DNA from: Pedosphaera parvula Ellin514
Lineage (GTDB): Bacteria; Verrucomicrobiota; Verrucomicrobiia; Limisphaerales; Pedosphaeraceae
Direction: 5' to 3'
NCBI RefSeq assembly: GCF_000172555.1
Contig: NZ_ABOX02000001.1
Span: 1 to 64,000, forward strand
Length of the DNA: 64,000 bases
The notes beneath the pieces were generated by a model. That model was not told the origin of the DNA, did not search any database, and saw only the letters and a program-made list of their open reading frames with translations. Below, piece by piece: positions 1 to 64,000 of this stretch. Each line of letters starts with the position of its first letter. Position 1 is the stretch's first letter. The position numbers and the translations under genes are program-made.

Positions 1-258
1 AATGATGTCCGCACCGGCCTCCAGGTACTTCCGATGAATCTCCTGGATAACTTGCGGTCGCGTCACGTTGAGCAAATCGTTGTTACCCTTAAGGTCCTTG
101 TGCCAATTCTGAAAACGATCTCCACGGAAGGCCGCTTCATCCAGCTTGTATTGCTGGATCATCGTCCCCATCGCGCCGTCGATGATGACAATTCGTTCCC
201 GCAACAACGCTTCCAATTGCTCCCAACGCTTCGTTTTGATGTTCTGATTCACAGACAA
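1..258 (-). CDS. metH: Methionine synthase MetH, N-terminal fragment (cut by window edge)
   Basis: Only the first 86 codons are present; the rest lies beyond position 1. The translation contains [10 protein letters not shown], then [16 protein letters not shown] and YLEAGADII, which is the start of the homocysteine S-methyltransferase barrel of cobalamin-dependent methionine synthase. The enzyme transfers a methyl group from methyl-tetrahydrofolate to homocysteine in the cytoplasm. I chose the TTG start at 258 because AGAGG lies 8 bases upstream of it; a GTG at 252 is the alternative. The fragment could belong to a stand-alone homocysteine methyltransferase, but the DLLNVTRP spacing fits MetH best. 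Confidence 0.88.
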
Positions 259-580
259 GAGTGTAACCTCTTTACACTGCGAAGAAAAGCATAAAATCAA
301 CCTATCTTGATATGTAGATATGTTCATTTGATCGGGTTGGCTCAAATCCTTTCTTCGCAACTGCCTGACCGAAAGACTGGACAGTGCAGCCAACCGTTAA
401 ATTCAACAAGTAACAAGAAAAGTCCCTGGCCGAATCTCTTTAGATTCAGGATTCTCGCCCTTCACTTCTCTTACGCCCGCTTGAATGCGACTTCGTTTGA
501 GCTAGGGTGTATCATGAATCAGCAAGGTGTTTTACCGGTCCAGTGCAACCCGCTTTGCATCCCATGTGACTAGCTCCACT
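259..580. promoter_or_regulatory. Intergenic region between metH and the HerA-like gene, with an AT-rich inverted repeat
   Basis: This divergent spacer has no convincing gene. At 303-312 there is a small inverted repeat (TATC-TT-GATA), followed at 309-322 by GATATG repeated after two bases. It sits about 45-65 bases upstream of the metH start and could be an operator. Methionine genes are often under ArsR-type or riboswitch control in other bacteria, but I do not recognise a specific SAM riboswitch fold here. The regulatory role is inferred from position only. Confidence 0.25.
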
Positions 581-2125
581 ATGAATGCTCCCGAACCCAT
601 TCTTGTCGCCCGGGGAGACTCTGAGCTGTATCTGCTCCCGCAAATGGCCAATCGTCACGGTCTCATTGCTGGCGCGACCGGCACCGGCAAAACTGTCACG
701 CTCCAACGCCTGGCTGAAAGCTTTAGTAATCTGGGTGTTCCCGTCTTCATGGCGGATGTGAAAGGGGACCTCTCCGGCATCAGCCAGCCCGGTCAGTCCA
801 ACAACAAAATTCAGGATCGTATCCGTCAATTGAAGTTGACGGACTTCTCATTCGCCGGTTGTCCTGTCACGTTTTGGGATGTTTTCGGCACTGCCGGGCA
901 TCCATTCCGTGCCACCATCAGTGAACTCGGCCCGCTGCTTCTCAGCCGGCTCCTCATGCTGAATGACACTCAATCCGGTGTTTTAAATCTGGTCTTTCGT
1001 ATCGCTGATGAAAATGGACTGCTGCTGCTCGATTCCAAGGATCTGCGTGCCATGCTGCATTACATCGGTGAAAATGCCGCCACTTTTACCACTCAATACG
1101 GTAACATTTCCAGTGCCAGCATTGGTGCCATCCAACGAAACCTTCTCGCACTGGAAGAGCAAGGTGCGGACAAGTTTTTTGGCGAACCTGCGCTCAACCT
1201 CGACGATTTCCTCCAGACCGATTCCCAGGGCCATGGCGTGGTAAACCTTCTCGCCGCCGACAAGTTGATGCAGTCGCCCAAAATTTACGCGACATTTCTG
1301 CTCTGGCTATTGTCCGACCTCTTCGAACGGCTTCCGGAAGTAGGAGATCTTCCAAAGCCAAAACTGGTTTTCTTCTTCGATGAAGCGCATCTGCTATTCA
1401 ATGATATCCCGCCGGTGCTCCTCGAGAAAATTGAGCAGGTCATTCGCTTGATCCGTTCCAAGGGCGTGGGTGTCTTCTTCGTTTCGCAAAATCCGCGCGA
1501 TATTCCTGACAACATCCTCGGTCAGCTGGGAAACCGCGTCCAGCATGCCTTGCGGGCGTTCACTCCACGCGATCAAAAGGCGGTGAACGCCGCTGCCGAA
1601 ACCTTCCGTTCCAATCCAAAACTCAACACGGCTGCTGTGCTGACCGAACTGGCCGTTGGCGAAGCCCTCGTTTCATTCCTGGATGAGCAGGGTCAGCCGG
1701 CGGTGGTTCAACGCGCCCTCATCTATCCGCCGCGCAGTCAGATTGGTCCGATTCGGCCGGATCAACGCCAGGAGTTGATTCAAAACTCGCTCCTCCATGG
1801 ACATTATGAGCAAGCTGTGGATCGTGAGTCCGCCTACGAACGTTTGTCGAATGCTCATGCAGCGGCTCCCACACCAGCCCCTCAGCCCAGCAAGGGCTCC
1901 GAACCAAAACCTTCCATATTCAAATCGCTGCTCGAAAGCGTGACTGGTGCATCCACATCCACTGAAACCTCACCCGGCACGCCTCGCCGAACCCGCGGGC
2001 GACCAGCGGATGATCTGATGACCACTGTGGTGAAGAGCGCTGCCCGCACGATGGGCAGCACTGTCAGCCGCGAGATCGTTCGCGGCCTGATGGGCTCAGT
2101 TTTTGGCGGTACTCGCCGGCGCTGA
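581..2125 (+). CDS. HerA-like / DUF853 P-loop ATPase
   Basis: The 514-residue protein belongs to the HerA-FtsK type ATPases (DUF853, as in E. coli YjgR). Walker A is GATGTGKT at residues 31-38. Walker B is VFFFDEAH with D267 and E268, followed by an arginine-rich segment and SQNPRDIP, typical of the family. The C-terminal hundred residues are rich in Pro, Thr and Arg (linker plus [10 protein letters not shown]). The family hydrolyses ATP; HerA proper pumps DNA with NurA during end resection, but no nurA is adjacent, so the substrate is unknown. I chose the ATG at 581 because the domain starts right after it; an in-frame GTG at 527 would add 18 unlikely residues. No clear ribosome binding site is seen. 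Confidence 0.88.
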
Positions 2126-2221
2126 TTTTCACCTCGGAGTCGGTGAGGTCATGATGTTAGGATCCTTCGAGGCAATGTTTTCGTAAATACAGCCGGTCGG
2201 GGAGCGATATCGTTCAAATGT

Positions 2222-3022
2222 TCAGGATTTTTTAAGTATCTCCTTTACGCGTTTCCAGGCTTCGTCGCGGGCTTTCTTGTTACCTTCACTGACATCAGGC
2301 GCTTCACCCGCTCTCATGAAACCATGACCCGCACCCTCATAAATCACCGGCTCGAACCGCTTGCCCGCTTTCTTCATCAAGGCCTTGGTCGGCTCAACAG
2401 TCGAAGTCACCCGTGCATCGTTTCCGCCATAAAATCCGTAAACGGGGCAAGATATGCGCTTGATATCCTTTTCGTCCTCTGGTCCGGTTCCGTAGAATAC
2501 CATGGCGCCTTTGATCTCCTTATTATTAGTGGCAAACCGAAACGATTGCCCGCCGCCCCAGCAGAATCCCATTACTAAAACCTTGCCATTGCACGACGGA
2601 AGTTTGGAGACATAATCCACCGCGGCATTCAGGTCCGCCGTGATTTGATCCGGGGGCAGGGAGAAGATCGCTTTGCGCACGCCATCGCTCCCTCCGAGTT
2701 CACTCGTGCCGCCGCCTTTAGGTCCAAGACCGGAAAGCAAGTCAGGAGCGATCGCAATGTAACCCGCCTCCGCCAGTTCATCGGTGACGCTTCGCGCCCA
2801 ATCGCTCAATCCAAAAATCTCGTGTATCACCACGACTGCTGTGGCCTTCTCTTTCACCTCGGGATAAGTGATGAAGGATTCCACTTCGCGCTTGCCTTGC
2901 TTTATCTTTACCCATTCGCCATGTCGCGGCGATTTCTCGAGCTTCGCCTTGGCCCACTCCTGCGCCTGGCTTGTAAATGCCACCACCAACCCTAAACCAA
3001 TTCCCAATATCAATTTCTTCAT
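2222..3022 (-). CDS. Exported dienelactone hydrolase family protein
   Basis: This is an alpha/beta hydrolase of 266 residues with an N-terminal signal peptide (about residues 1-20, ending TSQAQ). The predicted triad is Cys154 in GFCWGG, Asp202 in GGNDAR and His233 in GAGHGF; Glu68 in HEIFG matches the helper Glu of dienelactone hydrolases. Family members open lactones such as dienelactone from (chloro)catechol breakdown, though many have other ester substrates. It ends the pair begun by the dioxygenase gene 35 bases upstream, so the two may act in sequence. Export is unusual for this enzyme type, which is normally cytoplasmic. Substrate is not established. Confidence 0.9.
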   Translation of the reverse strand: MKKLILGIGLGLVVAFTSQAQEWAKAKLEKSPRHGEWVKIKQGKREVESFITYPEVKEKATAVVVIHEIFGLSDWARSVTDELAEAGYIAIAPDLLSGLGPKGGGTSELGGSDGVRKAIFSLPPDQITADLNAAVDYVSKLPSCNGKVLVMGFCWGGGQSFRFATNNKEIKGAMVFYGTGPEDEKDIKRISCPVYGFYGGNDARVTSTVEPTKALMKKAGKRFEPVIYEGAGHGFMRAGEAPDVSEGNKKARDEAWKRVKEILKKS

Positions 3023-3057
3023 TGATTACCCTTTTGATTTGAACTTCCAACTACTAC

Positions 3058-3738
3058 TCATGCTTGCGGCGTAAAACCCATCACGATGTCAAACTTCGCT
3101 GCTAATTCTCCCACCTTCGCTCCTTTGATCGGAGTGAATGGAATGATCACCGACTTCCTGGCATCCGCATCCTTGATGCCTCGCAACACCATGTCACTCT
3201 CATTCTTCGCTTCGCCTTGAATGTAACATTGCGTCGTAAACTTCTCCTGTTTGGGCAGCTTGACTGCAAAGTGGATGTGTGGTGTCCGACCTGGATAGGC
3301 CACCGGTTTGATCGTGCGAAACAAATACTCACCGGTCGAGCCAGTCAGAAATCGTCCGAAACCTTGAAAATTCTTGTCCCGGTCAGCGTGGCTGCTGCTC
3401 TCGGTATGAAGGTAAACCCCTTTGCTGTCCACCTGCCAGATTTCCACTGTCGCGTTGCGAATCGGCTCGCCGCGAGCATCCAGAATCCGTCCGCTCAAAT
3501 ACGTAATCTCGCCCAGCGCTGGAGTGATTGAATCATTCACGATGATTAAATCGTTATCAGTATCGAGAGGCAGTTTGTCCGGGTAAAATGGTCCTTCAGT
3601 CTGCCGCGGTGTTCGCACCAGTTCAGCGGCAAATGCTCCGGGGACTGTAAACAACACCGCACCCAGCCCCAGTCGCGCCAAAAAATTGCGTCGGTTTTGA
3701 GTTTGAAATGAATCAGGGATGGAGAGATCGCTTTTCAT
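3058..3738 (-). CDS. Exported intradiol ring-cleavage dioxygenase (protocatechuate dioxygenase beta-like)
   Basis: The 226-residue protein matches the non-haem Fe(III) intradiol dioxygenases. The four iron ligands are readable as Tyr109 (GVYLH), Tyr148 (AYPGR), His154 and His156 (TPHIH). A twin-arginine signal is likely: RRNFLARLGLGA at residues 16-27 followed by a hydrophobic stretch to AFAA. The family cleaves catechol-type rings between the two hydroxyls. Tat export would fit a protein that folds around iron before leaving the cytoplasm. It is followed after 35 bases by an exported dienelactone hydrolase on the same strand, so a two-gene operon for aromatic or lignin-like compounds outside the cytoplasm is plausible. 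The exact diol is unknown. Confidence 0.9.
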   Translation of the reverse strand: MKSDLSIPDSFQTQNRRNFLARLGLGAVLFTVPGAFAAELVRTPRQTEGPFYPDKLPLDTDNDLIIVNDSITPALGEITYLSGRILDARGEPIRNATVEIWQVDSKGVYLHTESSSHADRDKNFQGFGRFLTGSTGEYLFRTIKPVAYPGRTPHIHFAVKLPKQEKFTTQCYIQGEAKNESDMVLRGIKDADARKSVIIPFTPIKGAKVGELAAKFDIVMGFTPQA

Positions 3739-4024
3739 AGTAAGCTCGAACTTGTTTCGTGGACTGGTGACCCCAGACTAGTCCTCCGCCAGAGGTTTGT
3801 AAAATCGATTTTGCGCGTTTGCTAGCAATTAAACAACCAGGTCCTGGTGTTCCAACGCACCGCCTCAAAGTTCACCTTTGTAGTTCCAGCCGATCCGGGC
3901 CGTAAGGACTTTGTCCTAAACCCTGTAGGACAGACGCCTGCAAAGGTTTCATCTTCCCGCCTGCTGACAAGCTCTTTTAACTGACTCAACATCTTCTCCG
4001 TCTTATGACGGGATACTAATCACT

Positions 4025-4603
4025 ATGAGTCCACGGAAAAAAAGCAGAAATCGGCGGAAACCCGCCGTTAAACAGCGCCCCGCAACCCGCCGAAAGCGGA
4101 CCTTGCAGGCTCGTGCATCACAATCCTCTAAAAAGAAGCCCATCGTCGCGCCTCGGATGAAACCGAAGCTTTCAGTGTTGATTGCTGACGATCTGGAGAT
4201 CGATCGTTGGCTATTGAAGGATGCGTTTCATACCACCGCCTCCGGCTTTCAAGTCGTTGGTGAAGTGGCTGATGGTGAACAGGTAATTAACTATCTGGCT
4301 GGCCGCGGTGAGTATTCGGACCGCCAACGTTACCCATTTCCAGACGTTTTGCTGATCGATCTAATGATGCCCCGCAAGAACGGTTTCGAGGTGCTTGAAT
4401 GGCTTCAGGAACAATCCTTTCCGAAACTCAGGGTTGTGCCCATGGCGGCACATTACGAGATCGCATCTCTTAGTCCCCGCCACCGCGCTCTACGCCTGCG
4501 GGTGGAACATTTCTACTCCAAGTCTGTCACGTATGAGGAACGCCTCTGGTCAGTCCAAGCCTTGCAGCAGCAGATGGAAGCGGGCAAGGCAAACTTCCTT
4601 TGA
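4025..4603 (+). CDS. Orphan response-regulator receiver protein with a basic N-terminal tail
   Basis: Residues about 48-185 form a receiver domain: acidic pair D55/D56 (IADDLEID), phospho-acceptor D112 in LLIDLMMP and K166 in FYSKSV. The layout resembles single-domain receivers of the Rcp1 type. The first 45 residues are packed with Arg and Lys (PRKKSRNRRK and similar) and should be disordered. The usual Thr/Ser switch position after beta-4 reads VVPMAAHY, so it is not standard. No output domain and no histidine kinase is adjacent, so the partner is unknown. The basic tail could bind nucleic acid or another acidic partner; this is inference. Confidence 0.82.
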   Translation: MSPRKKSRNRRKPAVKQRPATRRKRTLQARASQSSKKKPIVAPRMKPKLSVLIADDLEIDRWLLKDAFHTTASGFQVVGEVADGEQVINYLAGRGEYSDRQRYPFPDVLLIDLMMPRKNGFEVLEWLQEQSFPKLRVVPMAAHYEIASLSPRHRALRLRVEHFYSKSVTYEERLWSVQALQQQMEAGKANFL

Positions 4604-4869
4604 TGTCTATACCGAATGCCGAGAGAAATTTGCGAATGGCAGGAGGGATTTTGGTTTGAGGCATCATGGCCGAGGCCGCAGGTGCTATCTGAAAGATAAC
4701 GGCAAGGCCGACAACGCCGCCTCAAATCAAAAGCACCCTCCCAACGAGTGATGAATTTCCTCATCGCCAAGGTCATGACTTTTTCAGTCTCCCCTTTGAT
4801 CAGGCTTATTGGCTCCTTTCATTCCGGTTCTTTTTTCGGAAATTAATTTTGGCATTCGGTACAGTTTTG

Positions 4870-5637
4870 TCAGGGAGTAAGTGCATTCTCCGGATGCACT
4901 TCTCCTATTTTTACCGTATCGAATCCAAAAGTCTGTGGTATCCGTCGAACTTGGAGTAGGGTGACCGAATATCCACCTTTGACCAGAACGTTTTTGAGCT
5001 CCTCCAGTTCCGATTCCTCGAACCGGTATCCCAGGTAAATCTCCTGCAAGGTTTCTTTGGGGAAGGGGACTTTCTGCGGTTCAGGGCCCGGTAAAACCAA
5101 TCTCCATTCCTCCTGAAAGGCCCAGACCTTGGACTTGCAATAGGCCAGTGGTTCCATTGGCACTTCGGAATATCGGATGGGGCGGGAAGTCTCAAAGAAA
5201 GGATGTTTGGCATCAAAACTCAGGCAAATCCCGCGATGATCCTCTCCATAGAGTGCCCACATTAATTCATTGTTCCAGTTCTCCGCTAAACAAAACATCC
5301 GCGAATGCTTGTGCTCTTCTTCAACGGCCCCTCTCCATTCCTTGTGGTTGCTGGGGTTAAACTCCTGTCGTAAGTCCGGCATTCCATTCGCGCACTGACG
5401 TTCTCCTGCAAATGTCTGAGGCTGCCGGGAAGGGATGGTTGAGCTGGCTCCCGCCAACTCTCTCCTGGGCTGGATGTCCTGCGGATCGTCAAAGTCGTCC
5501 GGCAGTGAGAAATAGAGGTAACCGGCTTCCAAAGCTTCCCTAGTGGCCTGCTTTAGCACATAGCCGTTTCCCTCCTGTTTTAGAATCGGTGCCCATGAAG
5601 TAAATTTATAGAGTTTGGTTGGAACTCTGTTCGCCAT
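4870..5637 (-). CDS. DUF2971 family protein
   Basis: The 255-residue soluble protein has the DUF2971 layout: LYKFTSW near the start, LYFSLPDDFDDPQD at residues about 40-53, MWALYGEDHRGICLSF in the middle, and FQEEWRLV near the C-terminus. The function of DUF2971 is unknown; members occur in accessory regions and near restriction or defence genes, but no such neighbour is visible here. It stands alone between a receiver gene and ppdK, transcribed away from ppdK. Confidence 0.75.
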   Translation of the reverse strand: MANRVPTKLYKFTSWAPILKQEGNGYVLKQATREALEAGYLYFSLPDDFDDPQDIQPRRELAGASSTIPSRQPQTFAGERQCANGMPDLRQEFNPSNHKEWRGAVEEEHKHSRMFCLAENWNNELMWALYGEDHRGICLSFDAKHPFFETSRPIRYSEVPMEPLAYCKSKVWAFQEEWRLVLPGPEPQKVPFPKETLQEIYLGYRFEESELEELKNVLVKGGYSVTLLQVRRIPQTFGFDTVKIGEVHPENALTP

Positions 5638-5831
5638 AACATCTAAAATTTCCTCTGAACTGCCCCTCTTTCAAGCGGGGGAAATTCCTTAACTTGGCTC
5701 CATTTGCCGATCCCCATCAAAACTCTCAACTCAGCCGTTGACACTTACCTTCCCTTTGTTACCCTCGCCGCCTCAGATTTTCGCGGTTTTTCCCCAGAAA
5801 ACTGAACGACGGTGTCCGAAAAACACAATTT

Positions 5832-8582
<2,751 letters not shown>

Positions 8583-8613
8583 ACCAGACTCAGATTCACC
8601 CTAAACGAAAGGC

Positions 8614-8645
8614 AGCCGCCCGGAAAGCCGGGCGGCTGTTTTGTT
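8614..8645 (+). terminator. Rho-independent terminator of ppdK
   Basis: A perfect 11-bp GC-rich stem (CAGCCGCCCGG at 8614-8624 with its complement at 8629-8639) closes a 4-base AAAG loop and is followed by TTTTGTTT. Confidence 0.95.
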
Positions 8646-8704
8646 TAATTTATATCGCTTGCTCAGGCTGAACCGTCGACTCTTGGGACGGAAGAGGTGG
8701 AGTC

Positions 8705-10393
8705 CTACTGCTGCAGCCGTCGCTCTTTGCGGGCCTTTTCCTTGCTCTTATGGTCCTGCCAGACGATGCTGCAAACCAGCCACAATCCACCACCGCCCGC
8801 GCTCAGGAAGCAAAGGATCGCCAATCCGGGATACCCAAAGATTCTGAACGTGGTCGGCACCTGCATCAGCAGCGCCGCACCCACGATCAGGGCCGCAAGT
8901 ATTAGACCCGTCGTGATTCGATTTGCCACCTTCTGGAATCCTTCCAGGTAGAGGTGGCTTTCCGGCACCTTTACCTTTAGATTAAACTCTGCGCCTGCCA
9001 CCGTATCCATGAATTTGTTGAGTCGGGCCGGCAACGCTCCCACAAACTCCCGCATTTCCAGGGCCGACGAGAGTATCTTGCCTTCGCTAAAAGTTTTCTT
9101 CATCCGCTGGTTCATCAGCTTGCCCGCATTGCGGCGAATCGATTCGTTCGGATCAAAGGCTGGATCCAGGATCCTCCCGACCTGATCGAGTTGGAGCAGT
9201 GTCTTTCCTAAAACCGACAATTCGGTCGGCACGAACAAACCATTCTCGCCGGCATTTCGGCCCAACTCCAGTATCGTTTGTCCCACATCAATTTGTTTAA
9301 GCGTGTTATCCAGTTGGTCCGCCACCAATTGACTGATGCGCCGGCGAAAATCCACTTCGTTGAATTCCTCGGAAGTTTCCCCGATCTCGATGGCGATGTC
9401 TGCCGCCTCTTCGCTGTGCCCCTCGCTCACAGCAATGAGAAGTTTTAACAATTTATCCTGCAACCTTGGGGCGATATGCCCCACCATCCCCAAATCCAGC
9501 AAGGCAATCCGGAAATCATTGGTCAGGAATACGTTGCCCGGGTGTGGATCGGCGTGGAATAGCCCGTCCACCAGCACCTGTTGCAAGTAAGCCTTGAAGA
9601 GCTCTTCAGCCAGAACGCAGCCATCAATATCCAGGTGTATCAAAGGGGAAAGCTCAGTGATTTTTTTTCCTTCGATCCGTTCCATGGTCAACACGCGATG
9701 TGTCGTGTAATCAGCGATCGGCTGTGGAACCTGAATGCGTTGAAACCTCTTTAAATTCTGTCCGAGGGTTTTCAGGTTGGAAGCCTCGCGCTCGTAATCC
9801 AGTTCATTGGTCAAAGTCTTCTGAAATTCCTCCAATACCCTGACCATTTGATACCGCCGTCCCAACTTCGTATGGCGCTCAAAGAAATTGGCAATCTCCT
9901 GCAACGCCGCGAAATCCTCCGAAATTTGCTTGCGGATATGTGGACGTTGAACTTTCACCACCACCGGACGACCGTCTCTAAGTTCGGCTCGATGAACCTG
10001 GCCCAGCGAAGCCGCGGCAATCGGTTCCGAATCAAATCGTGTAAATGCCTTGGAGATTCTTACCCCCAACTCGCTCTCGACGATTTCTTCCACTTCGGCA
10101 TAAGAGAAGGGTTTCACTTTATCCTGTAAGCGGCTTAGCGCTTTTAAATGTCGTTCAGGTAATAAGTCCGGACGACCTGCCAGCAATTGTCCAAGCTTCA
10201 CGAATGTCGGTCCCATCGCCTCTAAATCATTGGGCAATTCCTCCTCAGACGCTGGTTGTGCTGCCTCCACACGTTCCTCGTCCTCCAGAGCATCATCGAG
10301 ACCGAATTTCGACACCATGCTGGTATTTCCGTACTTAAGCAAAAGCATGGCAATATCTTTGTAACGTTTGAGATAATGTGGCGCGATTTTCAT
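8705..10393 (-). CDS. ubiB: UbiB/ABC1 family atypical kinase (AarF)
   Basis: The 562-residue protein has all landmarks of the ABC1/UbiB family: the KxGQ motif (KLGQ, residues 66-69), the Ala-rich loop AAAS at 126-129 replacing the glycine-rich loop of normal kinases, the nucleotide lysine in VVKVQRP (K147), then HADPHPGN and the metal-binding DLGM. Two hydrophobic segments close to the C-terminus should anchor it in the inner membrane. UbiB proteins are ATPases needed for ubiquinone biosynthesis or lipid handling; in a menaquinone-using organism the exact role may differ. It is on its own, divergent from coaD. Confidence 0.92.
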   Translation of the reverse strand: MKIAPHYLKRYKDIAMLLLKYGNTSMVSKFGLDDALEDEERVEAAQPASEEELPNDLEAMGPTFVKLGQLLAGRPDLLPERHLKALSRLQDKVKPFSYAEVEEIVESELGVRISKAFTRFDSEPIAAASLGQVHRAELRDGRPVVVKVQRPHIRKQISEDFAALQEIANFFERHTKLGRRYQMVRVLEEFQKTLTNELDYEREASNLKTLGQNLKRFQRIQVPQPIADYTTHRVLTMERIEGKKITELSPLIHLDIDGCVLAEELFKAYLQQVLVDGLFHADPHPGNVFLTNDFRIALLDLGMVGHIAPRLQDKLLKLLIAVSEGHSEEAADIAIEIGETSEEFNEVDFRRRISQLVADQLDNTLKQIDVGQTILELGRNAGENGLFVPTELSVLGKTLLQLDQVGRILDPAFDPNESIRRNAGKLMNQRMKKTFSEGKILSSALEMREFVGALPARLNKFMDTVAGAEFNLKVKVPESHLYLEGFQKVANRITTGLILAALIVGAALLMQVPTTFRIFGYPGLAILCFLSAGGGGLWLVCSIVWQDHKSKEKARKERRLQQ

Positions 10394-10633
10394 GGCTGGA
10401 TTCCTTCGGCAGGTTTATTCGAACAATGTGTCGACGTCCTTCGAGCGTGGAATCGCCTCCGAAACTTCAACTCAAGCATATCGAAACCGCGCTTGGCCGA
10501 CAAAACTGCCATGCTCTGACTATGAACTCCTGTGTAATAAAGTGGCATGGGGTAATTCCCTGCTTCCGTCTTAACCTAAACAGGTTGCAGCATTATTCTT
10601 TCTTTGAGGCCAGGCTGCGGATATGCTCCTGTT

Positions 10634-11152
10634 ATGAAGAAGGCAGGAAGGTCGGCAGTTTACGCTGGCAGTTTTGACCCACTGACGGTCGGACATGTTT
10701 GGATGATTGAGCAGGGGGCCAGTTTGTTTGACGAACTGGTGGTGGCCATCGGCGACAATCCAGATAAGCAATACGCGTTTACCCTCGAAGACCGTTTGCA
10801 AATGCTCCGCAGTTCCACCAAGCAATTTCGTAATATCAAAATTGACTGCTTTTCCAATCAATTCCTGATCTCCTACGCGCAATCGATTGGTGCCCATTTC
10901 ATCCTGCGCGGGGTGCGTTCTCAAACCGATTATGAATACGAACGCGTCATGCGGAATATCAACGGTGATCTGGATCAACAGATTACCACGATTTTTCTCA
11001 TGCCACCCCGCGGGATTGCTGAGGTCAGCTCAAGTATGGTTAAAGGTCTTATCGGTCCGGAAGGCTGGGAGAAGATTGTGAAGGATTATGTGCCCAAGGC
11101 CGTGTTCGATCGGCTCGTAAAAAACTACCATGGCCAATCCAAGTCAAAGTAG
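10634..11152 (+). CDS. coaD: Phosphopantetheine adenylyltransferase
   Basis: The 172-residue cytoplasmic enzyme transfers AMP from ATP to 4'-phosphopantetheine, the penultimate step of coenzyme A synthesis. The nucleotidyltransferase motif GSFDPLTVGH (residues 12-21, TxGH at 18-21) and RGVRSQTDYEYE are clear, and EVSSSMVK near the C-terminus replaces the usual ISSS-LVK. The length is usual (about 160). I start at the ATG at 10634, since the motif lies just 11 residues further on; upstream residues from 10604 would be an unneeded extension. The end overlaps the next gene by 23 bases, suggesting coupled translation. Confidence 0.95.
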   Translation: MKKAGRSAVYAGSFDPLTVGHVWMIEQGASLFDELVVAIGDNPDKQYAFTLEDRLQMLRSSTKQFRNIKIDCFSNQFLISYAQSIGAHFILRGVRSQTDYEYERVMRNINGDLDQQITTIFLMPPRGIAEVSSSMVKGLIGPEGWEKIVKDYVPKAVFDRLVKNYHGQSKSK

Positions 11153-11762
11153 GTGGTCCGAACTTTGGCAACGCCTGGGCGGGCAGGGCGATGGCTCGGT
11201 TATTTATGAGGATCTCTTCAAACGCTATCATGAACCTCACCGCGCCTATCATAACTTTGCTCACATCGAGCAATGCCTTCTCGAATTTGGTTCCTTACGA
11301 TCTCTCGCCTCCAATCCGGATGCCATCGAACTCGCGATCTGGTTTCACGATGCCGTTTATGACACGCACGCTAAAGACAATGAAGAGCTGAGCGCGGAAC
11401 TGGCCGTTGACGTAATGCAGTCTGCCGCCATCCCCGCTTCCTTAATTCAAACTGTCTCCAACTTGATCCTCGCCACCAAACACGCTGCGATGCCTGCTGA
11501 CCCTGACGCGGCACTGTTCGTGGATGTGGACCTGTCCATTTTAGGGCAATCGGCAGAGAAGTTTGACGAATACGAGTTCCAAATTCGTCAGGAGTACAAC
11601 TGGGTGGAGTCGAAAGCTTTCATCGAAGGCCGATCAAGAATTCTTGAAATATTCGTGAAGCGCCCCCGGATTTATTCAACAGAATGTTTCCATCAGAAAT
11701 ACGAGAACCAGGCTCGCGAAAATCTCGCTCGCTCCATAGCCCGGCTGAAAACTGGTGTTTGA
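11130..11762 (+). CDS. HD-domain phosphohydrolase, predicted
   Basis: This 210-residue protein matches the small predicted metal-dependent HD hydrolases often annotated beside coaD or as N-methyl-D-aspartate receptor-like in error. It shows YHNFAH at residues 40-45, the HD pair at 73-74 in WFHDAVYD, and a later DVDLSILG. The HD superfamily hydrolyses phosphate esters, often of nucleotides, using two metals. The gene starts within the end of coaD (23-base overlap) so the two are likely cotranscribed. Substrate is unknown. It ends 8 bases from the convergent helicase gene. Confidence 0.85.
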   Translation: MANPSQSRWSELWQRLGGQGDGSVIYEDLFKRYHEPHRAYHNFAHIEQCLLEFGSLRSLASNPDAIELAIWFHDAVYDTHAKDNEELSAELAVDVMQSAAIPASLIQTVSNLILATKHAAMPADPDAALFVDVDLSILGQSAEKFDEYEFQIRQEYNWVESKAFIEGRSRILEIFVKRPRIYSTECFHQKYENQARENLARSIARLKTGV

Positions 11763-11770
11763 TGCGGCCT

Positions 11771-13840
11771 TTAATCCAGTGCCGACCGCATGGCATCGAA
11801 CAAATTTTTGCCGGTGTTCACGGTGACCGGTTGTTTGGCTTTTTCATCCCCCAATTCCACTAGTTCTTCCGGCAGTTCCTTAAGAAATCCGGAGGGGTGG
11901 CACGGCATTACCTGGCCATACTTCTTGCGGCCCGTGCAATAGCTGATCGTGAGCGTCTGCATGGCGCGGGTAATCGCAACGTAAAACAACCGGCGTTCCT
12001 CATCTAGGGTTCCCTCAACCTTTGAACGGGAGTGGGGGAGCAAGCCATCCTCCAGACCCACAATGTAAACGTGTGGGAATTCCAAACCTTTGCAACTGTG
12101 CATGGTGATCAAAGTGACTGCTTCACCTTGGGCTTCCTTTTCCTCTTTGCGCTCGCTGTCCAGCGTCAATTCTTCAAGGAACGTCTGGAGCCGATCCGCC
12201 GGATCATTGGTCAACACCGGTTGATGAGTTCCATCGGGCCCGGCCACGATCGTGTGGTTGTCTTCGTCCAGTATGCCGGTTAAGTCCTTCAGGTTCCGAA
12301 CGCGGTTATCGGCGGCCTCAGCCGTCTTTTCTGAACGCCGCAATTCCTCCAAATAACCTGTTTCGGTCAAAAACTTTTCAGCCCAGACTTTTAATGACAT
12401 GCTTTGGCCACTGCTCAGTGGTGCCCGTGTTTCCTCCACAAACTTTACGAATTCTTCAATACTCTCCCGCGTTCTGGTTAGAAAGCTGGTGGTAACCATC
12501 GGGTTCTTCATCGCCTCGTAAACCGAACATTTGCGCTCATGACTGGCAGCCAACAGCCGTTCCATGGTGACATCGCTCAGGCCACGTGCTGGCACATTGG
12601 CGATGCGCAGCAAGCTGATATCATCATTTGGATTGATGAATAGCTTTAGATAAGCAAGGAAGTCTTTGATTTCACGCCGATCAAAATAACTCTGTCCGCC
12701 AATCAGATGATATCGTACCTGGCCTTGGCGCAATGCCGTTTCCAAGGCGCGCGATTGAATGTTGGTGCGGAATAAGATGGCCTGTTGGGACCATGGAATG
12801 CGGCTGGCGAGTCGCTTGAATTCGATCTGTTCAACGATTGCTTTCGCCTCCGCCTCATCGCTTTCAAAGGTATGCAGCGTGATTTTGGTTCCCTGACCTT
12901 TGTCTGACCAAAGCTGTTTGCCACGTCGGCGCAGGTTATTTTTGATGACCGCGTTTGCGGCCGTAAGAATTACATTTGTGGAGCGATAGTTCTGTTCCAG
13001 CTTAACCACCTTCACCTCCGGGAAATGCTTCTCCATATCAAGGAGATTGCTGATTTCCGCTCCGCGCCAGCCATAGATGCTCTGGTCATCATCACCGACC
13101 ACGCATAGATTACGATGTTCCTTGGTCAAATAATGCACCAAACTGAATTGGGAGGCGTTGGTATCCTGATACTCATCGACCATGATGTAACGAAACCGGT
13201 TGCGACATGCTTCCAATGCATCTGGATGCTCTTCAAAAAGACGCAAGGTAAGCAGGATAAGATCGTCAAAGTCCACGGCATTACAGGCGCGCAGGGCCGA
13301 CTCATAACGAGTCCGGATATGTTCCGCCATCGCTTTGATGCTTTCATCCGCAAACGCCGCAGCCTGGGAACCGCCGTTTTTGTATTTGCTAAGCATGGCC
13401 AGAATCGCCGCGGGATCAGTCTTTTCCCCTTTGGCAGAAACCTGGCTGAGAATCTTTTTGATCGCTCCCAGCTGCTCGGTTTGATCATAAATGACGAAAT
13501 TCTTTTTGTAGCCGAGCTTCTCGATATGCTGTCGCAGGATCCTGACGCAGAGTGAGTGAAAGGTGCAAAGCGTTGGACGCTCAGGCTTTTCATCTCTGGA
13601 TTTTTTTGATGGCCGCGGAATCAGCTTGTTAACACGCTCCTGCATTTCGCGGGCTGCCTTGTTGGTGAAGGTCACGGCCAGAATGCTGCCTGGTGCCACT
13701 CCACGTTCAATCATGTGGGCGATGCGAAAGGTAATCACTCGCGTTTTACCTGTGCCTGCTCCCGCGAGGATTAAAACCGGGCCGCGGATGGTCTCTGCCG
13801 CCATCCGCTGCTGCGGATTGAGTGTGCTCAAGTTCAACAT
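11771..13840 (-). CDS. UvrD/PcrA/Rep-family DNA helicase
   Basis: The 689-residue protein is a superfamily 1A 3'-5' helicase. Motif I is GAGTGKT at residues 27-33, motif Ia follows in VTFTNKAAREMQ, motif II is VDEYQDTN, motif III QSIYGWRGA, motif IV LEQNYRS, motif V TMHSCKGLEFPHVY and motif VI VAITRAM. It acts in replication restart and repair by unwinding duplex DNA. It is about the usual length for PcrA/Rep and cannot be assigned to one of the subfamilies by eye. The start at 13840 precedes the Q-motif (LNPQQ) by only seven residues. Confidence 0.95.
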   Translation of the reverse strand: MLNLSTLNPQQRMAAETIRGPVLILAGAGTGKTRVITFRIAHMIERGVAPGSILAVTFTNKAAREMQERVNKLIPRPSKKSRDEKPERPTLCTFHSLCVRILRQHIEKLGYKKNFVIYDQTEQLGAIKKILSQVSAKGEKTDPAAILAMLSKYKNGGSQAAAFADESIKAMAEHIRTRYESALRACNAVDFDDLILLTLRLFEEHPDALEACRNRFRYIMVDEYQDTNASQFSLVHYLTKEHRNLCVVGDDDQSIYGWRGAEISNLLDMEKHFPEVKVVKLEQNYRSTNVILTAANAVIKNNLRRRGKQLWSDKGQGTKITLHTFESDEAEAKAIVEQIEFKRLASRIPWSQQAILFRTNIQSRALETALRQGQVRYHLIGGQSYFDRREIKDFLAYLKLFINPNDDISLLRIANVPARGLSDVTMERLLAASHERKCSVYEAMKNPMVTTSFLTRTRESIEEFVKFVEETRAPLSSGQSMSLKVWAEKFLTETGYLEELRRSEKTAEAADNRVRNLKDLTGILDEDNHTIVAGPDGTHQPVLTNDPADRLQTFLEELTLDSERKEEKEAQGEAVTLITMHSCKGLEFPHVYIVGLEDGLLPHSRSKVEGTLDEERRLFYVAITRAMQTLTISYCTGRKKYGQVMPCHPSGFLKELPEELVELGDEKAKQPVTVNTGKNLFDAMRSALD

Positions 13841-14126
13841 CGCCCGCGAAGTGTAGGAGGAGTCTGGCTGAACGCAAGTCGCGGAAAAAATGCATCAGTT
13901 TTCGCAGTAATCCGGCGTTGTACTCATCCGCGCAAACACGCAAGAAAAAACTATCTGAAACCAGGGTGCCGGAGGCTCGTTCCTTTGGAGGCTTGGAAAT
14001 TTTCGTATCTTCGTTTGATATTTACCGATCCCTACCGTCTTGAGATATTTAGGACCAACGTGGTGGGGTGCCGAACTCTCTACAACTTTGCAGGGCATCG
14101 CTCTCATGGCGAAAGCGCTCAGCCCT

Positions 14127-14849
14127 TCAAAGTGCTGCTCCCTTGCGATCGATTACAATTTCCGTTGGCCACGCTGCTGGAGACAACCTCGCCAGGTAAA
14201 GCACGGTTTCGGCCACATCTTCCGGTTGCAAATAGTCATGTCCCTTTTTGCCAGTCATGGGGGTTGCCACCATGGCCGGGCAAATCGCTGTTACCTTGAT
14301 GTTGTCTTGCTTGCCCTCATCCGCCAAAGCTTGCGTCAGGGCTTGCACACCAAACTTCGAGGCACTATAGGCCCCAGTACCGGCCCACGCAAATTTGCCG
14401 GCGACGGAACTCAGGTTGATAATCATTCCGCGCGGTTCATTGTTTTTTGATTTGTTCCGTCTCATTTGCTTATAGGCGGCGCGCGCGCACCAGAAAGTTC
14501 CGTACAAATTCGTCTTAAGGATACGATCGAAGTCCTTCGTGGAAGTTTTTTCAATCGTATCTCCTCCGCCAACACCGGCACTGTTCACCAAAATGTGGAT
14601 GGTTCCAAATGCTTTCACTGTTTCGCTAACCAGCCGTTCGCAATCTTCCTCCTTCGCGACATCCGCTTTTATTCCCAGCGTTGAAGTCCCATACTGCTGA
14701 ATGAGTATCTGCGCAACTTTTTGGTTTTCCGCATGGCGGCGTGCGGTAATGACAATTTTTGCCCCCTCACGTGCCAAAGCGATTGCGATTGCCTTGCCGA
14801 TCCCACTATTCCCGCCTGTTATAATGGCCACCTTTTCCTTGAATTCCAT
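14127..14849 (-). CDS. Short-chain dehydrogenase/reductase
   Basis: A classical SDR of 240 residues. The dinucleotide-binding motif TGGNSGIG is at residues 11-18, NSAG (usually NNAG) at 89-92, N114, and the catalytic YSASK places Tyr161 and Lys165; the catalytic Ser is S147 or S148 in INLSS. The RR pair after beta-2 (TARRHAE) suggests NADP preference. The residues after the active site end in a C-terminal short extension. Substrate unknown; probably a 3-oxoacyl or secondary alcohol reductase. Confidence 0.9.
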   Translation of the reverse strand: MEFKEKVAIITGGNSGIGKAIAIALAREGAKIVITARRHAENQKVAQILIQQYGTSTLGIKADVAKEEDCERLVSETVKAFGTIHILVNSAGVGGGDTIEKTSTKDFDRILKTNLYGTFWCARAAYKQMRRNKSKNNEPRGMIINLSSVAGKFAWAGTGAYSASKFGVQALTQALADEGKQDNIKVTAICPAMVATPMTGKKGHDYLQPEDVAETVLYLARLSPAAWPTEIVIDRKGAAL

Positions 14850-14901
14850 AATTCATTTGAATGGTGAAATCGACGCTGCCAATCGAGATGTGCTTGCCGC
14901 T

Positions 14902-15678
14902 TTATCTGACCGGTTTGGAGGCTGTGCACTCGAGATGGTAGCCGCGCCACAAAGGTGAGATGCATTTCTGGGATGTGGCAGAGAAACTTTTGAAATGGCT
15001 GGCTCTCATAATCCGCAGTAATTCACTCTTGCTTAACCCGCAAAAAGGAACGTTGCCTTCGCGCATATCCAGTGAAATCTGGAGGGTTTTGGGAAGGAAT
15101 GGATAAATGGTTTTTCTAATTCTCCTCCGAATCCTCCGCGCTCGGGGCAGGGTGAGGATGTCCACTGCATCGAAGAAAAGTTTTCCACCGGGCTTCAGCC
15201 AATCATAAAAATTGTTGCAGATTTCCACGGTGACCGGACAGCCATTTCCAAACATTCCCAGCGAATAAATAAAATCAAAAGAACGGGAAGGAAATGACAC
15301 CAGGTGAGCGTTGGCGCACCGAAGCTGGACATCTTTTATGGTGATGTCTCCCTGCCGTACCGGATTTTCAGCAATGCGGAGCATTTCTTCACAAATATCG
15401 ATGCCCGTCAAATGCGTTATATTATTTAAACAATGAAAGTAACGACCGGTACCACAACCAAGATCCAAGGCTGAAACAGGCCGTCCAAAACTGGACGTAA
15501 TTGTGCTGAGAATTTCCTTCAAATGTCGATGGTGGTCAGTGGTGATTTCAATCTCATCGTCACTCCGATATTTCGCAGCGATCATTCGATAGGATGCTGC
15601 GATATTCCCTCCTATTTCTTCATGATCCAATACTGTCGGTATGGTTCGATCTGTAAATACTTCGTTTTCGTATGGCAC
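14902..15678 (-). CDS. SAM-dependent class I methyltransferase
   Basis: The 258-residue protein has motif I LDLGCGTGRY at residues 71-80, an acidic residue ending beta-2 (TGIDICEEML), and the post-motif PSRSFDFIYSLGMFG. This is the Rossmann-type small-molecule/lipid methyltransferase fold (Methyltransf_11/25 type). It follows the direction of the SDR gene 52 bases downstream, which may be an operon partner. The substrate is unknown. Confidence 0.85.
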   Translation of the reverse strand: MPYENEVFTDRTIPTVLDHEEIGGNIAASYRMIAAKYRSDDEIEITTDHHRHLKEILSTITSSFGRPVSALDLGCGTGRYFHCLNNITHLTGIDICEEMLRIAENPVRQGDITIKDVQLRCANAHLVSFPSRSFDFIYSLGMFGNGCPVTVEICNNFYDWLKPGGKLFFDAVDILTLPRARRIRRRIRKTIYPFLPKTLQISLDMREGNVPFCGLSKSELLRIMRASHFKSFSATSQKCISPLWRGYHLECTASKPVR

Positions 15679-15778
15679 AACTTTTCTCCCGGAGGGTGAT
15701 CAAGATTAGACAGGCTGCTTACCCTGGCAACCTGTTGTAATGAAGGTCATGTTTTAATGCACTGCCTTTTCAAGGATT

Positions 15779-16678
15779 TCACACTGTTGCTGGCGTATCC
15801 AACGCGCGCGCGCGAGCGAAGGAGGCTGCTCCACTCGCACCTCCCGCAGCGGCCGCGATAGCACTCAAAACCAGCATGCCAAAGGCACTCCAACCGGCAA
15901 TTGATACTCCTTTGGCTGTTTTCTCGCCAACCACACGCGCTTTCTGTTCAACCTGGCCCTTGGTTTTCTGATAATCCTGGACCCAACGATCCACGGTGCG
16001 GTTTGCTTCGTCCTGGCTCATGTGGTTGTTTGACACCAGAAGGTTTACAACGGATTGACGGGCCTCCTGGTCGGAACCATCGCTTTTTAACAATTTGCCA
16101 ACAGCAACGGTTAATTGGGCGTTTTCTTGCGCGGTGTTATCTTTCGAAACGGACTGGATATCTTGCTTGATGGAATCCGCGCCGCCCCCGGATGCCCCCT
16201 GCAGAGCAGAGCTAATTCCGCCCGCTCCACCAGAATCGTTCTGCATTGAAGCCACAGCTTCTCCGGCTCCAGGTATGGCCTGACCAAGCAGTTTGGCCCC
16301 ACCACTAAGAATGCCACCAATGCCCATGGTCATGAGAATCAAGGTTAACAACGTGGTTGTTCCCCATGTTACCAGCCCATGCAGACTGCCTTCCCGGGCA
16401 AATCCCGCCATTCGACCCGCGACCCAGGCACCGCAAAACATTGAAATTAAGCTGGTTACTATCAACCAAATTGCGGCACCAATCCCGAAGCCTTGCCCAG
16501 GATTTTGCTGTGACAGGGGGCTTACAGCACTGGCACCTATGCTTATACCAAGTATGGTTAATACAAGATTTACCACCAAGGTGATGATTAATCCGGCAAA
16601 AATTGCCGCCCACGATATCCGTCTTAGAGCCGGTTGCCGTGGTATTACCGATTGTTCATATACAACTTCCTCTTTCAT
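15779..16678 (-). CDS. Glycine/alanine-rich integral membrane protein of unknown function (PhnA-like/YrzE-like)
   Basis: Of 299 residues, several stretches are membrane-spanning: about 24-50 (AAIFAGLIITLVVNLVLTIL), 68-100, 108-130 and a C-terminal pair. A long middle loop is rich in Gly/Ala/Ser and contains a QEARQSVVNLLV-type helical segment (about 170-235). The layout resembles small envelope stress proteins of soil bacteria. I set the start at 16678 since AAGGAG lies 6 bases upstream; a further ATG at 16693 would add five residues. Function not known. Confidence 0.6.
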   Translation of the reverse strand: MKEEVVYEQSVIPRQPALRRISWAAIFAGLIITLVVNLVLTILGISIGASAVSPLSQQNPGQGFGIGAAIWLIVTSLISMFCGAWVAGRMAGFAREGSLHGLVTWGTTTLLTLILMTMGIGGILSGGAKLLGQAIPGAGEAVASMQNDSGGAGGISSALQGASGGGADSIKQDIQSVSKDNTAQENAQLTVAVGKLLKSDGSDQEARQSVVNLLVSNNHMSQDEANRTVDRWVQDYQKTKGQVEQKARVVGEKTAKGVSIAGWSAFGMLVLSAIAAAAGGASGAASFARARALDTPATV

Positions 16679-16912
16679 AATTTGCTCCTTCATCGGATGT
16701 CGAACTATTCTATAATTCTGAATTCCAGATTAGGGTCAAACTCATGTTCCTTCCGCAATCTCTTTATAAAAGATAACAAACAAGGAGCTTTCATTTTATG
16801 GGGTGTTGTGCCAATGACAGTTTTAACGTCCCCATGAAAGAAGCTTAATTTGAAAAATGGCCCCGAGTTAAGTTCCGTGATCAGTCTGCTTATTTTTAAA
16901 AGATGGGCGAAT

Positions 16913-17413
16913 TCAAACCTCGGCGAGCGCTCGCGAATTAATGCTGGTCTTTGCCAGTTCGCTTAGTTTGCGATCTGTTTCCTCCTCTTCATCCAAAATT
17001 TGTCCCAACACTTGTTTAATATCATCCCGACCCATTTGTGAAGCCCACTGCATGATTGTGCGATAGCTGGCTATCTCATAGTGTTCGATCTTTTGAGCCG
17101 CGCCAATGATTGCCGCATCCTTGACTGGCGGAGTGACCTTGGAACTGAGGATTTCTTCAGCCTCTTTCAAAATGCCTCTCATGGCCTCGCAAACCTTTGC
17201 CTTTGGCGGCTGTCCGAGCATTTTAAAAACCTCCTCAAGCAGGTTTACGTGACCTTCTGTTTGTTGGAGATGCTCTTCGATGGCAGATCTTAATTCCGAT
17301 GACTTTGCCTTCCTGGCTGCCTTGGGCAGAGCCCTTGTTAATTGCTTCTCTGCGTGGTAAAGGTCTTTGATTTCCAATAGAAACATGTCATCCAACGAAT
17401 CGATTGTTTGCAT
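16913..17413 (-). CDS. Ferritin-like DUF892 protein (YciE-type)
   Basis: The 166-residue helical protein matches the YciE/DUF892 ferritin-like fold: IDSLDDMFLLEIKDLYHAEKQL at the N-terminus, later HLQQTEGHVNLLEEVF and IEHYEIASYRT, with E/H residues of a di-iron centre. The family is linked to osmotic, desiccation and general stress; its enzymatic activity is undefined. It belongs with the PRC/BON gene downstream on the same strand (30 bases away) and the membrane protein upstream-distal, suggesting a small stress operon. Confidence 0.88.
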   Translation of the reverse strand: MQTIDSLDDMFLLEIKDLYHAEKQLTRALPKAARKAKSSELRSAIEEHLQQTEGHVNLLEEVFKMLGQPPKAKVCEAMRGILKEAEEILSSKVTPPVKDAAIIGAAQKIEHYEIASYRTIMQWASQMGRDDIKQVLGQILDEEEETDRKLSELAKTSINSRALAEV

Positions 17414-17442
17414 GGGCGCAAGCCTTTCGGTTTCAAATCTTC

Positions 17443-18717
17443 CTATCTATGGCTGACTTCAAGATCGTTTTCCACATTGCCCGCCCCCGCCGCCTGTTCG
17501 GCCAGTTGAAAAACCTGCTGCTTTTCCTGCGCTGAATGCACTGGCCCACGTAAAATGACTCTTCCATTGGCAGTAATGATCTTGACGTTCTTGGCTGTCA
17601 TGGAGAGACCATCATCCTTCATCACGGAGCGGCGAATGTTTTGCGTGATCTGCAAATCCGCTTTTGATTCCGATTGTGACGTAGGAGTCACCGCGCCAGG
17701 CTGACGATCCCTTTCATTCCTGGCAGTATTGTCAGCGGCTGCGCCGCCGTCGGAATGAGGTTGATAAATAAACACAGCGGCTGATCCCGTAGCAGCGCCA
17801 GCTTCGGGCCAGCTGACATCATCAAATGGACGCGCTTGCTGGAACCGGTCGAATGTTATGTCGGTCATAAACTTGTCTCTCGTGCCGGAATTGACATTCA
17901 AAGAATCTACAGGAATCGCGTACATTTGTTTTCGAGCCTGTTGGTTCGCGTCTTTGATCATCGAACCGGGTTTTACGATCGCAAAAATCTCCTTTGAACC
18001 ATTTACATCCACCAGCAAGTCGGAAATCTTGCCGAACTCCTGACCCTCTCGATTGACAATTTGTTTTCCAACCAGATCACTTGCTAATTGCACGCTGCCA
18101 CCTGGTCTGGAGGTTTCACCGCTTCCCGTCGCCCGGCCGGTTGGCGGCAAAGCTGGCACGGCTGGAGGTTGATTTACAAGGGCGGGTGCCTGCTTTTGAT
18201 AATATTGGTACATCTGCTTCATGTGCGAGGCGTCTCCCAGGTTTGCCAACTGAGCCTTGTCAAATCTCGGAGCGGTATTCCAGCGATCCTGCGTAATGTC
18301 CAGCGAAAGGGTATCTTTCTTGCTCGTGGCAGCAGATACGGCGGAGGGAGGAACCGCCTTTTCATGCCCGCCAATTCGAGCCACTCCGCCCGATGAAATG
18401 ATGACGTAATCGAGACGTCCGGAGCGCGTATCCACCACCAGGTCTTTAATCGAGCCAATTCTGTCTCCGTTTTTGGTTTCGACATTTTTTCCCATCAAAG
18501 ATTTGGCGGTTATTCCCAGATCACTGGTCATTTCCCTGGAAGTGTGACTGCTCGAGAGAACATTGGTTGTAACCTGTTGCCCAGCCAATCCCGATGATTG
18601 GCTGGAACTCTGATTTGGCGCGTCGGGGGTTTGTGCAAAAACTTGGATCGAGCCAACACCAGGGCTTAAGGTGCCAAAGGCTAAAAGGGCGCACCTCAAC
18701 AGATAGTGTTTCATCAA
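17443..18717 (-). CDS. Exported protein with two PRC-barrels and a C-terminal BON domain
   Basis: A 424-residue protein with signal peptide (residues 1-29). Two PRC-barrel segments are recognisable: SLMGKNVETKNGDRIGSIKD at about 73-150 and DLVGKQIVNREGQEFGKISD at about 215-300. The last 70 residues (about 352-424) are a BON domain (DLQITQNIRRSVMKDDGLS and IITANGRVILRGPV). BON domains bind membranes or envelope components; PRC-barrels act as assembly modules in several proteins, including the RNA maturation factor RimM. The low-complexity linker (VNQPPAVPALPPTGRATGSG) separates the barrels. The likely role is envelope stabilisation under stress. The PRC-PRC-BON order is uncommon. Confidence 0.85.
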   Translation of the reverse strand: MMKHYLLRCALLAFGTLSPGVGSIQVFAQTPDAPNQSSSQSSGLAGQQVTTNVLSSSHTSREMTSDLGITAKSLMGKNVETKNGDRIGSIKDLVVDTRSGRLDYVIISSGGVARIGGHEKAVPPSAVSAATSKKDTLSLDITQDRWNTAPRFDKAQLANLGDASHMKQMYQYYQKQAPALVNQPPAVPALPPTGRATGSGETSRPGGSVQLASDLVGKQIVNREGQEFGKISDLLVDVNGSKEIFAIVKPGSMIKDANQQARKQMYAIPVDSLNVNSGTRDKFMTDITFDRFQQARPFDDVSWPEAGAATGSAAVFIYQPHSDGGAAADNTARNERDRQPGAVTPTSQSESKADLQITQNIRRSVMKDDGLSMTAKNVKIITANGRVILRGPVHSAQEKQQVFQLAEQAAGAGNVENDLEVSHR

Positions 18718-18787
18718 AAACTATCGATCCGGGTCATTGCACCTGCCATGGGGCCTTTTGCCCAAGTTTCCAAACCCGGCGCAAGGG

Positions 18788-19642
18788 TCAGATGTTTTGG
18801 GCAAAGGAAATCAATTGGCGATACTCAGTCAGAACCGTCCGAAGAAAAACGTCCAACGCCTTCACCTGTAAATCCACGGACGCCAGATGCGGCGTTTCGA
18901 AAATGATTTCAAAAGGAATCGGAATCACGTCACTTGGCGCTGCAAGCACACCGTCATAGCTGCCGTAAATAATCGAGTCCTGTGCCGCAAACCCATCGAT
19001 CAATGGATGGCAATTCCTCGGCAGAACCTTTCCAGCCTCAATTAATGCGGGGCGCAGCAGGTTCCTGGTCAGCGTGCAGCCACGTACGAAACCATAAATG
19101 CCATCGCTCGTATCATCTGCATGCAGTTGGATGATTCCATTAAAGTGCAGCGAGCGCAGTTCATGTTCCAGGTGTTGCACTTCGGCTTCCACCGAGGATT
19201 TCCAAAACTCCCGGTTCAAGTCGAGCCCGCGCCGTGAATGCCGCGTGTTGTCTTCGAATCCTGTTGGATTGCAGATCGGGTAGGCGCAGATTACGTAGTT
19301 CTGTGCCAACTCTGGTGCTTCCGCCAGATCCAGGAGAAAACGAATCAACGCCAAAGTTCCCGCTGGTTCGTCCCCATGAATGGCCGCAAAAATTCCCAGG
19401 CGAATGGGGTCATGGCTGTTCGGACCACGGAAAACAAACCGGGGAATGGAATAGGGTTCTCCCTTTACCTCGAAGGTGGGGAGAAAGTTGACCTCAATAC
19501 TTTTATGTTGAAAGAGCGGCTCCAACAGATGGTGAATGGAACGCCGCCCGTTTTCTCTCATCAGGCGGCACGCAGCCCGACTTTCCAACTCCCCATCCAT
19601 GCCAATTCCATTCTCGTCGAAAATCTTTCTAATCACAAGCAT
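18788..19642 (-). CDS. Succinylglutamate desuccinylase/aspartoacylase-type zinc hydrolase (M14-like)
   Basis: The 284-residue protein has the HxxE zinc motif in AAIHGDEPAG (H89, E92), NREFW (N143, R144) for substrate binding, and IQLHADD with H174 as the third ligand. A Glu near FEIIFETPH should be the catalytic base. This fits the AstE/AspA family, which removes acyl groups from amino acids or acts on peptides. Other members are peptidoglycan or amidohydrolases. No arginine-degradation genes flank it, so the AST pathway is not supported. It lies 32 bases downstream of uup on the same strand. Confidence 0.82.
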   Translation of the reverse strand: MLVIRKIFDENGIGMDGELESRAACRLMRENGRRSIHHLLEPLFQHKSIEVNFLPTFEVKGEPYSIPRFVFRGPNSHDPIRLGIFAAIHGDEPAGTLALIRFLLDLAEAPELAQNYVICAYPICNPTGFEDNTRHSRRGLDLNREFWKSSVEAEVQHLEHELRSLHFNGIIQLHADDTSDGIYGFVRGCTLTRNLLRPALIEAGKVLPRNCHPLIDGFAAQDSIIYGSYDGVLAAPSDVIPIPFEIIFETPHLASVDLQVKALDVFLRTVLTEYRQLISFAQNI

Positions 19643-19673
19643 AGGACACCTCGAATTGGGTATCCATTCAAAT

Positions 19674-21572
19674 TCACGCTGGTTCCTGTTTAAGGCTCTC
19701 CAACTCCTCCCATCGCGCGTAAAGTGCTGCCAACTGCTTTTTTCCGGTCGCTACCTGCGCTAACAATTCGTTCGTTTGTTGTCCGTATTTCTGATGAAAG
19801 TCCGGTGTCAGGAACAGAGCTTCAACGCGCCCAATTTCCTCCTCAACCGCAAGGATTTGTGCCTCCATTCCTTCCAGCTCACGTGTTTCCTTGAAATTCA
19901 ACTTGCGCGGCCGCTTGGTGGCGCCGGGTTGGGAATTCGGTTGAGGTTTTGCAACTGGTGAAACAGGCTTTTCCTCCCTGGCCAACGGGCGTTTTTGTTT
20001 CTCCAAATAGTAATCATAGTCCCCAACGCTATAACGAATCTGCTCATCGCCTTCAAAGGCCAGGATGCCGGTGCAAACGCGGTTCAAAAAATAACGATCA
20101 TGGCTGACCACGAGCACACAACCAGGAAATGCGAGCAATGCCTCCTCCAAAATACGCAGTGTCGGCAAATCCAGGTCGTTGGTAGGCTCATCCAAAATGA
20201 GAAAGTTCCCGCCATTCTTCAAAATACGCGCGAGCAGGAGGCGGCTGCGTTCGCCGCCCGACAGATATTTCACCTGCGTCTTGATGCGTTCGTCGGTGAA
20301 AAGGAACCGTTTCAGATAGGCACGCAGGGAGAGTTTACCTTCGCCAAAGACGACAAACTCCGTGCCGTCGCTGATCTCATCGAATACCGTCTTTTCTTCG
20401 TTCAACTGGATGCGCCCCTGATCCACGTAGTTGAATTTGGTGAGCTGGCCAATTTTTACCGTGCCTTCGGTTGGTGGCAATTCACCAATGATTGCCTTCA
20501 GTAGCGTCGTTTTTCCCAATCCGTTCCGTCCTGCGACACCGATGCGCATGCCGTTTTCAAAAGTAAAATCAAACCCTCGGAATAGCATTTTGCCGCCGCG
20601 CTCCATCCCAACGCTTGATAGCTCAACCACGCGATTCCCTAATTGCGGGGGTGGGGGAATGACCAGCTCAACATCCGACTCGATCTCCGGCGGTCCAGAC
20701 GCTTCGACTTCGTAATAACGATCCAACCGGCTCTTCGATTTGGTGGTTCGCGCCTTGGGGCCGCGTCTCACCCAATCCAGTTCACGCTTTAAAAACATCT
20801 GCCGCTTGTGTTCAACGTTTTCCTCCGCTGCCTGCCGTTCGGCTTTGCTCACCAGGTAATCTGTGTAATTGCCGCTGTACGAAAAGAATTTCCCGTTCGC
20901 CAGCTCCACGATGCAATTTGTAACGCGATCGAGGAAATAACGATCATGCGTTACCAGCAAAAAGGCTCCCGTGAACGCTTCCAAGAAAGAGGCCAGCCAC
21001 TCAATCGACTCCGGATCGAGATGGTTGGTCGGTTCATCCAAAATCAACAGGTCTGGCCGGGCCACGATCGTCCGGCACATGGCGACCCGACGTTTTTCTC
21101 CTCCTGATAAGGTATCAATCCGCCGGTCGCCAGCAGGAACGTTCAAGTGCGACATCGCGGTTTTGATGCGACTGTCCAAAGTCCAACCCTCATGTGCCAC
21201 GATGCGTTCTTCAAGGTCGGCATGCCTTTTGGATTCGGCGGGCAGACTTTCAAACTCGTGAATCAAGTCGAGCAGATACCGTGCACCTTCACGGATGTTC
21301 TCATACACGGTGAGACTTTCATCCAACGAAAAAGTCTGTGGAAGGTAACTTACGATCAGATCGCGTTTGCGGGTTACTGTTCCCGTATCCGCCTCCTGTA
21401 ACTGTGCGAGAATGCGAAGGAATGTCGATTTCCCGCTGCCATTCCTGCCCACCATGCCGATGCGATCGTGTTCCTTGATCGCCAGTGAGGCCTTGGTGAG
21501 AACAATCTGCTCGTTATACCGCACCTCAAGGTCTGTCGCCGTCAAAATGGCTGTTTGTGCTTCGTTGGACAT
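19674..21572 (-). CDS. uup: ABC-F ATPase Uup-like
   Basis: A soluble 632-residue protein with two ABC domains and no membrane segments. First Walker A GRNGSGKST at 42-50 and signature LSGGEKRR; second Walker A GRNGLGKTT and signature YLSGGERSR; both have DEPTN Walker B. The interdomain linker is Arg/Lys-rich (VRRGPKARTTKSKSRLDRYYEV). The C-terminus (about 550-632) is a coiled coil of the Uup type (LNFKETRELEGMEAQILAVEEE). ABC-F proteins act on ribosomes; Uup also limits precise excision of transposons in E. coli. The coiled-coil tail is why I prefer Uup over EttA or other ABC-Fs. Confidence 0.92.
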   Translation of the reverse strand: MSNEAQTAILTATDLEVRYNEQIVLTKASLAIKEHDRIGMVGRNGSGKSTFLRILAQLQEADTGTVTRKRDLIVSYLPQTFSLDESLTVYENIREGARYLLDLIHEFESLPAESKRHADLEERIVAHEGWTLDSRIKTAMSHLNVPAGDRRIDTLSGGEKRRVAMCRTIVARPDLLILDEPTNHLDPESIEWLASFLEAFTGAFLLVTHDRYFLDRVTNCIVELANGKFFSYSGNYTDYLVSKAERQAAEENVEHKRQMFLKRELDWVRRGPKARTTKSKSRLDRYYEVEASGPPEIESDVELVIPPPPQLGNRVVELSSVGMERGGKMLFRGFDFTFENGMRIGVAGRNGLGKTTLLKAIIGELPPTEGTVKIGQLTKFNYVDQGRIQLNEEKTVFDEISDGTEFVVFGEGKLSLRAYLKRFLFTDERIKTQVKYLSGGERSRLLLARILKNGGNFLILDEPTNDLDLPTLRILEEALLAFPGCVLVVSHDRYFLNRVCTGILAFEGDEQIRYSVGDYDYYLEKQKRPLAREEKPVSPVAKPQPNSQPGATKRPRKLNFKETRELEGMEAQILAVEEEIGRVEALFLTPDFHQKYGQQTNELLAQVATGKKQLAALYARWEELESLKQEPA

Positions 21573-21920
21573 TATTCGATTTTGATTCTTGTATCTATCT
21601 GCTCAGCAACTTGCGTGGCGAAGCAGGTGAGCAGCATACCCTGCCGCATTGCTTTCGCAAAGCCGGGCAGAATACCAACCACATGCCCCAACACAAATCA
21701 ATATTCACGATTTCCGCTGCTTTGCATACAATCTCAGCCGATAGGGCTGGAAGAAGGAGTGGGGGAAGAATAAATCCTCAAATAACCGTTCGCTCGCTCA
21801 GAGGAAAGTCATAAGGGCACTGAGCTGACCGGCCAAATATTCCTGGTAGTGCTCCCGGATAAACATCCAACCGGGACACCTAGGTCTATTTCGCTGGCAC
21901 GGTTATGACTCGGCACCGGA
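21573..21920. other. Intergenic spacer without recognised features
   Basis: 348 bases between two minus-strand genes. I see no RNA gene, terminator or repeat here, only short open frames without supporting codon use. Confidence 0.6.
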
Positions 21921-24900
21921 TCATTTCGTAACTTTCAAGCGAAAGTACCGTGCCGCCGTGGTGCTCACTTTATTCGTATCTTGAACGGTCACATTAAGAA
22001 ATGACCCGTTCGGGAGCTCGAAAACTGAGAAGGCACTGATGTTCGCCGTCGGGCCACCGCCGATACTGCGCGCCAACGGACTCCATATCCCCGTGCCAAT
22101 ATCCGAACTGGCCTGGACCTCGTAGGTAAGGTCCATTGCCAGCGGATTGCGGTTAAATACCATTTGCAGGCGATCGTTTTTGATAGTCACAATCGGCACG
22201 TTGGTTGCCGAGGGAGTGAAGGGAGACAGTCCAAGCGCGTACTTTAACAGGTTGGCCACACCATCGCCGGCAGGTGTTGCGGTAATGCCACTGATAATCG
22301 CATTCGTGAGCTGTTGGGCGGTAAAATTCTGCGCGGCCCAGGCGGCATAATTGTATTGGACCGTGACGGTGGCTTGATTTATCAGGCCCAACTGGATGCC
22401 GGCTCGGGGGAGCGCGAGGTTCAAATTGAAGGTGCGTCCAGGGATGGCGGTTGAATTACAGGTCACCACCACCGTCCGAGGCGTGGTGTCGCCATCCGCC
22501 CAGCCCAGCGTGCCCTGGGTGGCTACATAATCGGTGCCACGAATCGCTGTGCCGTCCTGGGTGCTGTAATCCAATTGAACTGCGCCGGAACTCCCGTTCA
22601 CGCGTTGCACGGTGAAGGCAGCCGTGCCGCCTGGTCCGACCGCAGCATTGGAGGCGGTGAATGTGCCCACCCCGTAGAGATTGGTGATTCCGCTAAAGAG
22701 CGCTTGGGAGGTGACACCATAGATGGTTCCCAGGAAGGCGCCTTCCAGCGCCCCTGGCCCACGAATGTTGCCCATACTGGGAGAGGCGGCCACCAGCCGC
22801 CCGTCCGGGCGCAGCGCCAGCGCAGAAATGTATTGATTAGCGCCGTTGGCCGAACCGGTGCCATTGTCCCAGGTTGGATCGAGCGCGCCGGTGCTGGTCA
22901 ACCGGATGAGATTGTTGTTCGTCACCGCGTTGACCGTGGAGAAGATTCCACCCACCACCACCTTGCCATCTGGCTGAACGAGGATTGACAAGATTCTCAC
23001 CAGCCCGTTTCCGGTGAACGATGTATTGAAGGTGGGATCCGGGGAGCCATTCCCATTCACCCGAAAAAATGTTTGCCCTCCCACGAGGACTTTACCGTCT
23101 GGTTGCACTGCGAGGCTGTGGGGGATGGTGTTAACGTCGTCCGAAGTCACGAGACGGAAGGAATTATCCTCGGTACCATCGGCATGGAGGCGGATGGCCT
23201 GCATCCACTGGCGCGGATTAATTTTCGTTTGGAGCCCGCCGACGAACAGAATCCGGACTTCATTGGCGGAACCGTAGTTGTCCAGGACAACGTCGTTGAT
23301 GTCCGTACCCATGTAGTAGTTGCCGTTGTATCGAAAATCCACCGACCCATCGGGAAACAAGCGGCAGACGCCCAGGCAGGCCTGGCCGCCCACGTTTCTG
23401 AACCCGCCCGCCACCACGATCCGGCCATCCGGTTGCACCACTAGGCGATGAACCGGGCCGTCAAAACTGGGGGGATGAAACGTGGTATCCAATGAGCCAT
23501 TTGCGTTCACGCGCGCCAGGTTGGGCATGGCGGGGACAAGATTGTTGAGGTTGTGGAAACTTCCGCCGAGGAGAATCTTGCCGTTGGGTTGTCGGCGGAT
23601 CGTTTCGACACCCGAAAATGGTTCCGTGGCACCAATGCCGCTGTCAAATGTGTAATCCCGGCTGCCGTCGGCGAGCAAGCGCCCGAAGTGGCCCACCGCC
23701 GGGCTGATCTCGCCCTTCCCGCGCCCAATGCTGGTGAAAAGGCCCCCGACCAACATGGTGCCGTCAGGTTGCACCTCAAGCGACGATATACCACCGCCGC
23801 CGAGGCCGTCCATGACGTCGGCCAGGTAATTGTTATCGCAGTTACCCGGAGGACGTAGGGAAACAGTAATGGTGCCGGGGTTGATGAGCACCCCGTTTAC
23901 AATGTTTGTGAGGATGACGGTGAAGCGCGTTTCGCCCAGGCTCGCGGGGTATTGGAACATCGGGAACGTGAGGACGCGGGGAGTGGTGTCGCCATCGGCC
24001 CAGGTCAACGTCCCGGAGTCGCCGATGTAGTTCGTGCCGGAGATGGCTGTGCCATCCACGGAAGCGTAGGTGGCGGTGGTCACGCCGCTGGCGCCGCCGA
24101 GGCGATAGACCGTCACCGTGGCCGCATTGGTGGTGGTTTCAAAGAAGACGAACTTGTTCGAGAACGTCAGGCGCGGTTGGAGGGCCACCTGGATGTCGAG
24201 ATACTCGTTGGGCGCCGTGCCGCCCTGCGCCACGGTGGTAATGGTGACACCCGCGTTGGTGTCGATCAAGGACTGACCGACCTCAAGGGCGGCGTTAAAT
24301 TCGTTGACGCCGGGGTTGTTGCACACCAGCAGGTCGCTATTGCGGTTGAGTTGGTAGCCGAATTCAATATAAGCGCCGTTGGCAAGGTTGACACCATTTG
24401 TGACCTGACGCCGGTAACCGATCCAATAATCGCGAAGGATGTCCCGGCTGATTTTTAACGCCATAGTGTTGCTGAGATAATTTGCGCCCGGGTCGTCAAA
24501 GCGATAGACCCGATACGTGCCTGGACTGGTCACCGTCCGCACCGAGTTGTCCGGGATCCAGCCGAGAATGTTTTTGAACCAGGGATTGAAATGGTGGTGG
24601 ATGTCAATGCCCGAGCCCATGAGGTCATACTGATCCCCATACTCCTGGCTGATGAAGCCGATGGCGCCGTTGTAAAAATCGGCGAGGAGGTCGGTTTCTG
24701 TCCCGATGGTGGTATGGTTGGCTGGTTTCCACCAGTTGGCGTGAAAGACGCCGTAGGTGTGACCGATTTCATGAGCCACGACGGAGACATACCAATAGCC
24801 GTTGATCAGAAAGTTTTTGCTGTAGATGTTCGCGACGCCGGCATAAGTCATCCGCGAACCGGGGAGCTTGCTCAGGTCGGAGCAGACAACCCCAAGGCGA

Positions 24901-26006
24901 TCATACTGGCCCAGGTCGTAGTTCGTCCCGGCAATGGCCAGGGCATCGTCGCGGATCTGCCCCGAATAATCCGTATAGCCGTTGCCCTGCGAATAGTAGG
25001 CGGCTGTATGGGGCAAGCGGTAAACCGGGCTCACGTCGGAGGCACTGATGAGGAGGTCGGTGTTGCTATAGGAGGTTTGGGCAAAATAATTCCGGATGCC
25101 ATCGGGAGAATTGAACAGGCTCGTAACCTCGTCGGGAGTGATGGCATTGGTGAAGCCAGCGACGATGGGTTCACCCGGCAAATCGCTGAAATCAACACGG
25201 ATCATCAACACCTTTTTGGGGCCATGGGTCCAGGCCATGTCCGGACGGCCGCTTAACTCCGAACTCCCCACAGCGGCACCGCCCCACGCCTTTCCGCCAT
25301 AACTGGATGTATCCCGCAGAGCGAGTTGATCATCGAGCGACACGCCTTCGATCGCGGTTTTTTCAAGAGAGGGTTGTTGCATCATTGGCCCGTAAACATA
25401 AGCGAAAAAATTTGTGCCGTTGAGCGTCACGCTGCGCCTCAACTGCTCGGGCGCCTCAGGTTGCCCGGGGCGAGGGGTCAGACAATCCAAGTAGTAATTT
25501 CCGATGCCGCTCACCTGAGTTTCCAGCAGTGTGCTCACCGCTGCGGGCAGATTCTGTCGATCGGCATCAGTCAGAGCCTGGGCAAGAGCGGTCTTGGGAT
25601 CGGTTTGAATCAGCGCCTTCAACGCTTCGCGGCGTAACTCTCCGAGTTTGATGCCTTCGTTAATGAGTGTTGCCCGAGTCTGTGCATCGCTTTGCTTGTA
25701 ACGTTCAGCCCAAACGGCAAATCGTTGGAATGGGGAATCCACCGTCGTTGCTGGAGTGGTGACTGAAGCCTGTTCTTGCTTCTCTGCCACAACCGTTGCT
25801 TTGCCGGGTGAAACCTGAGATGCCTTTATGGAAGATAAGTTTGCAGGACTGAGGGAGGCTTTTAGTGTTTGATCAGTGCTGTGCTTCGCCGTGAAAACAG
25901 CCACACCTGCCATTGCAATTGCAATGCCTGAGGCAATTACTACCCGTGGCCGAGTGCGCAGGCTGTAACCCAGAAAACCCTTAGTCCCTTTTTCCATAGG
26001 CGGCAC
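21921..26006 (-). CDS. Large secreted metalloprotease-like protein with Calx-beta and delta-60 repeats
   Basis: The 1361-residue protein has a cytoplasmic start, a membrane segment at residues about 24-42 (signal or anchor), and a metzincin-like zinc site HEIGHTYGVFH: H412, H416, H422 with catalytic E413, resembling M6/M12-type peptidases. A Calx-beta domain follows (about 625-735, NYIGDSGTLTWADGDTTPR), then six or so delta-60 propeller-like repeats (LQPDGRIVVAGGF pattern, about 745-1125), a second Calx-beta (about 1155-1260, DYVATQGTLGWADGDTTPR) and a C-terminal cap. It should act outside the cell, probably on proteins; the substrate is unknown. It is monocistronic by position. The combined architecture seems unusual. 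Confidence 0.82.
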   Translation of the reverse strand: MPPMEKGTKGFLGYSLRTRPRVVIASGIAIAMAGVAVFTAKHSTDQTLKASLSPANLSSIKASQVSPGKATVVAEKQEQASVTTPATTVDSPFQRFAVWAERYKQSDAQTRATLINEGIKLGELRREALKALIQTDPKTALAQALTDADRQNLPAAVSTLLETQVSGIGNYYLDCLTPRPGQPEAPEQLRRSVTLNGTNFFAYVYGPMMQQPSLEKTAIEGVSLDDQLALRDTSSYGGKAWGGAAVGSSELSGRPDMAWTHGPKKVLMIRVDFSDLPGEPIVAGFTNAITPDEVTSLFNSPDGIRNYFAQTSYSNTDLLISASDVSPVYRLPHTAAYYSQGNGYTDYSGQIRDDALAIAGTNYDLGQYDRLGVVCSDLSKLPGSRMTYAGVANIYSKNFLINGYWYVSVVAHEIGHTYGVFHANWWKPANHTTIGTETDLLADFYNGAIGFISQEYGDQYDLMGSGIDIHHHFNPWFKNILGWIPDNSVRTVTSPGTYRVYRFDDPGANYLSNTMALKISRDILRDYWIGYRRQVTNGVNLANGAYIEFGYQLNRNSDLLVCNNPGVNEFNAALEVGQSLIDTNAGVTITTVAQGGTAPNEYLDIQVALQPRLTFSNKFVFFETTTNAATVTVYRLGGASGVTTATYASVDGTAISGTNYIGDSGTLTWADGDTTPRVLTFPMFQYPASLGETRFTVILTNIVNGVLINPGTITVSLRPPGNCDNNYLADVMDGLGGGGISSLEVQPDGTMLVGGLFTSIGRGKGEISPAVGHFGRLLADGSRDYTFDSGIGATEPFSGVETIRRQPNGKILLGGSFHNLNNLVPAMPNLARVNANGSLDTTFHPPSFDGPVHRLVVQPDGRIVVAGGFRNVGGQACLGVCRLFPDGSVDFRYNGNYYMGTDINDVVLDNYGSANEVRILFVGGLQTKINPRQWMQAIRLHADGTEDNSFRLVTSDDVNTIPHSLAVQPDGKVLVGGQTFFRVNGNGSPDPTFNTSFTGNGLVRILSILVQPDGKVVVGGIFSTVNAVTNNNLIRLTSTGALDPTWDNGTGSANGANQYISALALRPDGRLVAASPSMGNIRGPGALEGAFLGTIYGVTSQALFSGITNLYGVGTFTASNAAVGPGGTAAFTVQRVNGSSGAVQLDYSTQDGTAIRGTDYVATQGTLGWADGDTTPRTVVVTCNSTAIPGRTFNLNLALPRAGIQLGLINQATVTVQYNYAAWAAQNFTAQQLTNAIISGITATPAGDGVANLLKYALGLSPFTPSATNVPIVTIKNDRLQMVFNRNPLAMDLTYEVQASSDIGTGIWSPLARSIGGGPTANISAFSVFELPNGSFLNVTVQDTNKVSTTAARYFRLKVTK

Positions 26007-26158
26007 ACGTGAGCAAAAACCATGCGCGAAAACGCTGCTGCTAAAAAATCAATTTAATTGCTGAAATAATTGAAACCATTACTTCATTTTGTCCCGATTG
26101 TGGGCATATGTCTCGCAGCGCTGGTAGGCCAACAATCAGATCATAATCACATTTTAAA

Positions 26159-27766
26159 TCATGCTGCTGCCAATAAACTTCCGGGCGGCAGATTCGACAA
26201 CGGCGCTTTGGTATTGGTCTGCGTAAAATAATTCGCCGACCAATCATTTGAAAATAAAACCACCGGGTTATTGTCACTGTCGAAGGCCAGCTTGGAACCG
26301 GTCGGCAACTGCAATGCATCCAATTCCTCTTCCTTCAATTCAGCCGGCAGCCATCGCATCACCGTCCAGGGGGCCAGTTCCAAACGCGACTCCGCGCCAT
26401 ATTCACTCTCCAACCGATACTGCGCGACTTCGAACTGCAACGGTCCTACCGCCGCGAGCAGGGGAATCTTCGCCGCCGAATCCTTTAGATGCAAAATCTG
26501 AATGACACCTTCCTGCAGCAACTGATCCAGACCCTGGCGAAATTGTTTATACTTCGCCGTGTTCGGATTGTGTAGAAACGAAAAACTCTCCGGGGTGAAC
26601 CTGGGGATCTCGCGATACACAATCTTCGTATCCGTCGTCAAGGTATCGCCGATGCCGAAATCAGAATGCCCCACCAATCCAATGATGTCTCCCGGATACG
26701 CTTCATCCACCGTCTCGCGTTCGTTCGCAAATAGCTTGTGCGAACTCGACAACCGCACCTTCTTCCCCGTACGCGAATGAATCACTGTCATGTCACGCTC
26801 AAATTTGCCCGAGCAAACACGCAGGAACGCAATGCGATCCCGATGCCGCGGGTCCATGTTGGCCTGAATCTTGAAAATAAATCCCGAGAATTCCGGTTGC
26901 TCGGGTGTGACGATGCCACAATCCACCGTGTGCGGTTTGGGAGCCGAGGAATGCTTGAGAAAACCATCCAGCATCAACTTCACTCCAAAGTTATTCGCCG
27001 CACTGCCGAAGAATACTGGCGTCGTCTTGCCGGCCAACACAGCCTGCTCATCAAACGATTCACCCGCCATTTGTAACATGTCGAGTTCTTCGGTGACCTT
27101 TAGATAAGTCTGTTCATCTAACCGCTCGCGAATCACCGGGTCAGAAAGATTGCCAATGGAAACCGGCGCGCGAAATTGTCCACCCACCGTGCGCTCGAAC
27201 AAATGCACCTCGTGCGAATGCCGGTCAAACACTCCCTTGAAATCGGCTCCATTGCCAATCGGCCAGTTCACGGGAAACGCCCCGATGCCCAACACCCGTT
27301 CCAATTCATCCAGTAATGCCAGCGGTTCCAACGTCGGACGGTCGCACTTGTTCATGAACGTGAAGATCGGCACTCCCCGCTGGCGACAAACTTCAAACAG
27401 CTTCCGCGTCTGGCTCTCGATACCTTTACCCGCGTCAATCACCATCACCACCGCGTCGACCGCTGTGAGCACGCGATATGTGTCCTCGGAAAAATCCTTG
27501 TGACCCGGCGTATCGAGCAGGTTGATGCGATAACCGTCATAATCGAATTGCAGCACGGTCGAGCTGATGGAAATGCCGCGCTTGCGTTCCAGTTCCATCC
27601 AGTCCGACGTAGAAGCCCGCTGATTCTTGCGCGCTGTCACCGACCCCGCCAATTGCACCGCGCCGCCATACAGCAGCAATTTCTCAGTCAACGTCGTCTT
27701 GCCCGCATCCGGGTGAGAGATGATGGCAAACGTTCGTCTCTTCGCTATTTCAATTTTTATATCCAC
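26159..27766 (-). CDS. prfC: Peptide chain release factor 3
   Basis: The 535-residue GTPase has G1 SHPDAGKTTL at residues 17-26, switch II in LLDTPGHKDFSEDTYR (G3), the G4 NKCD, and RF3 sequence features such as RGISISSTVLQF and a C-terminal domain ending in FTQTNTKAPL. RF3 removes RF1/RF2 from ribosomes after termination. The start is a GTG at 27766. Length is normal for RF3 (about 530). The gene stands alone. Confidence 0.95.
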   Translation of the reverse strand: MDIKIEIAKRRTFAIISHPDAGKTTLTEKLLLYGGAVQLAGSVTARKNQRASTSDWMELERKRGISISSTVLQFDYDGYRINLLDTPGHKDFSEDTYRVLTAVDAVVMVIDAGKGIESQTRKLFEVCRQRGVPIFTFMNKCDRPTLEPLALLDELERVLGIGAFPVNWPIGNGADFKGVFDRHSHEVHLFERTVGGQFRAPVSIGNLSDPVIRERLDEQTYLKVTEELDMLQMAGESFDEQAVLAGKTTPVFFGSAANNFGVKLMLDGFLKHSSAPKPHTVDCGIVTPEQPEFSGFIFKIQANMDPRHRDRIAFLRVCSGKFERDMTVIHSRTGKKVRLSSSHKLFANERETVDEAYPGDIIGLVGHSDFGIGDTLTTDTKIVYREIPRFTPESFSFLHNPNTAKYKQFRQGLDQLLQEGVIQILHLKDSAAKIPLLAAVGPLQFEVAQYRLESEYGAESRLELAPWTVMRWLPAELKEEELDALQLPTGSKLAFDSDNNPVVLFSNDWSANYFTQTNTKAPLSNLPPGSLLAAA

Positions 27767-27832
27767 AAGGGCGCGAAATATAACCTCATTTCAGCCTCTA
27801 ACAAGGACGAATCTCGCAGTCTTCCAGCGGTT

Positions 27833-28105
27833 TTATCCTAAAAACGCGGCCGCCACACTCATCAAAATCAAAAGTATCAGGAAAATAAAAATCACCAGCG
27901 CGACCTTCGAAAAACCTGAGCGTCTCTGATAAATGGTTTCGCATTGAGCACAACGAACCTGCTCCTTACGACTTGCCCCATAAAAGAATGCAGGAATCCA
28001 TCCGCCAAACAGGACCCACCAAAGCTTAAACTGGCGCTTTAGAATCACGGTCGGTTGCCAATCCTGACTGCCACACTTCGGGCAAAGGGTGTCTTGATTA
28101 CTCAT
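27833..28105 (-). CDS. Small zinc-ribbon membrane protein
   Basis: The 90-residue protein has CPKCGS (residues 8-13) and RCAQCE (about 52-57), four cysteines suited to one zinc ribbon. Hydrophobic segments at about 29-43 and 68-90 suggest one or two membrane passes. Function unknown. It lies 66 bases upstream of the prfC start on the same strand, and could be cotranscribed. Confidence 0.7.
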   Translation of the reverse strand: MSNQDTLCPKCGSQDWQPTVILKRQFKLWWVLFGGWIPAFFYGASRKEQVRCAQCETIYQRRSGFSKVALVIFIFLILLILMSVAAAFLG

Positions 28106-28190
28106 GGTTGCAGGCGTATGTCAGTTTTATTACTTACAAAATACCAGGCAAGCACGCCTGTTGCCACGCCCTTTTCAAGTATGGCTAATC

Positions 28191-28637
28191 CTAAGCTCCT
28201 TCTAACTTTCTTCGGGTATATGCGAAAATGGAATGCCCGCTAAAGGGATCCCCCACAGGCTTCCAACTCCACCCAGGCATGCTCGCATCAGTTTCCTGAA
28301 ATGGAAACCAGGAGCTGATCCCCGGTACCACATAATATCCTTCCTCTGAAGGCCCATCTTTCCTTAGCACGATGACAACGTTTGCCATGTGGTGATAGAC
28401 CGCAACCGGCTTCAGTTTCCTGACTGCCTCAGGCCAGCAGCCTGGAAGAATGTTCCCATCCTTTAATTTCACAAGATTCCGCTGCATCGTCATCTCATTC
28501 ACCTCTTTTATTAATTCCTGTCTCTGCAGCTCCAACAAGCGGACTGTCTGGGCTTGCTGCTGCGACTCTGAGTTGTGGGAGCTCGCACATCCTGTCAGAG
28601 CTAAAACACACAACAATATTGCAATGATTTCGCGCAT
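28191..28637 (-). CDS. Predicted lipoprotein of unknown function
   Basis: A 148-residue protein with a type II signal peptide: LALTGC at residues 12-17 predicts lipidation at C17. The start at 28637 follows AAAAGGAT; a longer frame from 28706 would bury the signal peptide and is rejected. After a helical segment rich in Gln/Leu, the second half is compact with WF/WS residues (SSWFPFQE, MPGWSWKPVGDP). No family recognised. Confidence 0.65.
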   Translation of the reverse strand: MREIIAILLCVLALTGCASSHNSESQQQAQTVRLLELQRQELIKEVNEMTMQRNLVKLKDGNILPGCWPEAVRKLKPVAVYHHMANVVIVLRKDGPSEEGYYVVPGISSWFPFQETDASMPGWSWKPVGDPFSGHSIFAYTRRKLEGA

Positions 28638-28742
28638 ATTATCCTTTTGTTTAATTTCGGTTTGCATTTCCCCATTCTTCTGGAATCCAACACGACCGGT
28701 GCTCATCTCTTACGGTGTTGCCATCCTGTGAACCGATTCAAT

Positions 28743-29249
28743 TCAGTCCCGTATGACCAGGATCTTCAAATGTTTGAATCGTCGGTCGGAGTAACTATCA
28801 AAACCGAGTCGCAATGCCATTCCATCAGTGAACGGAATGCTTGTTGTGGCGACCTTTCCTTCGCTTGACCTCGGATTGTCCGATATTTCCTCTCCGGATG
28901 AATAGGGGACGCCAAGGATTTCACTCTGCTCCTGTGTTGGGCTACGCAGCCAATGAATTTGCAAGGTGCGGGCAGGAAATTCTCCCTGAACCACGCGCTC
29001 CACGTTTGCGGTCAGGTCGAACTTCCATCGTTTCGCAAGCGGCCCCAGCATGCTTAGATTCTCTCTCAGGTTATAGTCAGCCATCTCCACCACGTTCGTG
29101 CATCGAACTTCGAGAACAATTCGGCTGGAAGCCGCCAACCACTCCATTTTATCTGCCGCAACAGCAGTATAGCGCTGCGTGCCCAAGCCTCGGCAACCTA
29201 CCACAATCGGCAGCAGACAGATCAATAACCACAAGGTCTCTACGTTCAT
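28743..29249 (-). CDS. Predicted lipoprotein of unknown function
   Basis: The 168-residue protein starts MNVETLWLLI and has a lipobox IVVGC, with C19 as the lipidated residue. It holds a WKFDLTANVERVVQGEF stretch that resembles a beta-sandwich strand pair. AAGGA lies 9 bases upstream of its start. The two lipoprotein genes lie head-to-tail on the same strand (about 105 bases apart). No family recognised. Confidence 0.62.
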   Translation of the reverse strand: MNVETLWLLICLLPIVVGCRGLGTQRYTAVAADKMEWLAASSRIVLEVRCTNVVEMADYNLRENLSMLGPLAKRWKFDLTANVERVVQGEFPARTLQIHWLRSPTQEQSEILGVPYSSGEEISDNPRSSEGKVATTSIPFTDGMALRLGFDSYSDRRFKHLKILVIRD

Positions 29250-29313
29250 GAATCCAATCCTTACTGTTCAGGCTGCTTCGCGATCTTGGCCGGATTAGAT
29301 ACTAGACTGCCAG

Positions 29314-29501
29314 CTATTTCGCAAAATATAACGAATAAACCACCCAACCAACCAGGACGATTCCCAGCACGAGAAGGCTCCAATAAAAGATCAAATAATG
29401 CCGTTTCTGCCTCTCCGTCTCCTTATTTCGGTTCGGGTTGGTTGATGAACGACTCCTTCAATGGCAGCAATTGCAGCCTGAATGATTCCAAACGGATTCA
29501 T
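29314..29501 (-). pseudogene. Possible frame-disrupted small membrane protein
   Basis: An ATG at 29501 opens a frame that reads MNPFGIIQAAIAAIEGVVHQ but stops at 29391. A different frame then reads ETERQKRHYLIFYWSLLVLG and ends YSLYFAK at 29314, a typical short membrane helix with basic flank. The second frame has no start codon of its own. One extra base in the CCC run near 29430-29440 would join both into a protein of about 62 residues. It could be a decayed gene, a sequencing error or chance. Confidence 0.3.
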
Positions 29502-29700
29502 GTTGTATCACGTTAAACTGAACTTTACGCTCAATGACTTGGTTACAAAACCAAACCACAAAGAAACACCTCTGTACTCATTAACGCCGAGCATCGATTC
29601 CTGACAGTCTGCTCAACCCTTCTTCAGTGTCCTTATCCGCGTGCATCGGCGTTCATCTGCGGTTGAAGTCAACGACACGAAGTGCTTCATTCAAGTTTAC

Positions 29701-29727
29701 AAAAAAGCCCAGCATCGGCTGGGCTTT
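29701..29727 (-). terminator. Rho-independent terminator of the 29755-30234 lipoprotein gene
   Basis: On the minus strand a 10-bp stem (AAAGCCCAGC, loop CGAT, GCTGGGCTTT) is followed by a T run (plus-strand AAAAAA at 29701-29706). It lies 28 bases after the stop of the lipoprotein gene. The flanking stretch 29502-29700 has nothing else recognisable. Confidence 0.85.
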
Positions 29728-29754
29728 AAATATCTAAATGTTCCAGAGTCCGTC

Positions 29755-30234
29755 TTATTTCTTCGCCGGCTCAGCAGCGTTCAGGAACGCCCCAATCTCC
29801 TGGTCAGCCATTGCAAATTTTTCGATGTTCTCCGCGTTGGGCTGGACCTGCATTAGATCACGGGCCAGTTGTTGCACCTTGAACTTTCCGTCCACCGTGG
29901 AAACCAGGAAGACATTGCCATTGGCCACATCATATTCGGTGCCGGCGATACTGATTGTGCCGCTCCTGCCGTCCCGTGTATTGGCAACAACTGGAACTTT
30001 CGTCCCATGGGAAGTAACATGCTCCTCCGGATCATTCGCATCGGCAAGAGGGCTGTCGGTGAAAACGAGCACGGTGGTGACGATATCACGCGAGGCAAAC
30101 CACGCAGCGCCCTTGCTCAGCCTGACGTTCGCAGTGCCACTGGGGCCCTTGGGAATTTCGGCGGGAGGAGTCTGCTTGGGACCACAACCGATGATCAGGC
30201 TCGCCAGGGCGATTAAAACTAGAATGTTTTTCAT
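29755..30234 (-). CDS. Predicted lipoprotein of unknown function
   Basis: The 159-residue protein starts MKNILVLIALASLIIGC, a clear type II signal with C17 as lipid site. A proline linker leads into a compact domain (LSKGAAWFASRDIVTTVLVF, NGNVFLVSTVDGKFKVQQLA). The start at 30234 puts the signal peptide at the N-terminus; the longer frame to 30261 is rejected. A terminator follows. No family recognised. Confidence 0.68.
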   Translation of the reverse strand: MKNILVLIALASLIIGCGPKQTPPAEIPKGPSGTANVRLSKGAAWFASRDIVTTVLVFTDSPLADANDPEEHVTSHGTKVPVVANTRDGRSGTISIAGTEYDVANGNVFLVSTVDGKFKVQQLARDLMQVQPNAENIEKFAMADQEIGAFLNAAEPAKK

Positions 30235-30661
30235 GCGTGTTCTGGGGCCTATCTTTTGCAATGAGCAGGTGGTTTGTCAATAAAGCTAATTGCACTGTGG
30301 CTGAGTTAGTCGGTTTCGATCAAAAGGGGAGCTTTCCCTTTCTTATCCACCCCCTTATCGATTCTTTGTGCAATGATATCTCCAATAACTGACTTTACCG
30401 TGTATCTCCAGTGCTCAGAGTTGTTAATGCCGTAACTTAAGGTTTAACCAACCGATGCCCTCTCTGTCCTAATTTCCTATCCGCAGGAGACTTGGCAGGA
30501 CGAAAGCCCTTTGCCATTATGTACAGCCTTGGAATGCTGCGTTTTCGGAAATCGTCGAAAAATGAGCTTTAAATCCATCATAATATTCTTAAGCTCAGGT
30601 CTTTATTCAATTGATTTTCCGGCATAATCAGAAGAAGTTTGCATGAAGAAAAGGAACGAAC
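30235..30661. other. Intergenic region between divergent genes
   Basis: 427 bases with no convincing gene; it must hold the promoters of the lipoprotein gene (-) and of the Pro/Gln-rich gene (+). I could not identify a specific promoter or riboswitch; a weak GC-rich hairpin around 30493-30514 is not convincing. Confidence 0.5.
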
Positions 30662-31627
30662 TTGAGCGACCAGACTGAAAATCAGGCAAAGCCAGCTGAA
30701 GGTGAAACGCCAGCCAAGGCAAAAGAACAGACCTCCCCGCAGGGAGCAACCCGGCGGCGATACCCTTCAAGACGCCCTCGTTTCCGCCGTGGCGACCGCC
30801 GCGAGCGCGAAGAAAGGCCAATCGCCGGCGAGCAGAACACCGAGGCTCCAGCTTCACCCCAGCCAGTTGAACAAACCAAACAGGATGCTGCGGTGGAACC
30901 GGCAGAAGCTGTTTCTGCAAGCCAGGAAATGCGTGAACCATCTCACCCGGTGGAAACAGGGGGAGAGAAGACTGCTCCAGAGCAAATCACTGGCACTGAG
31001 CAACCGATTCAATCGCACGAGAAGGCGGAACCGGTGGCCAAGGCCCAACCCGCTTCGGAGCCTGCGCAATCTCATCCGCAACGACCCCCTTCAACTCAAC
31101 CACAATTCCAACGTCCTGAGCGCACCGATCGTGGCGATCATCGAGACCGCGGAGGCAGGGGAGATCAGCGGCAGGGTTATCCACAACAACAGCGGCCACC
31201 GCAGCAGCAACGCCCGCCGCAGCGGCCACAACCCTCGCATCCTCAGCAACAGCGGCCGGGAGAGGCGCCATTTCGGAACTCTGATGCTTCCGTGCGCGCG
31301 GTGATCCAGGAGGTCCCACGTGTGAAGGCAGAATTGCGCCGGGTTTTGGATGATTTGAACGAAGTCATTCGCATGCTCGACCAGATCGAACGTGAGAAGT
31401 CAGCCAGTGAGGAAGAAATCGAAGCACTGCGGGAATCTTTAAGACAGCTGCATCGCGAGCCTTCTTATAATCGACACCAGCGTGGTTCTGATCATCGGGA
31501 ACAAAGGGGGGACCACCGCGAACATAGAGAGCACCGTGACCCACGGCATAGTCCCCAGGCGCCCGCCGTGCAACCTCCCGTCGCGCACGAGGAGCCGGAC
31601 CTGCCAGATGATGCGGACGACTTCTGA
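30662..31627 (+). CDS. Disordered Pro/Gln/Arg-rich protein with C-terminal coiled coil
   Basis: The 321-residue protein starts at a TTG (30662) preceded by AAGGA. Residues 1-50 are basic (RRRYPSRRPRFRRGDRRERE), 50-140 acidic/Glu-Pro-rich, and 140-200 hold repeated PQQQRPPQQQRPP-type and DRGDHRDRGGRGD-type stretches. Residues about 210-265 form a heptad-like coiled coil (VKAELRRVLDDLNEVIRMLD). The tail is His/Arg-rich. RG/RGG-like motifs are typical of RNA binding and condensate-forming proteins, but this is inference. No family recognised. No cysteine or membrane segment is present. Confidence 0.68.
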   Translation: MSDQTENQAKPAEGETPAKAKEQTSPQGATRRRYPSRRPRFRRGDRREREERPIAGEQNTEAPASPQPVEQTKQDAAVEPAEAVSASQEMREPSHPVETGGEKTAPEQITGTEQPIQSHEKAEPVAKAQPASEPAQSHPQRPPSTQPQFQRPERTDRGDHRDRGGRGDQRQGYPQQQRPPQQQRPPQRPQPSHPQQQRPGEAPFRNSDASVRAVIQEVPRVKAELRRVLDDLNEVIRMLDQIEREKSASEEEIEALRESLRQLHREPSYNRHQRGSDHREQRGDHREHREHRDPRHSPQAPAVQPPVAHEEPDLPDDADDF

Positions 31628-31752
31628 TCCGCCTTTCTCAATTCCCTAAAGTTGGACTCTTCACTTGACGCGAAGTAATTCGCATCCATGGTGAACATAG
31701 GTGCGTTTTGACGATGGAAGTCCAGACCGCACCCATTAAGAAAGGAGCTAAA

Positions 31753-32193
31753 ATGAAGATAATGAGTCCAGCTTTTAAGGAAAACGATACGATTCCTAAG
31801 AAATACACTGGTGAGGATGCCAATCTTAGTCCGCCACTACATATTGAAGACATCCCCGATAGAGCGAAGAGCCTGGCTCTGGTAGTTGAAGATCCGGATG
31901 CACCCAGTGGCACTTTTCACCACTGGGTTCTGTTCAATATGAATCCCCGTACCACCGATATTCATGAGGGCAGCGTGCCGGTCATCTCCACCCAGGGACG
32001 CACGGACTTCGGTGATACCGAATATGGCGGACCCAAACCTCCTTCCGGCGAACACCACTACTTTTTCAATGTTTATGCCCTGGACACGGTATTAAGCCTG
32101 CCGCGCGGTATCAGAGCAGAAGAGCTGGAGAAGGAAATGCAAGGCCATATTATTGATCAAGCCAGCCTCATGGGACGTTTTGCAAAACATTAA
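31753..32193 (+). CDS. PEBP/YbhB-YbcL family protein (Raf kinase inhibitor-like)
   Basis: This 146-residue protein matches bacterial PEBPs. The ligand-binding site motif DPDAPSGTFHHWVLFN (residues about 50-65) and the GPKPPSGEHHYFFNVYALD segment are both clear. I start at 31753, where AAAGGAG lies 5 bases upstream; the longer frame from 31708 is not used. Function of bacterial YbhB-type proteins is not well settled. No signal peptide, so it should be cytoplasmic. Confidence 0.92.
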   Translation: MKIMSPAFKENDTIPKKYTGEDANLSPPLHIEDIPDRAKSLALVVEDPDAPSGTFHHWVLFNMNPRTTDIHEGSVPVISTQGRTDFGDTEYGGPKPPSGEHHYFFNVYALDTVLSLPRGIRAEELEKEMQGHIIDQASLMGRFAKH

Positions 32194-32205
32194 TCTGGAC
32201 CGGTT

Positions 32206-32625
32206 TTATCTCATTGCCCGCAGGTTCGAGATGGAAACATCCTTGAGCGGCTGAACTTTTACGGAAACCAGACCCTGGTCCGGATCCGCCAATGCCTTGA
32301 ATGCGGCATGGCCAAGATCGATGATGCGGCCGTCCCGCACCAGATCTTTGGCCGGGCCGCGATCTGTAATGGTGACCAGCACGCTCCGTGGCTGCTTCTT
32401 ACCATCGCGAACATCGTAAGTGGTGACACGCACGCGGGTTCCGAGCGGATAAAACCATGAAGCAGCGGTCAATCTGTCCGGGTCAAACTTCTTGCCATTC
32501 GCCATCAGCCGACCGCGATGGTCCTCTCCATACCACGAGGCAAAACCTGTTGCTGATTGCTGGCTGGCACCTGCGTTAAAAGTTGCCATTGCCAAAAGTG
32601 CAAGGGCAATACAATGAACCTTCAT
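32206..32625 (-). CDS. Exported RlpA-like double-psi beta-barrel protein
   Basis: The 139-residue protein has a signal peptide (residues 1-20) and the RlpA core: GFASWYGEDHRGRLMANGK, FDPDRLTAAS, PLGTRVRVT, VTITDRGP and IIDLGHAAFKAL. RlpA proteins are septal lytic transglycosylases acting on naked glycan strands, or similar cell wall binders. There is no C-terminal SPOR domain, so it is the short form. Its stop is 12 bases from the convergent PEBP stop. Confidence 0.9.
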   Translation of the reverse strand: MKVHCIALALLAMATFNAGASQQSATGFASWYGEDHRGRLMANGKKFDPDRLTAASWFYPLGTRVRVTTYDVRDGKKQPRSVLVTITDRGPAKDLVRDGRIIDLGHAAFKALADPDQGLVSVKVQPLKDVSISNLRAMR

Positions 32626-32942
32626 GATGAGCCTTTTGTTTTACAGGAGTTGATTCTGTTTGCGATCCGTTTGCTTCTGGTCAGAAGGTCTGGAAGTTGC
32701 TCCCTTCAATGAAGGAGAGCTTTTCCGGAAAACTTTAAATCTCAAACGCCTCACGCGCTAAAAAACCGCGACTACTGTAATCTCCAAGCCACATCCTCAG
32801 CCGAGCATAATTAGATGCGGCCGTGATTGAAATAGGGTGCTCACCCCACCGGCGTTTACCCGGCACGTTTCGGGTCTATACCCACTTCAAAACTCGGAGG
32901 AAAAGATCAAAGCTCATCAAGTAGGTCGAAAGATCTGGCACG
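32626..32942. promoter_or_regulatory. Region upstream of the exopolysaccharide block, with a GGGT-N4-ACCCC element
   Basis: This 317-base spacer leads into the glycosyltransferase genes. The inverted repeat GGGT-gctc-ACCCC at 32835-32847, about 95 bases before the first gene, matches similar elements at 41193, 45547 and 53466. It could be an operator. No other feature recognised. Confidence 0.3.
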
Positions 32943-34136
32943 ATGCAAAACGCTGAAATATCCATCTCAAACAAGGTTGCCGATAAGTTGATTTCCATAG
33001 GCATCATCGCCTGGAATGAGGAGAAAGGCATTCGCGCCACCCTCGAATCTCTCTTCCAACAATCTTTGTTTCAAAGGCTTGGCGAACGCGGATTATCCTG
33101 CGAGATCGTCTGCGTGGCGAACGGTTGCACCGATAATACTCCCAAGGTTGCCGCTCAAGTTTTCGCCGAATATTCAGCCGCTCACGAGTTCCGCCACACT
33201 TTCACGTGCCGTCCTCTGGATGTTAAGGAGCGTGGCAAAATCAACGCGTGGAATCTTTATGTCCACAGCCTCTCGGCCTCCGAAGCACAATTTCTGTTCC
33301 TCATGGATGCAGATATCAAATTTCTCCACCCGGATACGCTTTGGAACATGGTGGATGCTCTGCAAGAAAACGAGACAGCTTCCATCGCCACTGACCGGCC
33401 GGAAAAGAGCATTTCGTTCAAGCAGGACAAATCATTGTTTGAAAAAATTTCCCTCCGGGTTTCGCAAATGACGCAGGCTGGTGATGCCCAACTTTGCGGT
33501 CAGCTTTATTGCATCCGTTCTGTAATTGCCCGCCGCATCTATTTGCCGCGCGATCTGGGTGCTTGCGAAGATGGGTTCATCAAGTGGGTTGTCTGCACCG
33601 ATTTCATTACCAAACCGCTCAACCCGCAGCGCATCATCATCGCGAAGGATGCCGCGCACGTTTTCGATGCCTACACTTCTCCCTCTGCGATTCTGCGCAA
33701 TCAGAAGCGCCAAATGATTGGGCAGACTGTTGTGCATATCTTGATCGATGACTATTTGAAAACTCTCACTGTCCCGGAAAGGCTTAACCTGGCGGTTGCG
33801 TTACGTGAAAAGGAAAGTGCGGATCCGCAGTGGCTCCAGCGACTCATAGGCGACTATATTCAGCAGACGAAACATTTTTGGCAGCTCATCCCCGGCTTGG
33901 CAGGTATGCGGTTCAAACGAATCGCGAAGCTAAAGGGATTAGGGAAAGTGGTTTACCTGCCCACCGCAATAGCTGGATTTGCCGTCTCCATGATCGCCTG
34001 CTTTAACGCCTACGGGTTTTTGAAGCAAGGCTCAACGAATTACTGGCCTCACGGGAAATCACCGGCTTCCAATTCCGCAGGTGGTTTGCCGGAAGGCCTT
34101 GCTCGTACTGCCTCGCACAGCAACTCCGCCCTATGA
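32943..34136 (+). CDS. Family 2 glycosyltransferase
   Basis: The 397-residue protein has a GT-A fold: ISIGIIAWNEEKGIRATLES near residues 17-36, EIVCVANGCTDNTP at about 54-67 and the metal-binding MDADIKF in place of DXD (about 122-128). Residues 340-360 form one hydrophobic segment (VVYLPTAIAGFAVSMIACFN) that may contact the membrane. The gene begins the plus-strand exopolysaccharide block. No clear ribosome binding site is seen before the ATG. Donor and acceptor sugars are unknown. Confidence 0.85.
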   Translation: MQNAEISISNKVADKLISIGIIAWNEEKGIRATLESLFQQSLFQRLGERGLSCEIVCVANGCTDNTPKVAAQVFAEYSAAHEFRHTFTCRPLDVKERGKINAWNLYVHSLSASEAQFLFLMDADIKFLHPDTLWNMVDALQENETASIATDRPEKSISFKQDKSLFEKISLRVSQMTQAGDAQLCGQLYCIRSVIARRIYLPRDLGACEDGFIKWVVCTDFITKPLNPQRIIIAKDAAHVFDAYTSPSAILRNQKRQMIGQTVVHILIDDYLKTLTVPERLNLAVALREKESADPQWLQRLIGDYIQQTKHFWQLIPGLAGMRFKRIAKLKGLGKVVYLPTAIAGFAVSMIACFNAYGFLKQGSTNYWPHGKSPASNSAGGLPEGLARTASHSNSAL

Positions 34137-34206
34137 AATAAAAGGTCGTGGCATGCCGAATCTGAAGGATTGATTTAAGAGCCGTATACAACTCCGCTTT
34201 TTCTTA

Positions 34207-35682
34207 ATGGATACAAAAACTTTGTTTGGAATCACTGTTGTTCCGCTGGCGGTGCTGGGCGGAATTATCCTGGGAACGGCTTCGCGCCGAATTCGCGATC
34301 TTTTCTTTTTTTTATACTTGCTGCTGGCCATCAACATTGAGCATCTCGATGTAAATTTCGTCAGCCGCGAATGGTATCGCGGCACCTCCAGAGGTTTTGA
34401 GTTTTCCTGTTTGGATCCCCTGATCATTGGCGTCTTTTTCGGCTGCCTGTTTAGGCCGCAACCTGGTCAGAGAAGGTGGTTTTGGCCTGCAAGCCTTGGC
34501 CTTGCGCTTCTTTTTTTCTTATATGCTGGCTTCTCCGTGGCTATTTCGGATCCTCAATTATGGGGACTATTTGAACTCTCCAAAATGCTCCGTGGAACCA
34601 TTGTGTTCCTTGCTGCCGCGCTCTACATACGCTCGGAAAGAGAGCTTCGAGTTCTGGTGACGGCACTTGCTTGCGCGGTGTCATGGCAGGGACTTCTGGT
34701 TCTTTATCAAAGATACCATCTCGGCATCCATCGAGTGACCGGTGTGATCGGGGATCCGAACAGCCTCTCCATGTATTTATGCATGGCCGCACCGGTTTTT
34801 GTCGCAGCTATTACTTCAAATTTCCCTCGCATCATAAAATGTCTATCAATCCTCGCCATTCTTTTGGGTGGTGTTGCCATGGTAATGACCATTTCACGAA
34901 CCGGCGTGATTACCATGCTGTTCGTGCTCGCGGCAACGGCCGTGGCCTGCGTCAAAATGGAAATAACCCCTAAAAAGATAATGGTCGGTTTGCTGTCCAT
35001 TTTGATAGCCGGCGGGGTGGTGGGGAAAGCTTGGAACACTTTGGAAGATCGGTTTAAAGATTTCACCGCGAGTGACATCGATACCAACTCCAAAGCTCAG
35101 GGGCGCGCCTACTATTTCAAAATCGCCACTGCCATTGCCGAGGACCGCTGGCTCGGTGTCGGGCTGAACAATTGGTCTTATCACGTAAGCAACGAGTACG
35201 GTCCCGCTCTCGGATGGCACTTCGTTCCTTATATCGGCACGGAAAACTATCCCAGCGACAAGGTTCCTGCCGGTCGCAATAATCTCGATGCCGCACAAGC
35301 AGCACCGGCTCACAACCTGGGTGCCTTGACTGTCGGTGAACTCGGGATTCCCGGGCTTTTTCTTTTCGCTCTGCTATGGCTGCGCTGGTTTCAAATGGGA
35401 GCATCCTTTCTTTGGCGGCGAATCCCCGACCCGGTGCATCGCCTGGGGGTGGGATTATTTTTCTCCTGTTGTGGAGTATTCCTGCAAAGCCTCACTGAGT
35501 GGGTGTACCGACAACTTCCCATTTACTTTAGCTTTCACATCCTTTTAGGGGCGCTGGCCAGTTTGTATTTTATAAAACATCAGCGTCAGGAAGTCGATTG
35601 GGAAGAGGACTTCGAGGCCGGTGAGGAGGAAGTGGAAGAAGAGGAATCAATAATCCTCGAACACGCCAATATCTCTGCTTAA
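34207..35682 (+). CDS. O-antigen ligase/polymerase-type membrane protein
   Basis: The 491-residue protein has about eleven hydrophobic segments and a large periplasmic loop (about residues 285-370) containing GVGLNNWSYHV and APAHNLGALTVGELGIPG, with the His typical of the Wzy/WaaL O-antigen ligase family. Such proteins polymerise or transfer glycan units at the periplasmic face. The C-terminus is strongly acidic (EEDFEAGEEEVEEEE). It sits directly upstream of the GT4 gene. Confidence 0.85.
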   Translation: MDTKTLFGITVVPLAVLGGIILGTASRRIRDLFFFLYLLLAINIEHLDVNFVSREWYRGTSRGFEFSCLDPLIIGVFFGCLFRPQPGQRRWFWPASLGLALLFFLYAGFSVAISDPQLWGLFELSKMLRGTIVFLAAALYIRSERELRVLVTALACAVSWQGLLVLYQRYHLGIHRVTGVIGDPNSLSMYLCMAAPVFVAAITSNFPRIIKCLSILAILLGGVAMVMTISRTGVITMLFVLAATAVACVKMEITPKKIMVGLLSILIAGGVVGKAWNTLEDRFKDFTASDIDTNSKAQGRAYYFKIATAIAEDRWLGVGLNNWSYHVSNEYGPALGWHFVPYIGTENYPSDKVPAGRNNLDAAQAAPAHNLGALTVGELGIPGLFLFALLWLRWFQMGASFLWRRIPDPVHRLGVGLFFSCCGVFLQSLTEWVYRQLPIYFSFHILLGALASLYFIKHQRQEVDWEEDFEAGEEEVEEEESIILEHANISA

Positions 35683-35694
35683 AAAGGTTGATCG

Positions 35695-36957
35695 ATGCAT
35701 ACTGTCCATTTATTAAGAAAATATAATCCAGCAGAGTGGGGCGGAACTGAAACTGCCATCCACCGGTTATTTGACGGCCTCCGCAAACAGGATGTCTCCT
35801 CGGTTGTTTATTGTCCTAAATTGGATTGCGCCTGTTCAGTCAATGACCCGCTGCAAGCGGCAGGTTGTCGTATTGAACGATTTAAAGCCTTCGTTCCGGT
35901 TTGGGGAATTTCAACTGCCGAGAAAAGGCAACTCGTTTCTGTCGGCGGCAACTTGATGTCTTTCGACCTGATCTCTGCTTTATGGAGACAGAAGAACGTC
36001 TCGCTGGTTCACACCCACGCTCTGGGACGCATTGGAGCAATCGGCGCCACCTTTGCACGTCGGCGCAAAATTCCTCTCGTTGCCAGCATTCACGGCGGGG
36101 TGTTGGATCTGCCCGCGAACCTGAAGAGCAGCTTTCACAATCCAATTCGCAAAGGAGTGGAGTGGGGGAGAATATTTGGCATGCTGCTGCGTTCCCCGCA
36201 ATTGCTCGATGATGCGGATGCTATTGTCACGTGCAATCCCAGGGAAGCAGCGCTTCATCAGGAAAAATACCCTCGTAAGCACGTCATGGTGCAACCCCAC
36301 GGAGTGCCCATGGATCTTTACCGGCGCGACCAGCGTACCGCTGCTCAAGTCGCGTTTCCTCATTTAACCAATCGGCGAATTTTGCTGGCTGTCGGACGCA
36401 TCGACTCCATCAAAAATCAGGCCTGGTTAATCGAACAGCTCCCGGCCTTATTGGAAAAACATCCCGAAGCGGTTCTCGTGCTGGCCGGTGCTTGCACGGA
36501 AGAAAAATACGGCAAAAGAATCGAGAAACGCATACAGGAACTTGGTCTTGGTGAACGTGTATTTCTTACCGGCGGACTTCCCCCCGGTGACCCGCGGTTA
36601 ATTGGCCTGTTGCAGGTCGCGGAAGCCTTGCTCTTACCATCGGTTTCTGAAACTTTCGGTTTGGTTCTCCTGGAAGCATGGGCCGCCGGCACCTCGGTTA
36701 TTTCAAGTCGCACTTCGGGTGCCTCCACTCTGATCAAACAGGGTGAAAATGGACTTCTTTTTGATTTGGATAATCCACAATCTTTCCACGAAGCAGTCGA
36801 TCATACACTTCTCAATCGGGAATTGCGCAGGGAAATGATTGCTTCCGGCGCCAGACTCGTGGCTGCCGAATATAACACGGATGTGCTGGCGGGCAGGATG
36901 AAGCGGTTGTACGAAACTTTAATTCAGGAAAAAAATGCGCTACGTCATAGTTCGTGA
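35695..36957 (+). CDS. Family 4 glycosyltransferase
   Basis: The 420-residue protein has a GT-B fold: AEWGGTETAIHRL near the N-terminus, VHTHALGRIGAIGAT, and the donor site ILLAVGRIDSIKNQAWLIEQ with SETFGLVLLEAWAAGTSVIS (EX7E motif). AAGG precedes the ATG by 8 bases. The 3' end overlaps the next gene by 23 bases, so translation is probably coupled. Sugar donor unknown. Confidence 0.92.
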   Translation: MHTVHLLRKYNPAEWGGTETAIHRLFDGLRKQDVSSVVYCPKLDCACSVNDPLQAAGCRIERFKAFVPVWGISTAEKRQLVSVGGNLMSFDLISALWRQKNVSLVHTHALGRIGAIGATFARRRKIPLVASIHGGVLDLPANLKSSFHNPIRKGVEWGRIFGMLLRSPQLLDDADAIVTCNPREAALHQEKYPRKHVMVQPHGVPMDLYRRDQRTAAQVAFPHLTNRRILLAVGRIDSIKNQAWLIEQLPALLEKHPEAVLVLAGACTEEKYGKRIEKRIQELGLGERVFLTGGLPPGDPRLIGLLQVAEALLLPSVSETFGLVLLEAWAAGTSVISSRTSGASTLIKQGENGLLFDLDNPQSFHEAVDHTLLNRELRREMIASGARLVAAEYNTDVLAGRMKRLYETLIQEKNALRHSS

Positions 36958-37750
36958 TGATGATACGAATGCTCTCACTCCAATAAACTGCCTGGAGACG
37001 CTCTATCGTCCCTTTCTCAGGCGTGGGCTGCCGGTCAACCTCGCCACGATTCCCAATGTTCGTACCACCACGAAAATCCCGGACGGCCGCTTTGAGGGTT
37101 TTTTAATGGCGAGAAATGGCAGAACCCCGGAAACATTGCCCATCGGCTCCAACCGGCAACTCGTTGGATACCTCCGCAGCAATCCAGGTTACAATATTGT
37201 CCAACACGGTCTGTATCATGATTACTTCGAGTTCGATTGCCAGGATCAAATGGAAGTTCGCCGCCGTCTGGATGATGGCACTCGTTTGCTGATGGAGGCT
37301 GGATTTCCCAAACCGAAGACTTTCGTCGCTCCTTACGATAAGTTCTCTCGAACCAGCCTTAACGAGGTTGCCCGGAGATTTCCCGTGCTGTCGTCAGGCT
37401 GGTTTGAACTGGGTCGCCTTCCCCTGGCATGGTGGCCAAAATATCTCCTGAAAAAGATTACCAAAAAACCGCACTGGGAGGTTCGGAAGACCGCATTATT
37501 ATCTCATCCTGGATGTCTGCTTTCCTGCCACCGGCCTTATAATTCCATGCTGAATGAGGTCAGGAAAGCTGTGCAGCGGGGCAGAGTCACCGTTTTGGTC
37601 ACTCATTGGTGGGAATACTTCAGGGATAATGAGCCTGATGAAGAGTTCATTTGCCAACTGCACCAAACCGCCGCCTATCTCGCGAACGCTCCCTATATTA
37701 AAGTTATCTCCTTCGATGAACTGGCAGCGGGCACAATTTCACTGAACTAA
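36935..37750 (+). CDS. Polysaccharide-deacetylase-like protein (DUF2334-type)
   Basis: The 271-residue protein begins MRYVIVRDDDTNAL; the RDDD stretch (7-10) is the divalent metal and catalytic acid region of the CE4/DUF2334 type. VQHGLYHDYFEF (about 87-98) and LLSCHRPYNSML (about 189-200) supply histidines. The fold suggests removal of acetyl groups from glycans, here perhaps the exopolysaccharide. No signal peptide is visible, so it may act in the cytoplasm on a precursor. It ends the block. Confidence 0.75.
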   Translation: MRYVIVRDDDTNALTPINCLETLYRPFLRRGLPVNLATIPNVRTTTKIPDGRFEGFLMARNGRTPETLPIGSNRQLVGYLRSNPGYNIVQHGLYHDYFEFDCQDQMEVRRRLDDGTRLLMEAGFPKPKTFVAPYDKFSRTSLNEVARRFPVLSSGWFELGRLPLAWWPKYLLKKITKKPHWEVRKTALLSHPGCLLSCHRPYNSMLNEVRKAVQRGRVTVLVTHWWEYFRDNEPDEEFICQLHQTAAYLANAPYIKVISFDELAAGTISLN

Positions 37751-37988
37751 GTTACCACCTCAAAACCAATCCGTGCTCGGTTGAAAAACGGCATTTTCTC
37801 AAAATGATCATATGAGCCAGTGACAAGCCCTTCGAATGTCGTACAAGGCTCCTGGCCCGGAGGATTGCATTCCAGGCACACTAACCCGCTGTTCGTAGTA
37901 CTTCGAGGGAAGAGGTGAGCCGCAATCAGGATTGAGGATTCCTTGCGGCTTGAAAGAACAGGGTTCTGTCGTTGTAAAATTAAATCGT

Positions 37989-38876
37989 TTACAAAACCGT
38001 CTTGTCTTTTCCTTTTAGCAGGAGGTGCTTCAAGAGCACTTGTAGGTCTTCCTTGTTCTTTGAATAGAGCGAGGCAATCTGTCCCATCCATCCAGACGCT
38101 GCTCCTTTCACAGCTCGCCGGTTTAAAGCGCAAAGTAAGAAGGGATCTGGAATCGTGACGGATGAATTCATTTTCCAATTAATTAATACATTGCCCCAGG
38201 CGATGGAATTTCTTACCTCAGTGAGGCGCCCCACCATCGTTTCCGGTCCAACAATGCTGTTGTTGACCTCACTCTCCGCCATGATAAGGGACCTGTCTTC
38301 GATTATTGCCATCGGTCCGATCATTGCCCTTGGCCCGATTCTCACGTTCTCACCAATCCAACAGGGACCTTTTAGCTGTGCGGAAGGGGAAATACTGGCT
38401 CTGACCGAAGCCCATACGCCTGGCTGGATCTCCCGGACTCCAATGCGGTTCATCGTTGCGGCGCGGGGAAGCCATGATTGCAGGGCCGAAAAAGTGCCCG
38501 CATAATCCTTAAACAGTGGATGATGGGTTAATCCTGGGAAATGATCCATCACAGTTGCATCGTTCGGTTCGGCGAGCCATTCGTCCCTTGGGCCCGTCTG
38601 GTATTTGGCCCGGGCCGCAGTTGGCGTGAGTTCTCTGGCTTCCTCAATTACTTCGACGTTTAATCCCCAGCGAGTCCCGTTATAAATGAAGTCTTTAATC
38701 TGGCCAGCTTCAGGAGCTGCCAGGACGATTACATCTTCAACCTTTAAGGAAGCCAAATGTTCCAGCCAATACTCCAGCATGTTTTTTCCAGCCAGTGGCA
38801 CCAGGCTAATGGGCCATGTTTCGGCGAGGACATGCACCCCGGGCCGTTCCGCGGGACAGATTAGTAAAGCTTTCAT
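37989..38876 (-). CDS. Nucleotidyltransferase-like protein with left-handed beta-helix domain
   Basis: The 295-residue protein starts at 38876 in a TGATG overlap with the upstream gene. The N-terminal half has the general layout of sugar nucleotidyltransferases (MKALLICPA..., ISLVPLAGKNMLEYWLEHL), but the GGxGTRL loop is missing. The C-terminal half has hexapeptide repeats (IGENVRIGPRAMIGPMAIIE and following), a left-handed beta-helix. It may bind nucleotide sugars without catalysing, or act as an acyl/nucleotidyl transferase. It could also be regulatory. Its coupling to the sugar transferase gene links it to exopolysaccharide synthesis. Confidence 0.78.
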   Translation of the reverse strand: MKALLICPAERPGVHVLAETWPISLVPLAGKNMLEYWLEHLASLKVEDVIVLAAPEAGQIKDFIYNGTRWGLNVEVIEEARELTPTAARAKYQTGPRDEWLAEPNDATVMDHFPGLTHHPLFKDYAGTFSALQSWLPRAATMNRIGVREIQPGVWASVRASISPSAQLKGPCWIGENVRIGPRAMIGPMAIIEDRSLIMAESEVNNSIVGPETMVGRLTEVRNSIAWGNVLINWKMNSSVTIPDPFLLCALNRRAVKGAASGWMGQIASLYSKNKEDLQVLLKHLLLKGKDKTVL

Positions 38877-39607
38877 CAACAAGCCCCCTTCCCGGAAAGC
38901 ACGGCTGGCAGTGTTTTCGCCAATATCTTGAGGTCTACCCAAAAATTCCTGGTTTCAATGTAGGTCACATCCAGTTTAACCTGCCCGTTGAAATCAATTT
39001 CACTTCTGCCGCTGATCTGCCAGAAGCAGGTGATGCCAGGTTTCACTGCGAGCCGGCGATGGTCTGCGAGCGTGTAGCGCTTCACCTCCCGCGGAAGCGG
39101 TGGTCGCGGACCAACGAGGGACATATCTCCAATCAGGACATTATACAATTGTGGAAGCTCATCCAGGGACAGCTTGCGCAGCCAACGTCCCAGTTTTGTA
39201 ATTCTGGGATCGTCCTTGATCTTGAAGGTAACGCCTTGTCCTCCATGTTGGTTCCTCGCAATCAATTCCTTCAGCTTTTCTTCTGCGTTCAGGCACATGG
39301 AGCGCACTTTAAACATTTTAAACTCCCTGCCATGCTTGCCCACCCGGATCTGCGTAAAAAAAACCGGTCCTCCATCCTGCAGTTTTACCAGCAGACCAAT
39401 GACGAGAAACAATGGACTCAGCAGCAGGAGTGCAGTCAGACTCGCTGAAAAATCAAATGTCCGTTTCAAAACGTCTCCGCCATTGATCCAGCAAAGCCAA
39501 TTCAGCCTCTCGTAATAAAAGTTTAAAGCCAGTCTCCAGCGACCCAGAGGCCTTTGCACTGGAAAGTAGTGGTGAATCAATAGTTGTTGGATTTCATGCT
39601 CATTCAT
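38876..39607 (-). CDS. Undecaprenyl-phosphate sugar phosphotransferase (initiating sugar transferase)
   Basis: The protein (243 residues from 39607) carries one membrane helix (about 48-70, SLTALLLLSPLFLVIGLLVK) and the conserved C-terminal part of bacterial sugar transferases: KMFKVRSM, DELPQLYNVLIGDMSLVGPRP and GITCFWQISGRSEIDF. It places the first sugar-1-phosphate on undecaprenyl phosphate in the inner membrane, starting the repeat unit. AAGGAG lies 10 bases before the ATG at 39607. An ATG at 39808 overlaps the stop of the preceding GT4 gene (ATGA), giving a longer form with a low-complexity N-terminus; both are possible. Confidence 0.88.
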   Translation of the reverse strand: MNEHEIQQLLIHHYFPVQRPLGRWRLALNFYYERLNWLCWINGGDVLKRTFDFSASLTALLLLSPLFLVIGLLVKLQDGGPVFFTQIRVGKHGREFKMFKVRSMCLNAEEKLKELIARNQHGGQGVTFKIKDDPRITKLGRWLRKLSLDELPQLYNVLIGDMSLVGPRPPLPREVKRYTLADHRRLAVKPGITCFWQISGRSEIDFNGQVKLDVTYIETRNFWVDLKILAKTLPAVLSGKGAC

Positions 39608-39804
39608 GGGGGGGACTCCTTGAACGGTGGAAGGGCATTGCGCATTTTGCGGTGTGCGGTCGCCTTTCGACCTCTGGTTGATACGAGTGCTGTCAAAAGT
39701 TGATGTATTGCAGGAATCGGAGAGACCAGTATTCATTGACCCTTTTAAAGTTCCCTTAGGAACTCCAGTTGCTGAGTCACGATGTTTATGGAAAATCATG
39801 TTGT

Positions 39805-40998
39805 TCATTGATGGTGTGCCTCGACAATCACCTGCGTAAACATTTGTTCCAAGTCGGCGATATACCTGCCAAAATCGTAACGTTGCCTCACCCATTCGCG
39901 CCCACGCTTGCCCATCGTTCGTCCTAATTCCTTGTTCATGAGCAGTTCTTCAATCCGGCTCGCATAGGCAGCCCGATCCATCCAGGGAACAAGATATCCA
40001 TTATGCCCATCCACCAGCCACTCCTTGATTCCGCCAGCATCAAATCCAATTACGGGAAGTCCGAAATACATTGCTTCAGGGCCGCTTAGACCGAATGGTT
40101 CCGGCCAGACCGAACTGACCACAAAAATGCTGCAATCCTGATAGTAGGTTTTTAATTCCGTCTGTTCGACAAAGCCTTTGAATGTGACCCGGTCTGCCAG
40201 TCCCAGCTTTTGACAGAGCTTTTCGCAATAGGGCCGGTGATTTCCTTCCCCCAGAATAATGCATTCAAATGGCACCTTAACCATGGCCAGGGATTCCAGG
40301 AGTACATCGACGCCTTTCCCGCGAATTATCTGTCCAGCAAACACTATCAAATTCCGGTCGCTAAAGGAACTTTCATCCTTGACCGCCTCCGATTTTCGCA
40401 CGGGAACATGAATCTCGATCTTCTCCTCTGAAAATCCGTTCCGGATCAGTTCGTTCTTGGTGTATTCAGAATAGACCACGAATCGTTGAAATTTCTGATT
40501 TAATTCGATTTCACGTTTTTTGGCCTTGTAACTTATCCACTTGAGCGGGAATCCCGTTTCGTGGTTCCGTCCAATGGTGCCGCCACAGGGGAATACACAA
40601 TAAAATGAGGCCGGTCGCAGGCAGATCTTCCTGCTCAAATAATGATATTTGTAGCTCCGCATGCAATAAATGTCATGGTCATGCACCATACGCACCTTCG
40701 GCACTTCCGAATCGACCAACGCCTCCACCACTTCCAAATCAGCCATTTTGTGAACGTAAATCAGGTCTGGATTGAAATCATCTAATGCTGCTCTGACCCG
40801 GTTACGATTATTAGTTCTTTTCATTGCAAAACAGAATGAGAACACGCCTTTCAATGCTGCTTCCGCGCCTGCGTCTTCCGAGCCATGTATTACTCCGACC
40901 GTGTGTCCTCGGCACTTTAGTTCGGTCGCCGTTTGCTGGACATTGCCCTCAGCACCGCCAAAGGTTCCAAACCGTTCATGTACAAAACAAACCCTCAT
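39805..40998 (-). CDS. Family 4 glycosyltransferase
   Basis: The 397-residue protein opens MRVCFVHERFGTFGGAE, a typical GT4 N-terminus, and carries LIVFAGQIIRGKGVDVLLES and SVWPEPFGLSGPEAMYFGLPVIGFDAGG, the nucleotide-sugar site with EX7E. The gene begins the minus-strand exopolysaccharide block and is coupled to the next by ATGA. Sugar specificity is unknown. Confidence 0.92.
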   Translation of the reverse strand: MRVCFVHERFGTFGGAEGNVQQTATELKCRGHTVGVIHGSEDAGAEAALKGVFSFCFAMKRTNNRNRVRAALDDFNPDLIYVHKMADLEVVEALVDSEVPKVRMVHDHDIYCMRSYKYHYLSRKICLRPASFYCVFPCGGTIGRNHETGFPLKWISYKAKKREIELNQKFQRFVVYSEYTKNELIRNGFSEEKIEIHVPVRKSEAVKDESSFSDRNLIVFAGQIIRGKGVDVLLESLAMVKVPFECIILGEGNHRPYCEKLCQKLGLADRVTFKGFVEQTELKTYYQDCSIFVVSSVWPEPFGLSGPEAMYFGLPVIGFDAGGIKEWLVDGHNGYLVPWMDRAAYASRIEELLMNKELGRTMGKRGREWVRQRYDFGRYIADLEQMFTQVIVEAHHQ

Positions 40999-41536
40999 TT
41001 AAAAGAGCTGTCCGCGATGTAACCGACTCCGCGTCTCACCTGCCATGTTCCATTTGTTTCGAAGGCCAAATCATATCCGTGCGGCAAGGAGTTGCGCTTC
41101 TCCTCACCTCTCGCCTTCAGTCGCATATCGCATGGTTCCTTTGCATCCATATTGCGCTTTCATATTACCCCTCGCTACATGCCGTCTCAATGGGGGTAAA
41201 AACCGCAAATGGCGGTAGTCCGACACCCTACCTTTAAATAACCCTATGTCCTTTGACTATAATGTTTAAGACGTAATGACTACTTGGCTTTACGCTTAGG
41301 CGATGTAGGTATTATCCCCATGGAAGAAAATGGCAATCTGGGACGCACGTTCGCTGCAAGGGTTATTCTGCTGTCCGTTTCAATTGGCGATACAAAGTAT
41401 CCGACTGAGGATGCACGCATGATTTTTCGGTGGATGATCCACTTGCGCTTGAGGTTCCCGCATGTTGAACTCGGCAGTCGCGTCATTGTAGCAAAGATCC
41501 TTGATAGGCCCTGGCGTTGCTCTTTAATTTGCGTTT
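40999..41536. promoter_or_regulatory. Intergenic region between exopolysaccharide block and serine hydrolase, with a GGGGT-AAAA-ACCG element
   Basis: 538 bases with no convincing gene; some open frames on both strands lack homology-like features. At 41193-41205 GGGGT-aaaa-ACCG is, on the minus strand, a one-mismatch match to the GGGT-N4-ACCCC element seen at 32835 and 53466. It lies about 200 bases upstream of the GT4 start at 40998. Confidence 0.3.
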
Positions 41537-42700
41537 GTGAAAAACACTTTCTCATCGTTCCTCGGTGCCCTGGTTGTCTTAACTTCTGGTTGCCAGGTCA
41601 CCCGAGTGCTCAATGAACCCATACCCGTCTCTGCCTCCTTGGGTATTCATGACGAACGGACCGAGCGGGTCGGCAAGGTTATCCAAGACACAATGAGGAA
41701 GAACAAAATTCCGGGTATCTCGGTCGCTGTAATTGATCATGGCGCTCTGGTCTGAGCCCAGGGCTTCGGGTGGCGGGATGTCGGCAGACGATTGCAGGTC
41801 GATACGAGCACTCAATTTCAGGCCGGTTCCATCAGCAAACCGGTGACGGCGCTGGGAGTTCTTGAATTGTGCGCGGACGGCAAACTCGATCTCGACTCGG
41901 ATGTGAACCGCTATTTGAAAACCTGGCAACTCGCCTCCAAATTCACCAATAACCCGGTGACGTTGCGCGAATTGCTTTGCCACCGGGCCGGCATGGTGCC
42001 GCGCAGTTTTGCCGGAGAAAGGGAAGCCGGCCGGCCACATACGCTGGACGAGGCCTTGAACAATCATGCCTGGTTTTATGGCTGGATCAGCGGTCATTAT
42101 TTCGGGACGGTCGAAGCAAAGTATCCGCCCGGTTCCCGATATTTGTACTCCGCCGGAGGATACGCCGTGGTGCAGAAGGCAATGGAGGACGTCACTGCCG
42201 AACCGTTCGAGACAGCGATGGCCGGGTTGGTTCTGAAGCCAGTGGGCATGAGCCGCTCGCATTTTCAACAGCCGCCCCAGGACACGAACGACATCGCGCG
42301 CGGCTACGGTTGGATGCTGACGTTGTTCGGCGGCGGCCGCTGGCGCGTGCTTCCGGAAAAAGCCATGGGCGGATTGTGGACGACACCGCAAGATATCGCG
42401 CGGCTGATTATCGCGGTGCAGAAAGCGAAGTCCGGTGAAGTCGGCGGCCCCATTTCTCCCGCGATCGCGAATGAATATCTGACCGCGCCGTACGATGGCT
42501 GGCAGGGCATTGGAATTCGTCTGACCGGAAGCGGGGAAAATCTGAAATTCTATCATGACGGGGCGAACTTCGGATATTTCGCCCGCTTCGGCGCCGATGT
42601 TTCAAACGGCCGGGCATGGGTCATCATGAGTAACGGCCAAAAGAATAAGTTTGGTCCGATCACGAAATCAATCGCCAGGGAATTTGGCTGGGCTCCGTGA
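41537..42700 (+). pseudogene. Beta-lactamase-family serine hydrolase interrupted by an in-frame TGA
   Basis: One frame runs from a GTG at 41537 to 42700, broken only by TGA at 41753-41755 (probably TGG, Trp, in the intact gene). Before it lies a lipoprotein-like signal (VVLTSGC). After it the class C/penicillin-binding landmarks are intact: SISK (SxxK) in QAGSISKPVTAL, YSA in LYSAGGYAVV for the YxN motif, and YHDGANFGYF for the HxG motif. The rest is undamaged, so the lesion is recent or a sequencing error. The intact enzyme would be an exported esterase or beta-lactamase-like D,D-peptidase. Downstream translation could restart at 41792, without the signal. Confidence 0.82.
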
Positions 42701-42821
42701 TTTGACGAATACAAAGGAACGGTTCGGCTTATTCAAAGAGGGCTATGACAGGCTGCAAAAGGGACAAGCCTTTCAGCCGGTGGAATGTCCGCTCGCGCTT
42801 TGAGCGCCGACCTAAAGCTCC

Positions 42822-45494
42822 TTATTTAACAGTGCAATTGGTCGTGGCAAAAACGCGTCGACCATCAGGCAATTGAGCCTCCGCTTCAATCCAATGCGGA
42901 CCTGCTTTATTAGGGCTAAATGTGAACGTTTGGCCAAACGTCGGAGCGTGATCCGAAGCCTCCCAAACAATTTGCGCGTTCTCGAGATCTATTCCCGGTG
43001 CCTGTAACTTCAGGATCAAGCGCTCTCCTGAAGCAATCCTTTGTGGTATCCCGGTAATGGTCGCGCTGGCGAATTTCCAGGGTTGATCTTTCAAAGGAGA
43101 TTGGGCCATGAGCCAGGCCAGATAGGCAAGACTGCGAGCTTGATTCACAATGACGAATTCCTGGTTCAGATTAAAACTGTCACCCCAGCGATCGTAAAAC
43201 GGGAAAGGCGCGACCTGATCACCGTCCGTTGGAAAGCTCAGTTCGCCCAATTCCTTCTTATAGTTATCCAGCCATCCAAAACCATCCTGTATGTTTCCAA
43301 GGGGAATTCCAGTCGGGGGAAGAATACGGCGGCTATTTTGTGCATACTGATCCACAATTTCGTGCTGCCTCATCCAACCCATCCCGGTTAGATAGCAAAC
43401 GTTGATTGGATTACATCCCTGCTCATAATTTAAATTTGACCAGATTGCCCGCATAAATTTGGGGCGGGGATCATTCATCACGGGAAAGTCCAGCTGGCAT
43501 GCCACAGCCAGGTCAAAAGCGGCATCACCTGAAAAATACCATCCGGCACTGCGCGATTGTTTTGTTTCTTTCGGCAAACTTGTCCCATACGCACTCTCCT
43601 CGGCGCGATCCAATTGATCCTGTGCCGCCGCGATGAGTTCCTCTTCGCATTTTGAAAGTAAGGCTGGGTCCAACCGCTCGCGCTTGATTCTGCCTGATTT
43701 TGCTGCGAAGGCGTAACTTCGGGTAGCACAACCATACGCTTCATAGAGCCGCCACCATCCCCATTTGCGCGTTTCCTCGGAAGCAGGATGAAACCACTCG
43801 CCTATCAATTTCTCATAAGCAGAATCACCGGTGGCGAGAAACATTTCCACTGCCGCCCATGCCAGTTCATCATCATGCATGAACTCGTTTCCATAATGCG
43901 TGATCTTCTGGTAAGCCCCGTCTTTTCCATATTTTGCGATGCCCCGTTGCAGGAAGTTCCAGCCTGCCTTCGCCTTCACCATGTAGGCCGCTGCCGCCTC
44001 GGGAAATTGTTTTTTGAATGTTGGTGAGGAGGCGCATTGGGCCAATGCAGCAACCGCGGCGGCAGTAACTGAAGTTGTCTTGGGCCACACCACTTGCGGA
44101 TCGCCATGATCCGGTGTGACGTCGTTCTCATACTCCCGTTCTCGCGGATACACGAGGAAAAAGAAACCGCCATCGTCGTCCTGCATTTTCGCAAGGAAAT
44201 CGGCCTCCCATTTCGCTTCCTGTAAAATATCGCTCCTGCCATCACCGCTCTCGGGTATCCCCAGATTGTCCAATGCTGCCACTCCGGGAAACGCATCCGC
44301 TGCCAGGATGAGATGATGAATGAGTGCGGCACTGTTGATGGTGTACTTGCTGTAGTCACCCGCATCATGATGTCCGCCGCTGACATCGAGTTTGCCACGT
44401 TTAATAAAAGGGTACAATTGTGACTTCTCACCTTTCATTCGCGGAGCCGTGTGCCTTGCGTTTTCTTTTACATCCGTGGTTTTATCGGCCAGAATTTCCC
44501 AGGTGGTTTTAAAAGCCGATTGTGGAAAGGGAATATCCACGAGAGCTGTGTGACAGGTGCCATCGGTAAATCTGGTGAAAGGCAACGCATTGCTTGTTCC
44601 GCAACGCTGATGGTAGAGCCCCAGTGCATAGGCACGCGCAAAAGCCGCTGCCGCGCCATCAGAGATGGAAAAGGGGAACGAAGTGCCAAGACCCGGCACA
44701 AATAATTGATACTCTCCTGGCACCTTGTATTCAGAAAAATTTGCTTCCCAAACAGCTTGATAGGAACTGAACGGAAAACCGCGATCGGGGCGTCGTGTCA
44801 ATCGGCCTTCGAACACAGACTTTGACGTGTGGGCATCTTTCAAGGAGAACGTTGGTGTAGTTGCTGCCGCACCGTTTGTTGAGGAAGGGATTAGATCTGT
44901 GAGGAAGTTTAAATCCATTTCTCCGAGATTTCCGAGATAGTAACCGACCATGGCAGTCTTCGGGGAACTGGTCTGATAGCCTGTTTGGTTCACGTGAATA
45001 GCGGGACTCCAACGCAACGAACTAAAAACTGTTGAAAATGGCTTCTTATTCTCCCAAAGATGTTCATCAGGATTACTTACCTCCACCTTTTGATTATCCT
45101 TGATTGTAGTTGCGAGCTTTAAATAAAGGTCATTGGCGATTCGGAGGTCCCGCCTTTTCAGTGGCGCATAAAGCACGCGTCGTTTAAAACCGACAGCTAC
45201 CACCGATGCAGGTTTTCCATCAATTGTAACCACAAACTGTTTGGGAGTTGGCAAGCTTGGTTTACCGTTCAGATCAGCGAACGGCCACTGCTTGACTGGA
45301 GCCGGATCAGGATTTTTTGTCGTGATCAGGCTTATTTCGACAAGGCTCGGAGTAAGACACCGGATTTCGGTGTCTCCTGCGTGTGGAATAATTAACGATG
45401 GATAACTCTCAGCAATTACTCCGGTGGCTGAGTTTAGGAATAACCAAACCAGGCTGACCAGTCGAACCCAAAACATGCGGGTAAAATGCCTCAC
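42822..45494 (-). CDS. Secreted GH9 glycoside hydrolase (endoglucanase-like)
   Basis: The 890-residue protein has a signal peptide (residues 1-28). Residues about 30-300 include the CelD-type N-terminal Ig-like domain (VNQTGYQTSSPKTAMVGYY). The GH9 barrel follows: GGHHDAGDYSKY holds the catalytic base, D377 and/or D380, and NLNQEFVIVN holds the proton donor E779. FFFLVYPRERE and YGNEFMHDDELAWAAVEM are typical GH9 strands. The C-terminal part (about 815-890) is an Ig-like cap. GH9 enzymes cut beta-1,4-glucans; acting on its own exopolysaccharide or on plant cellulose are both possible. Its sequence is closely related to the C-terminal part of the 2196-residue protein. Confidence 0.92.
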   Translation of the reverse strand: MRHFTRMFWVRLVSLVWLFLNSATGVIAESYPSLIIPHAGDTEIRCLTPSLVEISLITTKNPDPAPVKQWPFADLNGKPSLPTPKQFVVTIDGKPASVVAVGFKRRVLYAPLKRRDLRIANDLYLKLATTIKDNQKVEVSNPDEHLWENKKPFSTVFSSLRWSPAIHVNQTGYQTSSPKTAMVGYYLGNLGEMDLNFLTDLIPSSTNGAAATTPTFSLKDAHTSKSVFEGRLTRRPDRGFPFSSYQAVWEANFSEYKVPGEYQLFVPGLGTSFPFSISDGAAAAFARAYALGLYHQRCGTSNALPFTRFTDGTCHTALVDIPFPQSAFKTTWEILADKTTDVKENARHTAPRMKGEKSQLYPFIKRGKLDVSGGHHDAGDYSKYTINSAALIHHLILAADAFPGVAALDNLGIPESGDGRSDILQEAKWEADFLAKMQDDDGGFFFLVYPREREYENDVTPDHGDPQVVWPKTTSVTAAAVAALAQCASSPTFKKQFPEAAAAYMVKAKAGWNFLQRGIAKYGKDGAYQKITHYGNEFMHDDELAWAAVEMFLATGDSAYEKLIGEWFHPASEETRKWGWWRLYEAYGCATRSYAFAAKSGRIKRERLDPALLSKCEEELIAAAQDQLDRAEESAYGTSLPKETKQSRSAGWYFSGDAAFDLAVACQLDFPVMNDPRPKFMRAIWSNLNYEQGCNPINVCYLTGMGWMRQHEIVDQYAQNSRRILPPTGIPLGNIQDGFGWLDNYKKELGELSFPTDGDQVAPFPFYDRWGDSFNLNQEFVIVNQARSLAYLAWLMAQSPLKDQPWKFASATITGIPQRIASGERLILKLQAPGIDLENAQIVWEASDHAPTFGQTFTFSPNKAGPHWIEAEAQLPDGRRVFATTNCTVK

Positions 45495-46002
45495 CCAATC
45501 TGGTTATGCAAACGTAGCCATTTATGAAGAGGTTATATAATCGGTAGGGTTTCACCCCATGTTTACCAAGCCTTAAACGTAGGATTATCTGCATCATTTT
45601 AACCACTAATGTGGTGAAATGCTTAATGGGCGATTGGAAGCAATCGGAAGCTCTGCTCTCTGCCGCGAAGACTGAAATTAGCACTGTCCTAAGCGAAGCA
45701 CTTTTTCACGTCCTGGGAATTTGTTCATATTTGTTATGATACAGAATGCAGGAAATAGAAGAGTCAAACCTCATGAGCATGGTTTTGAGGGATTAACTCC
45801 TGCGCATCAATCGGAAGACCGCTTTTTAAATCCGATCCCTGGCTTGTGACCAGTCTTTGAGACTATGGGGGCTGGAGAGCAAACACTGTGAGCAACTCGG
45901 CCACTCTAAACGCAGTCCCGAATAGTGGCAGGCATGCTGTGTGTGGGGGAGCGGGTTTCGAGAGTTCGGGAATCAATTTTTGTAAACTGGAGAGAGGATG
46001 GC
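45495..46002. promoter_or_regulatory. Region between the GH9 gene and the Rsb-like cassette, with a GGGT-N3-ACCCC element
   Basis: 508 bases between divergent genes. At 45547-45558 lies GGGT-ttc-ACCCC, about 55 bases upstream of the GH9 start. No RsbR/RsbS (STAS) gene is present where stressosome operons would carry them, ahead of rsbT. A short frame from GTG 45888 encodes nothing recognisable. Confidence 0.3.
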
Positions 46003-46446
46003 ATGGCAAGTGCAGCACGAGTGGAAATCACCACGTCGCTCGACATTGTGAATGCGCGGCAAAAAAGCCGTGCTCTCGCACAGGAACTGGGGTTTGCCGG
46101 GAGTGAAATAACTTTGATCACAGCCGCGGTTTCCGAAGTGGCCAGAAATATTCTGGAATATGCCCGCCAGGGTGAGCTGGTTTTTGAACGTCTGGAGAGC
46201 GGCGCGAAGAAAGGTCTGAAAATTGTAGCCCGCGATCAGGGCCCAGGCATTCCTGACATAGAACAAGCGATGCAATATGGCTACTCGACGCGCGACGGTG
46301 GAGCGGGCGTCGGATTGCCAGGGGCCAGGTGGTTGATGGATGAATTTGCGATCAAGTCAACGGTCGGCAAGGGAACAGTTATCACGATGAAAAAGTGGGC
46401 AAATCAACTTGGCTACCAAACCAACCAGAGAAATTTCCGGGATTGA
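46003..46446 (+). CDS. rsbT: RsbT-like switch kinase / anti-sigma-type ATPase
   Basis: The 147-residue protein closely follows Bacillus RsbT: IVNARQKSRALAQELGF, N-box SEVARNILEYA with N49, G1 DQGPGIPDI with D78 and the glycine-rich lid STRDGGAGVGLPGARWLMDEF. RsbT phosphorylates RsbR/RsbS in stressosomes and activates RsbU by binding its N-terminal domain. GAGAGG precedes the ATG at 46003. Here no RsbS or RsbR is visible. The next gene overlaps by 38 bases, and a kinase carrying an RsbU-like N-terminal domain follows, which suggests RsbT targets that kinase. Confidence 0.9.
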   Translation: MASAARVEITTSLDIVNARQKSRALAQELGFAGSEITLITAAVSEVARNILEYARQGELVFERLESGAKKGLKIVARDQGPGIPDIEQAMQYGYSTRDGGAGVGLPGARWLMDEFAIKSTVGKGTVITMKKWANQLGYQTNQRNFRD

Positions 46447-47038
46447 GTGGGGTGTGGCAATCAAACCGGCGCCCGGTCGCGCCGTTTCCGGGGATGCCTA
46501 TCTGGTGCACGTGCAGCAGGATCGGGCATTGCTGGCCGTGGTGGATGGCCTGGGTCTGGGCAGCGAGGCAGTGATTGCCGCTAATACGGCCGTTTCGATT
46601 TTAAGGAAGTATGCAAATGATACAGTTGTTTCGCTGTTCAACCGTTGTCACCGCAGCCTCATGATGTCTCGCGGCGCCGTCATGACCGTGGCTTGTTTGG
46701 ATTTAAACACATTAACTGCGACCTGGCTGGGCGTGGGAAATGTGGAGGCGATATTATTGAGAGCCGACCCGGCTGTTGTTCCTTCTGTTGAACGCCTGCA
46801 GTTGCATGGCGGCCTCGTTGGCTATCAGATGCCCATATTGCGTTCCCGGAACATCTTGGTTCGCCAAAACGACCTGCTGGTGATCACGAGTGATGGCATC
46901 GTGGGGGATCCCTCAGCGGATATCCCGCGAGGCGAACCTGTCCAGAAGATTGCTGATTATGTTCTCCAAAAGCATTACCAGGGCAACGATGACGCGCTTG
47001 TCCTCGTCGCCCGTTACGTGGGGAGCGCCCATGAATAA
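46409..47038 (+). CDS. RsbX-like PP2C serine phosphatase
   Basis: The 209-residue protein begins with TTG 46409, inside the rsbT-like gene. It has the RsbX/PP2C layout: AVSGDAYLVHV, LAVVDGLGLGSEA, ATWLGVGNVEAILL, VITSDGIVGDP and GNDDALVLVARY. The aspartates of SGDAY, VVDG, TSDG and NDDA supply metal ligands. RsbX resets stressosomes by removing phosphate from RsbR/RsbS. It would complement the RsbT-like kinase here, though no substrate protein is in the window. Confidence 0.88.
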   Translation: MATKPTREISGIEWGVAIKPAPGRAVSGDAYLVHVQQDRALLAVVDGLGLGSEAVIAANTAVSILRKYANDTVVSLFNRCHRSLMMSRGAVMTVACLDLNTLTATWLGVGNVEAILLRADPAVVPSVERLQLHGGLVGYQMPILRSRNILVRQNDLLVITSDGIVGDPSADIPRGEPVQKIADYVLQKHYQGNDDALVLVARYVGSAHE

Positions 47039-48179
47039 GCAATTCAATGGTATTTGCCAGCAGTACGTGGCTGCACTCCGGAGATATCTGGTGGAAAATG
47101 ATGAGTCTGCCCTTAGTGAAGCCTATGAATTAGGACGGAAAACGATTTCCGATGGTCTGGGGGTGATTGACATGGCCAAAATTCACGAAGAGGTGCTCCT
47201 CGGGTTGTTGCCCAAGACGAATGCCCCATTTGAAACTCTGCAGCTTGCGAAAAGTGCCGGGTCATTTTTTTCGGAATCCCTGTCTCCTTTTGAAATCACC
47301 CATCGAGGATTCCGGGACGCCAATCGTTCATTACGCAAGGCCAACGCAGATTTGGAAGACCGCAACCAGGCATTGGCCATTGCCAATGGAAACCTGAAAC
47401 GGGAAATCGAGGAACGCAAGCGCGCAGAACGCGAATTGCGCGAAAGTGAGGAGCACTATCGTATTCTCTTCAACCAGGCCCGGCTCATGCAGGAAAATCT
47501 TCGCCACCTTTCCAGCCAGGTTCTGCACGTTCAGGAGGAGGAGCGTAAAAGAATTAGTCGCGAATTGCACGATGAAGTCGGTCAGGCATTGACGGCCGTC
47601 AATGTCAGTCTTGCGCTTTTAAAGAATGCCATCGATATCAAAAACGTGGAGCTGCGGAACAAGATCACTGATACGCAAAAGCTCCTCGAGCAAACCATGG
47701 AATCGGTGCATGCGTTTTCAAGAGAGCTGCGCCCGGCCATGCTGGATGACCTGGGGCTTATACCCACGTTGCGCTCTTTCGTGAAAAGCTTTGCCAGGCG
47801 GACTGGCATTCAGGTTTCCTTCTGGGCCACCGATGCGGTGGAGAAACTCGCGATCGATCAGAAGACCGTGCTTTATCGTGTCGGCCAGGAAAGCCTGACC
47901 AATATTGCCAAACACGCGCACGCATCCCACGGCGCGGTCACGATTCGGAAAAGCAAAAATGGTTTCGCTATGGAGATCAAGGATAATGGGAAATCCTTCC
48001 AGGTCGACCAGAAGATAGCCCTCAAAGGAAAGAACCGGCTGGGGTTGTTAGGTATCCAGGAGCGGGTAAAACTTGCGGACGGTGAGTTCAAGGTTGAGTC
48101 TACACCAGGCAAAGGAACCAAGTTATTAGTTTGGATTCCCATGAATGGAAGTAATGGGCTGATAACGAGGAGAATTTAA
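47031..48179 (+). CDS. Histidine kinase with RsbU-like N-terminal domain
   Basis: The start at 47031 overlaps the preceding stop and has GGGGAG just upstream, giving 382 residues. Residues 1-85 resemble the RsbT-binding N-terminal domain of RsbU (YVAALRRYLVENDESALSEA, ELGRKTISDGLGVIDMAKIHEE). Residues about 95-165 form a coiled coil. The NarL-type HisKA_3 domain has H180 in ISRELHDEVGQALTAV, and the ATPase domain has ESLTNIAKHAHA and GLLGIQER. No membrane segment, so it is cytoplasmic. This kinase probably phosphorylates the response regulator encoded next. RsbT may control it by binding residues 1-85; that is inference from the domain. Confidence 0.88.
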   Translation: MNKQFNGICQQYVAALRRYLVENDESALSEAYELGRKTISDGLGVIDMAKIHEEVLLGLLPKTNAPFETLQLAKSAGSFFSESLSPFEITHRGFRDANRSLRKANADLEDRNQALAIANGNLKREIEERKRAERELRESEEHYRILFNQARLMQENLRHLSSQVLHVQEEERKRISRELHDEVGQALTAVNVSLALLKNAIDIKNVELRNKITDTQKLLEQTMESVHAFSRELRPAMLDDLGLIPTLRSFVKSFARRTGIQVSFWATDAVEKLAIDQKTVLYRVGQESLTNIAKHAHASHGAVTIRKSKNGFAMEIKDNGKSFQVDQKIALKGKNRLGLLGIQERVKLADGEFKVESTPGKGTKLLVWIPMNGSNGLITRRI

Positions 48180-48199
48180 TGTTAATACAAGGAGATCCA

Positions 48200-48910
48200 A
48201 TGATTGCAGCCTCAAATGCGGCCAATTCCGTGCAAAGAATAACTGTTTTATTGGCAGATGATCATACTGTTGTTCGGCAGGGGTTAAAGGCTTTGTTGAT
48301 TGTGGAAGGTGACATTGAAATCGTGGGGGAGGCAGATACGGGACGCCATGCTGTGCAACTGGCGAAGAAGCTTCTGCCTGACGTTGTTGTCATGGATATT
48401 GCGATGCCATTGCTCAATGGCCTCGAGGCAACGCGGCAGATAACCAAGCAGGTGCCCTCAAGCAAAGTGCTCATCCTATCTTCCTACAGCGAGGATGAAT
48501 ATGTACAACAATTAACCGAGGCTGGCGCGGCTGGCTACTTGGTGAAACAAACAGCTGCCAATGACCTTCTTAAGGCCATTCGCGAGGCATATAAAGGAAA
48601 CGCATTCTTTAGTCCTTCAATTGCCAAACGGTTGCGTGACCAGTGTCGTGAAGCCTTCGTGAGCGGCCAGCCGGTCAGGAAGCGTAACGATTATTTAACG
48701 ACGCGCGAAGCCGAAGTGCTTCAATTGATTGCCGAGGGCCAGGCCAATAAGCAAATCGCAGCTGAACTTTGCATCAGCATAAAAACTGTCGAAAAGCATC
48801 GTCAGCAGGTGATGAACAAACTCAACATTCATGATGTTGCCGGCTTGACGCGACACGCCATTTCCAAGGGCATTATTGAGAGTAACGCCGGGGCCAAGCC
48901 CATTCTCTAG
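48200..48910 (+). CDS. NarL/LuxR-type response regulator
   Basis: The start at 48200 has AAGGAG 5 bases upstream, giving 236 residues. The receiver has D20/D21, phospho-acceptor D66 (VVVMDIAMP) and K116 (GYLVKQT). The C-terminal LuxR helix-turn-helix (about 160-225) reads TTREAEVLQLIAEGQANKQ and SIKTVEKHRQQVMNKLNI. It should bind DNA once phosphorylated by the upstream kinase, and is the output of the cassette. The regulated genes are unknown. Confidence 0.93.
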   Translation: MIAASNAANSVQRITVLLADDHTVVRQGLKALLIVEGDIEIVGEADTGRHAVQLAKKLLPDVVVMDIAMPLLNGLEATRQITKQVPSSKVLILSSYSEDEYVQQLTEAGAAGYLVKQTAANDLLKAIREAYKGNAFFSPSIAKRLRDQCREAFVSGQPVRKRNDYLTTREAEVLQLIAEGQANKQIAAELCISIKTVEKHRQQVMNKLNIHDVAGLTRHAISKGIIESNAGAKPIL

Positions 48911-49109
48911 ATTTTTCGGCAGGGAGGATATTTCAAGGCAACACACGAAGCTGTTTTGTTCATTCACCTATCAGGTCGGGCGCGACCGTTTATGCGGATA
49001 CCACCCCATGGCAGGGTGTTTACCGCAGATTATCTTCAAAAGAGAATATCATTGTCTTCTGAAGAATTTAAGAGAGCTTCCAGGGAGGCAAAGGCATCCG
49101 AGTGATACT

Positions 49110-49658
49110 ATGGCAAAAAAGTCTTTGTTCTGCATGGTTGGCAGCGAAGCGCAAGCTTCCGAAATTGTTAATCAGCTTAAAGATTCCGGTTTTTCCAATA
49201 ACGATATTTCGGCCCTGCTCCCTGATAAGACTGGAACCAAGGATTTTGCGCACGAGCATCACACCAAGGCACCGGAGGGAGCAACGGCCGGGGCGAGCAC
49301 AGGCGGCATTATCGGAGGAGCCTTGGGATGGTTGGCGGGGATTGGAGTTCTGGCTATTCCGGGCCTTGGACCTTTCATTGCTGCCGGGCCGATCATGGCC
49401 GCTTTGAGTGGCGCAGCCGTTGGCGCGGCTGTGCTGGGAATTGCCGGTGCACTCGTAGGAATGGGAATTCCTGAATATGAAGCCAAGCGTTATGAAGGTA
49501 AAATAAAGGACGGAAATATACTAATTTCCGTTCATCTGGAGAATGGTGACTGGGAGGAGCGTGCCCGGCACATTCTTCAGGGTTGTGGAGCCGGTGACGT
49601 CGCCATCACTTCCGAAGTTCAGGTTAAAACTTCGGAGCAGAAACCAATCACCACCTAG
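49110..49658 (+). CDS. Glycine-zipper stress protein (general stress 17M-like/DUF1269-type)
   Basis: The 182-residue protein starts MAKKSLFCMVGSEAQASEI, a fold seen in general stress 17M-like proteins, then has a glycine-zipper membrane stretch (about 65-125) and ends with GDWEERARHILQGCGAGDVAI. Such proteins are induced by stress. A start further upstream (48876) would overlap the regulator gene and is rejected. The gene lies 199 bases beyond the cassette. Confidence 0.75.
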   Translation: MAKKSLFCMVGSEAQASEIVNQLKDSGFSNNDISALLPDKTGTKDFAHEHHTKAPEGATAGASTGGIIGGALGWLAGIGVLAIPGLGPFIAAGPIMAALSGAAVGAAVLGIAGALVGMGIPEYEAKRYEGKIKDGNILISVHLENGDWEERARHILQGCGAGDVAITSEVQVKTSEQKPITT

Positions 49659-49801
49659 CCGAAGGGAAGGATGGGCCTGCCTATTTCGTGGTTCATTGAA
49701 TCCGATAATCTCTTAATTGTAGTTGTAAAGCTTTGCAACCACGGTCCTTCTTGGGCACTTCACCCCATGGGAATTGAGTCAGTGCTCTCCTAGGTTGTTA
49801 C

Positions 49802-50455
49802 ATGAAGGAACAACGGGTTCGCTTATTGAGTTTTGGGCAAAGAACCATGCTTCTGAGCAGTCTGCTGATTCCGTTAATTCTGACGTCGGCCTGCCGGGAC
49901 GGTTCGAATCGCCCACTGTCAACGATATCCTCGACTGAAACCGTCGTTCTCAATAATTCCTCCAGCATTGCTTCAGGAGCTGTGGGGGCTGACCTCAAAG
50001 GCAACGAGACGGTCTTTGCATCTCCGGTCAGCGATAATCAAGAGGATAAAGCCTCCCATCTTTACACCAGCGCTCCCGGTGCCTTGGAACCTACCTCCTC
50101 GAATACCGCGACACGAATTTATTCTGAATCCAGTAATACGAATGAGGTGAATCCGGTTAAAACGCCGGTGCCCACTGTAAAGAATGGGCTGGGAGCCGGC
50201 ATGGCATCTCAGGATGTGGGGGTGTCGGAAGCTGACCGGGCATTGGCAACCAAAATCCGCGCTGCCATGGGTCATGACCCTTCTGTCTCCCAGATTGGTC
50301 CAGAGGTAAAAATCGTGGTTGATAATGGAAAGGTTTCTTTGCAGGGAGCAATCAAGAGCCAGAAGGAAAGGAATGATTTCCTGAATTTTGTCCGAAGTAC
50401 CGAGGGTGTGAAGACAGTAGACGACCAGCTGGAAATCAAGCCCGCCGCTCAATGA
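49802..50455 (+). CDS. BON-domain lipoprotein
   Basis: A 217-residue protein with a lipoprotein signal (ILTSAC at residues 26-31). After a long Ser/Thr-rich linker, the C-terminal BON domain (about 147-217) reads KIVVDNGKVSLQGAIKSQKE and TVDDQLEIK. BON domains bind membranes or envelope. It is the second BON protein in the window, and its own promoter lies in the spacer where an imperfect GGGC-N5-ACCCC occurs (49753-49766). Confidence 0.82.
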   Translation: MKEQRVRLLSFGQRTMLLSSLLIPLILTSACRDGSNRPLSTISSTETVVLNNSSSIASGAVGADLKGNETVFASPVSDNQEDKASHLYTSAPGALEPTSSNTATRIYSESSNTNEVNPVKTPVPTVKNGLGAGMASQDVGVSEADRALATKIRAAMGHDPSVSQIGPEVKIVVDNGKVSLQGAIKSQKERNDFLNFVRSTEGVKTVDDQLEIKPAAQ

Positions 50456-50613
50456 CAATCCTCAGATTAAGTTTCGTGCGAAGTAAGTAATCATGTGCCG
50501 GTTGAGATCCGGGGCGTGAATGTGAAAACATTATCGTCCTACACTTTGCATTTGGGATGCGATGGAAATGAGGATTTCCAGGGAAACGAAATGGAATTGA
50601 GAATCATGAAGTC

Positions 50614-51688
50614 ATGACAGAAAAAAACACAGCGGAAGTTATCATTATCGGTGGTGGAATAGCTGGACTATCAGCAGCCATTTACCTGGGCCGTGCTGAG
50701 CGTGACGTGTTGCTCCTGGACACCGGCAAATCAATGGCACGCTGGGAGCCCGAGGTGCAAAATTATCTGGGCTTTCCAGAGGGCGTAGCGGGAGAAGAGT
50801 TGCTAAGAAGAGGTCACGAACAGGCCGGGCGTTACCACGTGGCTGTGACGGAAGATGAAATACTGGAAATCGGCAAGGAGGATGGTCTGTTCATTTTGCA
50901 TGGAAAGGCTGAAAAATATAGCGCAAAAGGGCTGCTGATCGCCACGGGTATTTTCCATTTGCCACCGGAAATCGAAGGTGTTTCGGGATTGTCTCGGGCA
51001 CAGCATGTTTTTTTGCAAGGATTGTGATGGGTTTCGCGTCCGGGGAAAGCGAATCGCCATCTACGGCTGGGCAGATGAAGCGGTGGAATATGCTTTGGGA
51101 ATGCTCTTCTATTCCCCTTCAGTTGCCATTGTAACTAATGGAAAAAAGACACGCTGGAGTGAAAAGCACGCAAAGTGGATTGAGGAGTATAAAATCCCGG
51201 TCTTCAGACAGCGGATTGCGCAGCTTGGTCGTGAAGGTTGCCAGGTGCGTGAACTCAGCTTCGATGATGGCACCAGAACCGAAATAGAGGCGTTATTCGC
51301 CACCAGAGGTGACATCTATTTTAATAAATTGGCGAAGAATCTAGGCGCCGAGGTTGATGAAGACGGCCAGATAATCGTCGATCTGTGTCTGCGTACAACA
51401 ATCAAGGGGGTATACGCGGCCGGCTGTGTCACTCCCGCAAACTGTCAGATGATAATTGCCGCCGGGCAGGGCGCCACAGCGGCCCAAACGATTAATCGCG
51501 ACTTGTTTGAAGAAAGCCTCGCCACCCACGCATTGCGCAAATATCGAGCGGTTCAACTCGATGACCTGCAGGAGACCGGTTCCCCCAAGGACCGGCGGAC
51601 TCTCGCAGAGGCGACTCCGAGTTCCGAGGAAGGCTTGCTTGGCATCGGAATCGAGGCTGAAACACATCGTTTTGATCAAAGCGGATGA
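50614..51688 (+). pseudogene. Thioredoxin-reductase-like NAD(P)/FAD oxidoreductase, frameshifted
   Basis: Two frames together make one TrxR-like protein. The first (50614-51027) has the FAD site IIIGGGIAGLSAAIYLGRAE and ends with a stop at 51025-51027. The second frame (entering at about 50978 and ending 51688) contains MFFCKDCDGF, the CxxC disulfide of the family, IAIYGWADEAVEYALG (NAD(P)-binding GxG-like region) and VYAAGCVT near the FAD-binding C-terminus. Removing one T, from GTTT at 50980-50983 or the T7 run at 51008-51014, would restore one frame. The second frame reads DCLGHSMFFC just before CDG, as in relatives, so I favour the first site. It could be a decayed gene or a sequencing error. 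Confidence 0.8.
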
Positions 51689-51701
51689 GAAGGGAAAGTA
51701 T

Positions 51702-52169
51702 ATGGAACACATAGAAAAGACAATTGAAGTCGAAGCCCCGGTGAACAAAGTTTACAATCAATGGACCCAGTTTGAGGATTTTCCTGAATTTATGGAAGGA
51801 GTGGAAGAGGTGCGGCAGTTGGACGATAAACATCTCCATTGGGTGGCGGAAATTGGGGGCAAGAAAAAGGAATGGGATGCCGAAATCTATGAACAGGTTC
51901 CCGACCAGAAGGTTGCCTGGCGCAGCATAACCGGTGCCCGCAATGCCGGGATGGTTGAATTTATACCACAGGAAAGCAATCTTACGCGCGTGATCTTGAA
52001 GATGGATTACGAGCCTCAGGGTGCGGTGGAAAAGACGGGGGATGTTCTCGGAGCGGTGTCCCGTCGTGTCGAAGGCGATCTGGAAAGATTTAAGCATTTT
52101 ATCCAGTCCAGACGCTTGGAAACCGGAGCATGGCGCGGCGAAATCCATGACGAAAAGAATCAATCCTGA
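51702..52169 (+). CDS. SRPBCC (START-like) family protein
   Basis: The 155-residue protein begins MEHIEKTIEVEAPVNKVYNQ and continues QWTQFEDFPEFMEGVEEVRQ, the polyketide cyclase/dehydrase-type SRPBCC fold with a deep ligand pocket. Function unknown. AAGGGA lies shortly before the ATG at 51702. The gene begins 13 bases after the oxidoreductase and probably shares its transcript. Confidence 0.85.
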   Translation: MEHIEKTIEVEAPVNKVYNQWTQFEDFPEFMEGVEEVRQLDDKHLHWVAEIGGKKKEWDAEIYEQVPDQKVAWRSITGARNAGMVEFIPQESNLTRVILKMDYEPQGAVEKTGDVLGAVSRRVEGDLERFKHFIQSRRLETGAWRGEIHDEKNQS

Positions 52170-52345
52170 AATTCGAAAGCCATTGATCACCTTTCGGTGC
52201 GGGTTTTTACAGTCACAAGCTGGTTGCATTTCTCCCCGGTGATTGAGGAAAAGACCCCATACCCTCGAGAATGCGGAAAATGTAACTTGCTCCTGCAATA
52301 CGGTTCAGGATGGGGAATCAATTTCGTAATCAGTAAAGGAAAACT

Positions 52346-52657
52346 ATGGCTACAAAATCAGAATCTGAAATGGACGACTCCACAGAAAAGCTTCTGCAGG
52401 ATTTACGTGAAGTTGTGGAAGACGGTGAAGAGTTGCTTCGTGCGGGCGCCAGTGAATTAACTGAAAAAAGTTCAGCAACCCGTGAGCGTCTGGCCGCCGC
52501 TTTGGAAGGTGCTAAAGAGACAGGGCGCAAGCTGCAACAGAAAACCGTTGAAGGGGCCAGGGCTACTGATCGTGTAATCAGGGAAAATCCTTATCAATCC
52601 CTTGGCATTGCCTTTGGGGTCGGGCTGCTCATTGGAGTGCTGATTAACCGTAAATGA
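52346..52657 (+). CDS. ElaB/YqjD-like (DUF883) membrane-anchored protein
   Basis: The 103-residue protein is helical (LQDLREVVEDGEELLRAG, then ERLAAALEGAKETGRKLQQK) and ends in a glycine-zipper anchor (LGIAFGVGLLIGVLI). E. coli YqjD/ElaB bind ribosomes and membranes in stationary phase. It overlaps the next gene by four bases. Confidence 0.88.
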   Translation: MATKSESEMDDSTEKLLQDLREVVEDGEELLRAGASELTEKSSATRERLAAALEGAKETGRKLQQKTVEGARATDRVIRENPYQSLGIAFGVGLLIGVLINRK

Positions 52658-53058
52658 CCATGATCGAATCCACCGCAACGGCGCCAAGCCCACCAGGCAT
52701 TTTTGATTTGGTGCGGAAACTTGCCCTTACTGGTTTGTCAGCTTTGCAGAACCGGGGCGAGCTTTTCCTGGTGGAACTTCAGGAAGAGAAGAACAAGATC
52801 ATTGAAATGTTTATCTGGGTTGCCGCAGTTTGCTTCCTGGGCTTCATGTTCATAGTCGTGCTCACAGCCACAGTTATTTTGCTCTTTCCTCCAGATTTGC
52901 GGGTTTATGCTGCGGGTGGCTTTTGCCTGCTTTACCTGGTCGGCGCAGTGCTTTCGTTGCTGAATTTAAAAGCCCTGATCAAGAGTGCAACGCTGCCTTT
53001 CCAGGAAACCATTTCAGAAGTTAAAAAGGACCGCCAATGGTTAGAATCCTTAAAGTAA
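52654..53058 (+). CDS. YqjE-like phage-holin-family membrane protein
   Basis: The 134-residue protein has two hydrophobic helices (about 51-75 and 85-108) after an amphipathic start (LTGLSALQNRGELFLVELQEE). This resembles YqjE/holin-X proteins, found downstream of YqjD-type genes in E. coli. Coupled by an ATGA overlap to the preceding gene and by a 22-base overlap to the next. Confidence 0.85.
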   Translation: MTMIESTATAPSPPGIFDLVRKLALTGLSALQNRGELFLVELQEEKNKIIEMFIWVAAVCFLGFMFIVVLTATVILLFPPDLRVYAAGGFCLLYLVGAVLSLLNLKALIKSATLPFQETISEVKKDRQWLESLK

Positions 53059-53423
53059 AAGAGCTCGAGGAACGGAAGAGACTCGTGCTCGCCAGGAGCG
53101 AGATGTACCGGCAGACAATGAAATTGGAATCAGCCAACGTCCGTTTTTCTGCTGCCCTCCTGAAGAAGAAATTAAAATTCTTCAGAAGCGCGATTGCCAT
53201 CCTGGGAACCGCTGCTCCTCTGGCAGGATTGGCCATGGCCCGCAAGCGTGCGAAGCGAAGCCAACGAAGCCAGCGTGGCGGAATGATCGGCAAACTGTTC
53301 GCTGGATTGCAGCTGCTGGGCCAATTCAAGCCATTACTGGGTAATTTACTGGTGCAGCGCCGGGCTGCCGGGCACCACCCGGCTCGGGAGAGAGAGCATG
53401 GAAACATTTCCCAATATCTCTAA
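53037..53423 (+). CDS. YqjK-like small basic protein
   Basis: The 128-residue protein is rich in Lys/Arg (KVKELEERKRLVLARSEM, ARKRAKRSQRSQRGGM) with one possible hydrophobic stretch (about 55-68). Position, size and overlap match the YqjK slot of the enterobacterial yqjD-yqjE-yqjK operon. I could not confirm homology by sequence alone. Confidence 0.6.
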   Translation: MVRILKVKELEERKRLVLARSEMYRQTMKLESANVRFSAALLKKKLKFFRSAIAILGTAAPLAGLAMARKRAKRSQRSQRGGMIGKLFAGLQLLGQFKPLLGNLLVQRRAAGHHPAREREHGNISQYL

Positions 53424-53465
53424 CAATTATCAAAGTTTTGTTTTGCTTTTTAATGTTTGCCTATT

Positions 53466-53478
53466 GGGTGAATACCCC
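53466..53478. promoter_or_regulatory. GGGT-gaat-ACCCC inverted repeat
   Basis: This element lies in the 228-base spacer between the yqjK-like and barrel genes, about 175 bases upstream of the latter. Imperfect arms ATTGGGT and ACCCCAAT flank GAAT. Same type as the elements at 32835, 41193 and 45547. Confidence 0.3.
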
Positions 53479-53651
53479 AATTGTGTAGTTGCTTCGCTCA
53501 GCATAAATTCCTGAATGACAGGAAGTGAGCGGCTTACAAGTGGACCTGAAGGGAAAAAGCCATCTCATGCAGGAGTTGTCTGTCAGTGCTGACAAATATT
53601 CAGATCAGCAGGAATCATCTCAAACCAACCAATACTGACTGGGAAAGAAAT

Positions 53652-54308
53652 ATGAAAATCAAAACCTTAATAACAACAATCGCGGTGGGCATGTTCGGTG
53701 CAACATTGGCCAGGGCGGAGGATACAACTGCCTCCACTGTCAACACTTACCATATATGGCAGAATCCCCAGGGATGGTGGGCTCAGACCTATGTTTATAC
53801 GGATACCGGGGGGGCAGCTGGGAACGTGAGCGAGAACGTAAGTGGGAACGTGAGTGGAGCTCCGTACTTGTTTAATGCCAACGAACTGACTCTCGATTTA
53901 TTTGGAAGTTACCTTAAACGTCAACCCATAACTGAGGGCCGCTTTTTTAGCCACAACGGGTTATGGGGCGGCGGCGTCGGTGCTAATTATTTCTTCACCC
54001 GTTATGTCGGAATTGGAGCTGATACTTCTTTTCAGGATGGTGCGAGCGACTTTGTTGACCATGTGGGTGGCAACTTGATCCTTCGTCTGCCCATTGAATA
54101 CATTAGAAGCGCTCCCTATATCTTCGGCGGTGGCGGGTTCAAGTTTGATCCCCGCGACCAGTGGTTCTACAACGCAGGAGGCGGCTGGGAATTCCGTTTC
54201 AATCCGCACCTGGGTCTGTTTGCGGACGGCCGTTTTGTTTGGTTGACTCGGAATACCACCGACAGAAATGAATTGCTGCTCCGTACCGGCCTTCGCGTGG
54301 CCTTCTGA
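53652..54308 (+). CDS. Outer-membrane beta-barrel protein
   Basis: The 218-residue protein has a signal peptide (MKIKTLITTIAVGMFGATLARA) and alternating strands typical of an eight-stranded barrel: GLWGGGVGANYFFTRYVGIGA, HVGGNLILRLP, YIFGGGGFKF and NPHLGLFADGRFVWLTR, ending in an aromatic C-terminal Phe (LRVAF) as outer-membrane porins do. A short Asn/Ser/Val repeat (GNVSENVSGNVSG) occurs near residue 60. It closes the stress island and is followed by a terminator. Ligand unknown. Confidence 0.78.
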   Translation: MKIKTLITTIAVGMFGATLARAEDTTASTVNTYHIWQNPQGWWAQTYVYTDTGGAAGNVSENVSGNVSGAPYLFNANELTLDLFGSYLKRQPITEGRFFSHNGLWGGGVGANYFFTRYVGIGADTSFQDGASDFVDHVGGNLILRLPIEYIRSAPYIFGGGGFKFDPRDQWFYNAGGGWEFRFNPHLGLFADGRFVWLTRNTTDRNELLLRTGLRVAF

Positions 54309-54331
54309 TTTAACTGGTTTGGAGCGGGCAG

Positions 54332-54363
54332 CGCCGGGGATCATCCCGGCGTTTCTTGCTTTT
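54332..54363 (+). terminator. Rho-independent terminator of the barrel gene
   Basis: A 7-bp GC stem (CGCCGGG, loop GATCAT, CCCGGCG; 54332-54351), extendable by a few weaker pairs, is followed by TTTCTTGCTTTT. It lies 24 bases after the stop. Confidence 0.85.
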
Positions 54364-54392
54364 CGGTTCACCAGTACAACTTTTCCGGAATA

Positions 54393-54426
54393 AAAGATAA
54401 GGGCGGGTTTCTTGTGAAACCCGCCC
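54393..54426 (-). terminator. Rho-independent terminator of the giant GH9 gene
   Basis: On the minus strand a perfect 11-bp stem (GGGCGGGTTTC, loop ACAA, GAAACCCGCCC; 54401-54426) is followed by TTATCTTTT. It lies 22 bases after the GH9 stop at 54449. Confidence 0.85.
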
Positions 54427-54448
54427 GTGTTACGAATCGGAACTAAGT

Positions 54449-57400
54449 TTAGTTCAGCGTAATGCTGGCACTCCGGGAGGTGCCCAGATTATAGCTGGGG
54501 TCCGCGGAGATTGTCAGTGTTGCCGTTTCGGTTCCGGTCCAGGTGGTTCCGGATACGGCGTTAATGGTCAGAGTCGCAGACGCGGCTCCGGCCGGGATGG
54601 TCAGACTTTCCGGCATATCGCCTTGAGGTCTCCGGTAGTCAGTCCACTTGGCTGCGGTGCCTGAGAACTGGAAGTTCACGGTCATCGCCTGACTGGTGTC
54701 ACCCGTGCGTGTGAAAGTCCACACGCCAGGATCCTGGGCGGTGCGGGACGCGGTGGCATCCGTTGCCGTCACGCTGACAGTTGACAGGTTGTTGTAGGCG
54801 GCCGCATCGCTCGTGGCGAACACGCGGCGACCATCCGGCCACTGAGCTTCCACTTCGATCCACTGGGCACCATTGCTCGTGGGTGTGAACGTAAACGTGG
54901 AGCCGTAGGCCGGTTCCTGGCCATTTGCTTCCCAAACGATGCGTGCACCATTCAGGTCGTAACCAGCAGGTGGCTGGAACGAGACGGTGACCGGCTTGCC
55001 CACAGGCATGTTGGCAGGAGTGACAATCGTTCCTGCCTTCGCCGTGTAAGCCTGTGTTTTAGTGCCGGTCATTGCCGCCAGCCCGGCAGTGGTGGCCAGA
55101 CCGCGAGCTTCATTCAGACCAACCATTTCAGTGCTGACGTTCCAGGTATCACCCCAACGATCATAGAACGGGGTGAAATTTCCCGTGCTGTCTGAAGGAT
55201 AGCAAAGGTCACGCAAGGTGCTTTGATAGCTGGACAGGTAGGGGAATCCATCCTGCACGTTACCGATCGGTTCGCCAGTAGGCGGCATAATGTGACGGGC
55301 ATTCGCAGCATATTGCGAGACGACGATCCGTTGTCTCCTCCAGCCCAAACCGGTGACGTAGGTCATGTTCACTGGATTGGAACCGCCTTCATAGTTCAGG
55401 TTGGATACCATCGCATCCAAATACTCAGGCTTCTGGTTGAGTTGGTATGCCACCATGATGTCGAACGCCTGGTCTTCCGAGAAGTACCAACCGGCTGCTT
55501 TCACAGCCTTGGTTGCGTCCGGGAAGCTGGTGCCATAGGCACTCATCTGCGTCCACTTCATCGCGTCGTCAGCCGCACCTGCAACCTGGGCCTGGCACTT
55601 GGCCAGGAATGTTGCATCCAATGCGCTGGCCTGCACGCGACCGCTCTTCACCGCAAAGGCATAGCTGCGAATCGCATTACCATAGCACTGGAACATCTTG
55701 ACCCAACCCCAGCGCCAGGTGGCCGGATCGGAAGGATCGAACCAGGACAACAGTTTCTGGTGAATGCTCTGATCACCGGTTGCGAGATACATCTCGACAG
55801 CCGCCCAGGCCAGTTCATCAGCGTCGTTGAATTCATCACCGTAGAAGGTGATTTTCTGGTAGGCGCCATTCTTGCCATACTTGTTGACGGCGTTCATCAG
55901 GAATTGCCAGCCGAGCTTGGCTTTCGCCAGATACTTGGCAGCATCCGCCGGATAAGCCGCCTTCATCTTCGGTGAAGACGCGCACTGTGCCAGTGCCGCC
56001 ACAGCCGAAGCAGTGGCTGACGTATTCTTGGGCCAGACGACTTGGTTATCACCGTTGTCAGGCGTTACGTTGGATTCGTATTCGCGGTTTTGCGGATAGA
56101 CGATGAAGTAGAAGCCACCGTCAGAGTCCTGCAGCTTGCACAAGTAATCAGCTTCCCACTTCGCTTCCTGTAACACGTCGCTGATACCGTCGCCGCTCTC
56201 GGGAATACCGAGATTGTCGAGGTCAGAAACGCCATTCAAGGAATCTGCTGCGAACATCAGATAGTGGGTCAAGCTGCCCACGTTGATGGTGTACTTGCTG
56301 TAATCGCCAGCGTCATGATGACCACCCTTGAGGTCGATCGGGTTCTTGTTCACAAAAGGAAAGAGCTGTGAGGCTTCATCCTTAAGTTGCGGGGCTGTCT
56401 GGGTGGAATTTCCACCCGAATAGCCGGCGATCGTATTCCAGGTGAAGGAATATGCCGATTGCGGCGAAGGCACGCTCACCGGTGACGCATGGCAAATACC
56501 ATGGGTAAACCGTGTGTAAGGCATGGCATTATCGGTGCCGCAACGTTGGTGATACATGCCCAATGCGTAGGCGCGGGCGAAGCTCATGGCCACGCCTTCC
56601 GTAATCATGAACGGAAGTGAGGCACCCATGCCAGGGACTACGAGCTGATATTCACCCGGAGTTTTGAAGCTGCTAAAGTCAGCCTGATATACCTTTTGAT
56701 AAGGAGCGGGGGTGTAGGTCCAACCCGCATCCTTGCGCACTACCAGGCTGCCGCTGAATACCTGGGCTCCGCTGTTCACATCCACAAGGATGAAACCCGA
56801 CGAAGCCGGAATATCCATTTCGCCCATGTCACCAGCGTAGTAGCCGACCATTGCCTTCTTAGGGAATGATGGCACGTAACCTTCCTGGTTCACATGGATC
56901 GCCGGACTGTAACGGAGCGGATTCGCCTGCAATGCAAATTGCATGCTGGAGGAGAAGACCGATCCATCGGGATTTTTGACTACCACGTTTTGGTTGTCAG
57001 AAACCGGGCTGGCCAATTTCAGGTAGAGGCTGTTCTCCAAACGCAGGTCATAACTATTAAGCGCTGCATACAGCGGGCGGCGCTTGAAGCCGACCGATTG
57101 TACTGCGACCTGCTTGCCATCCACCGTCACAGTGAACTTTGACGCTGAAGGGACGTTGTTCGCAAAGTTCCACGTCGAAGGTTGCGTCGAGTTGTTGGGT
57201 TGGCTATTGATATAGACCAACTCAAGGGCCGTTGGTGATAGGATATGCAAGGTATTATCACCGGCCTTGGGCAAGGCCAGAGTCGTATAATCAACAGTGC
57301 TTACCGTTCCCGGGGTATTCGTGATAACAACGGGTGGGTTGGTGCTGCCACCGGTTACGGGCGGGGGAGTGTTGGTGATGGTGCCACCGCCGGAATTGCC

Positions 57401-60400
57401 GTTGGTGCCGCCGCTGGACGGAGGATTGGTCACCGACAGGGTGGAGGTGCCGCTATAATCCCAGGTCGCCCGGCCACCATAGAGAGTGTAGGTCATGCCG
57501 CGCAGGGTGCTGCCTTCCAGGCCGACCTTGCTGGCCGGAACTTCCAGGCGGGCCCACTGACCGGCAGTTGGCAACGCGCCCATGTTTTGGCGGCTGACGG
57601 TGCCATCGGTGCCGTTGGCAATCTTGTTGGCACCCCAGTAGGCGCGGTGATTCCAGGTGCCGTCATTCCATTCCAACATCACTTCGCTCGGCACGTTGGC
57701 CGGGTCGAGATAGACGTAGGTGAAGAGGTTCTCACCGGAGTTGACGTTGAGGGTCTTGCCAGCCCAGTCGAAGTAGAGCTGGTGCATGGCGCTGTTGACG
57801 CTGGATTGAACGGCCTTCGTGCCGGAGAACGGAGCGGGACCGGCGCTGACCCAGTTCCAGGTGTCGCCACCATAGCTGCCGAGAACGGCGCCGGTGGGAG
57901 CCGCGTCATCCACCCAGACATTGGCGGCCACGTTGGTGCCGCTGGGAGTGGAGTTGGTGTTGCCACCGGTTACGGGCGGAGGAGTGTTGGTCACAGTGCC
58001 ACTGCCGGAGTTGCTGCCGCCAGTGTCTACCGGAGGCGTATTAGTTACGGAGACGCTGGATTTGCCAGCATAATCCCAGGTCGCCCGGCCACCATAGAGA
58101 GTGTAGGTCATGCCGCGCAGAGTGCTGCCTTCCAGGCCGACCTTGCTGGCCGGAACTTCCAGGCGGGCCCACTGACCGGCAGTCGGCAACGCGCCCATGT
58201 TTTGGCGGCTGACGGTGCCATCGGTGCCGTTGGCAATCTTGTTGGCACCCCAGTAGGCGCGGTGATTCCAGGTGCCGTCATTCCATTCCAACATCACTTC
58301 GCTCGGCACGTTGGCCGGGTCGAGATAGACGTAGGTGTATAACGATTCACCACTATTCACAGCCAACGTTTTGCCTGCCCAGTCGAAATAAAGCTGGTGC
58401 ATGGCGCTGTTGACGCTGGACTGAACGGCCTTCGTGCCGGAGAACGGAGCGGGACCGGTGCTGACCCAGTTCCAGGAGTCGCCGCCAGCGCTGCCGAGGA
58501 CGGCGCCCGTTGGAGCGCTGTCATCGAGCCAAGCTACGGAGTTGGTAACGGAATAAGTATTGGTATTAGTAACGGGCGGGGGAGTGTTGGTGATGGTGCC
58601 GCCACCGGAATTGCCGTTGGTGCCGCCGCTGGACGGAGGATTGGTCACCGACAGGGTGGAGGTGCCGCTATAATCCCAGGTCGCCCGGCCCCCATAGAGG
58701 GTGTAGGTCATGCCCCGCAGGGTGCTGCCTTCCAGGCCGACCTTGCTGGCCGGAACTTCCAGGCGAGCCCACTGACCGGCAGTTGGCAACGCGCCCATGT
58801 TTTGGCGGCTGACGGTGCCATCGGTGCCGTTGGCAATCTTGTTGGCACCCCAGTAGGCGCGGTGATTCCAGGTGCCGTCATTCCATTCCAACATCACTTC
58901 GCTCGGCACGTTGGCCGGGTCGAGATAGACGTAGGTGAAGAGGTTCTCACCGGAGTTGACGTTGAGGGTCTTGCCAGCCCAGTCGAAGTAGAGCTGGTGC
59001 ATGGCGCTGTTGACGCTGGATTGAACGGCCTTCGTGCCGGAGAACGGAGCGGGACCGGCGCTGACCCAGTTCCAGGTGTCGCCACCATAGCTGCCGAGAA
59101 CGGCGCCGGTGGGAGCCGCGTCATCCACCCAGACATTGGCGGCCACGTTGGTCACGGTGCCGCTGGGAGTGGAGTTGGTGTTGCCACCACCGGTTACTGG
59201 CGGAGGAGTGTTGGTCACAGTGCCACTGCCGGAGTTGCTGCCATCGCTACTTCCACCGCCGGTCGATGCATTGCCGACAGCAACGAATGCGCCCTGGCTT
59301 GGATTGTAGTAGGTTCCGCTGCCGGAGGTTTCCAGCTTCACTGCGCGAACCATATATATATAACTGCCGGAAGCTGCCGAACTATCAGTATAGGAAGTTC
59401 CTGTAACAGGCGAATCAGTCAAACGTGTGAATGGCACGGTCATGCTCGTTGAACGAAATACATGATAGCCCACCACAGAATCGGAGGAGGCCGACCAGCT
59501 CAGGCTGACGCCGCTTCCGCTTTGTGAAACATTCAGGTTCGAAACCGGAGTAACTGGATGCAAGCGCAAGGTGGGATCACCCATCAAGGCAATGTGAATA
59601 TTATTGGCTGCGCTATTGATTGCGGTTTGGTACAAGCCGCCATTAGCGTTGTTCTGGGTCAAGCGTGCGGTATAACCAATCGGCTGACCCAAAGCCATAT
59701 GATGCATGTACCAATGCGGACGACCGCTCCATGCGGAGGCCAGACCGTACGAAGAGGTGGCAAGGACGCCACGCATAATGTCGTCCTCGGCATCCCAGTC
59801 ACCTAACCAGCTGCCGAACACGAATGTGAAAACACCTTTGACATCGGCGTTCACGAGATCAGTCGTGGTGCCATCATTGTATTGGCCGGAGTTGCCGATT
59901 CCGCCGACGCTGGTCCAGCTGCCAGCGCCACAGCCATAGGCACACAGATAGGCATTGTCCTTAAGCGTGGGGAGCCAGGTTCCCTTATCAGGGAGCGAGG
60001 TGATGTTGTTTGCACCGAAGAACGGAGCAAAGCTGCGGTAAGCGCTCGCGGCAAAAGCTTCGCCGTCGCGGATGCCGAAATAATCCCCGACAATGGCACG
60101 GCGAGGAACGCTCATTTGGTTGAAGCGGAACTTATGATCCTTGTTCAGGTAATTACGAAGCAGTTCCAGTTCGCTCTTGAACGTGGCAGGTCCGCCCCAG
60201 GTAAGGCGACCCGGCATGTTGGCCAAATCAACGCGTCCGACCATCAACTTCACAGTTGCGGGAATGGTGGATTGGTCAAACTTGCCGTCACCCGGAACAT
60301 TGTGATTTCGGGCATCATCCGCAGAAGTGATATTCACCGAGTTATCCGTCCACGTGCCGGTCATGTCGCCATAATAGACGTCTGCCGGCCATGCGCCCTG

Positions 60401-61039
60401 GTGATTAGGAATATGTCCGTCAGGAACAATATTGCCAGAGTAGGGCACCGGGATGTGACCGAACAGAAACACGGCCTGAACCTTGGCCGGGTCTGCATTG
60501 TAGTCGGACTGAATTACCGACTTGATGCTCGGGACAGAAGCAGTCCGGGAAACATCGTGACGCAGTACCGTCCAGCCGTCGCCGGTGAGGTCTTGTTGCA
60601 GGCGAACCAACTCATTGCTCAGGGAGCCGGAAAATGAGTTGTCCACCAGCAGGACAACCTTGCCACGAGACTCGGTCATCGGGGCATTGATGCCTGCATA
60701 AATATATCCATAGCCATTGTATGCGGAAGTGTTCTTTACAATTTGATACTCGTAAGCAGAACCGACCGTAACACTGCTATCCACATAACTGGTTGCTGAC
60801 CCGGGCAGCGTCGACAGGACGCTCCAGGAATTCGCATCAAGTGTTTTGCGGTATACTGTATAGCTATTGGGGGTGATGGTTGTGTCCTGAGGCCAGCTCA
60901 GGGTGATCTTTGCAGGTGAGCTCTGCACATTGGCGCTCACTTGCACAGCGTATTCCCAGGTGGCTTCCACAGCACGACTGCTCACGGCAGTCACTGCAAA
61001 CAGAAGCGCACCCAACAGGGCACTTTTTACTTTTCGCAT
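54449..61039 (-). CDS. Giant secreted multidomain GH9 protein with C25-like domain and three repeats
   Basis: A 2196-residue exported protein. Order: signal peptide (1-23), Ig/FnIII-like domain (about 25-125), a gingipain/C25-like domain (about 128-500; FLFGHIPVPYSGN, YLCAYGCGAGSWTS), FnIII (about 502-585), three near-identical modules of about 160 residues (629-790, 833-990, 1034-1194) separated by Thr/Pro/Gly/Asn linkers (TNTPPPVTGG), the CelD-type Ig-like domain (about 1250-1500), the GH9 barrel, and a Calx-beta-like tail (about 2088-2196). GH9 residues are D1576/D1579 (HHDAGDYSK) and E1971 (STEMVGLN). The C25-like site has C370 where gingipains have His. The modules, each with a WDD..PTGA start and WDY end, may bind carbohydrate. 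It is the last gene of the minus-strand export group. Confidence 0.88.
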   Translation of the reverse strand: MRKVKSALLGALLFAVTAVSSRAVEATWEYAVQVSANVQSSPAKITLSWPQDTTITPNSYTVYRKTLDANSWSVLSTLPGSATSYVDSSVTVGSAYEYQIVKNTSAYNGYGYIYAGINAPMTESRGKVVLLVDNSFSGSLSNELVRLQQDLTGDGWTVLRHDVSRTASVPSIKSVIQSDYNADPAKVQAVFLFGHIPVPYSGNIVPDGHIPNHQGAWPADVYYGDMTGTWTDNSVNITSADDARNHNVPGDGKFDQSTIPATVKLMVGRVDLANMPGRLTWGGPATFKSELELLRNYLNKDHKFRFNQMSVPRRAIVGDYFGIRDGEAFAASAYRSFAPFFGANNITSLPDKGTWLPTLKDNAYLCAYGCGAGSWTSVGGIGNSGQYNDGTTTDLVNADVKGVFTFVFGSWLGDWDAEDDIMRGVLATSSYGLASAWSGRPHWYMHHMALGQPIGYTARLTQNNANGGLYQTAINSAANNIHIALMGDPTLRLHPVTPVSNLNVSQSGSGVSLSWSASSDSVVGYHVFRSTSMTVPFTRLTDSPVTGTSYTDSSAASGSYIYMVRAVKLETSGSGTYYNPSQGAFVAVGNASTGGGSSDGSNSGSGTVTNTPPPVTGGGNTNSTPSGTVTNVAANVWVDDAAPTGAVLGSYGGDTWNWVSAGPAPFSGTKAVQSSVNSAMHQLYFDWAGKTLNVNSGENLFTYVYLDPANVPSEVMLEWNDGTWNHRAYWGANKIANGTDGTVSRQNMGALPTAGQWARLEVPASKVGLEGSTLRGMTYTLYGGRATWDYSGTSTLSVTNPPSSGGTNGNSGGGTITNTPPPVTNTNTYSVTNSVAWLDDSAPTGAVLGSAGGDSWNWVSTGPAPFSGTKAVQSSVNSAMHQLYFDWAGKTLAVNSGESLYTYVYLDPANVPSEVMLEWNDGTWNHRAYWGANKIANGTDGTVSRQNMGALPTAGQWARLEVPASKVGLEGSTLRGMTYTLYGGRATWDYAGKSSVSVTNTPPVDTGGSNSGSGTVTNTPPPVTGGNTNSTPSGTNVAANVWVDDAAPTGAVLGSYGGDTWNWVSAGPAPFSGTKAVQSSVNSAMHQLYFDWAGKTLNVNSGENLFTYVYLDPANVPSEVMLEWNDGTWNHRAYWGANKIANGTDGTVSRQNMGALPTAGQWARLEVPASKVGLEGSTLRGMTYTLYGGRATWDYSGTSTLSVTNPPSSGGTNGNSGGGTITNTPPPVTGGSTNPPVVITNTPGTVSTVDYTTLALPKAGDNTLHILSPTALELVYINSQPNNSTQPSTWNFANNVPSASKFTVTVDGKQVAVQSVGFKRRPLYAALNSYDLRLENSLYLKLASPVSDNQNVVVKNPDGSVFSSSMQFALQANPLRYSPAIHVNQEGYVPSFPKKAMVGYYAGDMGEMDIPASSGFILVDVNSGAQVFSGSLVVRKDAGWTYTPAPYQKVYQADFSSFKTPGEYQLVVPGMGASLPFMITEGVAMSFARAYALGMYHQRCGTDNAMPYTRFTHGICHASPVSVPSPQSAYSFTWNTIAGYSGGNSTQTAPQLKDEASQLFPFVNKNPIDLKGGHHDAGDYSKYTINVGSLTHYLMFAADSLNGVSDLDNLGIPESGDGISDVLQEAKWEADYLCKLQDSDGGFYFIVYPQNREYESNVTPDNGDNQVVWPKNTSATASAVAALAQCASSPKMKAAYPADAAKYLAKAKLGWQFLMNAVNKYGKNGAYQKITFYGDEFNDADELAWAAVEMYLATGDQSIHQKLLSWFDPSDPATWRWGWVKMFQCYGNAIRSYAFAVKSGRVQASALDATFLAKCQAQVAGAADDAMKWTQMSAYGTSFPDATKAVKAAGWYFSEDQAFDIMVAYQLNQKPEYLDAMVSNLNYEGGSNPVNMTYVTGLGWRRQRIVVSQYAANARHIMPPTGEPIGNVQDGFPYLSSYQSTLRDLCYPSDSTGNFTPFYDRWGDTWNVSTEMVGLNEARGLATTAGLAAMTGTKTQAYTAKAGTIVTPANMPVGKPVTVSFQPPAGYDLNGARIVWEANGQEPAYGSTFTFTPTSNGAQWIEVEAQWPDGRRVFATSDAAAYNNLSTVSVTATDATASRTAQDPGVWTFTRTGDTSQAMTVNFQFSGTAAKWTDYRRPQGDMPESLTIPAGAASATLTINAVSGTTWTGTETATLTISADPSYNLGTSRSASITLN
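57455..57937 (-). repeat. Near-identical module repeat, copy C (C-terminal)
   Basis: About 483 bases encoding residues 1034-1194 of the giant GH9 protein. Almost identical to the copy at 58670-59152, including flanking linker sequence for about 600 bases in total. Confidence 0.9.
58070..58540 (-). repeat. Near-identical module repeat, copy B (middle)
   Basis: About 471 bases encoding residues 833-990. The core is almost identical to the other copies, but the ends differ more (several silent and replacement changes at the module start and in the SGESLYTYVY segment). Confidence 0.9.
58670..59152 (-). repeat. Near-identical module repeat, copy A (N-terminal)
   Basis: About 483 bases encoding residues 629-790; spacing to copy C is 1215 bases. 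Confidence 0.9.
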
Positions 61040-61303
61040 GCGGCTAGAGTGCCCGAGGGGAAAAAATACGAAATCGGAGGCGAGCGGATTATCCTGTCAG
61101 AGTCGGGTGTAGGACGGCGTAGGGTTTGTTCCTACAATAAACTGCGAGCCCCTGTACGCGTGTAGAAAGACCGGGATGCAGGATTGAAGCGTGAGCGGCG
61201 AAATAAGCGCGCGGCCAAAGGGAAAAACGAGCCCATGCTGCGCAGGTTAATCCGTATGCGGCAGGAGTTGTCTTGAGGACTTTCTCCTACATCGGCAAAT
61301 CCA

Positions 61304-62440
61304 CTATTGAGTAAACACCGCAGGACTGCTTGAAGACGGTGTGACGGTAATTCTACTTCCCACTGGAATGAAGACACCGGCTGGCAGAGCGGCGCCATTA
61401 TTATTCACGGCGCGGATTCCTTCATTAATCGCAACCGAACTCACAAAGGTATCCAAGGCGGCATTCGCAAACCTTCTGATCAGGCGATACGGTGCAAAAG
61501 GAACGTAAACAATGTCGTGCGGTTCCAGAGTCACATCCGGCGTTTTGCCGGCCATTACATCATAATAATTCACCAACGCGACTTTTGGCTGGCTCAGTGA
61601 ACCTCTAATCACCGCCACCTTGTAGAGGTACGCGTCCTTGATTGTGCCGTATGAATTAGCAATGGCCGCGGACATGGTCATACCCTCGGCGTACGGAACC
61701 GCGCGGGCCTGCCCGACCGCGCCGATGACATAGACCGTTCGGGCATTGGCTGCTGGAAAATAGATGAAGTCATCAGGCTGAAGGTAAATATTTTGTGTGA
61801 GGTCTCCCTTGGTGACGAGTCGTTCAAAATCCACCGGGAGCATATGACCCTGCCGGATGAGAAAGCTGCGCTTTAGATCCGCCGTCTCATCGATTGTATT
61901 TGCGACTGAAAGGTCCTTTTGCGCAGCATAACTCACCGTCCCACCAGCCAGGGAAATGCCCTCAAGCAGAGTAGGGGAGTTGGTCATGAAATAAACACCA
62001 GGGGTTTGCACGCGTCCCAACATCCAGAAACGCCGGCTTTCCACTCCGCGCAGAGTCAGGGCAACACGGGGCTGATTGCGGTAATATTGGGCCAACTGTT
62101 TTTCGAGCAAATCCTTTGTCTCCGGCAGAGTTTTGCCCCAGACATCGAGACCAGGCAGGAGACTGAAATAAATCTTCCCATCCGGACCCACCACCGACAG
62201 GGTGCGAGAGGTTGTGTCGTCCATTATTTCGATTTCAACCCGATCGCCCGGCCCCAGGCGGAAAGGTTCGGTCGGTGGTTTCAGCAGGTTGGAGTCGATG
62301 GCATTGGTGATGGTTTCGAGTTGGAGCGTCTGTGCACTCTTAAGCTCATAAGGGTTAAAGCGTGGCCCGGGATGCTGACATCCGGTGGCAAACAAGGCCA
62401 GAGTCAAACCAATCCAGAGATACGATAGGTGGGATTTCAT
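61304..62440 (-). CDS. Wza-like polysaccharide export lipoprotein
   Basis: The 378-residue protein has a lipobox (ALFATGC, C21) and the Poly_export domain: LGPGDRVEIEIMDDTTSRTL followed by GPDGKIYFSLLPGLDVWGKT, then two SLBB domains (VQTPGVYFMTNSPTLLEGIS and AVGQARAVPYAEGMTMSAAI). Such proteins form the outer-membrane export pore for exopolysaccharides. It starts 5 bases after the upstream exporter stop, so the two are one operon. The following 264 bases to the giant GH9 gene hold only an imperfect inverted repeat (GTAGGG...CCTAC) near 61114. Confidence 0.92.
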   Translation of the reverse strand: MKSHLSYLWIGLTLALFATGCQHPGPRFNPYELKSAQTLQLETITNAIDSNLLKPPTEPFRLGPGDRVEIEIMDDTTSRTLSVVGPDGKIYFSLLPGLDVWGKTLPETKDLLEKQLAQYYRNQPRVALTLRGVESRRFWMLGRVQTPGVYFMTNSPTLLEGISLAGGTVSYAAQKDLSVANTIDETADLKRSFLIRQGHMLPVDFERLVTKGDLTQNIYLQPDDFIYFPAANARTVYVIGAVGQARAVPYAEGMTMSAAIANSYGTIKDAYLYKVAVIRGSLSQPKVALVNYYDVMAGKTPDVTLEPHDIVYVPFAPYRLIRRFANAALDTFVSSVAINEGIRAVNNNGAALPAGVFIPVGSRITVTPSSSSPAVFTQ

Positions 62441-62444
62441 AATC

Positions 62445-64000
62445 TCAAAAATCTGGAATGAAGGGAGTGCCGATAAGAGGTCCGATGTTCCTGCCAGCCC
62501 ATTGTGCCGTCATGGACTGAAGAAAAGCGGTTATGCCCAATTCAAGTAAATCTTCCACTCGTGAGAAGGGGCGGTCCGTCACGTAGATAATGTCCTTGGA
62601 CTGCAACTGAAAATCCTGTCCTCTGGCATCCAGGATGGCGCGCGTATCAACCACAAAAGCCTGCGGATGATTCAATGAACCCCGGATTACCATCACACGC
62701 GACTTGTACGCTTTCTCGGCGAAACCACCTCGTGCCGACAAGGCGCCGATCACCGTCATGTCTGAAGTGTAGGGGACCACTCCAGGGAGACGGACCTCGC
62801 CTAGAACATAAACTTCCTGCAGAATGGCCGAGGGGAAGAAGATGTAATCATCGGGCTCAATTGGAATATTCTGAGAGAGGTCGCCCTGGCCGAAAAGCTT
62901 TTCAAAGTTAAGCGGAAACCTTTTACCTCCTCGCATCAGAAAACTGCGTTCAAAATCAGCCAGATCGAGAGTGTTCCGGTCGGATAAACCGGTTTCCAAC
63001 CCATGTGCCCGGGCCACCGCTTCGAGCACTGTCAGCGGGCGGTCCAAAGTATAGACTCCACGCTGAACAACCTTGCCCAGCATGTAATACCGTTTACTCA
63101 TGAAGGAAACTGGTGTGATAATCGTGCGTGGCGCGCGACGATATTTCGAAAGCTCATTGTCAATATTGGTCCGGAGTTCATCTATGGTCAGTCCGGCAGC
63201 CAGAATGTTTTGCGCTTCGAGGTAGCCGATGCGCCCATCAGGCCCAATGAAAACTTCTGATCGAGCCGTTTCAGGCTGGCCATAAATCAGAAAACTAAGA
63301 ACATCGCCAGGGCCTAACGTTAAGTGCTTTTGCCAACCACCGCGGTTGGCTGGGTTTATCAGTGAAAAAGAGACGTTTGTGTTCGCAACCTCAACATCGG
63401 TTTCATTCGTGTTATGAACCTGAACCACCGAAGTTGGTGCGACGAACAAAGTGTTCGTTCCCTCGGCTTGAGCGTGAGCCGACAACACGCTTAATCCCAG
63501 GAATAAAGCCAGACATCCGAGCCAGCGTGGAAATCTGCTTTTCAGCGGTGTGCCCGGTTCGCGGTTCAACACTGCACCGACAAGGTTGCAACGAGCGTGG
63601 CGAAGGGTTTCCAGTTGGGAGCGGGTTTCCGCGGCATCCGCTTTTCCACTCTCAGCCAGCCAAAGCAAATTGGGGAGATTTTCGCCCAACAATACTGCCT
63701 CGGACATCGAAGCGGGAGGTAACTCGACCAATATCACAAGATTATCGATTTGCTGCCAGTGCGACAAAGCCTCCTGCCATTGCTTGCGGCGCTCCAGATT
63801 CCAAACCCAACCGGGCAGGGGGATATGAACCAGCGGTTGCGGATCCGGTCCCGTCAATTGCTGTGTTACTTCTCCCGGAGAAGTCAAGGCACTGGCGTTC
63901 AGAGCGGTTGAGGTGTCACTGCCATGCGCATGTCCATTTGACTGAAGCTTGCCGGCATTGTTTTCCGAGCCGTTCACAGGCTTCTGATCAGGATTGGCTG
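62445..64000 (-). CDS. Polysaccharide export protein fused to a BY-kinase-like segment (open at window edge)
   Basis: The frame is open to the window edge; from the GTG at 63977 it would be 510 residues. Residues about 60-155 resemble the end of CpsD/Wzc-type BY-kinases (NLVILVELPPASMSEAVLLG, HARCNLVGAVLNREP). A hydrophobic segment (WLGCLALFLGLSVLSAHAQ, about 160-180) then reads like a signal peptide. The export domain follows: TLGPGDVLSFLIYGQPETA, GPDGRIGYLEAQNILAAGL, then two SLBB domains (LGKVVQRGVYTLDRP, LGEVRLPGVVPYTSDM). It therefore joins a kinase-like part to a Wza-like part. The kinase P-loop is not in the window; the gene may extend beyond 64000. Confidence 0.85.
   Translation of the reverse strand, partial: ANPDQKPVNGSENNAGKLQSNGHAHGSDTSTALNASALTSPGEVTQQLTGPDPQPLVHIPLPGWVWNLERRKQWQEALSHWQQIDNLVILVELPPASMSEAVLLGENLPNLLWLAESGKADAAETRSQLETLRHARCNLVGAVLNREPGTPLKSRFPRWLGCLALFLGLSVLSAHAQAEGTNTLFVAPTSVVQVHNTNETDVEVANTNVSFSLINPANRGGWQKHLTLGPGDVLSFLIYGQPETARSEVFIGPDGRIGYLEAQNILAAGLTIDELRTNIDNELSKYRRAPRTIITPVSFMSKRYYMLGKVVQRGVYTLDRPLTVLEAVARAHGLETGLSDRNTLDLADFERSFLMRGGKRFPLNFEKLFGQGDLSQNIPIEPDDYIFFPSAILQEVYVLGEVRLPGVVPYTSDMTVIGALSARGGFAEKAYKSRVMVIRGSLNHPQAFVVDTRAILDARGQDFQLQSKDIIYVTDRPFSRVEDLLELGITAFLQSMTAQWAGRNIGPLIGTPFIPDF

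Follow-up and report, generated by a model that had tools for sequence, protein, structure and literature searches.

It is known that RsbT and RsbX can lie beside a signalling protein in rsbRSTX modules with two-component output, in which, according to PMC9237108 (2022), the downstream proteins may bear an RsbU_N domain or be HisKA/REC proteins. Similarly, the accessible text of PMC12143880 describes NreB of a gammaproteobacterium, in which RsbU_N, a helical linker and a histidine kinase follow one another; this RsbU_N histidine kinase was modelled, switching by RsbT was proposed, and such kinases were noted in operons with rsbT and stressosome genes. The same text cites Quin 2012 for the Moorella thermoacetica stressosome, where RsbU_N is carried by a non-phosphatase effector, a diguanylate cyclase of the GGDEF type. 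The general idea that stressosome operons feed RsbU_N histidine kinases is thus already in print (PMC9237108, PMC12143880), and we found the full set in 22 of 80 named loci. For the Verrucomicrobiota, searches of open-licence papers turned up no description of a stressosome or general stress pathway, and a paper that mentions "stressosome" together with "Verrucomicrobia" speaks there of the Bacillus stressosome only.

The locus described here belongs to Pedosphaera parvula Ellin514 and lies in a stretch of 64,000 nucleotides (the window). Four genes make up its cassette (Table 1): besides RsbT and RsbX they encode a NarL-type regulator and a HisKA_3 kinase that carries a genuine RsbU_N domain. 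The cassette is a sensor-less form of the arrangement already described. Whereas the rsbRSTX modules of PMC9237108 carry rsbR and rsbS, the window locus has neither, nor were they recognised in its genome; and whereas NreB-type kinases were noted beside stressosome genes (PMC12143880), the window RsbT has no known antagonist. The B. subtilis sigma-B pathway (RsbR/S/T/U/V/W/X) shares RsbT, RsbX and RsbU_N with our locus, but in the window a HisKA_3 kinase replaces the phosphatase half of RsbU, and RsbR, RsbS, RsbV, RsbW and the sigma factor are absent from the cassette. Sigma-B partner switching is therefore not represented among the cassette genes examined, and the effector is a histidine kinase in contrast to the GGDEF protein of Moorella.

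Table 1. Features of the cassette and its surroundings (positions in the window).
Feature	Position	Strand	Remarks
GH9 glycoside hydrolase (CelD_N + GH9)	42822..45494	-	divergent from rsbT; conserved neighbour
Conserved palindromic element TAGGGTTTCACCCCATGTT	45545..45563	+	candidate operator of the regulator
rsbT-like switch protein (GHKL fold)	46003..46446	+	R19, R23 conserved; ATP-lid signature changed
rsbX-like PP2C/SpoIIE-family phosphatase	46409..47038	+	TTG start, overlaps rsbT
Histidine kinase: RsbU_N, coiled coil, HisKA_3, HATPase_c	47031..48179	+	His180 present; overlaps rsbX by 8 bp
RsbU_N (RsbT-binding) domain	47058..47219	+	E25 = RsbU E24
NarL/LuxR-type response regulator	48179..48910	+	likelier start ATG 48200 behind AGGAG
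YflT-type stress protein gene	49110..49658	+	behind regulator; 27.0 bits, cut-off 26.2
BON-domain protein gene	49802..50455	+	
Second GH9 protein, 2196 aa	54449..61039	-	other flank

All four identities proposed in the initial annotation were upheld by Pfam profiles and by relatives of solved structure. RsbT has the GHKL fold (HATPase_c_2, 43.6 bits), the R19/R23 contact face and an RsbT-type sequence; in tblastn it shares 48-55% identity with the RsbT of those loci, among the 80 named, that are of Bacillaceae type. RsbX is a single-domain PP2C/SpoIIE protein. Among solved structures it comes closest to 3zt9 (E 4e-15), from Moorella thermoacetica, and to the RsbX structure 3w40 (E 1e-12). In Bacillus, RsbX is the phosphatase of RsbS and RsbR; its retention here, with these usual substrates gone, is left unexplained by the simple model set out below and speaks against it. 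The kinase core (HisKA_3 56 bits, with the His; HATPase_c 45.8 bits) and the regulator (receiver domain Response_reg 94.6 bits; GerE 69.2 bits) make up a two-component system of the NarL/DesK type.

The N-terminal region of the kinase, which had been thought to resemble the RsbT-binding part of RsbU, proved to be an RsbU_N domain: PF08673 scored 39.5-41.1 bits (cut-off 25.5), residues 1-85 alone matched B. subtilis RsbU 1w53 (E 8e-4), and the domain is a four-helix bundle with the E24 contact. Nowhere else in the genome of 7.41 Mb did RsbU_N give a match at E<=0.001. Foldseek searches with the N-domain gave no match at E<=0.001; CorA chains came out on top and RsbU ranked 16th and 18th (2j6z/1w53, probabilities 0.96/0.94, but E 0.4-0.5), while the best 50 matches of the whole kinase were headed by kinase cores and did not include RsbU. 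An unbroken helix from residue 66 to 200 is predicted by the AlphaFold2 model, and HisKA_3 plus HATPase_c stand where RsbU has its C-terminal PPM phosphatase.

RsbU E24 and RsbT R19/R23 are among the interface residues given in PMC12143880. Both arginines were invariant in 13/13 aligned RsbT sequences and are kept in the window RsbT; RsbU Y28, however, is Ser in the window kinase, a point against the reading proposed below. Every rsbT-linked kinase of the order with a detected RsbU_N domain (17/17) has the Glu equivalent to E24, as do 68/68 RsbU_N proteins of named rsbT loci (3 of which repeat order loci), but it is present in 0/23 paralogues at loci without rsbT, some of whose genomes have an rsbT cassette elsewhere. 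The 23 paralogues without the Glu may form one clade and thus represent one event. For the control set, 3 very long proteins were left out of the 80 sampled. This tracking of rsbT linkage by the contact Glu across the kinases of the order is new. Since the Glu is kept in rsbT-linked kinases and absent from the rsbT-free paralogues, binding of RsbT to the kinase has very likely been preserved. It also appears likely that RsbT acts directly on the kinase, as originally suggested.

Taking what can be read from the sequence (gene identities and gene order, the conserved element, the Glu that goes with rsbT, and the failure to detect RsbS), we consider it rather probable that the cassette represents a stressosome's output half whose sensor core has been lost, in which RsbT would act through the kinase and the regulator on TAGGGTNNNACCCCAT to control the cassette and GH9. 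RsbT would bind the RsbU_N bundle, and this binding would order the single long helix joining RsbU_N to the DesK-like kinase core and switch the kinase, with a direction of effect that we infer. The kinase would phosphorylate the NarL-type regulator. Bound to TAGGGTNNNACCCCAT, in the space that separates rsbT from the GH9 gene, the regulator would control expression of the cassette and of GH9 as a putative target. As for the input, our first guess would be that RsbT now serves as a permanent partner and that its ATP/ADP state or phosphorylation, countered by RsbX, sets the activity of the kinase. The ancestor was probably a complete rsbR-S-T-X-kinase-regulator operon that lost rsbR and rsbS; the outgroup RsbT rows of the tree come from loci with RsbS.

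RsbT and RsbX might instead be a kinase/phosphatase pair working on the histidine kinase, RsbT phosphorylating and RsbX resetting it, which we regard as unlikely. It is true that both are retained together without RsbS in the family, that the GHKL N, G1 and GxGL residues of RsbT are mostly intact and that the catalytic Asp residues of RsbX are kept (alignment judged by eye). However, 6/7 RsbS-less cassettes depart from the lid signature G[LM]GxGL, and one cassette (G026) is without rsbX. We do not take the lid change to show that RsbT is inactive as a kinase, since the active kinase SpoIIAB has a similar lid. Against the pair, activation of RsbU by RsbT reportedly needs no kinase activity (the work of Kang in 1998); in its favour, PMC9237108 proposes phosphorylation by RsbT of downstream kinases without RsbU_N.

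The initial annotation had RsbT released by stress, and this part did not stand. In the window's family five genomes carry rsbT, all of them drafts 75-96% complete, and none gave an RsbS match at E<=1e-6, a result that is new. At E up to 1 the RsbS query had weak matches in G005 (E 0.019, frame of 590 aa) and G002 (E 0.63, frame of 651 aa); these, like the draft state of the genomes, count against a lost sensor core. An RsbS query from the order gave no match in the window genome even at E 1; in G021 it found sequences 70-81% identical to it, and in G056, the genome it was taken from, the identity was 100%. The window genome has five STAS stretches, and none resembled RsbR or RsbS: two lie in a WecG-type glycosyltransferase (C91, which rules out an RsbR-RsbS fusion), one in an MlaE permease (the C58 match), and two are small STAS proteins (C4, 102 aa; C44, 126 aa). 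Neither the RsbS query nor the STAS stretches thus revealed a stressosome core in the window genome, nor an RsbS elsewhere that could be the alternative partner of RsbT. As the family gave no RsbS match at that threshold and the window genome no STAS protein resembling RsbR, there is no known sensor core to release RsbT, and stressosome release appears unavailable as far as searched. One of the small STAS proteins or a very diverged RsbS could still sequester RsbT, as the two stand-alone proteins and the retention of rsbX in 5/5 rsbT-bearing family members would suggest, but each of the two STAS genes has a HATPase and a SpoIIE-type phosphatase domain of its own next to it and the order query found nothing in the window genome, and we consider such a persisting input improbable. 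Since the sensor expected to hold RsbT was not found, the signal probably enters the sensor-less cassette by some other route.

The expected co-occurrence of the four genes was borne out by a gene-order survey, the order rsbT-X-kinase-regulator being found in 3/4 other rsbT-bearing relatives of the family; the fourth (G007) has a YflT gene 3' of the kinase, and no regulator was seen on its contig. The set is not strictly obligate, since G026 lacks rsbX and neither rsbX nor the kinase was seen behind rsbT in G045. RsbT identity was 65-79% at 90-96% regulator identity in six pairs of the RsbS-less family, against 78-89% at 89-94% in five RsbS-bearing pairs. In the RsbT tree, from which five distant rows (L081-L085) were left out, G026 and G045 have long branches, and in G154 the ATP motifs of an RsbT-like protein are destroyed. 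The lower RsbT conservation, the long branches and the G154 protein could indicate a non-functional module being lost after RsbR and RsbS, but the conserved regulator, the element exact in 5/5 family members and the intact phospho-acceptor His and kinase motifs make decay very improbable.

The element, new as a conserved candidate operator upstream of the cassette, occurs as exact TAGGGTNNNACCCCAT in the intergenic region of the 5/5 family members, and had 0 matches in 10,000 dinucleotide shuffles; the GGGG-N3-5-CCCC pattern used to test it was picked after inspection. In ten genomes with the element upstream of the cassette, that copy accounts for 10 of 13 exact copies, and the exact element is missing from this position in 5/15 cassette genomes searched. 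TAGGGTNNNACCCCAT is likely the site of the regulator; a sigma promoter, though still conceivable, was not adopted because the element is palindromic. A regulon across the window genome was also rejected (extended element: 1 perfect copy and 9 with 2 mismatches, versus two for the reversed control), as was a weak site at 10547, 5' of an ABC1-kinase gene in the window, which is at chance level. In relatives the element often lies 5' of BON and PRC-barrel genes, and among 72 copies in multi-copy genomes the gene downstream was on the element's own strand only in 32, on the other only in 11, on both in 8 and on neither in 21. On a tentative wider reading, the order would possess a general stress response that does not depend on a stress sigma factor, built on NarL-type regulators and TAGGGTNNNACCCCAT, of which the window would be a sensor-less branch with its operator confined to the cassette and GH9. 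Inputs would be RsbU_N kinases plus RsbT where a stressosome or remnant exists, and elsewhere a truncated RsbU_N pseudokinase or a PAS kinase; BON, PRC-barrel, DUF883, dodecin, DUF2934 and YflT genes would be switched on. What emerges is a candidate stress regulon in Verrucomicrobiota, a concrete candidate operator, and a contact residue whose presence in the kinases goes with RsbT. The genomes with RsbT and the domain that receives it but no sensor core seen are natural cases of RsbT uncoupled from the stressosome, and can reveal its function on its own.

The cassette links a stress switch with polysaccharide-degrading enzymes; neither this GH9 link nor the conserved element figured in the initial annotation. 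The fetched RsbT stretches (L078-L081, L083-L085) of six genomes with a more distant RsbT (G012, G069, G122, G171, G260, G292) had no GH9 match, and with these six left out of the count a GH9 gene lay within about 10 kb of the cassette in 16/20 cassette genomes, which identifies GH9 as a new recurrent neighbour.

The initial annotation had placed four genes in this stretch and had read the N-terminus of the kinase as RsbU_N-like. Both points were confirmed: the positions agreed, the kinase matched Pfam RsbU_N, and its residues 1-85, taken alone, matched B. subtilis RsbU (1w53, E 8e-4). RsbX matched 3zt9 (E 4e-15) and RsbX 3w40 (E 1e-12), and RsbT matched 15 NCBIfam models, with SpoIIAB at the top and every one under its cut-off. 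The cassette is made up of members of the RsbT, RsbX, RsbU_N and NarL/DesK-type two-component families; it does not belong to the stressosomes, neither RsbR nor RsbS being recognised. The most daring interpretation compatible with the data is a stress response independent of sigma factors. According to PMC9237108, rsbRSTX modules are present in many phyla, some proteins downstream of them bear RsbU_N, and HisKA and REC proteins end some of them; PMC12143880 describes the RsbU linker as ordered by RsbT. The stressosome rewired to a two-component system, as the initial annotation proposed, is thus already known. For the RsbS-less variant, we found no description in the open-licence literature (judged by title and start of the abstract) on Verrucomicrobia stressosomes or stress pathways, on orphan RsbT or RsbX, or on stressosomes with BON or glycoside hydrolases, and no open-licence paper was found for RsbT/RsbS with Acidobacteria.

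Coordinates of the cassette, its upstream element and other features (cassette Pfam matches all above cut-off)
Feature	Location	Coordinates	Remarks
element	window	45545-45563 (+)	TAGGGTTTYACCCCATGTT; common to rsbT-GH9 intergenic regions of 5/5 family members
rsbT	window	46003-46446	overlaps rsbX; HATPase_c_2
rsbX	window	46409-47038	overlaps rsbT and kinase; SpoIIE
kinase	window	47031-48179	RsbU_N + HisKA_3 + HATPase_c
regulator	window		directly after kinase; Response_reg + GerE
split oxidoreductase	window	50614-51688	Pyr_redox_2
glycosyltransferase	L052 (G000:C91)	5417-6913	WecG-type
partner-switching operon	L053 (window genome)	4199-6201	receiver-SpoIIE + HATPase + STAS
partner-switching operon	L054 (window genome)	5413-7531	STAS + HATPase-GAF-SpoIIE
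RsbT and regulator	L077 (G045)	4663-6084	
second RsbT-like protein	L082 (G154)	3619-4449	adjoins GH9
RsbT and RsbU_N protein	L123	2558-3964	HD-domain effector
RsbT and kinase	L151	5935-7453	RsbU_N-HisKA-HATPase

Among the named RsbT loci, surveyed as the best 80 of 584 confirmed, 22 carried RsbR, RsbS, RsbT, RsbX, an RsbU_N + HisKA_3 kinase and a regulator together; they came from Verrucomicrobia (Opitutaceae included), Acidobacteria, Bacteroidetes/Ignavibacteria, Nitrospirae, a gammaproteobacterium, Rokubacteria and Eisenbacteria. Four of the same 80 (L087, L123, L151 and L155) had neither rsbR nor rsbS on the examined stretch, and the only rsbT-X-kinase-regulator locus of these was that of a Pedosphaera MAG (L087). 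L155 is from Brevibacillus. On L123, a 4-kb actinobacterial contig, RsbT is accompanied by another effector type for RsbU_N, and in L151 a deltaproteobacterial RsbT adjoins the kinase. Of 293 genomes of the order, 25 gave a match for rsbT at E<=1e-12, 18 for RsbS at E<=1e-6 and 46 for RsbU_N at E<=1e-3. RsbT without RsbS at E<=1e-6 was found in the window genome (G000) and in G001, G002, G005, G007, G026, G045 and G260 (the RsbT of the last is weak, 34%), the first five being all the rsbT-bearing members among the eight family genomes searched (5/5 without RsbS). The full R-S-T-X-kinase-regulator order occurred at 11 loci in 10 genomes (L063, L025, L027, L067, L069, L070, L071, L073, L074, L075 and L076), with RsbR split over two frames in L069, the regulator cut in L073 and no RsbU_N match for the kinase in L067; contig ends cut three further such loci (L068, L072 and L086). 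The order in the family is T-X-kinase-regulator divergent from GH9, except that in G007 the kinase is followed by a YflT gene instead of a regulator. G026 has T-kinase-regulator and G045 T-regulator, again divergent from GH9. On the G045 stretch (L077) the NarL-type regulator comes directly after RsbT, and no kinase, RsbX or RsbS was seen. In the second RsbT-like protein of G154 (L082), which gave no Pfam match, the ATP-site motifs are gone and R19/R23 are kept, by eye.

In an RsbT tree of 36 rows, the RsbS-less genes fell within a 20-row Verrucomicrobiota group (support 92/83) alongside RsbS-bearing ones, and all rows outside this group came from RsbS-bearing loci. On these grounds, loss is the simpler reading of the absence of RsbS; two changes are needed on the tree, which does not tell a single loss from several. 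An RsbS query from the order, which also picks up the RsbR of full operons at E about 1e-8, gave no match in the window genome at E<=1 and weak ones in G005 (E 0.019, 590-aa frame) and G002 (E 0.63, 651-aa frame). The window genome holds five STAS stretches. Two are C-terminal in the WecG-type glycosyltransferase and one belongs to an MlaE permease, and these were ruled out as RsbS candidates by the type of host protein. Relatives likewise have frames of ~500-600 aa that contain a pair of STAS stretches. The remaining two are small STAS proteins, each adjoining its own HATPase_c_2 and SpoIIE-type phosphatase domains; the partner-switching operons L053 and L054 are in this genome.

According to PMC12143880, citing Hardwick 2007, RsbU E24 contacts RsbT. 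The phmmer alignment placed E25 of the kinase on this residue and a Ser on RsbU Y28. Where the domain was detected in the order's rsbT-linked kinases, 17/17 had Glu at the equivalent position, as did 68/68 RsbU_N proteins from the named rsbT loci (best 80 of 584; Bacillus RsbU included, three duplicating order loci). In 23 RsbU_N paralogues from rsbT-free loci it was Arg in 13 and Glu in none, and some of these loci sit in genomes with an rsbT cassette elsewhere (G001, G002, G007 and G021). All these counts lack independence because the sequences are related. RsbT R19 and R23 were invariant in the 13 proteins aligned. The AlphaFold2 model of the kinase (12 sequences, pLDDT 81, pTM 0.38) has three short helices plus a single long one, residues 66-200, that continues from RsbU_N into the kinase core, and the best matches of the core are DesK. 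The N-domain model (pLDDT 89) retrieved RsbU 2j6z (prob 0.96) and 1w53 (prob 0.94), yet at E 0.4-0.5 and at ranks 16 and 18, with CorA chains ahead, and alone this fold search is not significant.

RsbT itself has changed. The G[LM]GxGL-like ATP-lid of the RsbS-bearing cassettes of the clade (e.g. S-L-G-L-G-L in L025) is lost in the five family members and G026, and kept in G045. RsbT identity was 65-79% at 90-96% regulator identity in the RsbS-less family (6 pairs), against 78-89% at 89-94% in RsbS-bearing pairs (5 pairs); at comparable regulator identity, conservation of RsbT is thus lower in the family. These changes fit the loss of one binding obligation; they do not show that kinase activity was lost. 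At loci without rsbT, mostly just upstream of a full RsbU_N kinase, there are truncated RsbU_N-HisKA_3 proteins (L029, L030, L031, L033, L034, L035, L036, L037, L038, L195 and L207). Pfam scans of three of them (L034, L036 and L195) gave no ATPase domain, the other eight being judged by length, and the phospho-acceptor His is lost in 9/11, while it is kept in 12/12 full kinases compared. These proteins represent a conserved pseudokinase that may stand in for RsbT.

The palindromic element, a candidate operator of the NarL-type regulator, is separated from the start of the GH9 frame by 51 bp and from that of rsbT by 440 bp, and the family element had 0 hits in 2000x5 dinucleotide shuffles. Its version in G026 is TGGGGTTTCACCCCATATA, and TAGGGTTTTACCCCAT occurs close to where rsbR starts, at most ~120 bp away, in L063, L072, L074, L076 and L086; weaker variants occur in L067, L069 and L071, and none was found upstream in L027 and L068. 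The exact core has 0-2 copies per genome in 18 chosen genomes, G017 excepted (15), with 1 hit for the reversed control. It lies upstream of the cassette in 10 of the 15 cassette genomes included, where 10/13 exact copies are the cassette's own; it is found behind the regulator in G153 and in other places in G056 and G116, and is absent genome-wide from G026 and G154. The 293 genomes yielded 357 exact copies in 91 genomes, and the reversed control 40 in 15, with 24 in a single genome (G123). The element occurs in 34/46 RsbU_N-bearing vs 57/247 other genomes (Fisher 7e-11, kinship not corrected for). Since 29 genomes with at least three copies give no RsbU_N match, and since the full kinase is of PAS type in G057 and near the truncated RsbU_N protein of G106, it is the regulator family, and not RsbU_N, that the element goes with.

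Regulator and element vary together. The recognition helix reads KTVEKHR in the cassette regulators and at four rsbT-free element-bearing loci (L034, L035, L193 and L195), and FKTVDKHR in regulators of G003, G006, G015 and G031 (0 exact copies each). Contrary cases are G026, G045, G154 and G282, with KTVEKHR but no exact copy (all except G045 carry variants), the second operon of G021 (KTAETHR) and the regulator of G111 (13 copies, KTIEYHR). GGGG-N3-5-CCCC, a pattern picked after inspection of the promoters, is present instead in 8/8 promoters of rsbT-free loci (shuffles mean 0.7, maximum 4 of 8), seven with an FKTVDKHR regulator and one (L031) whose contig stops before the regulator. In chosen stretches around listed copies in relatives, 40 same-strand proteins, some perhaps non-genes, begin behind the element; BON accounts for 7 and PRC-barrel for 6, and dodecin, DUF883, DUF2934 and AMPK1_CBM occur once each. 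The 77 other frames of these stretches included PRC twice and BON at most once (unseen among 25 listed of 57 families). YflT and then BON genes follow the regulator in the window and likewise in G001 (YflT there just below the cut-off), and YflT also follows in G007. As no element copy was found near the window pair, these genes are not counted in the regulon of its regulator.

A GH9 (PF00759) match lies within ~10 kb of the cassette in 16/20 cassette genomes, a count that leaves out six genomes with more distant RsbT, whose examined RsbT stretches contained no GH9. The 25 chosen genomes contain 0-7 such matches each; there are none at all in G153 and G274, and the cassette contigs of G143 and G166 are under 6 kb. 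In the window, one GH9 gene stands on either side of the cassette. The pyridine-nucleotide oxidoreductase (Pyr_redox_2) of the window is broken into two frames that overlap, one covering profile positions 2-119 and the other 129-287, reflecting either a frameshift or an assembly error.
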